Positions 1-64,000 of a stretch of DNA of 64,000 bases are shown piece by piece. Origin of the DNA: Paracyclopina nana (lineage: Eukaryota; Arthropoda; Copepoda; Cyclopoida; Cyclopettidae); assembly GCA_019096065.1 (NCBI GenBank), contig JAGUCH010000003.1:496001-560000 (forward strand), in the 5' to 3' direction. The notes beneath the pieces are model-generated. The model saw only the letters and a list, made by a program, of their open reading frames with translations, had not been told where the DNA came from and did no database searches. A program made the position numbers and the translations under genes. Each line of letters begins with the position of its first letter. The stretch's first letter is position 1.

Positions 1-2603
1 GTTGGCGTCACAGGGGACTTGAGCTCCGTAGAAGCTCTCGTGGTTCTCCGCAGCACAACGTGCGAGCTCCTCGGGAGAATAGAAGGCATGCGTCGACTCG
101 GGGCCGTCGGAATCGAGGCTGTCTTCAAACTCTTCAAACTCAGACGATGATGCCTTCCTTGCTCGCGGTTTCTTCGACTTTTTGAGCACAACCTTCAAGG
201 GCTTGTCCTCATCTTCTTCCTCGGGCATGATTTCTGGCTCGACTTCCACCTTTTCAAAAACTGCAGCAGATTTCCTTGGCCTGCCAGGATGCTCAATTCG
301 GATGTGCATGTCCAAAATGGACTTTCGAGTGAACACTTGGGGGCAATAGGGACAAGGCTGAATGCCAGCGTTCTGATTATTCATATGGGCTGCGTTGTTG
401 GGCCGCTTCTTTTTCCTCTTCAACCGCTTCGCTCGCTTCACGACTGAATTCGAGTCAGAGTCGAGATCCTCCTCCTCTTCGTCCGGATCTAATTTGATTT
501 TGGTCATTGACGACCTTTTTCGCCGCGGCTCTGGAGATTCACCGTCCGAGTTCAGTTTGATCTTTTGGTTGTACGATCCGGAAAACTCCATGTGCGTGTT
601 CACCGTGGAGGAGCCATATTTCACGCCCGAATAGTCTTTATGGATTTTCTCCATATGCATGACCAAGGACTTTCTCACGGTGAAAAGCCTCTCGCAGTGG
701 GCACATCTGAAACAAGGCAATGTTGAAAAGTGGCAATTGCGTATGAATAAATGCTATCATCTTACTGGAATTGCCGTTCTTTGCAGAGCTTTTCCACCTC
801 TTGGCCTTCAAAGTGCAGCATGTGCGAGATGAGATGTTCTCCGTGAATGACTTGAAGGTGCTCGATCATGCCTTTGCGAAAATTGAAACTGCCGCCACAT
901 AGAGGGCATTTGGAGCGGCCTGTATTCCCCGGAGTGTTGATATAGACTCCCTAAAAAAGTATTAGTAGGCATACATAGAAAAAAATCTATTCTTGGTTAT
1001 TTTTCACATAGTCCCTCCACTTGACTTTTAAAAAACAATCTAGCATATTTATTTCACTATGTATGTGGACAAAAAAAAATGAAGTGATAATTCGTTTTAA
1101 AGGTTTCTACACTATCAGTGACTATTGGGTCTACTGAATTTATAAAGGCAGATATAACACAAATAAATCCTGGCCTATATCTGCCATTTTTAAAAAATCA
1201 TCTGTATTTTAAGGGTCATTTTTCTTTGAGAATGAACAGCATTGACTCAAAATAAAATTGTGAGATCTTTGTTATTTGACTTCATTAATCGCTGAACTGA
1301 ACAAGAGAGGAGACACAATCTTATCGAAATTGTTGTTTTCCTAAGTTGATTGCTCAGCCAAAAAGAGACTTGCATATTTCTTAGCACGTTATAAACTCGA
1401 TCTTGTTGAGCGGTTTATTGTAACCAAATTTGCGCTAATTGAAAAAGCCTGCAATGCTTGTTGTTACCTACTCTTACTCTGTACAAGTATCTAAGTTTCA
1501 ACAATTAATTTTTAGTTTGACTGTGTAAATAGACAGCTTTTAAGTGGATTTGCGTTTAGGTAGTACATTCTTCTAAATGAATTCATGGCTACATTGAATT
1601 CACACAACTTTTTTTTTCTTTTTCAATCTTTACAAGTATGAAGTCTGCATCAAAATTTGAAAGCTCGCAATGAGCATATTCTGAAATCAGTAACTTTTTT
1701 TTGCAATAAAAATGTAATTCTATGTGAAATCTAATGATTCTGTTGAAAATTAAATAGCTTTGATCAATATTAAATAGTCTAAAGTTGCACGCCAGAAAGA
1801 CGGTGACGCACATTAGAGCAATATCAGAAGAGGTAAAGTAGAAGCTGAGAAATATCCTATAATACATAGAGATCAACGTGAGAAGATAATAGTAGACACT
1901 GATCCTAAAATAAAAAGGGAGCAATATAAGCAGGAAGAGTTGAATTATGAGCATACTCTCAAATGTAATTTGAGTTGTGCCACTTTTGACATTCTTGAGC
2001 TTTTTGCTCAAAAAATCCTTCCACTAAAGGCTTTGATTAATATAATGTCAATTTATTTTTCTCTTAAAAATAGAGAAAGTTTTGAGTCTTTTATCCAACA
2101 GCTTTCTGCATCAATCTTTGAAGAAGTGACATTCAATTTAGCATAACGTTAAAAAACTAGATGACCCCAAACGCTTTGAAACCGTCAGATTATGCAATTG
2201 TAGCCAAAAGTACAAGCTTTCTATCATTTAGAGCACTCACCGGCCCGTGGACTTTAGTTGTATGATCAACTAAATCGTCGTAGGACTTGAAGCCGTTGAT
2301 CACCAAGAAGGCGTCGCAAAGGTCGCATCCGAGCGGCTTTTTGTACGTGTCATCTTCGTCGGGTTTCATGTGGCTTTGCCGAAAATGGATGATGAGTCCC
2401 ATTCTCCGCTTGAACATTGTGGAGCACTGGTCGCAAGCATCCATAGCGTCCATTTTGTGAACTTTGTTCAAGTGGACCTCGAAAACGCCCACTGTGTCGA
2501 ACTCTTCGCGGCATTCCGGGCACTTTCGCGCGTAATTGCCAATGCCCGTCGGACTTTGGTCGTTCACGAAGTCGGCCAAGACCAGAGGTTCCAATTTGGC
2601 CAT
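1..2603 (-). CDS. C2H2 zinc-finger protein, 3' part beyond the window
   Basis: Three coding exons are visible on the minus strand: 2603-2241, 950-766 and 706-1, with the rest off the left edge. Phases agree (HGP|GVY at the first join; CA|A TGT GCC at the second). Six classical fingers can be read: C-x2-C pairs in CPEC, CDQC, CDLC, CPLC, CAHC and CPYC, each followed by an H-x3-H or H-x4-H pair. The CAHC finger is only complete after splicing, which supports the intron. Linkers are long, not TGEKP-like, and between fingers 5 and 6 there is an acidic, Lys/Arg-rich segment (EEEEDLDSDS, KRAKRLKRKKKR) that resembles a nuclear localisation signal. The start is the ATG at 2603, because an in-frame stop lies upstream. 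It probably binds DNA or RNA in the nucleus; targets cannot be inferred. Confidence 0.85.
951..2240 (-). other. Intron 1 of the zinc-finger gene
   Basis: AT-rich 1.3-kb intron between donor GTGAGTGC at 2240 and acceptor at 951. Short open frames on both strands show no domain, start context or splice structure. I see no gene in it. Confidence 0.7.
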
Positions 2604-2888
2604 TTCGATGCGATGATCCCTTTTTGGCGTCACTCTCAAGTCGAGATTTGTTTATTGTTTTGATTTTTGATGCCGTCAACCGACGCGTCGAATTTAAGTC
2701 AAGCCTCGCCTTCGGCCGAACCGAGCGTTCCATTTTAGAGCCAATAACCGTTCTATATTAACTTATTTACTGACTACCTTGAAGAATCCATTCAGTAGAC
2801 CCGAGAGCTTTCTGAAAATGTTGTAGGCCATTTGGAAGATAAAATGGAGTATAAAAAAAGCAATTTGTGTGAGTTTAATTTGTTTTGT

Positions 2889-3406
2889 CCGCCAAAGTTA
2901 GCCAATTTTGGCACTAATAACTTTGTTAAACAGACTATGAATATAAGAGCTAAAAATGAAATTTTATCATAATTATAGGGTCACATGAACAATTATATAT
3001 ATTTTTGTCCTTTCTTATTATGGCAGCATCTTGGGGTACCTTCTAAACAAACCTTTATGATCTATTCAAAAATTAACTTTAAATTACAACTTTTCATTTT
3101 TCATTTTACAAAATGCATTTATGATGGCTGAAAATGATTTTTTTTATAATTATGGCTTGTGATAAGCTATTTTTGAAATTATGATTATTGTGAAGTTTGA
3201 TCACTATTGTCTGTACTTTTAAAGTAAACAACTCATTAACTTTTGATTTCATTTAATGAAGATGCAAAAAGTACCCCAAGACATTGCCAAATTAAAAAAG
3301 ACAAAAATAAATATTGCTTATTGTGACACTATCATTATTTTTAGCTCTTATAATCAAAGTCTGTTTAACAAAGTTATTAGGAGCAAAATTGGCTAACTGT
3401 GGCGGA
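2889..3406. repeat. Foldback / inverted-repeat element, ~520 bp
   Basis: The sequence beginning GTCCGCCAAAGTTAGCC at 2889 returns as its reverse complement ending at 3406 (GGCTAACTGTGGCGGAC) with a few mismatches over about 70 bp. Pairing resumes further in: CTTGGGGTAC near 3030 against GTACCCCAAG at 3271. The outer arms are therefore at least 100 bp each around a short AT-rich centre. No coding frame is convincing and no target-site duplication was recognised. It is probably a non-autonomous foldback or MITE copy. Confidence 0.75.
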
Positions 3407-4264
3407 CAATATCTGCCCTCAAACATAAAAGTGTACTTATTTATTTTTTTATTTGAAAGCACTAGTCTTTGGCTGACTCTGTGCAAAAAAGAAAAAAAAT
3501 TCCACCGGGAGAAGGTTGCTCAATTCTCATCCAAAGTTACCACCTAAATATACATTTCAGCCCCTGGAGCACAGTGGGCATGCATGATGATAACTTTTAG
3601 CCCATTCTCTGAGACACCCATAGGGGGCATAAGAATGCACAAAAATGGCTTGATAAATGTTGATTCATATGGCTTTGAGAGGGGTCCAAAGTTTTACTAC
3701 GTGTCACACTATAGAGTATTATAATGTTATGGGAAGCGCAAGGCCAGGATCTTAAAATGACTTCCAAATGTATCCATGCAACAGGAGCTTTCATATAATA
3801 TGCATAGTTTTGATGGGGAATTTGGCTGAATTAGCCTATCCCTCAGGTTAATGTGTTTTGTTAGGAGCAATATTTCAAAAGCCAGCATATTTGCCTAGCT
3901 GAGCTTGGTAAATGTCTAAAAATCATTGTATATACTTTTACAGTCCAATTATAGATAGCTGATCTTAGAATCATCTATATTGTCCAATAGTAGATGATCA
4001 TCTACTTTTGGACTGAAAACAGTACAAACATAGATATAGCCAAGATGACCATCCAAGTCCTCCAAATCATCTTACGACGCATCTATATTCGAGCGTCAAA
4101 ATTGGCTGTGGGCTTCTAGTTTACTTAAAGAGGTGATGATATTATTGATATACTTGATATTCGATCCTGCTGGGGAAAATTAGCACATTTACTGCTAAAT
4201 TGGCAAAGTGAATGGCAAGTTAAAAATATAAAAGTAGAGAAAAACACACTGAAAGCGCTGACAA
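3407..4264. other. Intergenic, 3' of the kinase gene
   Basis: AT-rich sequence after the foldback element and downstream of the minus-strand kinase. A weak imperfect hairpin lies at about 3941-4018 (CAGTCCAA ... TTGGACTG). No gene is recognised. Confidence 0.6.
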
Positions 4265-7200
4265 TTACTGCAATCTGGTCTTCATAATGTGGCCCGCAGC
4301 TTTGGCCACCTCCCAGCCCTCATTCTCGAGAGTGGCGAGCATCTCCTCATCGGTCACATGCTTCACTTTGATGAGATTCTTCAACTTCACCAACTTAATG
4401 GCGTGGTGTATATTGCAACTAGTCAATTTCAAAGCTGCCAAGCAATCCTCTGCTTGAGCGCTCCTCCCCATGACTTTCATCATGATGCGAACTTCGTCGT
4501 TCTCATCTTGCTGATGATCCATGAATGGGACAGCCTTATAGGACGTGGGACATGACTCATAATGGGACGCCTCCTCGCTGAACAAAGCCTCCTCTCCGCC
4601 CTCACCCACAATGGCATCTAGGGCATCAATGTCACTCTCTAGTGCTCGTTCAAACTCGTCATCAGCCATATCCGCGTAGTTTTTGGGCGATGGCAGCGAA
4701 AGAGGCTGCTGTTTGTGCTCGACGTTGCCATAGATGCGCGACGTCTCATTTCGCAGCATATTTGACACCATAGCAGATGGCACAATGAGGGGATTTTTTC
4801 GCACATGCCTCTTGGGAGGATTGCTGGCAGCCCTGCTTATGGACTGGCTCTTGGGTGGCAGCGGAAGAGGATTGTTCATCGACACTGGGCACAAGGGAGC
4901 CGGAATGGAGGGAGGAGGGGAGAGCTGCTGCTGCTGCAAAAAGTGGTCATTGCTCCAGGATGGGAAGCATGCCATCGACTGAGATATGGACGAAGGCGAG
5001 CTGAGCTTTGTCAGTGGGGGCAGAGATTCGGATTCGCCCACCAGAGCCCGATAGGCGTTCTTCTCTTGGTCGGACAAGCTACTGACCAAGTCAGTGGAGA
5101 CTCCGGCGGCAGCAGAGAAAGGCTTCCTTTCCGCTTTGGGGCTCTTGGAGCCATTGCCAACGACAGAGGGGAAATGGAAGCTGAACTTTTTCGCAGGTGA
5201 GTTGGGAGTGATGGGAGATCGGGCAGGACTGTGGTCGAAGAACTGGTCGCCCGTCCGCTTGTCGATGTCGTGCATCGACTTACTGGCCAACGCAGTGGCC
5301 ATAGCTATGGCAGATTCCAAGGCTCTCTCGTCGGAGGCCTTGATTGGCCTGACAGTGGCGAACTGCTTCTTCTTGTGCCGACGCAAATGCAACGTGTTGC
5401 TCACAAGTTCCTTGAGATCCTTCTTGTGCTCCGATTTCCTGGAGGATTCGTGGTCACTGGCATCCTTTCTGCTCGCGTCCATCGAGGACGAAGAGCCGAG
5501 TTCGCCAAACACTTCATCAAGTAGACTAGGCCCCAAGTCGAGTGGCTTGAAGAACTCGTCGTCCTCCTCCTCGTTATCCTCATGATCACTGATTGAGTGG
5601 TACTCGTGCTTCTCGGACTTGAGCTCATTCGACTTTGCCGAATGCACGCCGAAGGAAGCATTGGAGCTCCGCTCACGAATGTAGCCAATGGTATGACCCA
5701 TTCGGTTGGCAGGCTTTGTCGACTGGTTCAACTGCGTCGTGGACAGAGATCGGGTGGAAATCAAGGGGGCCATGTCCGAGGTCTCAGAGTCGAACCGGGA
5801 CAGCCTGGCTAGTCGGGAGGAAGAGTCCAGGCCAAAGCTGCTGTCGAGACTCGTTTTGTGCTGGAAATTGCCATGATGCGGCGAGGAGCTGATGATTTCC
5901 CGACTGAGTCGTTTCTTGCTTTCCTTCCTCAGAGTAGCCGAGCCAAAGATGCTGAACGGGCGTCCGACGCCATCTGCAGAAGACCGACGACTTTTGGGAA
6001 TTGTTCCCAGGTAGGTCACCACCTTGGTAGGATCGAAGAGTCCGACGCACCCATTGTCATCGCGAACACCACTCCAGAGCATGTTCTTGTTATCATCATG
6101 GCCGCTGACATTTTTGTCCAGCACAGTTATCACATTGCCGATGTTGTAGGCCAAATAGCCAGTTTGCTGCTGGTAGTGAAAGTCACTATGACAGGTGGCC
6201 GCGACCTGCTCTGGTCTCGTATCCTCCAGAATGGAGCACAGCTGTGCAAAAGTGGGCCTCAAGTGGGGCTCGTGTTTCCAACAGCGCAGCATGATTTGAT
6301 AGAATTCTATGGGACAGTGGAGAGGCCTCTCCAGTCTGTGGCAATTGGGCTCGTCAATGGCTTCCAGGATTTGCTGGCCTGTCTGGGCTGCCCACGGTTG
6401 GAATCCATAGCTGAACATTTCCCACATGGTCACGCCAAAGGCCCAAATATCAGAGGCCGAGGTGAACTTGAGGAAAGTGATGCATTCTGGAGCACACCAG
6501 GCAATGGGCAATTTGAGATTCATGTTGAAGTTGGTCTGGTAGTAGTCTTTTCCAACGCCCAGCGCCCTGGACAGGCCGAAATCGGAGACTTTGACGAGGT
6601 CACGAGAAAAGACCAAAATATTGCGAGCGGCCAAGTCTCTGTGAATCAGCCTTCTCTGCTCCAAATACTTCATGCCGGCGCAAATTTGCCTTGAGAACGA
6701 GGCCAGGCACACGACAGTCAGGGTCGACCTGAGGCCGGGCTCCTTGAGGCACTCGAGCAATGACCTCAAGGGCGCCAGCTCAGTGATGATCATTATCCTT
6801 GAGCTGTCCAAAACGACTCCGAAGAGGCTGACAATGTTCTCATGCTGGATGGTTTGCATGATTTCATACTCCTTCATGAACTCCACGGTGCTGTTCTGCA
6901 TCCTCTCCTTGCTGAGGCTTTTAATGGCGACCTGGTGAGTCTGTCCCTCCTGATCCATCCAGACTCCTTGCTGCACCACTCCGAACTCTCCCGTGCCGAG
7001 CTCCTTTTGAATCTGAATAGCCTCAGGGCTGATGAGATGTTGCCTGGGCACTTTGATCTCGACTCCCTGGTGATTGACAACGGCCTCCAACGAGGGCAAG
7101 GGCATGCTCACGTTGGCCGAGGTCGAGGGCGGCGAGGGCACAGTCTCCGAGCTGGCCTCGTCGTCGAGCAAAAACTCATCCTTGGTCCAAGTGGGCAGCA

Positions 7201-7435
7201 GCAGCTTCTTGAGCTTGGTCACGTAGTTGGGCGGGCAGTACTTGTTGTACGCTGTCCTCAGCCTCTGGGCGTCTGCTTTCGTCATGCCGATGGTGGCGAG
7301 GTCGTCGTCATTCACGTACTTGAGCTGCTGAACGTGGCACACGCGAAGCGACGAACGAATGTCGTTGTAGAACTGGGGCAAGTCAGCCTCTTGCAGGATC
7401 TCGAAGAGGCCAGGCGTCGATCTTCTAGCCGCCAT
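4265..7435 (-). CDS. Ack: Activated Cdc42-type non-receptor tyrosine kinase (Ack/TNK2 family)
   Basis: 1056-aa single-frame protein. Order of domains: N-terminal SAM-like helix domain (about 8-70); tyrosine kinase (about 140-405) with glycine loop GTGEFG, AIK lysine, HRDLAARN catalytic loop, DFG and an APEC motif in place of the common APE; an SH3-like segment (about 420-480); a CRIB-like stretch (ISSSP followed by F-x-H); a long Ser/Pro-rich tail with proline runs; and C-terminal helices that resemble the UBA region of ACK1. Family knowledge: Ack kinases act downstream of Cdc42 in endocytosis and survival signalling and bind ubiquitin through the UBA. All 3171 coding bases are uninterrupted although neighbouring genes are intron-rich. 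All recognisable catalytic residues are intact, so it should be active. Confidence 0.92.
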   Translation of the reverse strand: MAARRSTPGLFEILQEADLPQFYNDIRSSLRVCHVQQLKYVNDDDLATIGMTKADAQRLRTAYNKYCPPNYVTKLKKLLLPTWTKDEFLLDDEASSETVPSPPSTSANVSMPLPSLEAVVNHQGVEIKVPRQHLISPEAIQIQKELGTGEFGVVQQGVWMDQEGQTHQVAIKSLSKERMQNSTVEFMKEYEIMQTIQHENIVSLFGVVLDSSRIMIITELAPLRSLLECLKEPGLRSTLTVVCLASFSRQICAGMKYLEQRRLIHRDLAARNILVFSRDLVKVSDFGLSRALGVGKDYYQTNFNMNLKLPIAWCAPECITFLKFTSASDIWAFGVTMWEMFSYGFQPWAAQTGQQILEAIDEPNCHRLERPLHCPIEFYQIMLRCWKHEPHLRPTFAQLCSILEDTRPEQVAATCHSDFHYQQQTGYLAYNIGNVITVLDKNVSGHDDNKNMLWSGVRDDNGCVGLFDPTKVVTYLGTIPKSRRSSADGVGRPFSIFGSATLRKESKKRLSREIISSSPHHGNFQHKTSLDSSFGLDSSSRLARLSRFDSETSDMAPLISTRSLSTTQLNQSTKPANRMGHTIGYIRERSSNASFGVHSAKSNELKSEKHEYHSISDHEDNEEEDDEFFKPLDLGPSLLDEVFGELGSSSSMDASRKDASDHESSRKSEHKKDLKELVSNTLHLRRHKKKQFATVRPIKASDERALESAIAMATALASKSMHDIDKRTGDQFFDHSPARSPITPNSPAKKFSFHFPSVVGNGSKSPKAERKPFSAAAGVSTDLVSSLSDQEKNAYRALVGESESLPPLTKLSSPSSISQSMACFPSWSNDHFLQQQQLSPPPSIPAPLCPVSMNNPLPLPPKSQSISRAASNPPKRHVRKNPLIVPSAMVSNMLRNETSRIYGNVEHKQQPLSLPSPKNYADMADDEFERALESDIDALDAIVGEGGEEALFSEEASHYESCPTSYKAVPFMDHQQDENDEVRIMMKVMGRSAQAEDCLAALKLTSCNIHHAIKLVKLKNLIKVKHVTDEEMLATLENEGWEVAKAAGHIMKTRLQ

Positions 7436-7904
7436 CTTTGAAACGGCCGAGAGCAGTAGCGTGATCAGAGGCCGTCGTCCATTTTGATCAATCTAGTTGT
7501 GCGAAGCCTATCACGACAGCTCCTCGGCCTATGCAGCTCCGGCTCGGCCAGCTTCTTCCACGGCCGCCACTGTTGACTCCACTCCAGTTAGTCGAGTGAA
7601 GCAGCAATGGAACAACAGGTGGAAGACGACAACACTAGCGACACCATGCGGTTTGACGAGTTTTTTTAACACTGTTGCTACCGAGAAAATTGGGCGCGCG
7701 CGCGCGCTTACGCAACTTTTCCTTTACTTATGAATATTATTTTCTATTGTATTATAATTACGTTTCCGCTGCTAAATTGATGCTGGTAAAACTATAAGGT
7801 TATTATGCCTAGTTTTTATTATAAAAAGTGCAATTTTGCCCTGCTAGGATAAAGTAGAGCTCTAGGATAAAGTTTTTTTTATTAATTTACATTACTGAGT
7901 GCAA
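7436..7904. other. Kinase promoter / ETFA 3' flank
   Basis: About 250 bp upstream of the kinase ATG is GC-rich, as expected of a promoter and 5' UTR, and includes a short GC dinucleotide run near 7690. The remainder is AT-rich 3' flank of the next minus-strand gene, with a poly(A)-signal-like TTTATT (AATAAA on the minus strand) near 7879. No additional gene is seen. Confidence 0.5.
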
Positions 7905-9108
7905 TTACAATTTCTCCTTGAGTTCAGGCACCGCCTTGAACAAATCAGCCACAAGGCCATAATCAGAAACCTGAAAGATGGGAGCCTCGGGGTCCTTGTT
8001 GATGGCCACAATCGTCTTGGAGTCCTTCATGCCAGCCAAATGCTGAATCGCTCCAGAGATTCCAACAGCAATGTATAGGTCCTATTAGGAAATGTCATTA
8101 GCTCGGATATACAAAATTATGCTTGATTGGGTCTTACTGGAGCAACGATTTTGCCAGTCTGCCCAACTTGCATGTCATTGGGCACCATACCAGCATCAAC
8201 AGCAGCTCTGGAAGCTCCTACCGCCGCTCCCATTTTGTCAGCCAAATCATAGAGCATTTGGAAGTTATCCCCAGACTTCATGCCACGTCCACCACTGATG
8301 ACAACATTGGCAGATGCCAATTCTGGCCTGTCGGACTTGGTGAGCTCTTGTCCAATAAATTTGGAGAGGTCGGGAGAAGCCACAGCCTCAGTATTTTCAG
8401 TGGCTGCAGAACCTCCAGAGCTTGCATCGGCTTCAAAAGCTGTAGGCCTAAGTAAAATCCTTGATTGGAAATAAACGAGTGAAAAATAGAGAAAATGTCC
8501 TACCTGACGGTCAAGACTTTGACAGGGTCCATGGACTTCAAGGTCATGATTGCATTGCCAGCATAAATAGTTCTGACGTAAGTGTCAGCGTCCTTGATGC
8601 CAATCACATCACTGACGGGGCTCACGTCCAGCTTGGCTGCAACCCTTGGGAAGAGATTGCGAGTGAAGGCTGAAGATCCTCCAATGATGTGAGTGAAATT
8701 GAACTGCTTTTGAGCAGCCAGGACCATGGGAGCCAGCTTTTCGGGCAAAAAGCCTTCAAAGGCTGCATTTTCAGCCACCAACACCTTGGTGACTCCGGCA
8801 ATAGAGGCAACTTCAGAGGCAGCATTGGCGCACTTGGGTCCAAGCACCAAAAAAGTGATGTCTCCTCCAATTTGCTTTGCGGCCGTGACAGCATGCCTTG
8901 AATTGGCAGACAACTTCTCGCCATTGTGCTCAGCCACGATCAAAGTTGACTGGTTACGAACCCATTGGGAAAATGGGATGGAAACCTGTTAAAATGACAG
9001 CCATCTTTAATCACCATCTACTTCTGAAGTCTGTTTCATCTAAAAACAAATTAATTGTCATGAACTAAGTCAACTTACGAGTCTGGCCTTGGAGGTGATG
9101 GAAAACAT
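7905..9108 (-). CDS. ETFA: Electron transfer flavoprotein subunit alpha, mitochondrial
   Basis: Five pieces of evidence agree. Four exons (9108-9079, 8985-8504, 8447-8138, 8081-7905) join in phase to 332 aa, the length of ETFA. The C-terminal FAD-binding domain carries [22 protein letters not shown] and [12 protein letters not shown], all characteristic of the family, and the end [15 protein letters not shown] matches the expected terminus. The N-terminus ([10 protein letters not shown]...) is Arg/Lys-containing and lacks acids, as for a mitochondrial presequence. Role: with ETFB it carries electrons from acyl-CoA dehydrogenases to ETF-ubiquinone oxidoreductase in the matrix. The first coding exon is only 30 bp and encodes most of the presequence. 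Nothing looks broken. Confidence 0.95.
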
Positions 9109-9922
9109 GGCAACTATGAAATTCTTCGCAATAATCCTTGAAACTGGGTCTTTTTTTCAATTCTGCTTACGACTTTATTTACAACTTACAAGTTTCATAA
9201 CAGCTCGGCGTTACCAGATAATTGACACTAAAAACAGAGGGTTTTTTCTGGTAACTTGCAAAAAGTTATCAAAAAACGCCACCATCTAAAAGGCTGTAGA
9301 GTTTTTCAAAATATAGCCAAAAAGTTGATTTCTTGACGAAATTAACGCCAAAAAATTTCAAAAAATGTTAACTCAAGTAACTTGTGGCACTTTTGACGAA
9401 TGAAAATTTCTTTGCGTTGATTTGACGGAAAAAATCGATGCCGTATCATAGATTTATTATTTTTATTATTATTTAGCATTTTTTAAAAAGCGTATAAAGG
9501 TTATTGAAGTTTGTTTTATTCAATTCATGGAGCCTGAATAAATTGCGATGTTGTGGGCATGCCCACAAATAAAACATAGTTGAATAATGATAATGCACGC
9601 TCCACTTTTGGACCTCATTTGCTATTAATTAGCGCGATGTCCTACAGCAGCTATAAATGAATCTTGCAATCTGATCTGGATTGAGTTAGTCGCGTAAGAT
9701 CCAGTTTAATAATCAAAAAAGAGACGCCAAGCTCAATGACAAGATGACAACACATCGTGAACATTTTCACGCGCTCACATAGACATTTTCCGCATCTGAT
9801 TATTTTTGGTTAAGCTTTCTCCACTGTGCACTCAAAATAGTGAAGAGTTTTAGTCCAAGTGTGCTCGTCTTCGATTGAGCATCTCTTGGCTTTCTAGTTT
9901 TCAAAGAGAAGTTAATCACCGC
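9109..9922. other. Divergent promoter region between ETFA and alkaline phosphatase
   Basis: About 800 bp between two divergently transcribed genes. A perfect 18-bp palindrome (TTGTGGGCATGCCCACAA) lies at 9551-9568. The remainder is AT-rich with no coding frame. It presumably holds both promoters. Confidence 0.5.
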
Positions 9923-12900
9923 ATGACAATGCGGTACTTGCTATTCACTCTAGTATATTGTACTAGCTATCGTAGCTCGGAGCAAAGCATTAATGAGCCT
10001 AAAGTGTTTGATACCCCAACAGAAGAGGGTGAGTCAATCATAATTTGAAATGCTCCAGTCAGTATATAATTTGTTGGAATATTCCAGGATTTGAGCATTG
10101 GATGAACCTTGGTAAAAAGGAGCTGAATGTGGCTTTGGAAAGGTACAGACAACTGACCAACAAGAAAAGCGTTGAGGAGGCGTTGAGATTGAGCAAATTT
10201 CCCAAAAACGTGGTCATTTTCGTTGGTGATGGGATGAGCATGCCGACCATCAGCGGAGCTCGCATCTTAAAGGGACAAAAGCTTTTCAATGCCTCGGGCG
10301 AAGAGCAGGAACTCGTGTGGGAAAAGTTTACAGAAACGGGATTCATCAAGGTATAATGACAAGCTCATTTCTGCTTAATTAGGTACATGCTAACTAAACA
10401 CCGCACACGAACACAAAGCAACGCACACTAGTACTAAATATCGCACACTACTAAATACCGCACACTACTTTTTCTATTATATTACATCAATGAGCTTATG
10501 AAACTGGCTGGGGGAAGGTACATACTAAATACCGTACACAAACGCACCGCAACGCACAATACTAAATACCGCACACTACTTTTATACAGTCTGACCGTTC
10601 AAAATTGGACGGTACGGAAATCTACACTTTTTGTCACATATTCAATTTATAAAGGACTTTTAAATGATATCGTTGGAAAGATTGAGCCTTTTTCCATCTT
10701 TTTTGTATCAGTAGAAAAAATCAATTGAACGAGGAATAAACAGGGAAAATTCATTTTTCCCAAGGCAACCCAGAAAATTGTCATGAGAAAACTGATGCAT
10801 CATTTATTGTTTGCTGTCACGTGGAATTCTCAATAATATTTTTCATGTTGTCAGAAAACAAAAAAAGATGTCCAAAGGTTCAAGCTTTCCAACACAACGA
10901 TACCCATTAAGCCTCAAAATTCATGAATTCATAACACAAACTTTTGATTCCCGCACCGTCCAATTTTGAACGGTCAGACGGTATATTAGATATTTTTATT
11001 ATATCAATGAACTTATGAAACTGGCTGGAGGAAAACACAAATTATTTTTTTAGTCACTAGATACACTAGTAAGCATGAATACATATAATAATGTGTGAAT
11101 CCTGACAGCCCTTTTTTGCTGTTTTTTAAGTGTGTGCGGTAAAGGGCTGAATGTACCTCAAGTATTGAGGTACATTCAGCCCTTTAGTGTGCGGTATTAA
11201 GTACTGTTTTGGGAGGTCCGCTCAGTGAACATGACGTCATGATAGCGTGAGCGAAGTTGACCCATGCATAAAAAGTGTTTGAAATAGTTCGAAATAGAAT
11301 AAGGCCAAAAAGAGCCAACTTTTCATATTATTTTGCCATATTTTTAAGCAATGCCATTCTGCAAACACCTTAGATTTATGCATTGGCTTGCCCAAAAGCC
11401 AGCCTGAAATTTGCTGAAAAATTGAATTTTTTGGCAAAATATGGTCAAATTACATAAAAATCCCACCTTGCGGAAAAAATAATGAGAAAAACTGATTCAT
11501 TAGAAATTGGAGGTCTGATTTGCATATTTTTTTTTTTTTTTGCTGTGTGCGGTATTTGCAGTGTGCGGTATTTAGTAGTGTGAGTTGCGGTGCGTTTGTG
11601 TGCGGTATTTTGTATATATACGCTGGGGGAAAAACAAATTATTTTTTAGTGAATAGAAACACGAGTAAGCATGAATTGCATGTATTAATGTGTGAATCCT
11701 GATGACTCAACCGGAATCTGTTCCATCAATTATATTATGCACCAAAACCAATGATTTAACTTGCAGTGAAAGGCACTAAGTGAAAACAGTTTATTTAGAT
11801 TATGAGTGTATCAGAATAATTGCTGTAATTTTTTTCAAATACATTTCCATTTTTTTGCTGTGTCCGGTATTTAGTAGTGTGCGATATTTAGTAGCGTGCG
11901 GTATTTAGAAGTGTGCGTTGCGCTGCGTTTGTGTACGGTATTTAGTACATACGGCTTAATTCAGTTACCCCACTTCTCCTTTTTCGATTTTTAAATTAAT
12001 TTGAGAGCTGTAATCATCTCGTAATATCACGACTGTTTCTCAGCTGGAAGGTACTGGATAGGTATAAATATGTTGAGATCCAGGCGTTATTTCAAGTCGT
12101 GTTCTGCCTGACCACGGCTCTATTTCTAAGCGTTAACTTTGTGAACAAGTACTGGTAAAGCCTAGCAAAAGTTGATTACAGGCGTTACTAAGATTTCAGT
12201 TTTAAGGAAGTAACCGCTGGAAACTCAATTAACAATTAGAACTAGTTGCTGTTTCACGAGTGGATACGTACTATAATCTTTTTTCTACTTTTAGTGGTAA
12301 TGGCGAGCTATTCAGTTGTGGACCACGCAATTGCCCATTTGCATGCCTATCGTAGGCCTGGCACAGGCCTACTAACCAAAAAATGCCTTGTACCTTGCAG
12401 TTTATTGCATTTTCAGTATTTCTGACCAGAAAATGTATTTATTTATTCTCACAGGAAGTTTCTAGCAAACATAAGATAATATTAGTCATGTTAAATACGT
12501 CCAAAACTATTGATAGCAGTGTAGTCATATCAATTAAAGGAATGGTGATATGCACGCGACTATTTTCTGCATATACTGATTGGACAAAATGAAATCACAG
12601 GATTATTTCTTGGGAGGAGTAATAATGCCTTCTTCATCGACAAATTCAGGTGCATTTCCCTCACCTTCGTCAGGAGTAGCTACACGACTCTCCACCTATA
12701 TAAACAAAACAATCAAAAGGATAACGGTAATTATCTACTAAAGTTATGTAGATAGGCAACATGAATTGATGGATTATAGTATAACAAAAGTTAAACTACT
12801 ATAAAAGGAGAGGTAATGGGACTTACAGGTGGGGTTTCCTTGGGCCTGGTGGCTTCATCCTTGGCAGCTTTCTCCTTGGCAGCTCTCTCCTTACGAACTC

Positions 12901-15900
12901 GCTCCTCAGCTTTCTTGTTGTTAGCCGCAATTTCCTTGGCAAGGGCCATTTGCCTCCTCATGTTGTTGGCACTGTCGAGGAATTCCTCACCGCTGGAACA
13001 GCTGTCCTCATCTGCAAACTCATCAGCAATCCTCTTGCGAGCAGCTTGATTGAGCTTTTCATCCGTGTGCTGAGAAAAGGGATAGCATTTCCTAGGAGAA
13101 ACCGACGAAGTTCGGCGTCGCTTGGCAGGTGTTGTGGATGTTCCACTAGTGGACGGCTCTTGCTGATCTTGCTTCTTCCTCCTATTTGATCGCCGGACAG
13201 TGTCCTCTACGACAATTTCGGGAATATTGTTCCTTGCATCAGCAGAGTAGGCCTTAACCAAGGACAAGATGTCCTTATTGCGCATCTTAGCGTCCTCATA
13301 CAATTTGGCGATCTAAGATAATTGACATTTTACACCAATTGAACACTAAAAGAAGGATGTGTCACTTACCTCCGGCATCTTTGAGATGGGGTCAAACGTT
13401 AAGTTGAATGGATCGTACCCCTGCAAGTAAGCTGCTGCCATGATGATGTCGAGGGTTTCATTCTCGTCAGCTACAATGCCAGCATTGGCAGACATGTCAG
13501 CAAGGACTTTTTCCTCAGGAGGATACTCGCGTTCCTTGTCCTCAGCCTTCCTGAGCTTGAAAACCTTCTCAATTTCCTTTCGGCCAGCAACTTGAGCTCT
13601 GTGTTCCTCCTCTGTCATGGGTACAACAGCCGAGGGCAAGATGTGCTTATTAGCCTCATAGAACATGCGGTCAGTTTTCATGATGAAGTTGACGCAGGCG
13701 TCGACATCCTTAAATTGCTGAGCTGCTTGTGTGACATAGCTGCCATAATCGTTTCCGAAAGACTGAGCACAGGTGGACATTATATCGCAAAAGTTGTCGA
13801 CGCTCTCCTGAGGATGGTACCTCTTAGCCTCACGAATTCTTGGGACAAGCCCCTTGAACACCATATTGAAATAGCCTTTCATCAAAGGCCGCTTGATGAA
13901 AGTGCAGCATCTGAGCGAGCTGAATACAACATGACAATTAGCGCACACTTAGTCACAACATTTAGACATTGTACTTACTTCTTCACCAGACCATAAATCA
14001 AATGTGCACGAGCAAGTTCGGTGAACAAGTTGTTCAGCGTCGTGCGGGCAATGAAGATATTCATCCCCTTGTCGGATAGCCCTTGCAAGTGCGGCGCCAA
14101 GAAGTCCACTAACTGCTCTTGCACGAAATGGAAACTAAAGAAAATGTCGGCGGACTTTCCCATTTTGTTAAAAGGGATGAGTCTGAAAAGGATTCCCCAA
14201 GCCTTGCTCTTATTCTCCGCATTACCAAGGACAGCAGCCTGAGAGCTCAATCTCGCACCTTCATTAAGTGAAAGGCTGCTCACGTTTTCTTGAATGTTCC
14301 GTGTCATGGTTTTAACTTCCTATGATTCATCATGTAAAAATCTTATATGTGCTTTGCACAACTTGAACATGACTTACCTTCATGCCAAGGAACTTATTGT
14401 CCAGCTTTTTGTTGAGCTTCTCGAACTTCTCGTTAATCAAATTTGTCAACGTGATGACCGCATTGTCAATGTAGACCTTCAGGTCTTCATGACTAGTGGA
14501 CGACCTGATCACGACTGGCACATGAGTAGCGGCAACCTCACTCGATGACTCAAATGGAGGATCGTCATCCTGACTGTAAGTTGGCAAAGGCGTGTCTTCT
14601 ACTTGTTGCTGCTCCTCTTCCAAGTTGGCTCTTTGGGCATCTTCATCCAGCGCCTTTTGGGCATTCTGCAAGGCTTCTTCAGCAGCCTTCTCGAGAGCTT
14701 CTTCAGCAGCATCTTTCGTGGCGTCAGTAGCTGACTTAATTGCTGCCATTATTGCCTCGTCTGAAAATTGAACGACAACTTGGGAAGGAGTCATTGCATC
14801 GCATCGTACGAGTGCCGGAGTAGACTCGGTTGTTCCAGCAGTGGTCACAACGTATAAACCTTTTGCTTGGTCTTCAGCAATGTGATCCATGATGATCTGA
14901 TCCGGGTCAATGAATGACGTTCCAGGCACCAATTCAACTGTGGTGTCAAGTGAAATTGTGCCTAAGAGCTCATCGCTCGGCTGGAGCAAGTCATCCTGAC
15001 TTTTGTCCAAGTCAGATGTCTTGGACGTCTTCTTTTTAGGCTTGTCCTTAGCAATCTTGATTGCAGGCTCGTCGTTAGAGGCCTTGGCTCCAGACTTTAA
15101 CGCCATTTGAGTGACCTTGTTAGCCTTGCTAGACGACTGCTCAGTGGCTGACTCGTCGGTTATCGGGATGCCTTGGTTGATGTCCCTCCTAGTCGTCACA
15201 CGGTCAATCCTTTTGAAGACGAACTTGTCGGTCGCCGTTTTCCTTGGAATATAGTCGAAATCCTTGGGGATCTTCTCATACCACAACTCGATCATTCGTA
15301 TGTAGTCCAGCAACAGGGAGGTTGAAGCTCCTGCGGTTATCTCTTCATTGAGGTCATCCAGGATCATGTCCAAACGTCTCTGGGGGACACCTGCAAAAAG
15401 TAGAGACTCGATGTAATGGCGTCGCTATGTAGTGATTGCAAAGTCTACGTACCTCTTTCAACTCGAGCAAAGACTCGAATCGTTCGCTCCTCGCCGGTAA
15501 AAGCGTCTTGGAACTTGAATTCCTTGGTCCTGTTGTAGGTGTGAATGGACTCCAGCGGATTGAACTCCTTTTTGATCTTGTCGATCCAAAGATCATAATT
15601 GGCGTCGCGGATATCAGCCGTGACCGAATTGAACGGCACATCCATGTCGAAATCGCAGATCACAAGTCGATCATACGTTCCGCCGATCGATTCTTCGGTT
15701 TCCTTCTTCTTAGGGCCCATTTTTCACCAGTATTCGCTTTTCTTTAAATTTTGACGGTGTCTCGGATGAGAGGCTCGCGAGAAAAGTGAGTCAGCAAATT
15801 TTGGTCAGCTGTCGATTTGATTTTGACACTACCTTATCACGGCTGTGTCACGTCTGGAAATGGCGACGCTTTGAAGTTTCAGCTGTGCCGCTCTGTGATT

Positions 15901-18900
15901 GGTTGATTTGAATTGGCGTCTATTGCATCGAGTCCTGGGATTGGCTGATTTGAATTGGCGTCTATTAATTGCATCGAGTCATGGGATTGGCTGATTTGAA
16001 TTGGCGTCTATTGCATCGAGTCCTGTGATTGGTCGACACATGTTTCAAACATTGACTACTATTGGTTGAGTCAACTGCGCAGTTTAAGTTAAGAAATCGT
16101 TTCGTGCAGACTGAAACATTTCTCAGTGATTCCAAATTCGCAATTTCGGAAACGACAGGCCTAGCAATGCCTAGAAAGTGAGTCCTACTTCAAAGTTACT
16201 GCCTTTGCAGAAATTAATCATTGTTAATATTTTAGAAAACGTGACGACTCAGACATGAGTCGACGAGAGTTGACCAAAAGTAGACGCAAAAGCAACAGAG
16301 TTGTGACCAGTGTGCGACGACAACTCGATCTAATTCGCAATATTGTGCAATCAAACCCTACGAATGACGCAGATTCCCCAGGAATTAATGATCGGTATGT
16401 CTTTTTCGTCATCATTATTGAAGACGGTTCTTATCAGTTGTTATAATTCATTTCCAGGCGTGCTAAAGTTGTTGACAATTCGGATTTGATCAATGACTGC
16501 TTTGTGGAATTGCAAAATATCCTGGATCATGAGGAGCGTGTGGCACAAGATGCATCGGATGAGTATTCATCTGGTGATGAGTTCGTCCAAAGTTCATTGA
16601 AGGATACGGAGAAGAAAAAGAATAAGAAAAGGCAGCGTAAAGCTCAGTCAGACGATAGTGCTGACGAGTTCTCAGTTGAGCAGCTGTTAGAGCAGGAGCA
16701 TTTGGAGGCACTTGCAAAGAAGGCCCCTCCCAAGTTCACGTTCCGCCCAACTCCAACAACACATCCAGAACTTGCAATGCCATCGACCAGTCGTGACACA
16801 TCAGTCTCAGTACCATTGGCGAGGTCGTCTGCTCTTGTTGATCTCACACGGCCATCTGGAAGTGGTGATATGTCAATCTCTGTTCCAATGGTTCCGCAGC
16901 AGCAAATGACTGGTCAAGACAATGGCGTCGGATCTGCAATGAATGGCCATGAAAGTCAGGAGCCAGCAAGTGCTGAAAACAGTGACGTTGAGGTCGAATT
17001 TGCTTCTGAGCCGGGAGACATTGACTTCCATGTTGATTTGGATAGCGACAGCGATATGCCTGAAACTGACAATGAATTGGCCAGTCGTATATATAACGAT
17101 TTCAATAAATCTGAAGGGCACTTTCTGAACAAGATCATCATGAACATCTGTCAGTCAGACGACGAGGATGAGAAGGAGAGCCTTAATTGGCGTGAGCGTG
17201 AATTCAACAGGGCTTGTGAAGATGACCACCAATTTAGCGAAGATGAAGAGGAAGGTGAAGAGGTCCTTGACAAGTTCCTCCACACTCATGAGCCTGAACC
17301 GGATCCTGACGAAATGGAGATTGACGATGAAGAAATTGTCGTGGCCAACTTAAATACTGATGGAGAGGCCGTGCCTATGCGATATGCAGCTTTTGTGGAG
17401 TACTTCGAAAAAGAAAAGGCCTTGGAAGGAAAGGATGAACGTCATCGAAGTTTCGTCGAGCTGTTTACAGCTGTCATGCGTAAGTCTTTTGCCAACAAGA
17501 CCACTGAGAAGATTGTGTATAATCTGTTTCGAGCGCGTGAAAAAGTTTACCGTCAAGTTAAGATGCGAGGATTGGAATCCAGCAAGAAACGATGGCTCAA
17601 CAAGCATCCTCGAGTCCTCATGGACTATGAAATTAAGGATCTGAAAACTGGCAGGATTTTCATGTCACGAAGGAATGTGCGCTTCCCCCGAAAAAAATAT
17701 CCGGCAAGCAAATTTAAGAAAATTTCTGAGTTCACCCACTGTTCAATTAATGACTTATTTGAACACTCGCAACAAATCCACGGTCGAAGCACACTTGATC
17801 CGCCACAAAAGGGCCATGACATGGTCGATATTTTCATGGATGGCGTACCAGTGGTCAAGAGTAGTGAAGCCAAGCTTGATTGCACCTGTCTCAGATTTCC
17901 ACACTGCAAGAACGTGTACGTGTATGGGATGCATGTTTATGCTAGGGATGCTAAGTTGAATTGTGTTCAAGTGCTGGCAAAGCTGATCCAAGAGATTGAA
18001 TCGGCAGGTTTCTACATTCGACGCATTATTGCTGATGGCCCAATGCGCGCAGCTTTGAAATGCCTGCACACTTTTGCCGGCTATTACAGCTGTGAGTTTT
18101 GTCTCACTAAAGGTGAGAAGCCAGGCAATAAGCTCATCTTTCCAAGCACTACCATGAATGATGTTGACCTCAAGCGTGGTGCTGAATGGTGGAGGAACAT
18201 GGCCGCTCGTATTGCAGAAGAAGGCATTGAAAATATTCCGGCAGAGGAACTTTGCGGACTCACAGGAGCTTCTCCACTACTGGATGTGACGTACTTCAAC
18301 ATGTACAAGGCCTTCACATGCGAGCCAATGCATATGATCGGAGGCGTCTGCAAAAAATTCATTCAAATGATATTCAAGATTAACAAAAAGCAAGGAAAGC
18401 GTTTAACTGCAGAGCAGACCAATCTCATGACCAAGTTTGACCTGAGGTGGATGAATATTAAGATGCCACGTGAGTTCTGCAGGCTTAACAGATCAATGAT
18501 TCGCTCCCACATCTTCTACAAGTCTCAAGAATATTTTTCAATGATTGCGGTTGGGTTCTTGGCAATTGGCGACGTCTTGAGCACTGATGATGAAACCACC
18601 AAGAGCAAGCGCACGCCTTGGCTCATTTTCGCTTACCTAACCAGGTGTGCTATGTTCGACAACAAGAAGTGGAGGGAAATCATTCAGAAGAAAGTGCCAT
18701 TCTTCATGTTGATCAACAATCTGTACACTTCCTATGAGGCTGGATTTGAGGAGAGCGAGTGCACATGGAATCTGCACAACTTTAGCCATTTGTTTGAGCT
18801 ACGCGAGATTGCACCTCTTCCGGACTTGTCGGCACTCCAATTCGAGGGTCTTTTCAGCATCTTAAAGAAGGTGGTAAAGCCGAACACATGCTCATTTTCG

Positions 18901-21467
18901 AAACAAGTGATTGAGATCATTACCGCCTACAACGTGCGTCAACACAACTGCAATAATGTGGTGAGGTTCTCCGAGAAAGAAAGCGACAGATACTCTGACA
19001 ACAAGCTTTACACCCGTGACGGACACTTCTATCAAATTGAGAAGATTGAAGATGACCATTACCTTTGCAAAAGGTACTTGACGTCCAAATTCGAGACTCT
19101 ACCAATTGTAAGGCTAAACTGGGATGTCGTCGGAGTACGCAAACTTGTGAGCTTGCCCAGCACTCTTCATGTTGTGCCTAAATCAACGGTAATTGGAAAA
19201 GCAACGATTGACCAAGACATCCTTATTTCGGTCCCATTTGATTTCTTTTTCGTGTAAGGACCAAAGATGACTTTGGTCAAGCAGTCAGCATTTATGCCAC
19301 TCTAGTTCATGTCGACTTAAAGTTATGCTTATTGTGAAAATAAAAACAGGAAAGGTCATTAAAAAATAATGATATGAGCATTGCTAATTAATTCATGCGT
19401 AATTTAAAAGATGTACAGAAATGGCAACTCAGCATCATGCAGATCAAGTTTATTGTTGTAGCAGTTGTTTTTTCCAGTTGTGAAAAGTACATTAAACCTA
19501 CTCTAAAGTCGTGACATATTGTAACAAATTATATGTACTTAGAATAACAACTCATCCAGCAGTGGTCCACGAGATGTCCACAGCTTAAATCTAGAAAAAA
19601 AAAATTTGGTCACAAATTGTAGCAGTCGTAAAACATTAGTTATCATCTCATTGACTACAGCATTTGCTCGCATTAAATCTAAGGAAAACGCGTAAGGTGT
19701 GCAAAGGCCAAGTCGCACTTGTAATCAGGTTGAGCATTTTCGAAAAGGAGAAGTGGGGTAATTGTCAAGTGCTTTAAATCAATTACAAATGTAGGAAAAA
19801 CTCTATATACTAAGGCCATTAAAAGTTGTCTCCTTTATGTCCTTGAAGCGTTATAAAGCAGGAATTTCATTAGGATTTCTTTTTTAAAGAGATTTGTGCC
19901 TTTTTACGCAGACTTACAACACTGACAAGCAAACAGGTGATTCCGCAGCTACTGCAGTTGCCATGTTCACCGGAGTGAAAGCCGTGCACAAGACGCTTGG
20001 ATTCACCGGACCCATCGTTTTCAAGAAGCCATCGAGTGAGAAATCGGCCGAGAAATTGACCACCATTTTGGACTGGGCTCAAGAGGCGGGCATGAAGACA
20101 GGCTTTGTCACCACCACAAGAATCACGCACGCTACACCTGCAGCTCTGTATGCCCATTCAGCAAGTCGTGATTGGGAATGCGACGCTGCAATTATCGAGA
20201 AAAAAGTACTCATGGACAAGGACGAGGCGTTACCCACGCCTGATCAAGTATAATTACCCAAGATTTCTTTTTTTTGGCTGGTGAGTTTAGATGTTTTTTC
20301 TTTCAGCTCGCAGATATAGCTCGACAATTAGTGGAGAATGAACCGGGCAACAGAACAGATGTCATTTTCGGTGGAGGCTACCTGGCCTTCAAGGCCATTC
20401 CGGATTACGAGCCCAAATCTGCATGGGATTGCATGCGCAAAGATGGGAGGGATTTGACCCGCGAGTGGTGCGACAATCAAGCCAGCCAAGGCTTCGATCA
20501 CAGATTTGTGTCCACTGCGAGCGAGCTCAGGGAGGCCATTGCATCCGGAGTGCCCAAGGTGTTTGGTCTTTTCGCCGAATCTCACATGTCATATGAGTAC
20601 CAGAGGCCTGACAACCAGCCAAGTTTGACTGAAATGGCCACTTCGGCCGTGAACATCTTGAAGAAAACGGATACAAAGGATAAGGGCTTTTTCTTGATGG
20701 TCGAAGGCGGAAGGATTGACCATGCTCATCACGACAACATGGGCAAATTGGCCTTGGATGAGACCGTGAGCCTTGACAATGCAGTGGAAAAAGTGCAGGA
20801 GACTCTAAAAGAACTGGGCATTTTGGACGAGACGCTGATTATCGTCACAGCAGATCATGGCCATACCATGAACATTGTGGGGTATCCTGAAAGGGGGCAA
20901 GAGTTCCCTGCACTCCATATGCCCACTGACGGCGATGGCATTTTTGAAACCTCAATCACCTATGCCAACGGGCCAAGCGCTAATGCAAGCTCATATGCAA
21001 TCAATGAAAATGGGGCTTGCGTCAGAGTTGACCCCTCGAAGCAAGACTACAGGTAATTTACGAATAATATGAAGAAGCTAACTCACAATGATGGCGTTAT
21101 TCTTCACAGGGACATGAAGTATCAGTATCCAGCCCTTGCTTATCGAAGGAGTGAAAGCCATGGCTCGGAGGATGTTGGTATTTGGGCCTCGGGCCCCATG
21201 GCATTTTTGTTCCACAAAACTCACGAGCAGAGCTACGTCGGCCATGTGATTGCGTTTGTCTTGAAAATTGGCCACTTTCGTAACGATCCCAGGAGACTTC
21301 TAGACGATGCGAATCACGATTCCCAGGAGAGCCTCATTGACCTGGATGGCAACACTCAATTCTGGCTAATTGTCGTCTTGAGCGTGATCAGCGTTTTGAT
21401 GACATTGGTATCGGTGCTCTTATTTATGAAAATTCGAAGCAGGCACAGAGCCAACTATCCTCTATAA
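9923..21467 (+). CDS. Membrane-bound alkaline phosphatase
   Basis: Five exons, 9923-10028, 10088-10350, 19912-20247, 20307-21052 and 21110-21467, join in phase to 602 aa. Family landmarks: signal peptide (MRYLLFTLVYC), VIFVGDGMS metal site, TGDSAATA containing the nucleophile serine, EGGRIDHAHH, and TADHGHT. Family knowledge: a Zn/Mg phosphomonoesterase on the outer cell surface. Unlike most animal enzymes, which carry a GPI signal, the C-terminus has a long hydrophobic segment (FWLIVVLSVISVLMTLVSVL) followed by a basic tail MKIRSRHRANYPL, so it looks like a type I transmembrane anchor. The second intron (10351-19911, 9.6 kb) contains a repeat cluster and a whole DNA transposon, yet the flanking exons read TGFIK|TYNTDKQ exactly as expected for the family. 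Confidence 0.93.
10587..10981. mobile_element. Tc1/mariner-type MITE, 395 bp
   Basis: Perfectly placed 27-bp terminal inverted repeats with one mismatch: 10587-10613 starts CAGTCTGACCGTTC, and the reverse complement of 10955-10981 starts CCGTCTGACCGTTC. It is flanked on both sides by TA (10585-10586 and 10982-10983), the target-site duplication of Tc1/mariner elements. No transposase is encoded. It sits inside the CCGCACAC repeat cluster, so it is younger than its host repeat. Confidence 0.8.
11141..11185. repeat. Perfect 21-bp-arm hairpin
   Basis: AAAGGGCTGAATGTACCTCAA (11141-11161) is followed by a 3-nt spacer and its exact reverse complement (11165-11185). It is flanked by GTGTGCGGT on one side and AGTGTGCGGT on the other. 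It could be a very short palindromic insertion or the tip of the surrounding foldback repeat. Confidence 0.85.
12603..15720 (-). CDS. Transposon accessory protein of unknown function, 916 aa
   Basis: Six exons, 15720-15453, 15390-14378, 14319-13979, 13919-13370, 13312-12827 and 12695-12603, join in phase from ATG (MGPKKKETEES) to TAA (TPPKK). I recognise no known domain. Visible features: a compact N-terminal region (about 1-90); a Lys/Glu/Ala-rich low-complexity middle with EKAAEEALQNAQKALDE coiled-coil character; a conserved-looking region rich in aromatic residues (GILFRLIPFNKMGKSADIFF, YHPQESVDNFC); two basic nuclear-localisation-like clusters (RRSNRRKKQ, PAKRRR); and a charged C-terminal helix. 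It shares a 450-bp divergent promoter with the transposase. By analogy with two-gene CACTA elements it could bind the element's ends or regulate it; that is inference only. Confidence 0.8.
15897..16035. promoter_or_regulatory. Bidirectional transposon promoter with ~42-45-bp tandem repeats
   Basis: Three consecutive units of the form GATTGGCTGATTTGAATTGG... followed by GCATCGAGTC, plus a partial fourth, lie between the two divergent start codons (15720 and 16167). Each unit carries two ATTGG pentamers, i.e. CCAAT boxes on the minus strand. The unit length varies only by a small TTAA-like insertion in the middle copy. Repeated CCAAT boxes between divergent genes fit a shared promoter or a binding array for an element-encoded protein. 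Confidence 0.65.
16167..19257 (+). CDS. CACTA/EnSpm-like transposase, 989 aa
   Basis: Three exons, 16167-16177, 16236-16394 and 16458-19257, join in phase starting MPRKKRDDSD. The N-terminal 330 aa are acidic and low-complexity. The core resembles the widespread animal EnSpm-like transposases: a first Asp in DIFMDGVPVVKSS, a second in IIADGPMRAALK, then a Cys pair in CEFCLTKGE, a PLLD...M-H(x)2-GGV motif and a PREF-x-R basic segment before the last conserved helices. Family knowledge: these are DDE nucleases that cut at terminal repeats. The assignment of the individual catalytic residues is inferred from motif order. The first coding exon is only 11 nt. No stops or frameshifts are present, so the protein may be functional. 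Confidence 0.8.
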
Positions 21468-21558
21468 AAACCTTAAGCTTTGTTCATAAAGTGACACTTT
21501 TCACTGCCTCCAATAAAAAAGTTTGCTGGAAAAACTCGTCTTTTTGGTAAGGTCCCTG

Positions 21559-21897
21559 TCAATGTTGCCCATTGGTGGTTGCTGAATTGTTCATGGGCGG
21601 TATAAAATGAGCTTTGACCATGGTATGCAGGCGCTCCACTTCTGGATCTTCCCGTTCCAGCTGTTTCACGTGCTGAATAAACTGTACGACACCCTCACCG
21701 TCGGGGCTGAAGCCGTACCTCGATATGACTTGCGCTTGAATTCTTGTCACCGCCGGGAACACAATTTGCATCTGCTTCACCATGTCATTTCCAGCCTCAG
21801 ATCTAGCGGCTTCCAAGCTGGGAAGATTCGCTGGACTTTGGAAGGCCGATAAAATGTCTATCAAGGCTGCTCTGGCCTCTGAGGAAGTCAATGACAT
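21559..21897 (-). CDS. Protein C10 homologue (C12orf57/GRCC10 family)
   Basis: 112-aa single-exon protein. The core FSAPEN-like segment (FQSPANLPSLEAARSEAGNDM), IQ-x-QVI-x-RYGFS-x-DGEGV, DPEVERL and the short FIPPM end match the small metazoan Protein C10 family in order, spacing and length (about 120 aa). The human member is linked to brain development, but its biochemistry is not known to me. It is tail-to-tail with alkaline phosphatase: only 91 bp separate the two stop codons, so the 3' UTRs probably overlap. Confidence 0.88.
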   Translation of the reverse strand: MSLTSSEARAALIDILSAFQSPANLPSLEAARSEAGNDMVKQMQIVFPAVTRIQAQVISRYGFSPDGEGVVQFIQHVKQLEREDPEVERLHTMVKAHFIPPMNNSATTNGQH

Positions 21898-21950
21898 TGT
21901 CTCAGCGAAATTCCACTTCTACCAACTCAGTCTCAATTTCCCTATTTAAG

Positions 21951-22393
21951 CAGGGTGACCAGAAAATTTGAGCGGGTTGTAGCCAGAATTTTTCCTAAAA
22001 TAGCCACGTTTGGCTATCTCAGAAAAATTGCTCAAAATAGCCACAAATTGGTGAAAAATAGCCACATTTTAAGGAATTTTCTAGGTAATATTAAATTATT
22101 ATGAAAATTCTTCCAATTTTTGCGATTGCTGTGGCTGAAATCAAGGATTTAACAATGATTTTCTTCATATTTTGGTGGCAAAAAATTTTTAAAAAGTCAT
22201 CCACTTTTGCAAATTTAATTTTTTCCCCCACTTTTTTCATGATTTTCAAGCGTTTATTAAGTCAAAATATCAAATTTTTGGACTTTTCAAAAATAGCCAC
22301 AAATGGCTATGGCTATTCGGCCTAAATTTCCGTAGCCACACATGGGTCAAAAATAGCCACTTTGGCTATAAATAGCCACATCTGGTCACCCTG
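21951..22393. mobile_element. hAT-type MITE, 443 bp
   Basis: Termini CAGGGTGACCAGA and TCTGGTCACCCTG are exact 13-bp inverted repeats. The 8-bp target-site duplication TATTTAAG is perfect on both sides (21943-21950 and 22394-22401), which is diagnostic of the hAT superfamily. The interior has no transposase; it is AT-rich and carries at least six AAAATAGCCAC-like motifs in both orientations. It lies between C10 and PCCB, upstream of both start codons. Confidence 0.92.
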
Positions 22394-22533
22394 TATTTAA
22401 GTTTGTTTTGATTTCAGCTTCTTTTGCGGAAAAAAAAGTTCCGTGATCTCACATTAAAAAATTCCGCGAATCAAGTGAATCAAGAAAATTGGTAAACAAC
22501 GTGACATAATATTTCAGTCGTCATTTCACTTCA

Positions 22534-24370
22534 ATGTCTCCAATTGCCTTTTTGAGGACGACCAAGCTAGTGACCAGTATCCTAGCTCGGCCTCATGTGA
22601 GTTTGAACAGGTTCGGATTTCGATCTTGAGCTGACACACTTTCCACTTAGGCCAACTCGCGATGGATGAGTGACCAGGCTGCGCAGACGCTTCGCGTTCG
22701 AAATCGCATTGAATCAACCCGTTCTGCTGCCCTGTTGGGTGGTGGTCAAAAGCGTATTGATGCGCAGCATAAGAAAGGCAAGCTGACAGCTCGCGAACGC
22801 ATTGAGATCCTCTGCGACCCTGGAACCTTCTTGGAGTATGACATGTTTGCCGAGCACACTTGCCGTGACTTTGGCATGGAAAAGGAGTCCTACCCTGGTG
22901 ACTCTGTTGTCACCGGTCGCGGAGAGATCAATGGCAAAACGGTGTTCATTTTCAGCCAAGACTTTACAGTCTTTGGAGGGTCCCTGTCCATGATTCATGC
23001 CAAGAAAGTCTGCAAGGTCATGGACCAAGCACTTCTAGTCGGTGCTCCTATCATTGGCTTGAACGACTCTGGTGGAGCCAGGATTCAAGTAATGCTTTTT
23101 CAAATCATAATTTTCGCAACTTGGGTCATGTTTTTCAATTTGCTAGGAGGGAGTTGAATCTTTGGCTGGGTATGCGGACATTTTCCAAAAGAATGTCTTG
23201 GCATCAGGTGTTGTGCCTCAGATCTCCATGATTATGGGACCTTGTGCTGGCGGGGCTGTGTACTCTCCAGCATTGACTGACTTTATTTTCATGGTCAAAG
23301 ACTCCTCTCATCTCTTCATAACTGGCCCCGACGTTGTAAAGGCTGTGACCGGCGAGCAAATCACGCAAGAGGAGCTAGGTGGTGCCAAAACGCATACTAC
23401 AGTGTCTGGAAATGCCCACAGAGCATTTGAGAATGACATCGATGCCTTGACTCAGCTAAGAAAGTTCATGTCCTTTCTTCCAAGTAATTTTTGTCATCTT
23501 TATCCTGTTCTCGGTCTAAATTCCTAATTCGTAGGTTCAAACAGAGATGCTCCTCCAGTACACAGCAATCAAGATCCTTGGGATAGGCCTGTGCCCAGCC
23601 TAGAATCAGTCGTACCTCTTGACAGCTCTACTGCTTACAATATGCTTGATGTCATTCACGGTAAATTTGCTGCACTGCTTTCCACAAGGAAGTGATCCCC
23701 ATTTTCTTGCTTCTTAGATATCGTTGATGGACGTGAATTTTTCGAAATTATGCCAGACTACGCAAAGAACATCGCTGTGGGTTTCGCCAGGATGGATGGC
23801 AGAACTGTTGGAATCATAGGAAACAACCCTTTCTACTCTGCTGGATGTCTCGACATCAATGCTTCTGTCAAAGCTGCCAGATTCATTCGGTGCTGTGACG
23901 CATTCAATATTCCCCTCCTCACCTTTGTGGATGTGCCAGGCTTTTTGCCAGGCACAGCGCAGGAATATGGAGGCATCATCAGGCATGGAGCCAAGCTTCT
24001 GTACGCGTATGCTGAGGCCACGGTCCCTAAGATTACTGTCATCACAAGGAAAGCCTATGGTGGTGCTTATGACGTGATGTCATCCAAGCATTTACGTGGG
24101 GACACCAACTACGCATGGCCTACAGCAGAGGTTGCGGTGATGGGAAGCAAAGGAGCAGTGTCCATCATTTTTAGAGGCCATGGCTCTGAAAAACAAGAGC
24201 AAGAGTACGTTGAAAAGTTTGGCAATCCTTTCCCTGCGGCTGCTCGAGGCTACGTTGATGATATCATCAATCCAATCGATACCAGGAAGAGAATTTGCAT
24301 GGACTTGAAAATGCTGGCCTCCAAGAAACTTGCCAACCCTGCCAAGAAGCATGACAATATGCCACTGTAA
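22534..24370 (+). CDS. PCCB: Propionyl-CoA carboxylase beta chain, mitochondrial
   Basis: Five exons, 22534-22596, 22651-23088, 23147-23483, 23535-23660 and 23718-24370, join in phase to 538 aa (human PCCB 539). Carboxyltransferase landmarks: [27 protein letters not shown], the oxyanion-forming [40 protein letters not shown] and AYGGAYDVM. The N-terminus ([16 protein letters not shown]) looks like a mitochondrial presequence, and its end coincides with intron 1. Role: with the biotin-bearing alpha chain it converts propionyl-CoA to methylmalonyl-CoA in the matrix. The terminus KKHDNMPL is typical. No defects are visible. Confidence 0.96.
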
Positions 24371-25569
24371 GAGCAGCAAAAATAATAGACTGTCATTTTG
24401 TTTTTATTGCTTTTTCTCCTGGACAAAAATGATGAATTGGAGGACGAAGAATCACCAGCGCTCATTCTGTTGTCTTCTAGCAGTGCAAGTTTCCCAACTG
24501 TTGCGCTCCACAGGACATTCAGAAAGGTTGGGGTAAGCAGGTCTTGGCAGCTTTTCAAAAGGATGAAATAGTGGAAGGATTGACTTTTGTAGATGTAAAT
24601 GCTCCTACACTTTGAGCTTAGATCCATGTATGAGAGAGCCAGCATTCGGTTGCGAATCACGTCAGCCAGTTGAAATGGTGATTGTGAGCTAGTCTCCAAT
24701 AAACCAGTTTCACTTGTGGACATCAATGGAAAAATCTTGACACTTGAACTGACATTGAAATTGTCCTTATCAATCCCATGGCAAGTTTTCCCTAATCTCA
24801 TCTTGACCTTTGTTAAGAATGACATCCATAGCACATCCTCAATCGGCGTTTTGCCATATTTATGCAAAGTTCCGTCATCATAGATTATCCACTGGTCCTG
24901 TATCAAATTCTGAAACAGGGCAGACACTTGGCGAAACACTTTTCCAGCTGGTTGAGAGTAGGGAACATACTCCAGCATTCTTGATCGGAGCTTATTTTCG
25001 TCCCAAGTGTCAAAGTAGGCACCTACAATTTGCTGTAATGATTCCCCAGTGTCTTCACCATCCCAAAAGTTATCGCAGCTTAGCAGTAAGCTAAAACATT
25101 TTCCTAATTGGTCAATTATGGCTGTAGCATGTTCTTCGCACTTTTGCACAAGTCGAGTAGTGTCAGGATCACTATCAAAGGAATTTCTTAGAAGTGAGGT
25201 ATGCTTGTTGGTCGTTTGTGCAGAGTACACATGAACAATCACTAGATATCTGCTTTGATACAGAGGCATAATGCAGCAAAATCCATTTGATGTTTCAATT
25301 GCTCCCATTTCATCTTGTCCTTCATTAAGTAGCTCTTGGCTTGCTTTATAAAATGCTACAAAATGACCTGCACGCAGAAGCATTTCCTTAATGGATACTT
25401 CACTTGGGAAATGAAGCAATATTGCTGTGCGAGGATCATCTTTTTCTGATTGCACCTTGAGAGTGTCATACAGATAGGTTTCCACTCTATAAAAAAAAGA
25501 AGAAAAATTATTATGCTCCTCGTAGTGAATTAGGAACCTTTCTACTTACGTAAATGATGAACTCTCCAT
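24250..25569 (-). CDS. Longin-family trafficking protein, CCZ1- or HPS4-like
   Basis: Two exons, 25569-25550 and 25486-24250, give 418 aa beginning MESSSFTVETYLYD. The N-terminal 170 aa alternate hydrophobic strands and helices with a [13 protein letters not shown] segment that resembles the first longin domain of CCZ1 and HPS4 (D-x-x-ILFY-P). A middle segment ([13 protein letters not shown]) and the C-terminal [14 protein letters not shown] resemble second and third longin-like units. Family knowledge: CCZ1 with MON1 activates Rab7, and HPS4 with HPS1 activates Rab32/38. I favour CCZ1 but similarity is weak. The frame stays open past the convergent PCCB stop codon, overlapping the last 121 bp of PCCB antisense, and the last 35 residues are hydrophobic and may not be conserved. 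Confidence 0.6.
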
Positions 25570-26344
25570 GGAAAGTTTTGCTACTGCTCATTTAGAGACT
25601 ATATTCAACTAATAAGAGATAAGATAGTAAAAATGAGGTAGCATCATAATCAATTCACCGCTAATTATCACGCACGCGCTCTACTTTTTTTTATCTTATC
25701 GATATTGGATGAATGGAAAAAAATGGCTTTTTTCCAAGGAAATCCGTGAAACGCGCTAATTTAGATGCACTTTTGAAAGTAGGCCTCAAATCATGGTCTT
25801 TATAAAGGTATACAAGCTTGTTTAAATTTTCCCTCGCTTTTGACAGTGGAATAGCGCCTTATCACAAAAAGAATACTTTCTGTATATAACAGAACTTTTG
25901 GGATAGCAAACGAAAAATTGTCGCGTGTAAATAGAAATTGATCAGAAAATAACGGGCTTCTCAATTTGGTTATTTTCAGTTAAAAGCTATCTAAGCATGC
26001 ATATTTTTTCGTCTTTTGATCACAAAACAAATTAAAAAAAATATAATGTTAAGTCTTCTTATTAAAAAAGGAAACTCTGGGCCAAATTGCAAATTTTGGC
26101 GACATCTTCGGCTAAAAAGTGAAGCTAGGTCGTTTTTCGGTCCGCCACTAGTCAGCATTTTATGGATGCAAGGCGAAAAACGTCTGGAATTGTATTCTGT
26201 TTCAGCACCCTTTTTCCCTCGACTTACTGGTTAATTCGGCCCGCAAATCCTTCCATCAACATGTAAGTGAATGTGCCGCGCTATGTCTACCTATTTTAGT
26301 CGTCAGTTCCAAGCCTTCATCCTCCATTTCGCTTCATTGTAGTT
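25570..26344. other. Divergent promoter region
   Basis: About 770 bp between the longin-protein ATG and the RS-protein ATG. A good donor (ACAT|GTAAGTG near 26261) and an acceptor just before 26345 suggest a noncoding first exon and an 80-nt 5' UTR intron for the plus-strand gene. No other gene is seen. Confidence 0.5.
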
Positions 26345-29300
26345 ATGTCTGACGACGAGTCTTCATACAAAGCTCGTGATCCGAGGCTGAAGAAAATGGG
26401 CCATTCGGGCGACTTCCCGCCTCCACCGGGAACCTCTGACCTTTACTCCTCTGGTGATGGTCACAGAAAGTCCCGAGGAGGCCACTCGAGGTCACGTTCT
26501 CGAAGCCCCGAAAGCCGGTCCAGACGAGGCCGCGATTACGATCACCACTCCAGCCGGAACAAATCTGCCAATAGTCAAGATGATGTATGGAAGAAGAACA
26601 CCGACGCGTTTTTGCAGAATCTTGGGGCTTCTCCAGGAATAGTTCCCCAGGTATGTTGTTGTTGTTGTTGACGTTACTAAGCACTTGTATACCTGGATTT
26701 TTACTTGCAATTATTGCACTGTAACTCTTAAAAAATAGACGAGCTTGATAAGAAGAACCGCTCATTTTCCAGATGGGAGTTCCACCACCTGGTTATCATC
26801 CGCCTTATGGTGGTTATCCTCCTCAAATGGGCTATGCGCCCTATGGGGCTGCACCAGGATATCCGCCTCAAATGGTACTTTTTTACCTCCTATTTTAATC
26901 ACAATGGCTTCAAAGGAAGAAAAGTGTGAAATTCGATATGCTAAGCAATACTGCTATTGTCATTGAATTTTCTTCTCCTTCTTCCCATAGCCTGGTTATG
27001 GAATGCCCGAGATGGAAGACCCTCGCAGCCGCAGCAGTCAGAGCCACCAGCGTCAAGGTAATTTAGTTAACTTTTTCATTGCACTCATCAGATCTTGATT
27101 CACGATGATGCCAAGTCTGCTACTATGCTACTATTTATTATAAAGTTTTGCGTGACAAGTCGGTCGTCTCTGGCTAGAAAATCACTCAAGTCCTCCACAA
27201 GGTGAAGCATCTTAATTAGTCACTCTGCAGAGATATAACCTTGTTTTGCCCCTTCCAGAATTGGAGAGGAAGAAGGAGAATCGAAGCAGGGAAAGTCTCA
27301 GTCCGGATGATGATCGCAAATCCTCATCGAAAAAATCAGGTACATTTGCTACAGTTTGAACAGTAATTCTACCATAGTTGCCTTGTCAGTTTTTTTGAGG
27401 ATTTTGTCATTCATGTACTTGTGTTCCCGCAGGCATCACAAAAGATCAGTTCGAAAAGCTGAAGGCTCAGGAGAAGCAGTACTTGGACGCAAAGGACAAA
27501 CTTGAGGCTCAGCTGCTTAAACTGAAAGAGCAGCGCGAGTCGTTCAAGGAGGAGGGGGCTGTTCATGATGACCAAATCATGAGAGAAAATGCCAAGTTGC
27601 AGAAAGAAGTCAAGTCTCGCATCCAGTACATTTTGGATGTTCTCGCCAAGATGGAAACAGCTATGAAGCAGCCGATTGTTGATGAAAGACGCGAGCGAAG
27701 TCCAAGTCCCAAAGAGACGAGGCGAATCCGCAAAGCCAGTTCTGACGAAGACAACAGTGATGACGAGAAGTATGGGAAGAGGAAATCCTCCGCTAAAAGG
27801 AAGCGAGATGGAAGTGAAGAACGCCGGCGTTCCCGGAGTAAAAGCAAGAAAACACACAAGGTAAATATTGTGCAACTCATTTTTTTTCGTTATCATGCAC
27901 CCTTCTTTAGCAGGGTTTTACTCATTGTATCCCAGAATGAGTAAACGTAGTCACAGAAGGAAGAGAAAAATTCAATGTTTTGGCTAGTACGCTTGTGAGA
28001 TATAATTTTTACAAGCAGAGCCTTGACAAAGAAAACAGCTTCAATTTTTTCACTTTTATAGGATTCATCAAGTTCGGAGAGTGAAGCTAAAGTGGCGACC
28101 AAAAATAAAGCTAAGAAGAGGAAAAATGACGACTCGTCCGATTCAAGCTCATCTTCTGAATCTGCTTCAGAAAAAGACAAGAAAAAGGGCAATGATATCA
28201 ACCCAGTTGCTCGCCTCGTTGCTGACTTGAAATCTTCGAAGCCTTCTAAGAAAGCCTCTGACGATCAAGGCAAAAAGTCGGATGAAATGCTCATGCAGCT
28301 TCTTAATAAGATGTCTGAAGCATACACTGAGGCCAAAAAAGAGGCCACCGAGTTGAAGGCTAAAGTGATGAAATTGGAGGCTGAGAACCAGGACCTCAAG
28401 AAACAACTCGAGGAGAAAAGTGAGGTGAAGAAGTTTGCCAACACCAAAATCACCTTGAAGGATGACGAAGTTGAAGACTTGCTAAGAAAGAAGAAGAAGG
28501 GTGAAAAAATTGAGTTGAAGCCCTTGGATGAGGAAGAGCAAGTGCACCGATCAAGATCAATTCGGGCAAAGATGATTGAAGAGGAGCTCTCAAAGCCCCG
28601 AGTGGCAAAGAGACAAGACTCGTCTTCCTCGTCAAGATCAAGCTCGGTGTCCAAGTCAAGGAAAGACCGTTCAAGGTCAAGGTCTGTGTCAAAGCCTAGG
28701 AAAGAGCGTTCCAGGTCAAGGTCTGTGTCGAGGCCTCGAAAAGAACGGTCCAGGTCGAGGTCTAGACGAGACCGATCAAGGTCCAGATCAAGAAGGGGTG
28801 GTGCTGGTGGCCGTTCTAGATCCCGATCTCGGAGGTCGAGGTCAGGTTCAGTGGGATCCAAGTCCCGTGAAATGACTGAGCGAGAGAGGGAACGCGAACG
28901 CCGACGACAGGAGCTACGAGATAGGGAAAGGGAGCGTGAAAAGAAATACACTTCCTCCTCCATCAACCTGGATGAATGGAGGCCGAAAAGTGACTCTAAG
29001 GTTGATCCCACTTTGGCAGGATTGAAGGCTAAAATCAAGCAGAAGCAGGAGACAGAGGTTCAAAAGCAAAAGAACTTGGAGGAGGAGCAGGAGAAGAAGC
29101 TGAAATCATGGCAAGCCAAAATGACTCCCATCATCAACCAGCACTCGGATCCAAAAGCAAACCAGGAGAATTCCGACCTAAATCCCAGCCGGCCGCAAGT
29201 AGCCATTCAGTGGGGATCAGGAAAGGCGAGAGGCAAGACACCCGATTCTGAGCTAGGTGGCCAGGCCAAAAAGGCGCCCATGCCTTTTGTTGGAAAAATG

Positions 29301-32300
29301 CCCAGCAAGAAAAAGGATACTCCAGACCGAGAAAAGTCACCGCCCAAATCCACTTCGAGATTTGGTGCTGCTGCCACTGGTGTGCCTCCTCCGGGTGTGG
29401 TGTCCAATCCCCCCTATGCTGGCCTATCTATGCCAATAAGGAGGGCACCTCCCAAAAACCCTACCCCCAAAAATGTGGATATCAGAGACATGATTGCTGC
29501 AGCCAAGGCACACATGATAGCTCGCGGAGAAGCCATCCCTGATCGTCCTCAGGGCCAAGCTCAAGCTGAGATTCCCTTGCCTCCTCTCCCGGCTGCTCAG
29601 GATCGCGATCCTGATGCCATGAGAGACACGAGGCCGCCCAAAATCCCCACGCCGCCGCCTGTTAGAGAAAAGACCGAATTGGAGCTGATGCTGGAGAAGC
29701 ACAATGCTCCACCTGGATTCTCCGGAGAGAAAAATGTCCACGAGGTGAAGCCACCTGCCTTTGACTATAGCAACTATGCACAGTATGCAGCTCATTGGGG
29801 ACCTGGCTACGACCCTCGGTCTGCTGCGGCTGCTGCAGCGGCCGCGGCCTTACCGGTCGTCGTACCCGAACCGGCTAATCCGGAAGACACGTTAGCAGCC
29901 GTTGAGCAAGCTGTGCCAGGCATAGATAGAACCGCGGAAGCCATCACAAAAGCCGAAGAGGATGTGGTGGATGATGTTGATCCTGATGAGCTGGCCATGT
30001 TAGGCATTGATCCCTCGGACTTTGCTGGCTTCGGACAGTGAGGGAAATATTTTTGACCAATTCATCAATAAATATGATTACAGAGTGCTCACTTCGTTTA
30101 ACTCATCCCTTGGCATCATCGTGACATGATTAGGCAAAATATTCCTTTGTGTGTGTGACTAATTTGCTTACTTTTCAGCGAGTTGGTTTGAAAGGGAGCG
30201 ACAAGAGAGATTGGTTGAATTAGGTAAGTTTTGTGCGTTTTTCTGTACCTTGAGCAGCTTTCACTTACAGCGTTTCTTCAAGAACTCCACAAGTATCGCT
30301 ACAAGACTGCAGACTCCAAATCTCCCCCCAAATTGCCCTGGGAGATTGAAGACGAAATCTTCCTGGCCACCACAAGTAGGTCGCGATCCCCTACTCTGCA
30401 AGCACCTAGTTCTTCAAGAGGGAGAAGAGGTGCTTCCCCTCCAGCGAGTCAACCTGTCATTGATATCAGTCCTAGTCCTACAAAGCCTGATGATGAACCA
30501 TCACCCAAGAGGCCACTCGTAGACATGAGTCCTGAAAGGACTTTGGATGATCAGATTCCTCTCAGGAATTTGGGCCATCGCGAACCGTCTCCCGACATTG
30601 TGGAGCTAGCTGCAGAGTCCAGGGCCTCGAGTTCCTCTTCAAGTCTCCCTCTGGCCTTTTTAGAAAGGCTCGACGAGAGGGATCGACTTTTGCTCCTCCA
30701 ATCTGAGGAAGATTCCAATAAGAGCAACAAAACCCCCTCAGTGCCATCAGTGGCCACGAGAAGTGAGATTGAGACTTTGCCAATTGGCATATATGTCCCA
30801 ATCACTTGGGACATTTATGTCTATCAAGGGCACATCATGCAAATCGGAGCCTTTGATGGTCAAGACAACTCCACTTTCAATGTGTCTATCTATCCAAAGG
30901 GCAACCCGAAGCTGCTCGAGAGCATGTCATCCAAAAGAATTATGTACAAAACGGACAAGAATGCCAGCGCAAGCAATCGTTGGAAGTGCATCCGAGACGG
31001 AGAGACTCATGACCTTTTGTCCATTAAAGCAGCCCTCCACGCGTTTTTGGCCTTTCTCAAAATCGCCTCCAAGAAGAGGAGGCCAGTACCTGATGGGACA
31101 GTACTCATATCATTCTATGAAGAGGACATCTCACCCCTGATCAAGGCTGTGGAACGTCTGGATCTCGAATCTGTGTTCAAAGAGAGTGTCAAGGGCCTTG
31201 GCGATTTGACAACCTACTTGTCGAGGGCCAATCCAGGGTGCATTGATGACTTTCCATCAATGGTCCGAAACCACTGCAAGTGAGTACAAAACGGGACCAG
31301 CTCATCAATACTTTCTAATGATAACCTTATTATGTAGTGGAGAACATGTGAAATACAACGCGTGGTGTGACACCAAGGCCAAGCACTTGTGGAGCTTGTC
31401 CAAGGCTCTGCTTGGATCCAAGGTTTTTGGGGGCAATCCAGACATGAAAACCCTCTCAGCTCTCATCAGCCCTCTGACTTCCTCAAGGATCACGAGGCTT
31501 ATGACCAGGAGAACCTTGCAAGATCGAATACGACTTTGTCTGCCCCTCGAGCAGTATCTAGCAGAAAAGCTGGCCGCGGAGGGAGAACCGGAGAAGATTG
31601 TCACCGACGGCCTGTTCAAGCCTTCCAACATTGAGCTAGAAAAGGCCTCTGCTGCCAAACAAGCTGCCAATGCCATGTGCAAGATCCTGGTCGATTCGGA
31701 CCTCGACTTTGACAAGCTGCATGGCATTTATAGTATGAGCGGCATAGGTGACTTGGAGCTCTCGCTGAGAACTGCATTCATGCACAAGATGGTTGGTCAA
31801 CCAAGGAACGTTGTGGATCAGGTAATATTGCTTTTCTTTGCCACCATCCGGATTTTTTGGTTCAACAATTGCGATCTGTTACTTTTACGTTGAGTTAGAC
31901 TAAAGGTACTATATTTAACGTGACGTTTCTTCCAAAGTTTATCTCTCTGTCAAAAGTGACAGTGGATTTCTTCACAACCTTTGGAAGCATTTCTGTCAAT
32001 GTCCTGCAAAAGCGGGCCAAAGAGAAAGAAGAGGTCAAGCTGGCTCAAGCTACCAAATCTATGGCCGAAGAGACATCTCAAGCCATGGACAGTCTGAAAA
32101 GATTCCATGATTCACTGACCAAGCTCTACTTGAAGAACAAGACGAGGACCAAGAGTGATGCTCAAATCGAGGAGGAATGCACCATGATCATAAAAGCGTT
32201 TGCCATTGCCAACTTGGGATTTGGAGAGTTGAGCCAGCTCTACAAGGAGACGCGAGGACTAAAAAAGTCTGCCAGGAACATCTTTTTTCGCAATTCGGTC

Positions 32301-33338
32301 AAGAAAAAGTTGGACCCATTCTGGAGCATCTATGCCCCGCCTGGAGCTGACATGCAATTTGTCCTCAATTTTCTCACGAGTATGGGACCCTATTGGCTTT
32401 TCCCTGACTCTCCGGTCGAGGAGCCCGAGAAGAAAGTTGAGAAGATGCCAGCGACCAAGACTAACCAGAATTTGGTGGAGATTCAAGTCACAAACGTAAG
32501 TTGCTCCATTAGGCTTTTCCTTTGAGTCAGTTCCCGGTTTCAATCGGACTCTGCCAAATACCTAATTCACTTTTCCTGGTTGACACAATAAACGCCTTTT
32601 TTGCTTGATATAGATCTTAAAAAAAGTGAATTACACTATTTGGTACTGATTCCGTTTAGCATAACGTGTGTTTTTTTTGGCAAATCTAGGAACCGCCTCA
32701 AGGGCAAGAAGAAAAGCTTCCGGAAGATCAGAATTTGTCAGACTTCCTCTCGAAGATCATGGAAGAGCAAGAGAAAAAGCCCCTGCCTGTGGATACTGCC
32801 GAAATCGCCACCAACTTGGAGGCTCTCAGGCGCGATGTCAAGATTTCCACCAACTCCCCGCACGCGAGTTACTTTGGCAAACTCCATTTTTGCCTGGCCC
32901 TCATAGCAAAATTTGCAAGGGAAAGGTATTTGCTTAAAGCAACTGGAGGCGAAAGTAGACATTGGTCGTCGGAGGAAGCCTGGAAGTTTGGAGAGTATGT
33001 CATCTCAGTGCTCGCATATGCTGGAAAAAGTCACTTCGCGCTCAAGGGAATGTATGAGAACTCGCCACGGGTCAATTTGGAGAAAGAGCTGCTGAACAGC
33101 CCAAGCAAGCCTTTCCTATGCAAGTCGTTTAACGAGTCGAAAATCAGCTCTCTTGTATGGGAGTATTTCTCCTCTGGTTATCACACCTCCACATTTACAA
33201 GTAAAAGGATGCCTCGAAAAACCTGGAATAAATGAGCCTTTTCTTTCTCTGCATGATCTGTAAAAGGTCATCACCTCCTGTTTTCTTTCTTTCAAGTAGA
33301 TCCCTCAATACTAAGCTTTCCTTTCAGATGTTGAGTAA
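26345..33338 (+). CDS. Arg/Ser-rich nuclear protein fused to an exonuclease-like domain, ~1857 aa
   Basis: Twelve exons join in phase: 26345-26650, 26773-26874, 26991-27057, 27259-27339, 27433-27860, 28062-30037, 30183-30223, 30271-31279, 31338-31821, 31938-32495, 32690-33200, 33328-33338. N-terminal half: RS dipeptides, a coiled coil (LEAQLLKLKEQRESF), a second RS block (KPRKERSRSRSVSRPRKERS) and Pro-rich stretches; this resembles pre-mRNA-processing factors and perhaps ZNF318-type proteins. The C-terminal half (from about residue 1150) has YVPITWDIYVYQGHIMQIGAF, whose pattern recalls the first motif of DEDD exonucleases, then ISFYEEDISPL; the usual acidic residues are partly missing, so it may be inactive. 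The apparent stop at 30039-30041 is inside the intron starting at 30038. The proposed acceptor (GCGAG|T) for exon 7 is the least certain join. Confidence 0.65.
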
Positions 33339-33417
33339 AGGAGCACGAAAATATTTTAACGTTTATTTTATGCTTGTCTGTTGCCACTTGGAAGAATAAA
33401 CATGTATGTAATTATAG

Positions 33418-34254
33418 AATTTGCTTCTTACTTCTAAAAAGGTGGTACGGACTTCACGGATGGTTCTCTCCTACTTCAAATCGATTGGCAATGCTCACTT
33501 GAGCCAGCTTATGGTGACAGCTTGGGAAAAAGAGGAGGAGATGCAAAAGAACAAGAAGAACGATGAATATTGTCTACTGGCAGATTTCCTGCGTCTGAAA
33601 CTCGATTTGGCTGACTTGGAGGTAGATCGGTGCATCGAGGCTTTGCATTCGCAGAATATAAGCCTTGCTCACTTGGCCAATCCGGAAAAGGTTGATGCCA
33701 TTTTGAGCAATATGGACAAAAACGTTGCTTCGTATGTGAAGCAATTTTGCCAAGAAAATGGAAAGACAAGGCTGATGGACGTGCTATTCAGGGCGCTTTT
33801 AACCGGATTTGACAATGTGCCATTCGAAAGACTGCAATCAACGGCTCGTGGGATGAGTGAGAAGTTTGCCAATACTGGCTTAACCTATGAAAAGCTTGAA
33901 AAGATCTACCATGAAATTCAACTCGAAAAAGGCTACGACAGCAAGTTCTGCTCTCTCGTGCATGACAGCATGAAAAAGGAGTGGAAGAAAGGGCCTTTTT
34001 TGGGCGATATTACGCTTAGGTCAGTCTCCTTCTGGATTTTGGCCCACTATGAAAAGAAGTACTTCAATCCTTTGGAAAAGAAGTACGAGTATCCTCCAAT
34101 CGAAGTGGGAAAGCACTTTGACTCGTTGAAGTATTACAAAAGGTTCGTGGACTTTATACATGGGATGGGTGATACCCATCCGGGTTTATACGACAACCTT
34201 CCAAAGAACTTCCAAGAATACATGGAAAACATTGCTCCCAATGAGATCAAATGA
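33418..34254 (+). CDS. Duplicated 3' exon (alternative terminal exon or pseudo-copy) of the RS/exonuclease-like gene
   Basis: An open frame without its own convincing start, preceded by two possible phase-0 acceptors (33418 and 33442). Its beginning (RMVLSYFKSIGNAHLSQLM...AWEKEEEM) resembles exon 10 of the upstream gene (KVTVDFFTTFGSISVNVLQ...AKEKEEV), and a later part (LEKIYHEIQ) resembles LSQLYKET there. Exons 9 and 10 both end in phase 0, so either could splice to it. It then reads 270 aa to TGA at 34252. After that TGA the same frame stays open for another 65 codons to 34452 (MARYMAALLKLANMEPF...). It could be an alternative 3' end, a separate gene started at the ATG at 33460, or a decaying duplicate. 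Confidence 0.5.
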   Translation, partial: NLLLTSKKVVRTSRMVLSYFKSIGNAHLSQLMVTAWEKEEEMQKNKKNDEYCLLADFLRLKLDLADLEVDRCIEALHSQNISLAHLANPEKVDAILSNMDKNVASYVKQFCQENGKTRLMDVLFRALLTGFDNVPFERLQSTARGMSEKFANTGLTYEKLEKIYHEIQLEKGYDSKFCSLVHDSMKKEWKKGPFLGDITLRSVSFWILAHYEKKYFNPLEKKYEYPPIEVGKHFDSLKYYKRFVDFIHGMGDTHPGLYDNLPKNFQEYMENIAPNEIK

Positions 34255-34573
34255 TCAGATGAGTCAAAAATGGCAAGGTATATGGCTGCCCTACTGAAAC
34301 TGGCCAATATGGAGCCATTTGCGCTGAAGAAAGCCCAAACCAATTTGCAAAAAGACTTGGCTGTGACGTGGTGTTATTTTTGCAAGGACATCTTCTGGGA
34401 CTTTACCCCCAGGTTATTAGCCAAAATCATCTGCGATTATCTTTCTGAATAAAAAGCAATTATGCATAATTCCTGAACTTTACTTTTTACCAACTATCCT
34501 GATTATTTCTCTAGAGACGGAATATTAATTAAAGCTACAATTCTTCCCCGTGAGTCAAAACTTATTTGAAGTT

Positions 34574-35230
34574 TTAGATAGCAAGGTTACCCATCTTTTT
34601 CTTTAGCAGTGCATCATAGGGAGTCTCGCTCAGAATCCTTTTGGACGACTCGAAATTGGCTGCCATGAGAGTTCTTAGAGTGGATCGGGTCCCTCTTTCA
34701 TTTGGTGGCTTCTCAGCATCTTCGGGGACGACAGGCCGTCTCAAGCCAAGCTCTGGCTGCAGCCCAGGAATTTCATCTGGAGCCTCTCCAGACTCAATTT
34801 TCCTCAAGCGTTGCCTCTCTTCGTGGCGAAAATCTTTGCGCTCCTTCTTGGTCGCATTCGTAATGTAACGAACCACGTGCTTCCTCATGGCGTTTCGCCT
34901 TGGATCATAAGTCACGGCGGGCTCGCAGTCCCAGTCGTCATTGGAAGTGACGAATTTGCCAACGTTGGCCAACGGATCAGGTGCCTGGTAAGCCATGGTA
35001 GATTGGCCCAAGTTTTCCGTCATGGAAATTCTGTCGGGGCAGCTTTTGAGGTGCGACTCGATCTCATCCTTGCGCACGTGGTGCAGATAGTTCCACTTGC
35101 AGATTTCAAGGCCGGAGTTGGGATGTTGCTTGCGACATTTGATCAAGTGATTGGCCAGCCTAGTTGCCAGAATTTCGTGGGACTTGTTGTACGGACAAAT
35201 GACGGTATCGTCGGTGTCCAAAAGCGGCAT
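34574..35230 (-). CDS. Two-CHHC-finger protein, GTSF1/Asterix-like
   Basis: 218 aa from the ATG at 35230; the frame upstream crosses a likely acceptor just 5' of the ATG, so the first exon is noncoding. Two tandem U11-48K/TRM13/GTSF1-type zinc fingers: C-P-Y-N-x3-H...H-x3-C (about residues 12-32) and C-K-W-N-x2-H...H-x3-C (about 46-67). Family knowledge: GTSF1/Asterix binds tRNA-like RNA and assists Piwi proteins in silencing transposons. The C-terminal 130 aa are basic, with an Arg/Lys helix (KKERKDFRHEERQRLRKIE), and are longer than in typical GTSF1 proteins (about 165 aa total). It could therefore be a paralogue or another member of the CHHC family. Confidence 0.75.
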   Translation of the reverse strand: MPLLDTDDTVICPYNKSHEILATRLANHLIKCRKQHPNSGLEICKWNYLHHVRKDEIESHLKSCPDRISMTENLGQSTMAYQAPDPLANVGKFVTSNDDWDCEPAVTYDPRRNAMRKHVVRYITNATKKERKDFRHEERQRLRKIESGEAPDEIPGLQPELGLRRPVVPEDAEKPPNERGTRSTLRTLMAANFESSKRILSETPYDALLKKKMGNLAI

Positions 35231-35409
35231 TTTGAAGCCTGAAAAGAGGATGGAATAAAGAATCTTTTCAATGAAAATGTATTCACTTACGCTTTTATCG
35301 CTTTTCGCGGGTTTTTTAAGGGACACGAACCAAATGATTCAGCAAATTAATGTGATTTGTGAACAAACGCGACCGACTGACAGAAGTCACGCAATGAACA
35401 AGTTTAATT

Positions 35410-35899
35410 TAGTGATGGAACGAGTTTCAGCTTGGCTTGAAAGCTTGAAGCTAAAACCCAGCTTGAGCTACATAAGCAAAAAGCTTGGGATAGCTCGAAC
35501 CAAATTTTGAAAAGCTTGAAAAAGCTTGAACCCAAAAAATACAAAGCTTGAAAAAGCTTGACGCCAAAAAATTTCAAAACTTTATCCACTTTTTATCAAA
35601 ACAAAAAAGGGCAAATTCTAAAATTAGCAAATACTTGAGGGAGTGAAGGACTTAATCAAAGTTAAAGCTATTTCTGTCTTTATTTGCGCTTTTTGGGTAA
35701 TTTTGTCAAATCTGGTGACTAATTGCCATTTTTTATGTCAAAATACTAAAAAGTTAAAAGCTTGAAAAAAGCTTGAAATGTGAAATTTCGAGCTTGAAAA
35801 AGCTTGATAATAATTTTCAAAAGCTTGGGATCGCTCGAACACATTTCTAAAAGCTTGAAGCTTGATCAAGCTGAAAATTTCCGGCTCGTTCCATCACTA
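35410..35899. mobile_element. hAT-type MITE with AAGCTTGA internal repeats, 490 bp
   Basis: Termini TAGTGATGGAACGAG and CTCGTTCCATCACTA are perfect 15-bp inverted repeats, flanked by the 8-bp target-site duplication GTTTAATT (35402-35409 and 35900-35907). The interior is built of many copies of AAAGCTTGA / TCAAGCTTT-like words, dense at both ends, and encodes no transposase. It lies just upstream of the GTSF1-like gene. Confidence 0.92.
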
Positions 35900-35907
35900 G
35901 TTTAATT

Positions 35908-36445
35908 TTTCTCGTCAAATCGGATGTTGTGAAGCTGTTAGTGCTGAAAAGAACAAAACGCTCCAAAGATAAGAAAAACAGCCAGAATTGTAAAGAGCGG
36001 TTATGACAACATATCTGGGAACATTTTCTTGATACCCAAAATGAGCAGACTCAGCTGAGAGTCTGAGAGGCCTGAGCAAATTTGCTGAGTTTATTCTGAT
36101 TTCGGATCAAGATCAATCGGAAACGAACGGAAAATTAGTAAATTACTGAATGGGCCCACGGAGATTGGACTGGAGAGTGGAGACATTTTTGAGAGTGACT
36201 CATTAGTCAGTTCTTAGCGCTCATGCTTGGCAAAAACTTGAAACTAATTAGTAAGAGTGATGAGGCCTGAGGCAGCGAAGAGTGGGCCGTCAGGATTGGA
36301 GTGGCTGAAAACCCAAAGTAACTCTGCTATATTCTATGGTGATTCGGCCTCAAGTCGTCATTTTGAGCAGGTAGGACAATTTTAGTTTTCATTATATTAT
36401 ATTCGTGAGCTTTCCTTTGGTATACAGCTTTTTCCTGTCATATTG
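35908..36445. other. Intergenic, no gene seen
   Basis: Sequence between the MITE and the lipocalin 3' end. I see no gene, repeat or RNA structure that I can support. Confidence 0.5.
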
Positions 36446-37259
36446 TTAGTGATTAACTCCGCACGTTTTTTGATCCGTTCTTCTGAGCCGCGACGTGTCG
36501 AGCCCATAGGAACGCATTCTCTTGTACAACTGCCTTACCGAGTATTGATTAGGAAATCGTTGCCTTGTCAGCAGCCACAAGTATTCTGAAATTGCAGCAG
36601 TTTGATGATGCAGTTCATGCCACATGTTCAGTAACTTACCACTTTTTAGAAATCCCACCCGACTGCACGAGTAGACAATGCTGTACGAGGTATAATCGGT
36701 GTCAACCACGTTGTAATTCGGAGAAGTAGCCCTCACTAAGAAAAGCAACAATATATGTGACTCCTCATGATCTTCACGGCATATTTTTACCAAATGATGG
36801 CTGCCCCTCAAAGTTGACTATGAGTCTGGCAGATCCTGCTGGGTCAGCTAAAGTGGCAGATCCTTTTGCAATTTGTTTGCCTCCACTCCTAATTTAGGCG
36901 ATGACATTAATTCTCAGGATGCACGAGCTACGGTGATCTTACAAGCTGTTGATGGCTCTGTTGAGTATGCCGATTTGGGTCCCTCCTTTTCCATATCCTC
37001 CATTTGGAGCCAACGAGTAATTGGCAGTCACGCATTTGCCAAATAATTGGAAGAACGCAAAGTAATTTGAATACTCGTACCATTTGCCCAGATACTTGAA
37101 AGAATCATCAACGACGTCTCAAAAAATATCTCTATTGGGACTCACTCTGTTCACGTCAAAGTTGTTCACAACTGGAAAGGCTGGGCATTGGCCAAGGCTG
37201 AATTGCTGCGCCAAAGAGCTCGAGATGCCAACAACAAGGATGACGAGTAATTTCTGCAT
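36446..37259 (-). CDS. Lipocalin, apolipoprotein D-like
   Basis: Five exons, 37259-37146, 37094-36943, 36888-36791, 36735-36640 and 36585-36446, join in phase to 199 aa. Signal peptide MQKLLVILVVGISSSLAQ; then the three lipocalin signatures: N-F-D-x-x-RYLGKWYEY (SCR1), VVDTDYTSYSIVYSC (SCR2) and LWLLTRQRFP (SCR3), followed by the typical GLDTSRLRRTDQKTC end with cysteines for disulfides. Family knowledge: secreted eight-stranded barrel that carries small hydrophobic ligands such as sterols, pigments or juvenile-hormone-like lipids. A donor (GCAG|GTGAGT) at about 37329 suggests a separate noncoding first exon. Exon sizes and phases follow other arthropod lipocalins. The ligand cannot be predicted. 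Confidence 0.92.
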
Positions 37260-37467
37260 TTCGCTGTCAATCCTCCTTTTGGACTGTTCCGGAGAATGCA
37301 CACAATCGCATGACAAGTTTCACTCACCTGCGCTAAGGCGCCACGTGCGCGGCAGTCAGGTGCGCGCATCATCATATTATATGAAAGAACTTTCGATAAT
37401 CATTATGCTTAAAATTAGCTGTCCATTTTATTCATTATTTAGGTCTGCTCAACAGACAAAATTGGTC

Positions 37468-37971
37468 CTACTTCTTCTTGTGGTATCCTCCTCCGCAATG
37501 GCAGTCGCACTTGTCTCCATATCCCCCCTTGTGCCCGCCTCCATAGCCTCCCTTGTGGCCACCTCCATAGCCTTTGTGGTCATCGTGGCCATATCCTCCC
37601 TTGCCATGGTGGTCATCGTGGCCGTATCCTCCGTGGTGGTCATCGTGGCCGTATCCTCCGTGGTCATCGTGGCCATATCCTCCATGGTGGTCATCGTGGT
37701 CATCGTGGCCATATCCTCCGTGGTCATCGTGGTCATCGTGGCCATATCCTCCGTGGTGGTCATCGTGGTCATCGTGGCCATATCCTCCATGGTGGTCATC
37801 GTGGCCGTAGCCTCCGTGGTGGTCATCGTGGCCGTGACCTCCTCTCGGTGCGATGTAATTGTTCTTGAGAAATTGCGAAGCTTGTGTGATTTGGGACTTG
37901 ATGTCGTTCTGGAAGTCCTGTTGGCCGGAGACTGCCAACGCTAAAATCGCCAATTTCGCCACTAATTTCAT
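37468..37971 (-). CDS. Secreted His/Asp/Gly-repeat protein
   Basis: About 167 aa from the ATG at 37971, single exon. Signal peptide MKLVAKLAILALAVSGQ, a short helical region (IKSQITQASQFLKNNY), then about a dozen repeats of the type GGYGHDDHH with DDH insertions, and a Cys/Lys-rich end (CDCHCGGGYHKKK). A TATA box stands about 55 bp upstream. The composition (His/Asp alternation in a Gly/Tyr frame) suggests metal binding in an extracellular matrix, cuticle, adhesive or haemolymph protein. I recognise no named family; glycine/histidine-rich cuticular or antimicrobial peptides are alternatives. Long open frames on the opposite strand and in the other minus frames are shadows of the repeat. Confidence 0.8.
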   Translation of the reverse strand: MKLVAKLAILALAVSGQQDFQNDIKSQITQASQFLKNNYIAPRGGHGHDDHHGGYGHDDHHGGYGHDDHDDHHGGYGHDDHDDHGGYGHDDHDDHHGGYGHDDHGGYGHDDHHGGYGHDDHHGKGGYGHDDHKGYGGGHKGGYGGGHKGGYGDKCDCHCGGGYHKKK

Positions 37972-38026
37972 TGCTATTGCTTTGGCGTTGATCTTTGGAC
38001 TGTGCTGCAGCTTGCTGGCAACACTA

Positions 38027-38038
38027 CCTATATATAGG
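38027..38038 (-). promoter_or_regulatory. TATA box of the His-repeat gene
   Basis: CCTATATATAGG lies 56-67 bp upstream of the ATG at 37971 and is placed as expected for transcription starting near 38000 on the minus strand. The following sequence has no upstream ATG in frame that would be preferred. Confidence 0.65.
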
Positions 38039-38781
38039 ATACGCAAAATCACCCTCTAACCTTGCTTGCCTATTGAAGAGAAACTTCATGACATTTAGGC
38101 AGGGACTGCGTCAACTTGACCTTCGATATGTGGCAAAAAAGGGAAATCATTTCCTCATTGCTGACATATTTTTTTCGCTCCTAAATACAAAAATCTTGGA
38201 AGAGATGCTGGATAATGAGTTGCAAATGCTGTTGTGATACAGCTTGGGATGAATTTATTTAGATAAAAGGGAGCTGACCAAACGGTAAGACTGTGTAAAA
38301 ACCAAACTGCAATTCCAAAGCAAGTTGCTTGTCATCCTGTAGTTTTTCTGCATTCACTGCAAGGCTGCAACACTTTAAAATTCTGTCAGGCTTGGATTCA
38401 TGCCTCATTTGCTGATAGACAGTGTATGTCTATTTTATTAATTCTGACCTTTTTTGTATGCATAGCGTTCAACAGCTATTTAAAACCAGTTAAAATGACC
38501 TTACCGATATTAATGGAATTCCTACGGTTCAGCTTTCACGAAAGTTTCCGTAAAGCTGTATATCAGTTTTTATTTTTATATACTGTAATACGATTTCCTC
38601 GTGTTATAATTCAGTTTACCGATCCGACTCAGCTCTTTTATATCACAGTCCTTTCTAAGCAATTTGGGGGATATTAAATACTTAACAGCCCTTGAATCAA
38701 ATTTGAGGGATTTTAAGTAATTTAATGCCCCTCATATTCCATGGAAGTAATCCAAATTCCAAAGAAGTTGGAAAAAAGAGA

Positions 38782-38853
38782 GGATCATCCAAGATTCGAA
38801 CCTCAGACAGTTAGATTAGCATCCCAAAGCTCTAACCACTGAGCTATGGAAAC
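38782..38853 (-). repeat. tRNA-like sequence 1 (degenerate)
   Basis: On the minus strand a pol III A box (TAGCTCAGTGGTTAGAGC) and B box (GGTTCGAATC) are correctly spaced, with an anticodon-like arm whose loop reads ATGCTAA (GCT). The acceptor ends do not pair and the T stem has mismatches, so it is probably a tRNA pseudogene or SINE head and not a working tRNA. Confidence 0.6.
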
Positions 38854-38926
38854 ATCATGAAAATTGCATTCTATGTATAGGACTTTAACCATAATTTAAG
38901 CCAGATAAAGAAATAAAAAAAGTTAA

Positions 38927-38998
38927 GGAATGACCGGGGTTTGAACCCTAGACTCCTGAATCAAGAGCCTAGCACTCTAACCATTGTGCCACAGGAAC
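38927..38998 (-). repeat. tRNA-like sequence 2 (degenerate)
   Basis: Minus strand: A box (TGGCACAATGGTTAGAG) and B box (GGTTCAAACCC) with tRNA spacing. The D stem pairs (GCAC/GTGC), but the acceptor ends do not pair and the anticodon arm is irregular. Same interpretation as its neighbour 70 bp away. Confidence 0.6.
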
Positions 38999-39185
38999 AC
39001 ATCTGAAGAAATGGATTTTAAAAGTCTATTTAATTGCTCCCAACCCTCTGGATGCTAGCTAATGAGAGCCAGTGATATTCACATAGCAACTAAAAACCGA
39101 GCAGTATTTTCTAGGGCACGGGGCAGCCCGGTAACTTCATTAAAACACTCATAAATCGTATTACAGAATATAAAATTGTATATTC

Positions 39186-39362
39186 CGAGCTGGGGCACGT
39201 AAAATAGGGTCATTAAATAGCTGACCTCGGATTTTAAAATGGAAAAACACTCGTACAATTACAGCCCTCGCAGGCTCGGGCTAGTAAAGCTGTACTCGAG
39301 TTTTCCCATTTTAAAATCCTCGCTCAGCTATTTAATGACCCTACTTTACGTGCCCCAGCTCG
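39186..39362. repeat. Foldback repeat, ~67-bp arms
   Basis: CGAGCTGGGGCACGTAAA at 39186 and the following 50 bases return inverted, ending at 39362 (TTTACGTGCCCCAGCTCG), with only a few mismatches and a loop of about 45 nt. No coding content. It is adjacent to the tRNA-containing inverted-repeat segment. Confidence 0.85.
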
Positions 39363-39630
39363 AAATAAATAACTATAATTGTTTAGCCAATAATGTTGAT
39401 TTTGGCTTAAAAATAATCAATTTGTTTCATTAGCTTATTTAATTGGGATCATGCTCATTTTATGCATTCTTTTAGGGTTCGGTCAATAAGTCATATTTTA
39501 TTAGTATTTACATTTCTCCATTCCTATTTAAAAAGGCGACCAAGTATGATAATAAGCATACAGAACTCGTTTTGGTTTTATCAGTGGAACCAGTAGTGAA
39601 ATCTCGTTTTTACGATAAATTGATTTTAAA

Positions 39631-40998
39631 ATGGCGGCTATGGCGTGCTTGCAAGATATTGAAGAATTTGCAATGGCAGTTTTGCCCAAAAATGCACTAG
39701 ACTACTACAGAAGTGGAGCTGACCAAATGGTGACTCTCCGAGAAAACCGAAGAGCGTTTCTAAGGTAAGAAGCTATTTGGATTTCAACACTTCTTTTCCA
39801 GCCTTGTCTGCAGCAAGGCTGATTTCTTTCAGATTCAAATTGATGCCTCGAATGCTGATTGACGTTTCTCGCCGAAACTTGACCACTTCAGTCTTGGGAT
39901 CTAAAATCACGATGCCAATTGGAATTTCCCCCACAGCAATGCAGAGGATGGCACATCCAGATGGTGAATGTGCCTCAGCCAAAGCAGCCGAAAAAGCAGG
40001 AACTGTATTTATTTTGAGCACAATCAGTACTTCTAGGTATACCCAAGCTTTTTGGCTTTTACAGAATAAATCAAAAAAGTTATTGTATTTTCCAAAGCAT
40101 TGAGGAAGTTGCCATTGCTGCCCCAAATGCAACGAAATGGTTTCAACTGTACATTTACAAGGACAGAAAGGTAAAAGATGAGAACAAGCCAAATATTGAT
40201 ACAAACTAAGTGATTGGCCGCAGGTGACAGCTGGCCTGGTCAAGAGAGCAGAAAAAGCTGGATTCAAAGCAATTGTGCTGACAGTGGATGCTCCATTTTT
40301 TGGCAGAAGATTGGCTGATGTGAAGAACAAATTCAAGTTGCCTCCACATTTGAAAATGGCCAATTTCGTGGGGTTGGGAGACGCAGAGACCAAGTATTAT
40401 ATTTATATTATCATCAATGTGTGTGTACTCATATTCAACTTTTGCCCACAGGGTCAACAAAAGCGAGCAAGGAGAAGGGAAGTCTGGGTCTGGCATCAAT
40501 GATTACGTAACTTCGCTGTTTGACCAGTCGTTGACTTGGAACGACGTGTTGTGGCTGAAAAAGTTGACGAGGCTGCCAATCGTTTTGAAAGGCATTCTAC
40601 GTGCAGATGATGCTCGAAAAGCTGTTAAATATGGAGTGCAAGGGATAATGGTGTCCAACCATGGAGCCAGGCAATTAGATGGAGTCGAAGCTACCATCGA
40701 TGCCCTGGAAGAAGTGGTCAAGGCTGTCAAGCAAGAAGATCCCAAAGTTGAAATCTATTTGGATGGGGGAGTAAGGAATGGGACCGATGTGCTCAAAGCT
40801 CTTGCTCTAGGTGCAAAATTGGTCTGTATTGGCAGGCCAGTTTTGTGGGGGCTTGCATATGATGGCCAAAATGGCGTTCAGCTCACTCTGGAGATGCTGA
40901 GAAAAGAGCTGGACCTTGCCATGGCACTCTCAGGAATCACTGATGTTTCTCAAGTGGATGCTAGTATTGTTAAAAAAGTATATCCATCCATGTTGTGA
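39631..40998 (+). CDS. HAO1: (S)-2-hydroxyacid oxidase (glycolate oxidase family)
   Basis: Five exons, 39631-39764, 39833-40036, 40098-40170, 40224-40393 and 40452-40998, join in phase to 375 aa (vertebrate HAO about 350-370). FMN-dependent alpha-hydroxyacid dehydrogenase landmarks: [50 protein letters not shown] with the FMN lysine, and the active-site [10 protein letters not shown] followed by [18 protein letters not shown] for phosphate binding. Role: oxidises glycolate or longer 2-hydroxyacids with O2, giving H2O2, in peroxisomes. The end is PSML, a possible variant of the C-terminal SKL-type peroxisomal signal (the vertebrate enzymes end SKI or SRL). Whether it is HAO1- or HAO2-like is not decided. 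Confidence 0.94.
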
Positions 40999-41118
40999 AA
41001 TGACAAATAACGACTCATATTGGAGCAGTACCGCTACTAAATTGTGACTCTTTGAAGAAGTAACTGTTGTAAGGCAACTCGTGCACTTTAGTCCCAAGTA
41101 ACATCCAGTTATGAAAAC

Positions 41119-41736
41119 ATGACTCTCGTTGCTCCTTTCGGAGACCATCTTCTTGCAGCCAATTCAAGCTCAGGTTTACCTTTGTTTTTCAAAGAGACCG
41201 TTTGCCTTCCAAAGTTTGAAGAGGAAATCCTTAAGCTGCAATTCCTCCACCAACCGCCCAATCTTGTGAGTAACCTTTACTATGATTTCAATTGAATAAT
41301 CACCTCACTTGTACCATTTCAGAATAATCTTGTAAAAAGAGACGGCTATGGAGGAGGTCATGATTGTGGATACTCTGGCCTGGAGATATTTGCATTTTTG
41401 CTCTTTTTGGTCTATTTGCTTCAATTTCTCAATGATCTGCTCATGAATGCCATGTTCAACATCATGATCAATGGCGAAAATGTGAGTGTGTTCCAAGCCC
41501 TGCTTTTGGCTTTTCTTGGCCTCACTGGCAGGGGCACCACTGTTGTCAACAATAACAACAACAACAATAACAACAACAATAATAACAACAACAATAACAA
41601 CAACAACAATAACAACAACATGAATGGAAGAAAAAAGAGAGCTCTCCTCGCCGACTCCTTGCTCGACACCATTTTGGAGCCCACATTGAGATTCCTATCC
41701 AGGCATTTCTTCTTGGATGATGAAAAAGAGAAATGA
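41119..41736 (+). CDS. Small membrane or secreted protein with a poly-Asn tract
   Basis: Two exons, 41119-41265 and 41323-41736, in phase, 186 aa. The first 49 aa (MTLVAPFGDHLL...) carry no obvious signal peptide. The second exon starts with RDGYGGGHDCGYSG, a hydrophobic segment IFAFLLFLVYLLQFL, an amphipathic stretch, about two dozen consecutive Asn encoded by mixed AAC/AAT codons, a dibasic RKKRA site and a conserved-looking C-terminal helix (LLDTILEPTLRFLSRHFF). I do not recognise a named family. The hydrophobic segment implies membrane association and the RKKR site possible furin-type cleavage; both are inference. Confidence 0.7.
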
Positions 41737-41915
41737 ACAATATTTCAATCTTTATTTTGTTTTCAACACAAGTGTCTACAATATCTCACCCAAGAATAAT
41801 AAGCCACTCATCCTAGCTGCCATACTATGAGTATAACTGGCAGCTATTTATCAAAAGAAGCACAAAAATCATGATTTAGTAATTGGAGAGCTTTTGGAGT
41901 AATAATCAGTCGTCA

Positions 41916-44900
41916 TTATTCCCTTGGCCGATGCTTATGTCTGTGGTGGTGATGATGGTGATGCCTTGGCTTTTCGTTTTTCGTGTATGAGCTGATGACC
42001 ATTTCCGATTCATCTCTCACCTCCTCTCGGTTATATCTTCTGGTGCTTTCATTCTCCCTGCTTGAGCCAGTGTCGGTTGAGGAGCTGCCACTGTGGCTGT
42101 GTCTGTGGTGGCGGGCCGAAGTCCGACTTGGCTCTTTCCTAAGTTGGACAGAAGGAATTTTTAGTATGGGCCCTAAGGGTAGTTGTTTCAAGCTGGAATT
42201 TGCTGATGTGGTCACTGTTGAGTCAGTCATGGCTTTTTCTGGCTTTCTCCATAGCTTGGCGTTGTTAAGAGTCGTGGATGATCTTGACGAGCTCGAGGGT
42301 GTGACCGAGGAGGAAGTTGGAGAGGTTCCCCGAAAGCTTCGCGATTTGAAAGTCCTGTTTTGGAAATTACTTAAGTTATAGAGCATTTGGGCAGCACAAA
42401 TGAAGGAACCCAACACCTTATGACAGAAAGCTAAAAAAAAGTACTGATGAGATGGCCACAGGTCTTCTAGCTATGATTCCAGTCAGAAGTCAACAGTGAC
42501 CAATCAACAAATTCGCAACTGGTGATGCGCGAGTGCTACTTTTAACAACAACAATGTACTGCAAGTAAACTCAAAAATACGTTAAAATGTACAAAATGTG
42601 AGAGTGTGTCAGTTTATCATGCAGTTGAGTTGTATATTCTGTGTTTGTTATGGCTTCGAAAATTAATTTTTGTCTTGCTTTCTCCAGAATAAAGAGCTAA
42701 TGCTAGGGTTTTTTCGTGTTATTTTGCTTGTGCAAAAAGTGAATAAAACCTCTATAAACTGCTTTTGCATAAAAAAACGAAGGTGTGTTTTGATTGTGTG
42801 CTTGTTTATCATGTTATAGCAACTTACACATAGGAAGCTGTAAGAGTTAGTTATGTACACACACATTTTGTTAAGGGTTATTTGAGTAGGTTGACTAGAA
42901 AGGCGTAGTAGTAGAAAGAGTTCTGTTCTATCAAAGTCTTTTTGTCACTCGGGCTCGTGCAGCTGCAGCTTGGCCAGCCTCAGCCATCCTCGTTTGCAAT
43001 GTATGCGATACAGCATGACCGGATACAGCTGCATTTGAAGGCAGCAAAGGAGTTCGAGCCATTCTTCTGCTAAAAGCCTGTGGCTGCTGCTGCTCCTCAT
43101 CACTTGAGTGAAAGAGGTCATGTCTGCCCACAGTTGTTGTGGTTGGCTGCTGCTGCTGTAGGCCTCCACGAGTCTGTCTGAAGCCATAGAGGTCACGTCT
43201 CAGCAGAGTATTTTGGCCAGGCAATGCCATGAGAGTATGCCATCTTTGATGGTGAGCAGTTAATTGAGGTACGGAAGAAACTTGGTTAAAGGCCTTTGAA
43301 CTGGAAATTGGCACTTTGTACATATGATAATCTACAATTAGGTTTTTTTTCAGTGCAAGAAGAAACTTTTTTAAAGGTGCAATATCGAGATGTGCGAGAT
43401 GAGCATCATTGAAAAAGCTACAAATGCTAATGGCTAATCTACTTGAAATGCAGTTTTTTTGGACTTACAGGAAAAATAGTACATCATTACGAAAGGTTCT
43501 TGCTGGTTTTGCTCATTTTTTTTGCTCTGTTTCGATGCTGAAGGTTGTTGCTGTAGGCAGAGGGAGGCAGGCTGATATGGCTTACATTATAGTGAAACAG
43601 GAATCCTGGGCTTTCGGCCAGCCTAATCATTATTGACACGTAAGAGTATTTTAGGAGACAGATTTGGAAGAGCAAGAAGAGATTAGTGTCGTAGATGTTT
43701 TTGTTAGTGTGTGTGAGTGTTTTGGATGGTCAGATTGAGTGTTGTGTTTTTTTTACCTCCGGATTAAGATGACTATTGTGGTGATAATGGCCGCCAGAAA
43801 AACAAAGCCTCCAAACACTCCAAGAGCAATTATGCCCCCTAAAAAAGTGGCCAATTAACTTTAAGCCTGTTTTAAGCTGAAATTAAGTGAAGCGTACCCA
43901 AATTAAGCTGCTGAGTGCGATTCTCCTTCTCTATTTGAACCGGACTAACAGGAGGCAGGTCAGCATTTGGAGCGAGGTTGGCTCTCACATTGGCAGAGTC
44001 GGGGATCTCGTTGTTGATGGGGAACTTGGGGCCTCCTCCGGAGCTGTTTTCAGGATCAAAATCCGGACTGAAAATCGGCTTCCTTCTCACAGGCCTTGGA
44101 TCCTCTAGATAAATTAAACTTTGCTCTCGCACGCTTTTTAGAACCTTTGAAGAAATTCGTACCTAGTTCAATCTTGTTCTTCCGGATTGGCCGTCGCACG
44201 AGGGTGTCTCGGTCTATAACAGGGAACCTGCCATTTCCCAAAGGTCCAATCGGAGCAGCTGGAATCGGAGTGGGATCCGGAATGTCTCGCAATCGGCACT
44301 CAGGCACTGGAGCGTCCCAATTTCCATCCTTTTGGCAGGTGAGCTTAGGGACTCCGACGAGCACGTGCCGGATTGATGTGCAGTAGTACGAGGCCACCGT
44401 TCCGGCCACTGTGCTATTGGTGGACAGGCTGAATCCTCCGTTGCGAATGGACGTTGGCTCAACGCAGAAAATGGGATCGCACCTCGGCGGAGGTCCGTTC
44501 CACCTTTCGTCAACATCGCACATCAGCGTGCTCCTTCCGACCGCGACAAATCCAGGATCGCATTGGTAGCTGATCAGCGACTGGAATCCGCGAGTTCCAT
44601 TGACAAAGATCAATCGGCCGTTAGGGATCTCCGCCGGAAGTCCGCACTCCAAAACTGAATCCGGAACTTGAATTAGCTGCTCTAGAAAGTCAATAATATG
44701 CCTTACATCGACACACTGGGGGGAACTCGGAGTAGAATCCGGTGGGCAAGCAGCTTCGTTGAGCTGGTCCCACCAAGAGGTGCCCCTCGTCGCAGACATA
44801 CTCGATCCTGGTGCCAACGTTGAAATCCGGAGCTATGAGCGTCGAGTTTGGTGGCTGCTCCGGCTTACCGCATGTGGTTGGCACTGAAATTTACGAGCGA

Positions 44901-47900
44901 GCATGAGCCACTGCAAATCTGCGAATCCGCGAAAATTGCTTACTGTGCTGGCAAATGTAGTTGAGCTTGAGGCCGCAATTCGTGTCCGACCAAAGCCATC
45001 CTTTGGTGCCATCGAAGCGGGCGCAGTCTTCGTTGCCTCCAGGCAAATTCCAAAAAGACACTGACACACTGTTGCCATTTATCCACTTCCACTCCTTCGG
45101 ATCCTCGGAGTCTCTCACGGCGCCAAGCCAATACTGCCCATTGGCATCTCCCTAGAAATATGCCATATTGATAAAGCCATATTGGGAAAAAATGAATTTG
45201 GGCACCTTATGCCTCCTCCATAGCTCCCAAGAAAGAAATCCTTGGAGAGCGGGGTTGGACTCTTCCACCAGAGTTCCTCCCCTGGAAGCGCAGAAATCCA
45301 GGGCACTTTTGAAGTTGGTCGGCTGCTGGTTGTAAAAGATGTAGCATTTTCCATTGTAAGTGGCCGTGGAGCCGGGTGGCTGGTCCCTGAAGGCTGGACA
45401 CCTCTCAATGGGCAGGGCTTGATCCGTGTAGACAAATGTCTCGCAGATGGACAAGGAGACTCCGGGTGGACCTTCAAAGTGGATGGACACAAAGGCACCT
45501 GGCATCGGAGGATTGCAGGGCAGAAAGAGAGGCCTGCCCTCCTCTATCGTTCCGGAGAAACGGTTGCAAATGGGATTCACTCCCAAATCCGGACGATTGT
45601 TGCCCACTCGTACCACAATTGTGGCCTCTTTGTTCTTGGCTATAAGTAGTGAAAAGTTTCTCCCTCTGCATTCATATATTGTGTGATGAGCTCACCGCAG
45701 CAGGACTGGCCAAAGTCTACTCTGACAAGTTGAACCATGTACGGTTCCAGTAGGTTGACATACCACCAAGGTGCTCTTTCCACCTCAGTTAAGGTGCAGG
45801 TGTTGGCATCAAAAAAGGTGGAGGTCGAGCCGTCCACAGCTTTCTGCGGGATTCCGCCGTCCATCACTGAGCTTTGCATGGGGGCTTTCCCGGCCGCGAC
45901 ATTGAGCACTGAAAAGAAAATTTATTTGCATGTCATTTTAACAGTGCATTTTCGGTCTTGCAAGAGGATTGTAATTGTCATTGTTCCAGCGGTTCGTGAT
46001 CTTTGGTATCGCGACACGCTCTAGATACTTTCATCATATCATGCTTGCACGTGTATGAATTTTGTGCGTTCTTCTTCCTTTAATCCTCAAAGAAGGCCAA
46101 CCGAAAATGTTAATGTGTGAATTTGTCAACGCAAGATGGAAAAATGCCTCTATTTTCATCAAGTTCTAATGCATATTCACGCGCCGTGACGACTAAAGAA
46201 GAGCGGAAAATTTCTCGGTGTTTATGAATGAAGAAAACTCCATAAATAAGCAAGGTGGAGCGCGCTTCTTTCTGGTGGCAAAGGTTCCGCTTCACCTCCC
46301 CTTTTTAAAGATTTGAAGCCATCCATCTTGGATGCAAAATAAATCAAGAGATTCTTTATGGGAGAATAAGCCATTGGAGGGACAAACTTTTTCGCTAGAT
46401 GGCGCTTTTAGGGCAAGTATATTTGGAAAAACTGTCGCGCGCGAAACTTGTCACGTGATCACGAGCGGCAATTTCATTGGCTGATCAGCGGAGCCAGGTT
46501 AGAAAAAATTGGTTTGAGTAATGAAAAGCTTGGCAATTTGTGTGAGTTGCACATGGTTTTATAGATTGAAAGGGTGCCATTTTATCCATGGATTATTTCA
46601 TATTAGTAAAGTTTTTAGAATTAGTGCACCAAAAGCCAAAAAATAGCCCATTAGTGATCTCCTATGTAGTGTAGCCATGTCAAATGTACTGGGCAAAGTG
46701 GCCGGGCTAGATGGCGCATGGAATCTAGCGACTTTACGCCTTTGGCTTATACTGAATAATCTCGTTGGTGATTTCAACGCGCGGCGCGGTTCATTCACGC
46801 TGCAGCGAGAGGAATTCCATTATTCCGGGAAACTGCCATATGCTATGAAGACGTACAGTTTTGGACCTTCTAACGGGATCACTTTTACATAGAACAGTTG
46901 CAGCTCTGGCTCGTTACGTCGTACGTGTAGGAAAGGCTCGCGGTCGGCCCAGGAAAAACTCTCACTACTTCTGATCCTGCTGCTAACGAATCTGAGCTAG
47001 CAAACGATTACGTTGCGATGATGCTTCTCCATTCTCTTTCCTCCATATAAATCCAGCTCGAAGGCATATGCACCACCTCTAGCCACTTCTAAGATATCTT
47101 ATTTGTTGCTACGTTATTTTTCTGTTGTTATTGTGGGTGTTTTTCATAACAAGAAGGAGAAAGTGGAATTTCGTAGGAGGCTTTTTGTACGCGCGCTGTT
47201 GCCGAAACATATGGTCAATTTCTAATCTGAATAAACTTGCCACAAAATGGGATTCCTTGCGGGACCCAAGTCCCATTGGTGTTGCAGATTCGCCTCGCTG
47301 GCCCCAGCAGCTCAAAGCCGCGGTCACACGAATAACGGGCAACAGTTCCGGGTCCTACGATGGTGGTGCTAAATTCCACCGTGCTGTGGGCTGGTGCGCC
47401 GGGAAACCCGCATCCTATCAGGAGCGACGAATCTTCTGCTGAAACAAAAAGGGAATTAATGTTTTCCACGCTGGAATGTAGAGATTGATTTGCATCTGCA
47501 TGAATTATGCATAGCAGCGAGTGTACAAAGTGTCATTTTAAAAGTCCTCTTTATCTGATGTCGCCATCTCGTGTCAACATGCACAGTGGGGCATGCTAAA
47601 AGTCTGCTGAGATAATCTGACGCTATTCACATTAGCATCATGTCAATATCATTGACGTAGGGCGATCCCAGCGGCCTTTTTGGGCAACTTTTGGGACTTT
47701 CAGCTGACACTGCTCGAGAATAAAAAAAACTGAGTTATCGCGTTTTTTTCGACTCGAGAAGTAGTTCGAAATAAAGCAAATAAGTGTATTCAATTTTTAA
47801 GAGGATTACCTCATTATGTTAAAATTGACTAGTTTTAAATCTAAAATAAACATGAGACAGTAAAAAAGTAACCATTTATAATAATTATTCACCGCAAAAA

Positions 47901-49765
47901 AAGTGGCTCGATTCATCAAAACAAAACATGATTTTGAACTCTACTCCCAAGTGTTTCTTCAAAAAAGTCGGTAGTTAGTTATGTCTTAGTTATGATACGG
48001 CTGTTTTTTTCCAGTTATTGCCCACAGTGTGTGTGCCAGTAAGCCCTCATTAAAACTCCGAAAATTTTATCTGTTGACCGGCGCGCCGGAAAACTGTTTA
48101 TCACTTGCAAGTAGCAGCAACAACAACAACAATTGTGCGCGTTGACAACAGTTTTGGGCATTTTTCGCCAGATTAACCATATAGCATCCAACCCCATTGG
48201 CTAGCAAAATTATTCCCTTCGGGTGATATTTTTCAAACACAAAAACAACAAAGTACAAATTATTGCCTTGGTCGACCAGTCGACCACCACCAAAGGTGAG
48301 CTCGCCTAATGAAAGGGCTCCTTTGCGGTCAAGGGTCAGACTCTAGAATTTGGAATATCAATCTGGCCAAAATGGAGGATTTGTCATCTCTGCAGATGTC
48401 AATGTGCTTTTCCCACAGAGTAAAATAATCACCGTGTCATAAAATTGCTTGCTGCTGCTTTTATGTGCCCCGTTCAGTTTTCTCATATTGGTGCGCACTG
48501 CAATTGTTGCAACCAGCATGAATGGAGCTTTTGGAAATTGGTTTGGCTGTAAACAAGTTGGAAAACAACAAAGTAGCCCGCCCGCCGTTTTCTTGACACG
48601 TCAATTGTTGCTCTGCATTTCAATTCCCTTGCAATTTTGACAGATCGCGAAAAACCCTTTTCTCCCAATTTCCACTGAGCTAAGATTTTACCGAGTCATT
48701 TTTCAGTGGCTTTATCTGTAGCGATGCAAGGATCATCGTTTCATCACAGCTGCTAATTGAAGTGGAATTGCCATTTGATGACTGCTTTCACACAGTTGTG
48801 AATACTGTGTGAACAAAGAGGCGTTTTCGCGAGCCTTTATTGGCTTCTTCTGTTTCCGGTCATATACTTTTGTTGGTGACTTTAACGCGCGGACATTACA
48901 TTGAGCATATGAAACTTTCGATTCATATAACTTTTTGGATCTGCTCCCAAGTACATAATATTCTCTTTTTCCAGCCATAATCTACGCATTGTTGGTGACT
49001 TCAACGCGCGTAAAATAGCATTGAGCATATGAAACTTTCAATGCATATAAACTTTTGGATCTGCTCCAGTTACCTAATAATCTCGCGTATAATTGCTTTT
49101 TCGCCAAGCCTCATTGAGCTTTGATATTGAAAACCCAAAGGTATTTTTTAGTAATTATGATTGCTTTCAGAATTAAAGTAGCTTCATCGCGATGGAATAG
49201 TTTGTCTACAAAAAAGTAGCATCGGAAAACGGAGAGAAAACAGTTATTTTTCCACGTAGGTAGAAGCTGTAGAAAAATTATCCACAACTAAAAAAAACTT
49301 CACATCGTGATTTCCATGTAGCTAATTCATACACGTGAAATGTCAAGATATCTCAGTTCACTAATAGCACAAACTCTAGGCATCAATTGTGGTTTTCTTG
49401 CTAAATGTAAGAGGCAATAATTTTCTTGCTAATCGATATCCGTGTCCAAATGTCAATTGCCCTACTTCATTTTAGCAGAGTTTCTCAGTTAAATTCTTTT
49501 CTCATGAGCAAAACGTTTATGGCCACTTCATGCCAAACTAATGCTAGTTTTCCCATTTTTAGCCAGTCCTTTTCACTTGACGAGGAGATTTTGCAACCTC
49601 TTTGACCTTTTGATGCCACTGGTCATTTATTCTCAAAGTTCACAGCTCCCACCAAATTGCACCCAATTCCAAGTGAAAGCCTACGAAGGCCAGAAGCTTA
49701 CCTCTATTGGCCAAGCCAAAGGCCACACTGGTCGCCAGAACGATGACAACTTTCTCAAGGTGCAT
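41916..49765 (-). CDS. fw: Furrowed: C-type lectin / sushi-repeat adhesion receptor
   Basis: Ten exons join in phase to 837 aa: 49765-49702, 47438-47241, 45908-45696, 45639-45206, 45151-44944, 44883-44707, 44654-44163, 44104-43898, 43838-43757, 42354-41916. Order: signal peptide (MHLEKVVIVLATSVAFG); one sushi domain; an F5/8-type fucolectin domain (VLNVAAGKAPMQSS...PWWYVNLL); a C-type lectin domain (CYIFYNQQPTNF, WLGAVRD, NEDCARF, WSDTNC, YICQ); three more sushi domains; a Pro-rich stalk; a transmembrane segment (IIALGVFGGFVFLAAIITT); and a Ser-rich cytoplasmic tail ending in poly-His. This matches Drosophila furrowed, a selectin-like homophilic adhesion protein in planar polarity and eye/bristle development. 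The intron after 47241 uses a GC donor. The join at 44707/44654 has two possible acceptors. Confidence 0.88.
42931..43331 (-). CDS. Possible alternative terminal exon of furrowed (soluble form)
   Basis: An open frame with acceptor AATTGTAG just above 43331, reading DYHMYKVPISS... to a stop at 42931: about 133 aa rich in Gln and Thr (QQQQPTTTT) with Ala/Arg at the end. It lies in the last furrowed intron on the same strand. Its entry phase fits the exon ending at 43898 (phase 1), not the transmembrane exon (phase 2). Using it would skip the membrane anchor and give a secreted receptor. A separate short gene or a chance frame is also possible. Confidence 0.4.
45909..47240 (-). other. Furrowed intron 2
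   Basis: 1.3-kb intron between the GC donor below 47241 and the acceptor above 45908. It holds one copy of the GTTGGTGATTTCAACGCGCG motif near 46763 and no convincing coding frame. Confidence 0.6.
47439..49701 (-). other. Furrowed intron 1
   Basis: 2.3-kb intron separating the signal-peptide exon from the first sushi exon. AT-rich, with the duplicated segment at 48870-49082 as the only structure seen. No gene is recognised in it. Confidence 0.6.
48870..49082. repeat. Directly duplicated ~92-bp segment
   Basis: 48870-48962 and 48990-49082 both begin TTGTTGGTGACTT(T/C)AACGCGCG and continue CATTGAGCATATGAAACTTTC, then TTTTGGATCTGCTCC, with few differences and 27 bp between copies. The leading 20-bp motif also occurs near 46763, so it belongs to a dispersed family. 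Confidence 0.75.
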
Positions 49766-50529
49766 TTTTGGGCCTCGCTATCACAGACTCGTGAACATAG
49801 TTTATTGCACTGATTTTCGTATATTGAGGGAATTCCCAAAATTGTGGTGTGAAAGTGTTACTGCTCAGCGGTGCCAATGGTCATCATATCGTTTTGCCGC
49901 CAACTGTTGTTGCTCCAGTAACTTTTCCTTGCTCACTGTAGTCTGACAACAGGAGCCTCAACAGAAGAGGAGATCCAGCTAGAATAATTGGCACAACCGC
50001 GCGCCTCACCACGCCAAACGCGCGGATCAGGAGAAATTCTCTGGCGACCGCAGACTTGTTGTAGTATACTACAAAAACACTCCAAATCTCACCAGCACGA
50101 CGATCGAGCACCAAGGAGCTATTTTTGTGGCACCTCAGTTGGGTGCCCATTTTGACTGCATTGTACATTATAAAAACTGAAATAAACTAAATACTCTGTT
50201 GCTTGAAATCACTTTAGTGTTATTTTGAAGTGGACGACAGATTGCTAAATGCTGTTGTTGGTTATTGGTGAATAACTAGCTCGTTAAAGTTGCCACTGCA
50301 TGCATATGTTCGCTATCGACAGCTGGCTAGCTAATTTCTCCTCAACTGCAAGAATTGCTAAGGATCTTGAATGTAACATCGTGAATTTCCAGGTATGTTG
50401 GTTGCGAGACTCATCAAGCAATTGTTCCTGTCCTCAAAAAAGGAGTGGGATTTGATTAATGTATATTTCTCTCAGGAAATGGGAATATTGCACTAAGAGT
50501 TGTTACTATGACACTTTCAACATCACTCC
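49766..50529. other. Intergenic between furrowed 5' end and the large secreted gene
   Basis: About 760 bp containing the presumed furrowed promoter and 5' UTR and the 3' flank of the next minus-strand gene. A GC-rich patch lies near 49990-50030. No gene is seen. Confidence 0.5.
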
Positions 50530-53500
50530 TCAAGACAATGCCATTTTGATGACATCACCCACGAGTTTGAGGTCATCTTTTGCTGTCCTTAATATCATTG
50601 GCAAGATACCTCCTTCACTGCTTGGCTCTTTGCCAGTTATTGCCCCAGTATCACTTCTTTCGATCACATCTTCATCACCCTCAAGCAGAGGATCATAGAG
50701 GTCCTTTTTCCTCGCCACAACATAATGAGGCTTTTGCCCATGCTGATATGACTGAGCTAGGTGACTTCTTAGATAGGGACCCATTGTGCTTGGATAGACA
50801 TTGTTAGCTCCCATGATAAGTTGGCCAGATGGGTACATGATCAGCTCATGCTTGTCTGGCTCTTGCATTTCATAGGAGCTGGGATACTGAATGTATGGAT
50901 CTGTGGAATAGTTTGGCCTGTAGATCAGGTTCTTTTTGCTTGAATACTTGGCCAGCTCTGCCACAATGTTTGGAGGAGGAGTTGAGGGGTTGTAATTAGT
51001 GTGACCATAGTATGCTTCTTTTTGCTGGGATGCCTCTGGGCTGTAGTGTTCATATGGCAAGTCATAGTACATCTCCTCATCAAAGGCAGGATCATATCTG
51101 TTGCTTGCATCCCCAGGAAACCTCACTGGCCTCTCATTTGAATGAGGGAATAATGTAGGATTCTGAGTTTGGAACTGAGTCTGGCTGTTCAGTTGGGTCA
51201 AGTGCTGCTGATTTTGAAGCAACAGCTGCTGATGGTTTGTTGCCCCAACCCAGGGCTGATTATTTGGTGTGAGCTGCTGCACAGAGTTCAATGGGGAACT
51301 TGCTTGAAACTGGCTCTGAGCTGGCTGATTGTTCAAAAATCCACTCTGTTGGCCTCCCCCATAGCTAGGAAGGTCATCAAAGCTCAAAGCTTGGATATTT
51401 TGTTGACCTTGGAATGTCTGCTGAAAGGGGCTATTTCCATAATTGGGAAGACTTGTTGAAACTTGACTGTTTCCATAGCTGGGAAAGCTTGTCACTGGGA
51501 AAGCTTGACTACTTCCATAATTTGGCAAACTTGTTGAGACTTGATTATTGCTAGCATAATTTGGAAAGCTTGTTGGGACTTGATTATTGCTTGCATAATT
51601 TGGCAGGCTTGTTGTTGAGACTTGAACTGACACTGAGCCCGCATTATTTTGCCCATAGTTAGGCAAACCACCAGAGCCTGAGGTGACAGTGTTAAATGTG
51701 GGCCTGTCATTTTGGTCTATGTTACTGCTCTGATACCCTCCATAAGATGGGAGCTCATCAAGATTCTGATTTTGAACAAGCACTTGATTTCCCACTTGGA
51801 GATTGACTGTGCCAAGCTCCACAGGTTCCACTGATCCAAAGCCTGCATTTCCTGGTGGTAGCCTGTTGTTATCCTGGCCACTAAAACTGAGTGAGGAGCC
51901 AACCAAAGTGGCTGGGAAAATGTCATTAGAAAAGGTATTCAATGATGGGGGAGCAGAGCTCTGTATTTGCTGAGGAGGCTGCTTGAAATTCACTCCTGGG
52001 TTTGTGAGCCTTAAGAATGCCTCTTGTTGATTCTCAACCTCTGTTGCAGCTGATCCCAAGTTGATGGAATTGCCATCATCCTTGCAGAGAAAAATTCAAA
52101 TTATTTTCTTGGCTCTCACTTTTAATTTTGCATTACCTGATCTGCAGCATTGAATAGGCCAATGTCCACTCCATTTGTGTCCAAGTCATCATAGGACAAA
52201 AACTGATTTTGATCAGTAGTTGTTTTTGTTGTGGTGGTCTTGGTTGTAGTTGTTGTTGTAGTAGTAGTTGTTGTTGGCTCAGAGGTGAACCAATTGTAAG
52301 TAGCTGTTGATGTTGTGGCTGCAGTTGTTGGAGGAATTGTGGTTGCTTCCAAAATTGCCTTTTGAGTCTCAAGCAACATGGTCATGAATTCCTGAGATTG
52401 CTTTTGTGATCTTAAGTCCTGGACAGTTTTTGTTAGACTGGCTATTTCCATTTGCAAAGATCTAATCTGATCATCTGGTTCCTTTTTCTTAATGCTCTCA
52501 GTTTTCTCCTTCATGGCTGCCATCATTGTGCTGTTGAGGCCTTGGACTGAGCTGACTAATCCATCCAATGTGTTTCTAAGAGACTCCAAGACTTCATTTG
52601 AACTTGAAGTGGTTGGAACTGGATTGGGAAGAGGGGTCACAATATGGACATTTTCTTCAGAGTTTTCATGGCCAAACTTGAATCTGTTCTCAGGAACAAA
52701 GATCCTATTGGTAGGCACTGCATTCAGAATCTGACTCAGTAGTTTCTTGTCATCTGGAGGAGCTGTGGTTGACCTTCCAAGGCTGGCTAAAAGCTTTTTT
52801 CTTTTCATCACCATCTCCTCTGTCATGGCTGGTGCAATTTGAGGCAAGTTCTCCTTTGGAGCTGGTTCTCCTCTGCTTAGAGAGGCCAAATCAAGGGATG
52901 ACCCCACTTTGCTCAAGTTCATCTTTAAGCCTGGTATTTTTTGGGACTCCTCAGCTTCCAGGGCTTCTTCCAGGCCATCTTCAACTTCTTTTGAGATGAG
53001 GATATTTGTCAATTTAGTTCCCTCACTGTCTGCCATCAAAATCTGTCCAGGCTTGAATAATTTCTGCATTTGCAGCCAGAAGTCATTCATTTCAAATTTG
53101 ATTGGGGAAGGCTTTGAAGTTGTGGTTGAAAAAACAACACTTTCAGTAGGAGGGATTGTCTCAGTAGTTGTTTTTGTTGTTGTCTCAGTAGTTGTTTTTG
53201 TTGTAGCCTCAGTAGTTTCCTGTTCAGTAGTTGTTGGTGCTTGAGTTGTGGAAGTCTCAGTTAACTTGAGTGATGTATCTTTGGCTTCTGATTTCCTCTC
53301 TTCAAAATCATCATCAATCTCTTCAGCTCCAAACAGCTCTTGAATTGGCACAGATATTTGCACATGGGTCTCACCATCATCTTCCCTAACAAGGTAGACT
53401 TTCTTTGAGCTTCCTGGTCCCACACCAGCCTTGCGAAGAGCCTCCCTTAGGCTTTCAACATTGTCTATCTTGATCTTTTCACCTCCTTTGGTCTCATTTC

Positions 53501-56500
53501 TGTTGGCTGTTCTATTAAGTCCAAGAAGATATGGCTGTGGGGGATAGCTGGGTGGATGTCCCAATGGGATAGGAGGGTACTTGGGTGGCAACCCCAGACC
53601 ATTATAAACTGAGTGGAATCCAACTGGCAGAAAGCTCTTGATCTTTGGAGGTAGATGGCTGACATCAGTGGTGTTTGCCAAATAGGGGTCAATCTTCAAA
53701 TGATGCCCATGGTGCTTGTGACTCCCAAGAGGATTGTAAATTTGACCTTTTGGGGGAAGCCCATGAATTTCATCCTCATGTGGTTGGCTGCTGTGATAAC
53801 TTGGATGATGATGATGATGCTGGTGCTGTTGATGGTGGGGATCCTTCAGCCCATGGAGAGTCACTTCTGGCTTGTAAATTGGAGGATATGGCTCATGCAC
53901 TTCAGGGTAATAATGGTCAGTATGGTATTTTGGCACATATTGGTAGTGTTCTTGAGGTGGATGATACTCTGGTGAGTATGCTGGAGGGTTGTAATCTGGT
54001 ATGTGCTTTTGGGGGTGATATTCTGGAGGTGGATGATGCTTACTTGGTGGGCTATACTCAGGGGGTGAATAGTGCTCATGAGGTGGCTTATACTCAGGTG
54101 GAGAATATTGCTCATACTCAGATGAATGGTGTTCATGAGGTGGCTTGTATTCTGGAGTCAGGTCATACTCTTTGACGTGATGCTCATCCAATATTAAATG
54201 ATACTCTGAAGGTGGATATTTTGAGGGGTGAGGATGATGCTGATGCTCTGGGGCCAAATATTCATTGGGTGGTTGTGGAGTAGAGTGATGATGAGCAATC
54301 TCATGCTTGATCTCAATGTGGTGATCTTCATGATGAGGTTTGGCTTGGAAGCTTGGAGGCTTGTATGGCTTGACATGTGCTTTCAGGTGATCACTATGCT
54401 CCTCAGGGTGGTATACAGGCCTTGGTGTGGTGTAAAAGTTGAAAAGAGAGTAGCTTTTCGACTCAAAGTGGTTGACCGGTTGAGGATCCAGGTCTGGAGC
54501 TGCTGTGGAATATGCTATTGATGAGGGAGAGTCTTCAAATCGTATGACAGGCACTGTCAGATCTTTGACCTCGTGATGCTTTCTTGGAGCTTTCACTGCA
54601 TACGGGTTGGCTGTGGTGGAGACAATGATGGGTGGAGCATACGTAGGACTGGGATGATTAGTGAATTTCAGAGGGGCAAAAGTGGAAGTGTAGCTTAGGG
54701 CTGGCAAGGATTTAACTGTGGTGGGAGCTGGGGTTGAATACTTGACTTTAGAGTATGGAGTGGTAGAAGAAACATATTTTGGAGTGGTTGATTTATGAGG
54801 ATTCAACGTGCTTGCACTTGGCCCATAAGTGTTGTAAAATATGTTTCTGATGAAGGCTGGTGGAGTTGGCAGTGTTGACACTTTGTAGCCATTGATATCA
54901 GGGCTCCGAGGAGTGGTGCCAAAATCAGTGCCAAAATGGATGACATTGGTGTTGGCATGCTTGAACAGATTGTGCTTGGGTTGACGAGGATCATACAATC
55001 CATGGCTCTTCACTGGCTTCTTTGGTGGATTGTGCTTCTTGGTGGTTGGGATTTTTTGCTTGATCTCGTCAGTATCGTCGTAGTACAACGTTGGCAAATC
55101 TGGTGAGATTGGCGGAGGAGTGAACCACGTTTTGAGTCCTTCCCCTTGATGATGATGGCTGCTCTCACCATCATTATTATGGTAAGCTGGCAAATACTTT
55201 GCTTTGGAGTAGCCATGGTCCATATGGGGAGTCGTTGGTGGCGCATAGGTCGTTTTGGGATAATTCGTTGGCGGGAGTGGCTTGAACTCAGGATATGGAT
55301 CATAATGTGAGAGCTTCTCCTCAGCCTCATCCGGATAGACTATGCTGACATTGAGCAGCGTCTGGACTTGGTTCCAAGGCACAATTTCGTACTCGTTGGT
55401 CAGTTGGTCCACAGGGATGAGTTCGTAGCCATCTGGAATCTGATCCTGCAAGTCTGGAGTCAAGGTGAACAAAATTGGTGGCCCCTCTGTGGAGCCATGA
55501 GCTGATGTTGAGGACACTTGATAGCTGACTCCGCCATCTGTGTGCTTGGTTAAATACTCCCTTGGAACTCTTTTGGTGGTCTCAATTGGAAAACTTGGGA
55601 AATGGCTGAGCTCATGCTGGATCTCGAGCTCCGGTGCTTGAGATCCAGCTAGCAGCTGATCTTCGTCATCATCAGAGCTTTTCAATGGGCTATTCGAAAC
55701 TGTTGCTTTGGTAGATTCTGCTGGCTCAAAGAGGAAAGACTTTTTCATTTTGGACCACTTTTCATAGTCTGACGATTTGAGCACTGCATCTTTCAATCCA
55801 GGAGGAATTGTGGAGTGTACATTATTCGGAGCACTTGTGCTCACGTCTATGGATTCTGAGCTTGTTGAGTAGTCTTTCAGAGGATTTTCTGTGGGTCTGC
55901 CATACTTGGTTTTCCTCCCTTTGTTGGGGTTCATAGTCACATCAATCGAGTCCGGATTCCAAGTCACGTGGTTTTTCCCCGACAAATCCGGAACCTTTGT
56001 AGTAGTTGCAAACACGTTGTCAGGATTGTTCATGGTGTTAAAAGTCCAAGTGCCTCCATTATCTAACATAAAAAATCACCATCATTGTTTTTACCTATAA
56101 TATAATTTTAATCATCTGAAGATTCAGGAGTATTTCTTTCTTTTTTGAGAAACAACAAGATTTAGTTTCACTTTTTTGGAAACGGGAAAAAAATGGTAAA
56201 AACAATGATGGTGGCAAGGGGAAACTTTCCTCCTGTGGTTTTTGCAGTTGTGCTGGTGATCACTTCACTCGAGCTCATAGTGGTTGACGTTTGCACGTGT
56301 TCAATCGGAGGCTGGCCTCGATAAATCACCTCCACGATGGGCATGCTGTCCTTTTCCCTGGCAGCAGAAATGCCCTCCATTTGCATGGAGGGAAACACAA
56401 AAACCTCCTCTTTCTCTTCATTTTTATCTTCTTGAGTTTTTTGAGCAAAGTTTGCGTGAGCAGAAAATAAGGCCCACAAGAGCACCAGAAAGATTCTGCA

Positions 56501-56518
56501 CTTTTTCCGTCGGTGCAT
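50530..56518 (-). CDS. Very large secreted Pro/His/Tyr-rich protein, ~1908 aa
   Basis: Three exons, 56518-56269, 56062-52137 and 52080-50530, join in phase. Signal peptide MHRRKKCRIFLVLLWALFSAHA; Thr/Pro-rich mucin-like N-terminal part; a YELIPVDQLTNEYEIVPWNQ segment; a long stretch of PPEYxPPxEHH-type repeats with His pairs; a compact acidic region with ESLREALRKAGVGPG and VYLVREDDGETHVQISVP; Thr runs; coiled-coil segments (MEIASLTKTVQDL); a second repeat block of the form SLPNYGNS / SFPNYASN; and a C-terminal IERSDTGAITGKEP...LKLVGDVIKMAL. Composition points to extracellular matrix or cuticle. The first splice donor is uncertain. Similar long low-complexity proteins occur in insects, but I cannot name the family. 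Confidence 0.75.
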
Positions 56519-59223
56519 TATACTACTAGATAGACATGGCTTCCATAGTATTTCTCCTTGGGAAGAAACTTTCACAGGGATCTACTAAAGCAGAGCTTTG
56601 ACCACCTGTTGTTGACGCATATGACGCACTCACAGAACTAAATTACAAACGAATCATCAGACATCGTCGAGCGCGTTATACTATATCCTGTGCGTCAAAA
56701 CGTGCTTTGGCGATGGAGCGAAAATGCTATGTTCAATTTTAACTATGAATATCTTTTTGAGGATACATTTGCAATTTCATCAATAACATAAAGTATTTAT
56801 ATCAATTATGGATCGTTTTCGAGTTGGCAGCAATTTGTAATATTTTAAAATAAATGCACTTTATTTATGATTTGCAAAGTGGGATAGAAGTATAATTACA
56901 CATAGACACAATTGCAATGCATGTGTGAAATTCCCCTCATTTTCACTTATATATTTATTTTAAAAAGTGGTGGTACATTGTAGAAATCAAATATTGCGTG
57001 GTCATAAGAGTTTTTGTCATTCCTCGAGTTTTCTCACATTATTTAATGAAAAAGCTTTTATAAATTAGCCACAATTTTTAAAAGAAAAAATTGAAACTTT
57101 ATGCAGAAATATACTGGCTATTATAATAAAAGTCCATTTTTTTGCCACATCTTGACTATGATGCATGTCATAAAAAGCTTGGTTATTCGTATTCAAGAGC
57201 AAGATCGTGGCCATATATCTGCCATCTGGTCCCAGCTTTTTGCTCTGATTTTTCTAAAGTCTGCAAACTTGATTTTCGCCATTTATGGCTCCCTCTAAAA
57301 TAATTAATTATTGTTTCAAGCATGCCTACGAGCCAAGTACCTTAAGGAGCTTCATTTAGATTGATTATTCGGAAATTCTTTCAAAAAAACTCTTAAGGAA
57401 AACCCTTATGTAGGTATATCTGCCAATACGCAAATCCACCTAAACGCAGTCCACCTAAACGCAGTCCACCTAAACGCAGTCCACCTAAACGCAGTACATT
57501 CCCTATGTAAGGCTAAATACCATTTCACGGCAACAATTTCAGAATATAGCTAGCGTAACCTAAATGACATGGCCTAGTGATTTCCATTTTCTAGCAATTT
57601 TATCGAAAGTTGCTGCACATTCAGTCTACCTACAAAATACCATATACACCAAAGAATCACATTTTAAAGGCTTTTTTTGTGCTCAACTCAATCCTTTTGA
57701 ACGGTGCAATTTCAAGTGCTTGATCTTTAAAGGTGAGATGGCTACTTTTCCCGTTTATACACTCCATTAAAACAGATGGCCGAGTCGAATTTTTTATCTA
57801 TGGCCCCAGATGTCCCAATTATACCACACTTATAATGCTACGTGCAGCCAGTTCAAAGGCCGAACTTGGAAAGAAAGAACCAATTTGCCCCCCACTATTA
57901 ATGTGACGCAATTCCACATCTCACCGACATTGAAAACGCTAATAATATTCACCAAGACTTGCATTTATATTTTATGTTTGTAATTCTAGAGCGGACCTTA
58001 TTAAACTCGTAATTGATTGTATACATTGCCCAACTTTCTCAGGCAGATCTTTGGCCCTGAGTGAACTCAATGGCCAAGGGCAATTTTGACCAAGTCCTTG
58101 TTTTGGCAATCAGAAAATGGAGAAAGTATTTGGGCTAGTGAGATAAATTAACGCCAAAAGCAGGAGAAGAAAACGCGAGCCTAGAATTTAAGTAATATAA
58201 AGTTTTCTGTGATTGTTTGGACTTCATCTTGCTACTAATAAATTACTGCGTATTTTTCATTGTCGAGAATCTTGAGAAATGATTTCTTCCATTATTGGGA
58301 TCCTAAGGGCGAAAAGTCACACACAATGGCATCGTTTCACGCGAGGACATTGTGTGCCAGTCAGGATCAATTATACACACAACTAGATATTGTTTGGCTT
58401 CGATATGTGACTTTAACATCTTAACAGATGCGTGGAAGTAGCTTAAAAATGATTTAATTAGAGAGCAATCTGACGACTTGCTCAACATGTGGTGAACAAA
58501 TAATTAATAGCATCATGATGAAAATTGGCAGATCAATGACGGAACTTGCTTCCATCATGCAACTTTTCAAAAATGCCTCCTTTCAGGAAAAGGTGTCATT
58601 TAGGAAAAAACCACAAATTCATTAGAATGGAGACAAAATTATTGTGTAGAAATGCCGTCACAACCACAACAGCAAAATTGAAGATGATTTGTTAGCATCC
58701 TTGAACATCAATTGACATTCGAATTTTATCGAGTGGAGCAAAATAGGTTTGGCTGAGGGAAATTCATGTTTAAATAGTCAATTAAAAAGTAAGTCCATTA
58801 AGCAATTTGTGCTTTTATAAAGTAATCAAAGTAATAATATTCCAGGGGAGCAAAGTTGACTTTGGACTTCTATTTAATGGATAGCATGCTTGTCTCATCT
58901 GTTGGTGCATTTGAATTTTTCCGAGGTGATGAGATGATATTTGTCTAATTTCTTAAAAGCACATCAAGGAAACATTTGTTGATGAGGAGTAAAGCTGATG
59001 GACATATGGCTACAAATGGGAAAATTTCCAATGTTTCCCGACCTTGGAAAGAAAGTTTTGTGCCTTGAACTTTCACTAAGCTTGTCCTATACTGGTTCAT
59101 TTGAATTTCTGGATTTTTTCGCACAGTTGAATTGAGCTCATTGTTTTCGTGGATCGTATTACAAGAAAACATCTGGATCGGCCGATATTCCACATCTGGG
59201 GTCAATTTGAAAATAGCTAGTAT
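56519..59223. other. 2.7-kb intergenic region
   Basis: AT-rich sequence upstream of the large secreted gene and downstream of the ECHDC3-like gene (both minus). The only structure seen is a short tandem repeat at 57436-57495. Short open frames lack domains and splice context. Nothing else is supported. Confidence 0.55.
57436..57495. repeat. Four tandem 15-bp repeats
   Basis: CCACCTAAACGCAGT occurs four times in direct tandem. The preceding CGCAAATCCACCTAAACG is related. A similar word on the opposite strand appears near 1541 in the zinc-finger intron. Confidence 0.85.
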
Positions 59224-60154
59224 TTATTGGAATGGCTCATCTGTGTGACACCACACTGGCTTGCGTTTGTGCACAAAAGCGTCAATGCCCTCTTGAGCAT
59301 CTCTCAGTCCCAGGTTATGGACCATCACTTGTCCAGCCTTGTCCAGGCCTAGGCTCATCCCCATTTCCAGCTGCTCATAGTAAAACCTTTTGCCCAGAGC
59401 AACCACGCCCCTTGGCTTGCTGATGATGGCATCGCAAATTGACTGGACCTCCGTGTCAAGCTCGCTCTGGTCCTTGACAAGCTTAGATATCAAGCCTGAG
59501 CTCAATGCCTCGTGAGCACTTATGGGCTTTCCTGTCATGAGCATGTAAGCTGACATTTTCCTCGGAACTGCGCGTGCCAACGGCACTCCAGGACTTGAGC
59601 AGAACAGCCCAACTGAGGAGCCTGGCACTGAAAATGTGGATTTTTCAGTAGCCACAGCAATGTCGCATATGGCAACGAGTTGGCATCCTGCAGCTGCAGC
59701 AACTCCGTTGATTTCGGCCACAATGGGGACAGGAGTTGAGACTATGGCATGCATCAGATCATTGCATTTGTTGAAGATTTCTTCATGGTACTTTTGGCCC
59801 TCTTTGTGTGTCATCTCTTTCAGGTTGTGGCCAGCAGAAAATGCGGGCCCCTCTCCACCTATGACGATGCACCTCAAATCCAGGTTGTTCTTCATGAAAT
59901 GGAACATTGGCATTAAGCAAACCGAAACATACATTCTTTTTTCTCATTACCTTATCTTGAGTGATTTCATGTTCAAGAGCTTTGAGCATTTCTAGTGAGA
60001 GGGCATTCCTAGTCTTCGGAGCTGTCATGGTGATTCTCTTGACTCCATCCCTAAGGTCACTTTTGCACAGCCCTGACATGCACCGCATTTTGAGCGAGTA
60101 TGAGCCTAAGCTCATTGCCACCAAAAAACATGAAGCCTTTGATGTAATCATCAT
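59224..60154 (-). CDS. ECHDC3: Enoyl-CoA hydratase domain-containing protein 3, mitochondrial
   Basis: Two exons, 60154-59951 and 59889-59224, with a 61-nt intron, join in phase to 289 aa. Crotonase-fold landmarks: NALSLEML, the oxyanion-hole motif GPAFSAGHNLKEM, a second oxyanion region VAAAAGCQLVAICDIAVA, then SVGLFCSSPGVPLAR and the C-terminal helical part. The order and the GHNLKEM motif are characteristic of ECHDC3. The N-terminus (MMITSKASCFLVAMSLGSYSL) could be a mitochondrial presequence. Family knowledge: reaction uncertain, linked to fatty-acid handling and insulin sensitivity; one of the usual catalytic glutamates of true hydratases is absent in this subfamily. The crotonase core is complete with no frameshift. 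Confidence 0.9.
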
Positions 60155-60867
60155 GAAATGAAAATTCTACTTATCTAAAGAATCGAGATAGCTATGTTTT
60201 GACTTTTGGCAAAATTCTCGTTTGGCGGAAGATTTAATCCGAAAGCTCGCGCAACTTGCTTGTTTCTTTGCCTAAAACTCTTAAAACTCAATCAATTATG
60301 AAGACATTCTGAACCCAGCAAAGTCATACCGATCAGACATTAAAAGAGATTTTTTCCTTTCATAGCCACGGAAGATGAGCAATAAGAATCACACAACCTC
60401 CAAGATTCCGCAAGGGGGCGCGGTTTCCGCGAAGAAACTAAAAAATGCCTGATCGCGTTCGCGGCGCGCGAGCAGGAGCTTGAGCACCTGTGAACAGATT
60501 TGAGCTCGGCGCTCTCGCAGCACCAAACTTAGCTCACTGTGCGCAGCGTGCAGGTCGCCGTTTTTAGTTGGCAGAGGCTGCAACGTACGCCACAATGACA
60601 ACACGCAGCAGCAGTCTGGTTTGTTTACTTTTCAACTGACGACTTGTGGTTTGGTGAGTTTTTTAATGCACATTGCACTATTTTATATTACTATTAGCTG
60701 AGACGGCTGAGCAGTACATAAGCTGCGACCGTATAATTTCCATGATTTTTCATTGTTGTTTGATCTGGAGGAGGATAATGAACATTATGCATCTACAAGT
60801 GGATAATGATCATTACACCTCACTAGATCCTTGCGCCACCTATTTTATTTGAATCAACGAAAAAAAG

Positions 60868-60940
60868 GAAGGAGGCAGCAAGAATCGAACCCAGGGCACC
60901 CAGCTAGCACGCCGATGCCCTACCACTGAGCCATTAATTC
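60868..60940 (-). repeat. tRNA-like sequence 3 (degenerate)
   Basis: Minus strand: A box TGGCTCAGTGGTAGGGCA and B box GGTTCGATTC with tRNA spacing, resembling the two copies near 38.8-39.0 kb in orientation and layout. The anticodon stem and the acceptor ends pair poorly, so a functional tRNA is unlikely. Confidence 0.6.
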
Positions 60941-61248
60941 AATTGTGAAAAAATTGCGTAGGAGCTGGGTCAAATAGCTACTGCAGTAGCAGTAGCAGTA
61001 AGCTGGCGACTAGCAAGCGCTGCAACAACATGGCCGAACGGGCCGGCGCGGCATAGTGGCAAGACGCAATGGCAACAGGCGCACTTTGACGGCTAGACCG
61101 CTGGGTCAGCTTTGATGAGCTCACGCTCGCTATCTGGAATAAAGCGAATCGCAAAATTTAAGGCATATATATTGCAAAAATCAAGCCTAAAAACTTTCCT
61201 AAATTCAATTTTAGCCAATGCTTGAAATGTTGGGGGCCAGCTAATAGT

Positions 61249-61402
61249 AATAGGATTATACACCTCTAGGCTGTCGGATAACACTCATTATTTTTTAGTA
61301 TCTCGTGCCAATCACTCGTTCGCTCCGCTCACTCGTGATCTGTCACTTGATACTAAAAAATAATTCGTGTTATCCTCCAGCCTAGAGGTGTATAATCCTA
61401 TA
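61249..61402. repeat. Foldback repeat, ~50-bp arms
   Basis: AATAGGATTATACACCTCTAG... at the left returns inverted as CTAGAGGTGTATAATCCTAT at the right, and the inner ATTATTTTTTAGTATC pairs with GATACTAAAAAATAAT. The loop is rich in CTCGT/CGCTC. No coding content. Confidence 0.85.
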
Positions 61403-61548
61403 TTATTTTATCCGTGCACTGAAATTATTACTACATATGTAAACATTGTGAATATGTGATTTTTTTTAAATGTTCAAACCAGTTTTTGTCGCCTTTCAGC
61501 TCATGGGTTCAAGAGTGAATTGAGGAGTGAAAAGTGAAGCCAACCAAG

Positions 61549-61837
61549 ATGGCTGGTTCCAGAAAAAGCATCCAGAAGCTGCTGGACCGCCACAAGCTCC
61601 AAATCTCCAAGGAGCTGGAGCCCGGACACTCTGGCATGCTCGCTCATTTGGCCAGAAAAGGAGTCTTCAACGCTGACGAGGAGAAGATGATTGGTAGCGA
61701 GCCAGACTTGGCCTCTCGGGCTGACCTTTTCGTCGAGATCCTGTCCAAGAAAGGCTTCAATGCCTTCAGGGAAATGTGCATCGGATTGGAGCTGGAATGC
61801 CCGCATCTGTTAACCTCTCTCCTTTTGGATAGCACAG
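61549..61837 (+). CDS. CARD-domain protein, first coding exon (rest beyond the window)
   Basis: ATG at 61549 (ATGGCTGG, good context); the exon ends at a consensus donor ACAG|GTAAGC. The 96 residues form a death-fold CARD: LLDRHKLQISKELEP, MLAHLARKGVFNADEEKMI, ASRADLFVEILSKKGFNAFREMC and a closing helix ECPHLLTSLLLD. Such N-terminal CARDs occur in initiator caspases (CASP2, CASP9, Dronc), adaptors such as CRADD and Apaf-1, and in DLG5/CARMA-type scaffolds. Without further exons these cannot be told apart. The following intron is longer than 2.1 kb, which is unusual in this window. No catalytic region is visible. Confidence 0.78.
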
Positions 61838-64000
61838 GTAAGCAGCAATTTTTTAAAACGCTGAATAGTCAGCCTCCAATTGTCACGCTCTTTGAAAACC
61901 GCTCCATTTGCCTCCATGTCAAAATAGCATTTAAAAGAAGATTTGCACTCACTTGTGAAATTCTACAGTAGTTTGCTATAGTGTAACTTCTATCAAGGAT
62001 GTATTCGGGTTTTTTGTAAGTGGCCAATTTTTGGCCATTATTATTCTGTTTTCCATAGCCTTGATCTTTTGTCCGAATGCATAATACAGATCTTCAGGAA
62101 CTGGAGGGGATTTTTCGCGGCTTTTTGCCCCGCTGTGGCCACATGCATAGAGTGCTTAAAATGCACCATTTCATAACCTCGTTCATCCCACGAAACATAC
62201 TATGAAGAGTAAATGAGGCGGAAAAGTGGGAAGAAAATCATTTGGGGCTCCGTTCAGCTGTCAATCAATTTCGCACTAATTAACATATGTTTCTTTTTTC
62301 ATGAAAGATAGCAAAATGTGGAATAGCTCGAATTCTTGCTGCAGATATAAAATCTCTCTCGTAAAGCAAGCTAAGTGACATTTCGAGATAGCTAAAGTAC
62401 TTTTTCCAGCCAAAAAAAGACTTCTTCATTTTATACTTGAGTTGATCTCAGCCATTCTTTCGAAAGCTCGAAAAAAGTGCAAGTGCATTTCATTGGAATG
62501 CAGCCAAAAAATGCTCCAACTATTTTCTCATCTCCTAGAATTTTTTTAAAGGCACAAAATGTAATCAAAATAGTGAAAAACAGGTGTCGTCCCAATTTTT
62601 CACGGGAGGGAAAAGTTCAAAAAGCTCATAAATAAAAAGGCTATTACAGCCATGCCAAATTGCACACGATTTTCAAAGCTGAATTGAATTTGACAATTGG
62701 CTTAATTTTCAGCTCGACTCGTTCTTTTCGGCGGAGGCCGAGATTACTTTGCTGAAAATGTAAATACGGGCTCATTTGGGGGGCGGGTCAGTTGCCCGCG
62801 AAGGCCACGCCCACATTCGGTCGCCATATCCGCCCATCATCATTCCACCATGAGAAGTAGAAATTGTGAGTTTAGGGGCGAAATTGCTGTGGTTTGGCCC
62901 AGTGTGCATGAGGATTAGCCCGTGATTTTCCTCTTTGTGTTGTCGCTTTTAGCCTTTTGCTTGTATTGTGCACAGTGGATTTTTCCACCTTTTTCCCCGC
63001 ATGAAAACATAACTTGGATTCTTGCATTCTGCTCATTTTTTCATGTTTTCATTTTATGTTGATTTTGAGGTTTTTTTGGAAATAATGAAATAATCCACTG
63101 TGGACACGACAGTGTTATTTATAAAGCTCGTCTTAAATTATCCCAATTCAACTGCTGCTACATAAAACATTAATCTTAAGCTTTGCAAATGCAATGCTCA
63201 ACATGCTTAGCTTAAAAAAACGCTTTTAAAAACGCGGCGGAAATTATTGTGATTGATTTACAAGGCTGCAGGGCACATTTTTTCGAGCTTTTGCTCTCGG
63301 CTCTTTTTTAAAGCCTCCAAATTGTCGTCATTACATTTTTCATCAGCTCAAAATTGAAATGTAAATTCAAAAGCTGCATTTATTGTATTTTTGAACCTGG
63401 CTTTTTTGCCACTTGTCTGTCATAAGGGCTGCTCCATTTAAAACCAGTTTCATGTCGCGTTCTACCTTTTTTCCCATAAACCCTCAAGAAGAAACCTCTT
63501 TATGAAGTCACGTTTTTAGCATTGCAAAAAGGCCAGTTTTTTGTTGTCTGGTTGTTTTTTACTCTTGTAACAATTGATGGTTTTGAGCTCAGCATTGTTG
63601 AGTTGATAACCTACAAATTGCAACCCGGTTTGAAAAGCTTCCATTACTTATCTGATTTCTCCCATCAAAACGACTGACCATCATCGTCATATCACAATGC
63701 TGGAAAAATCTTCAATACCACATTTGATAGAGGTAAATTGGCAAAATCATTTCTTTTGCCACAGAGTTTCTCTCAATATTTTTTCTCGTTAATTGGACTT
63801 GGCATTGAAGTGTCATACCCTATTTTTGCGCCATTTGTACACGTGGGGGATCACGTTTTAAGTTTTGAGCAATTGCCCATATATACTTTATTTTTATCAT
63901 GCATGTGAGTGATAGGCGAAAACAAGTTTGTTCCTTGTCACCAACCTCCAACTGGTTTTTGTGGCTCAATTTGGCCTGGTAGCAAAAATTGGAATATACT
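61838..64000 (+). other. Intron 1 of the CARD gene, no exon seen
   Basis: AT-rich sequence with no open frame longer than about 60 codons that looks protein-like on either strand and no recognisable repeat family. It is probably all intron. Confidence 0.55.

Follow-up and report, generated by a model that had tools for sequence, protein, structure and literature searches.

The stretch of DNA analysed here (64,000 nucleotides, hereafter referred to as the window) lies in contig C3 of the genome searched (92 Mb, 10 contigs) and contains neighbouring genes of animal appearance, a kinase with a TNK-type SAM domain and an alkaline phosphatase. An intron of the alkaline phosphatase gene carries a DNA transposon with two divergent genes, as the initial annotation had proposed (Table 1), and with this element the intron reaches a length of 9.56 kb. 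The alkaline phosphatase exons were joined by eye. The two exons flanking the intron, together with the next exon, gave one continuous match to Alk_phosphatase (E 4.2e-100), extending over residues 40-435 of 449 and across the exon junction, consistent with the earlier statement that the host exons join correctly on either side of the element. These open and joinable exons suggest that the gene would be spliced normally across the insertion, which provides a natural test of splicing tolerance for a 9.6-kb intron.

A second repeat, of about 1.6 kb (10382-11953), occupies the 5' part of the same intron and stops about 15 bp short of the transposon. Its imperfect inverted ends (77 bp, 83%) consist of TACTAAATACCGCACAC-type units, and its flanks are similar (GCTTAATTAG and GCTTAATTCAG). 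A search with its right end gave 29 rows in the rest of the genome, at 91-96% identity.

Table 1. Positions of the host intron, the transposon and its predicted genes in the window
Feature	Position	Strand	Basis
Host alkaline phosphatase intron (GT...AG) containing the element	10351..19911	+	exon joining, Alk_phosphatase match
Complete transposon	11968..19758	+	7,791 bp; ends from comparison with six close relatives, confirmed by the duplication
Left 2-bp target site duplication, TA	11966..11967	.	flank comparison
Right 2-bp target site duplication, TA	19759..19760	.	flank comparison
Left terminal inverted repeat, CCCCACTTCTCCTTTT	11968..11983	+	16/16 bp matched to right end
Right terminal inverted repeat	19743..19758	-	16/16 bp matched to left end
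Second gene, exon 6 (predicted)	12603..12695	-	exon model
Second gene, exon 5 (predicted)	12827..13312	-	exon model
Second gene, exon 4, conserved core	13370..13919	-	exon model; genome search
Second gene, exon 3 (predicted)	13979..14319	-	exon model; relatives' matches
Second gene, exon 2 (predicted)	14378..15390	-	exon model; relatives' matches
Second gene, exon 1 (predicted)	15453..15720	-	exon model; relatives' matches
Region between the start codons	15721..16166	.	446 bp; repeat search
Transposase, exon 1 (predicted)	16167..16177	+	exon model
Transposase, exon 2 (predicted)	16236..16394	+	exon model
Transposase, exon 3, catalytic region (D518, D583, C602, C605, H682, H830, H834, E853)	16458..19257	+	exon model; protein alignment

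Element ends and target site duplications

The inverted ends of the window element (CCCCACTTCTCCTTTT) were identical over 16/16 bp. In the repeat search, this pair of ends (22 nt, 95%) ranked second among inverted pairs, the first being a local hairpin. The boundaries were established for 13 elements: the window element, six relatives fetched whole and six more distant ones. The six close relatives had CCCCACTTCT at the start and AGAAGTGGGG at the end, with matching dinucleotides outside. The matching ends described in the initial annotation were thus upheld, but the leading TTA of its repeat of about 22 bp lies outside the element; a start at TTACCCC was ruled out, as the six homologous copies break at CCCC. 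The ends of the distant relatives were CCCCACCAAA (L053), CCCAACTACG (L054), CCCAACTAGG/CCCGACTAGG (L055 and L056) and CCCCACTAAG (L057 and L058); those of L053 and L054 were defined from the best distant inverted pair of each element, and those of the pairs L055/L056 and L057/L058 were placed where the paired copies cease to match. A genome-wide count of the 15-base end, with two mismatches allowed, was uninformative (160 matches, versus 250 for the reversed control).

All 13 elements from this one genome, each with both ends defined and the window element included, begin with CCC, in line with the initial report that the termini are not of the CACTA type. A perfect 2-bp target duplication was also present in every one of them, with an expectation of about 1 in 16 per element by chance. 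The duplicated dinucleotides (TA, CA, AT, CC, TT, AA, AA, TT, GA, CT, GA, AT and AT) varied in sequence, indicating that the target duplication is 2 bp long and has no fixed sequence. In the window, TA is present on both sides of the element, although no target duplication had been recognized there; we think that it was missed because TA is self-complementary and looked like part of the repeat.

Two divergent genes

The transposase model (989 aa) consists of three predicted exons, and that of the second gene (916 aa) of six predicted exons on the minus strand, between positions 15720 and 12603. Neither contains a stop or a frameshift in the window copy, confirming the earlier description of two open, divergent, multi-exon genes. 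Realignment of both proteins to the element returned the same exons, which is a check of consistency rather than independent evidence.

The window transposase was aligned with 15 others, 26-82% identical to it. D518, D583, C602, C605, H682, H834 and E853 were invariant in the 16 proteins, and H830 was present in 15. The order D-D-C(2)C-H-H(3)H-E was retained; this is the pattern of the CMCT clade (CACTA/Mirage/Chapaev/Transib/RAG1) and agrees with the EnSpm/CACTA-like motifs mentioned in the initial annotation. The distances from D583 to C602 and from H834 to E853 were both 19 residues in all 16 proteins. In RAG1, the series is reported as D600, D708, C727, C730, H937, H942 and E962 (PMC4914335), with corresponding spacings of 19 and 20, so D-19-C(2)C and H-19-E in the 16 proteins are close to D708-C727-C730 and H942-E962.

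Pfam gave no match to the full window transposase at E up to 10, and searches with the 16 catalytic regions at E up to 1 returned weak hits in single members only (lowest E 0.015). One of these regions matched rve, the integrase core domain, with an E of 0.06, a weak single-member match that was not counted. A PDB sequence search with the transposase found no match, no relatives were found in viral contigs, prokaryote genomes or phages, and a single-sequence fold model of the window transposase (mean pLDDT 34.8) was too poor to use. Given the Pfam, PDB and modelling results, clade assignment rests on the motif pattern and the terminal features.

The second gene was found in all 13 fetched elements (window included), with a protein identity of 22-32% in L057/L058, the most distant pair. 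The matches to its protein in L009, L013, L055, L056, L057 and L058 break at residue 90, which is the predicted first exon boundary, providing independent support for the gene model. A genome search with the exon-4 core yielded 54 matches at E up to 1e-3, three of them from one broken copy (L013), and 98 at E up to 10. Fifty of the 54 sit divergently, 3.0-5.5 kb from a transposase match, whereas in 200 random placements such pairings averaged 0.5 and never exceeded three. Conversely, no more than 50 of the 150 transposase matches listed had a second-gene partner identified at E up to 1e-3, although missing partners in distant lineages can reflect low search sensitivity; the second gene of L058 had an E of only 3.9 in the exon-4 core search, yet was detected by direct comparison with the fetched element. 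Four second-gene matches, at C2:14814127, C7:1828825, C1:12848382 and C4:468214, had no listed transposase nearby and could be deletion derivatives, solo genes or cases of a missed partner.

The non-synonymous rate (Ka) between the window element and L009 was 0.26 for both genes (975 and 863 codons). Synonymous sites were saturated in this comparison, so the non-synonymous rate alone was used and ratios of 0.0 were considered an artefact; Ka/Ks ratios of near-identical copies were set aside and attributed to alignment shifts. Equal Ka values, together with saturated synonymous sites, indicate amino-acid constraint on both proteins. The second protein had no meaningful match in Pfam or PDB. A literature search covering titles and the first part of abstracts, with Repbase outside its scope, found no description of such a gene, which may already be described in Repbase.

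The 446-bp region between the two start codons suggests a shared divergent promoter. It includes three direct repeat copies of a TGATTGGCTGATTTGAATTGGCGTCTATTGCATCGAGTC-like sequence (15894-16032, spaced by 42 and 46 bp), possibly a regulatory or protein-binding array.

Relatives in the genome

Used as a DNA query against the genome, the whole element recovered relatives in pieces, with 64-79% identity (the best being 73% over 1.9 kb of the transposase), and no near-identical copy of the window element in the assembly. Other loci carried relatives that share its ends and gene order, as the search for further copies proposed in the initial annotation was designed to reveal; the locus is consequently not a single-copy sequence devoid of terminal-repeat homologues, the alternative envisaged there, since the homologous loci are themselves transposons, with 73% as the best DNA match. 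Three of these elements on three contigs (L010, L011 and L012) were 99.8-99.9% identical to each other over 7.7 kb, and the more distant pairs L055/L056 and L057/L058 were 99.94% and 99.7% identical, respectively.

Searching the genome with the C-terminal 217 residues of the transposase yielded 151 matches, and 138 of the 150 listed had no stop in the matched stretch. The preceding 401 residues gave 104 matches, with stops in five rows; these numbers refer to rows rather than elements, as a broken copy can give several rows, and the counts are lower bounds. Some members are damaged: L013 is broken in several places, the transposase of L010 lies in two frames, and stops interrupt the second-gene models of L013 (three) and L014 (two), those of L014 possibly arising from a mis-modelled intron. 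The group of elements is nonetheless large and apparently recently active, and the members examined share two back-to-back genes.

An empty site was found for one of the five elements tested. The joined flanks of L056 (C6:6608767-6617888), minus one GA, matched C1:5256252-5256529 at 278/278 bases, so that the target DNA of this element is present again, free of the element and 100% identical over 278 bases. The insertion of L056 is most simply interpreted as younger than the duplication of its flanking DNA. For the other four elements (L014, L012, L010 and L011), all with window-type ends, the genome search returned only their own two flanks, and no empty site was found.

Positions 282-454 of L055, and also L056, contain the final 173 bp of L009, including its CCCC end, with 96% identity; a relative that is truncated or non-autonomous is here embedded in another lineage. 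The terminal 40 bases of this fragment were also found in L019 (C1:12840053-12843067) and L031 (C9:4099145-4102159). The insertion site of L054 consists of tandemly repeated ACTCAGTTCTCAACGG-like units (flanks at about L054:605-744 and 8855-8994).

Affiliation of the element and possible roles of its genes

The CCC ends and 2-bp duplications correspond to those of TRC elements, the animal CACTA-related elements characterized by CCC ends, 2-bp duplications, a CXXC motif and Transposase_21 (DeMarco 2006, PMC1636069). In TRC elements, including SmTRC1 of Schistosoma mansoni and those of Tribolium castaneum and Aedes aegypti, CCC is present at both ends and the catalytic region contains CXXC, two conserved D and an E, as in the window element; SmTRC1 is likewise inserted in an intron, and the A. 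aegypti TRC element, at 9.2 kb, is comparable in size (PMC1636069). The same terminal signature is found in Spongebob/EnSpm-4N1_HM of Hydra, which has CCCAG ends and a 2-bp duplication and was assigned to TRC (PMC4298943). The idea, put forward on the basis of the termini, that the element might belong to an undescribed subgroup is thus not borne out, as the combination of CCC ends and 2-bp duplications is the published TRC signature (PMC1636069, PMC4298943). These terminal features have been known since 2006 and are not new. What sets the present element apart is its divergence at the protein level, the depth of its group within a single genome and a second gene conserved in divergent orientation.

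Several differences from TRC were observed. The two D residues are 64 residues apart here, versus 80 in TRC, and SmTRC1, about 4.5 kb long, has a single main ORF and transcripts that are alternatively spliced; the available part of its description mentions no second gene in divergent orientation (PMC1636069). Similarly, the available text on Spongebob/EnSpm-4N1_HM describes no second gene, and stops or frameshifts prevented its exact transposase from being found there (PMC4298943). Transposase_21 (PF02992) was absent from the Pfam matches of the window protein and of the 16 catalytic regions; a whole-genome PF02992 search was silent, but its 14 controls were equally silent. TRC box A ([LVI]D.[LM]H...LG) was present letter for letter in two of the 16 proteins (L057 and L070), with none in the reversed control (0/16), and was absent from the window copy, which reads CEPMHMIGG. 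Box I, which ends in W-P-[ILV], was found in none of the 16, with only its hydrophobic-DG core retained. As Pfam does not recognize the window protein and this copy lacks both TRC motifs tested, a distinct lineage at the protein level is possible.

In the CMCT clade, C(2)C and H(3-4)H lie between the second D and the last E (Kojima 2025, PMC12730594), and the legend of the corresponding figure mentions a total of three conserved H. C(2)C/H(3-4)H is shared by EnSpm/CACTA, Mirage, Chapaev, Transib/RAG1, Plavaka, ESTA and Lanisha, and the ends are mostly CA...TG, with duplications of 2-5 bp, whereas the elements described here have CCC ends and 2-bp duplications of no fixed sequence; PlavakaA has TGT ends with 2 bp, and ESTA has TA duplications (PMC12730594). 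The CACTA or CAC start of EnSpm/CACTA in the narrow sense was not found in any of the 13 elements. CACTA elements, identified partly by their ends, have been reported in a crustacean, Daphnia (PMC2884549), so CACTA-type elements are not unusual as such in arthropods.

We consider the window element to be, with high probability, an autonomous cut-and-paste DNA transposon of the CMCT clade and of the animal TRC-like type, with a second protein as putative partner. It is TRC-like rather than a proven member of TRC, and it would resemble TRC in its working as far as sequence can show. The transposase would be a DDE enzyme whose C(2)C/H(3)H insertion is predicted from the motif to bind zinc; it would bind the CCCCACTTCT inverted ends and excise the element. 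The enzyme would then join the element to a staggered cut that is 2 bp wide and not fixed in sequence, which here would have produced the TA duplication. The divergently transcribed second protein, judging from its co-inheritance with the transposase, may be a dedicated partner, perhaps an end-binding or assembly factor. More tentatively, and with rather less than even confidence, the elements may constitute a deeply diversified CMCT lineage missed by current domain libraries, in which transposition requires the products of two co-evolving, back-to-back genes, one a DDE transposase resembling RAG1 and the other its dedicated partner. Such an arrangement would parallel the two-protein systems RAG1/RAG2 and TNPD/TNPA.

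The lack of Transposase_21 matches in the window protein and the 16 catalytic regions, the distribution of boxes A and I, and the failure of Pfam and PDB searches to return any meaningful match for the second gene family could also be taken as signs of a separate, undescribed superfamily within or beside CMCT, with CCC ends and 2-bp duplications due to retention or convergence. This appears unlikely, as the ends, the duplication length, CXXC and the overall D-D-E order are those of TRC, and the distant relatives L057 and L070 carry the exact box A. The second gene might instead be a passenger, such as a captured host gene, outside the transposition machinery, which would fit its having no domain recognizable with Pfam and its detection beside at most one-third of the listed transposase matches (50 of 150 at E up to 1e-3). 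Its presence in 13/13 fetched elements, the pairing of 50/54 matches with a transposase and a Ka equal to that of the transposase make this improbable; a recent passenger would not track transposases that have diverged so deeply.

Doubts about mobility concern the window copy itself. This copy may be capable of moving at present, but it has no near-identical copy in the assembly and could be an intact but immobile or silenced relic, a somewhat unlikely explanation given its two open genes and its ends identical at 16/16 positions, unusual for an old insertion. The many open reading frames might suggest a domesticated host gene family rather than transposons, but the probability of this is negligible: the inverted ends, target duplications, empty site and near-identical dispersed copies led us to discard it. 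As the second gene accompanies transposases that differ widely, whether the CMCT clade needs a partner protein can be tested directly. Many open, apparently recently moved CACTA-like animal elements are present in one compact genome, and members of this Pfam-invisible group could be counted as host genes by automatic annotation. Equal search scores pointed to many deeply different transposase lineages, each with one to a few near-identical open copies, a pattern checked by alignment for L010-L013, L055/L056 and L057/L058 only; it looks as if old copies were removed quickly or lineages arrived repeatedly.
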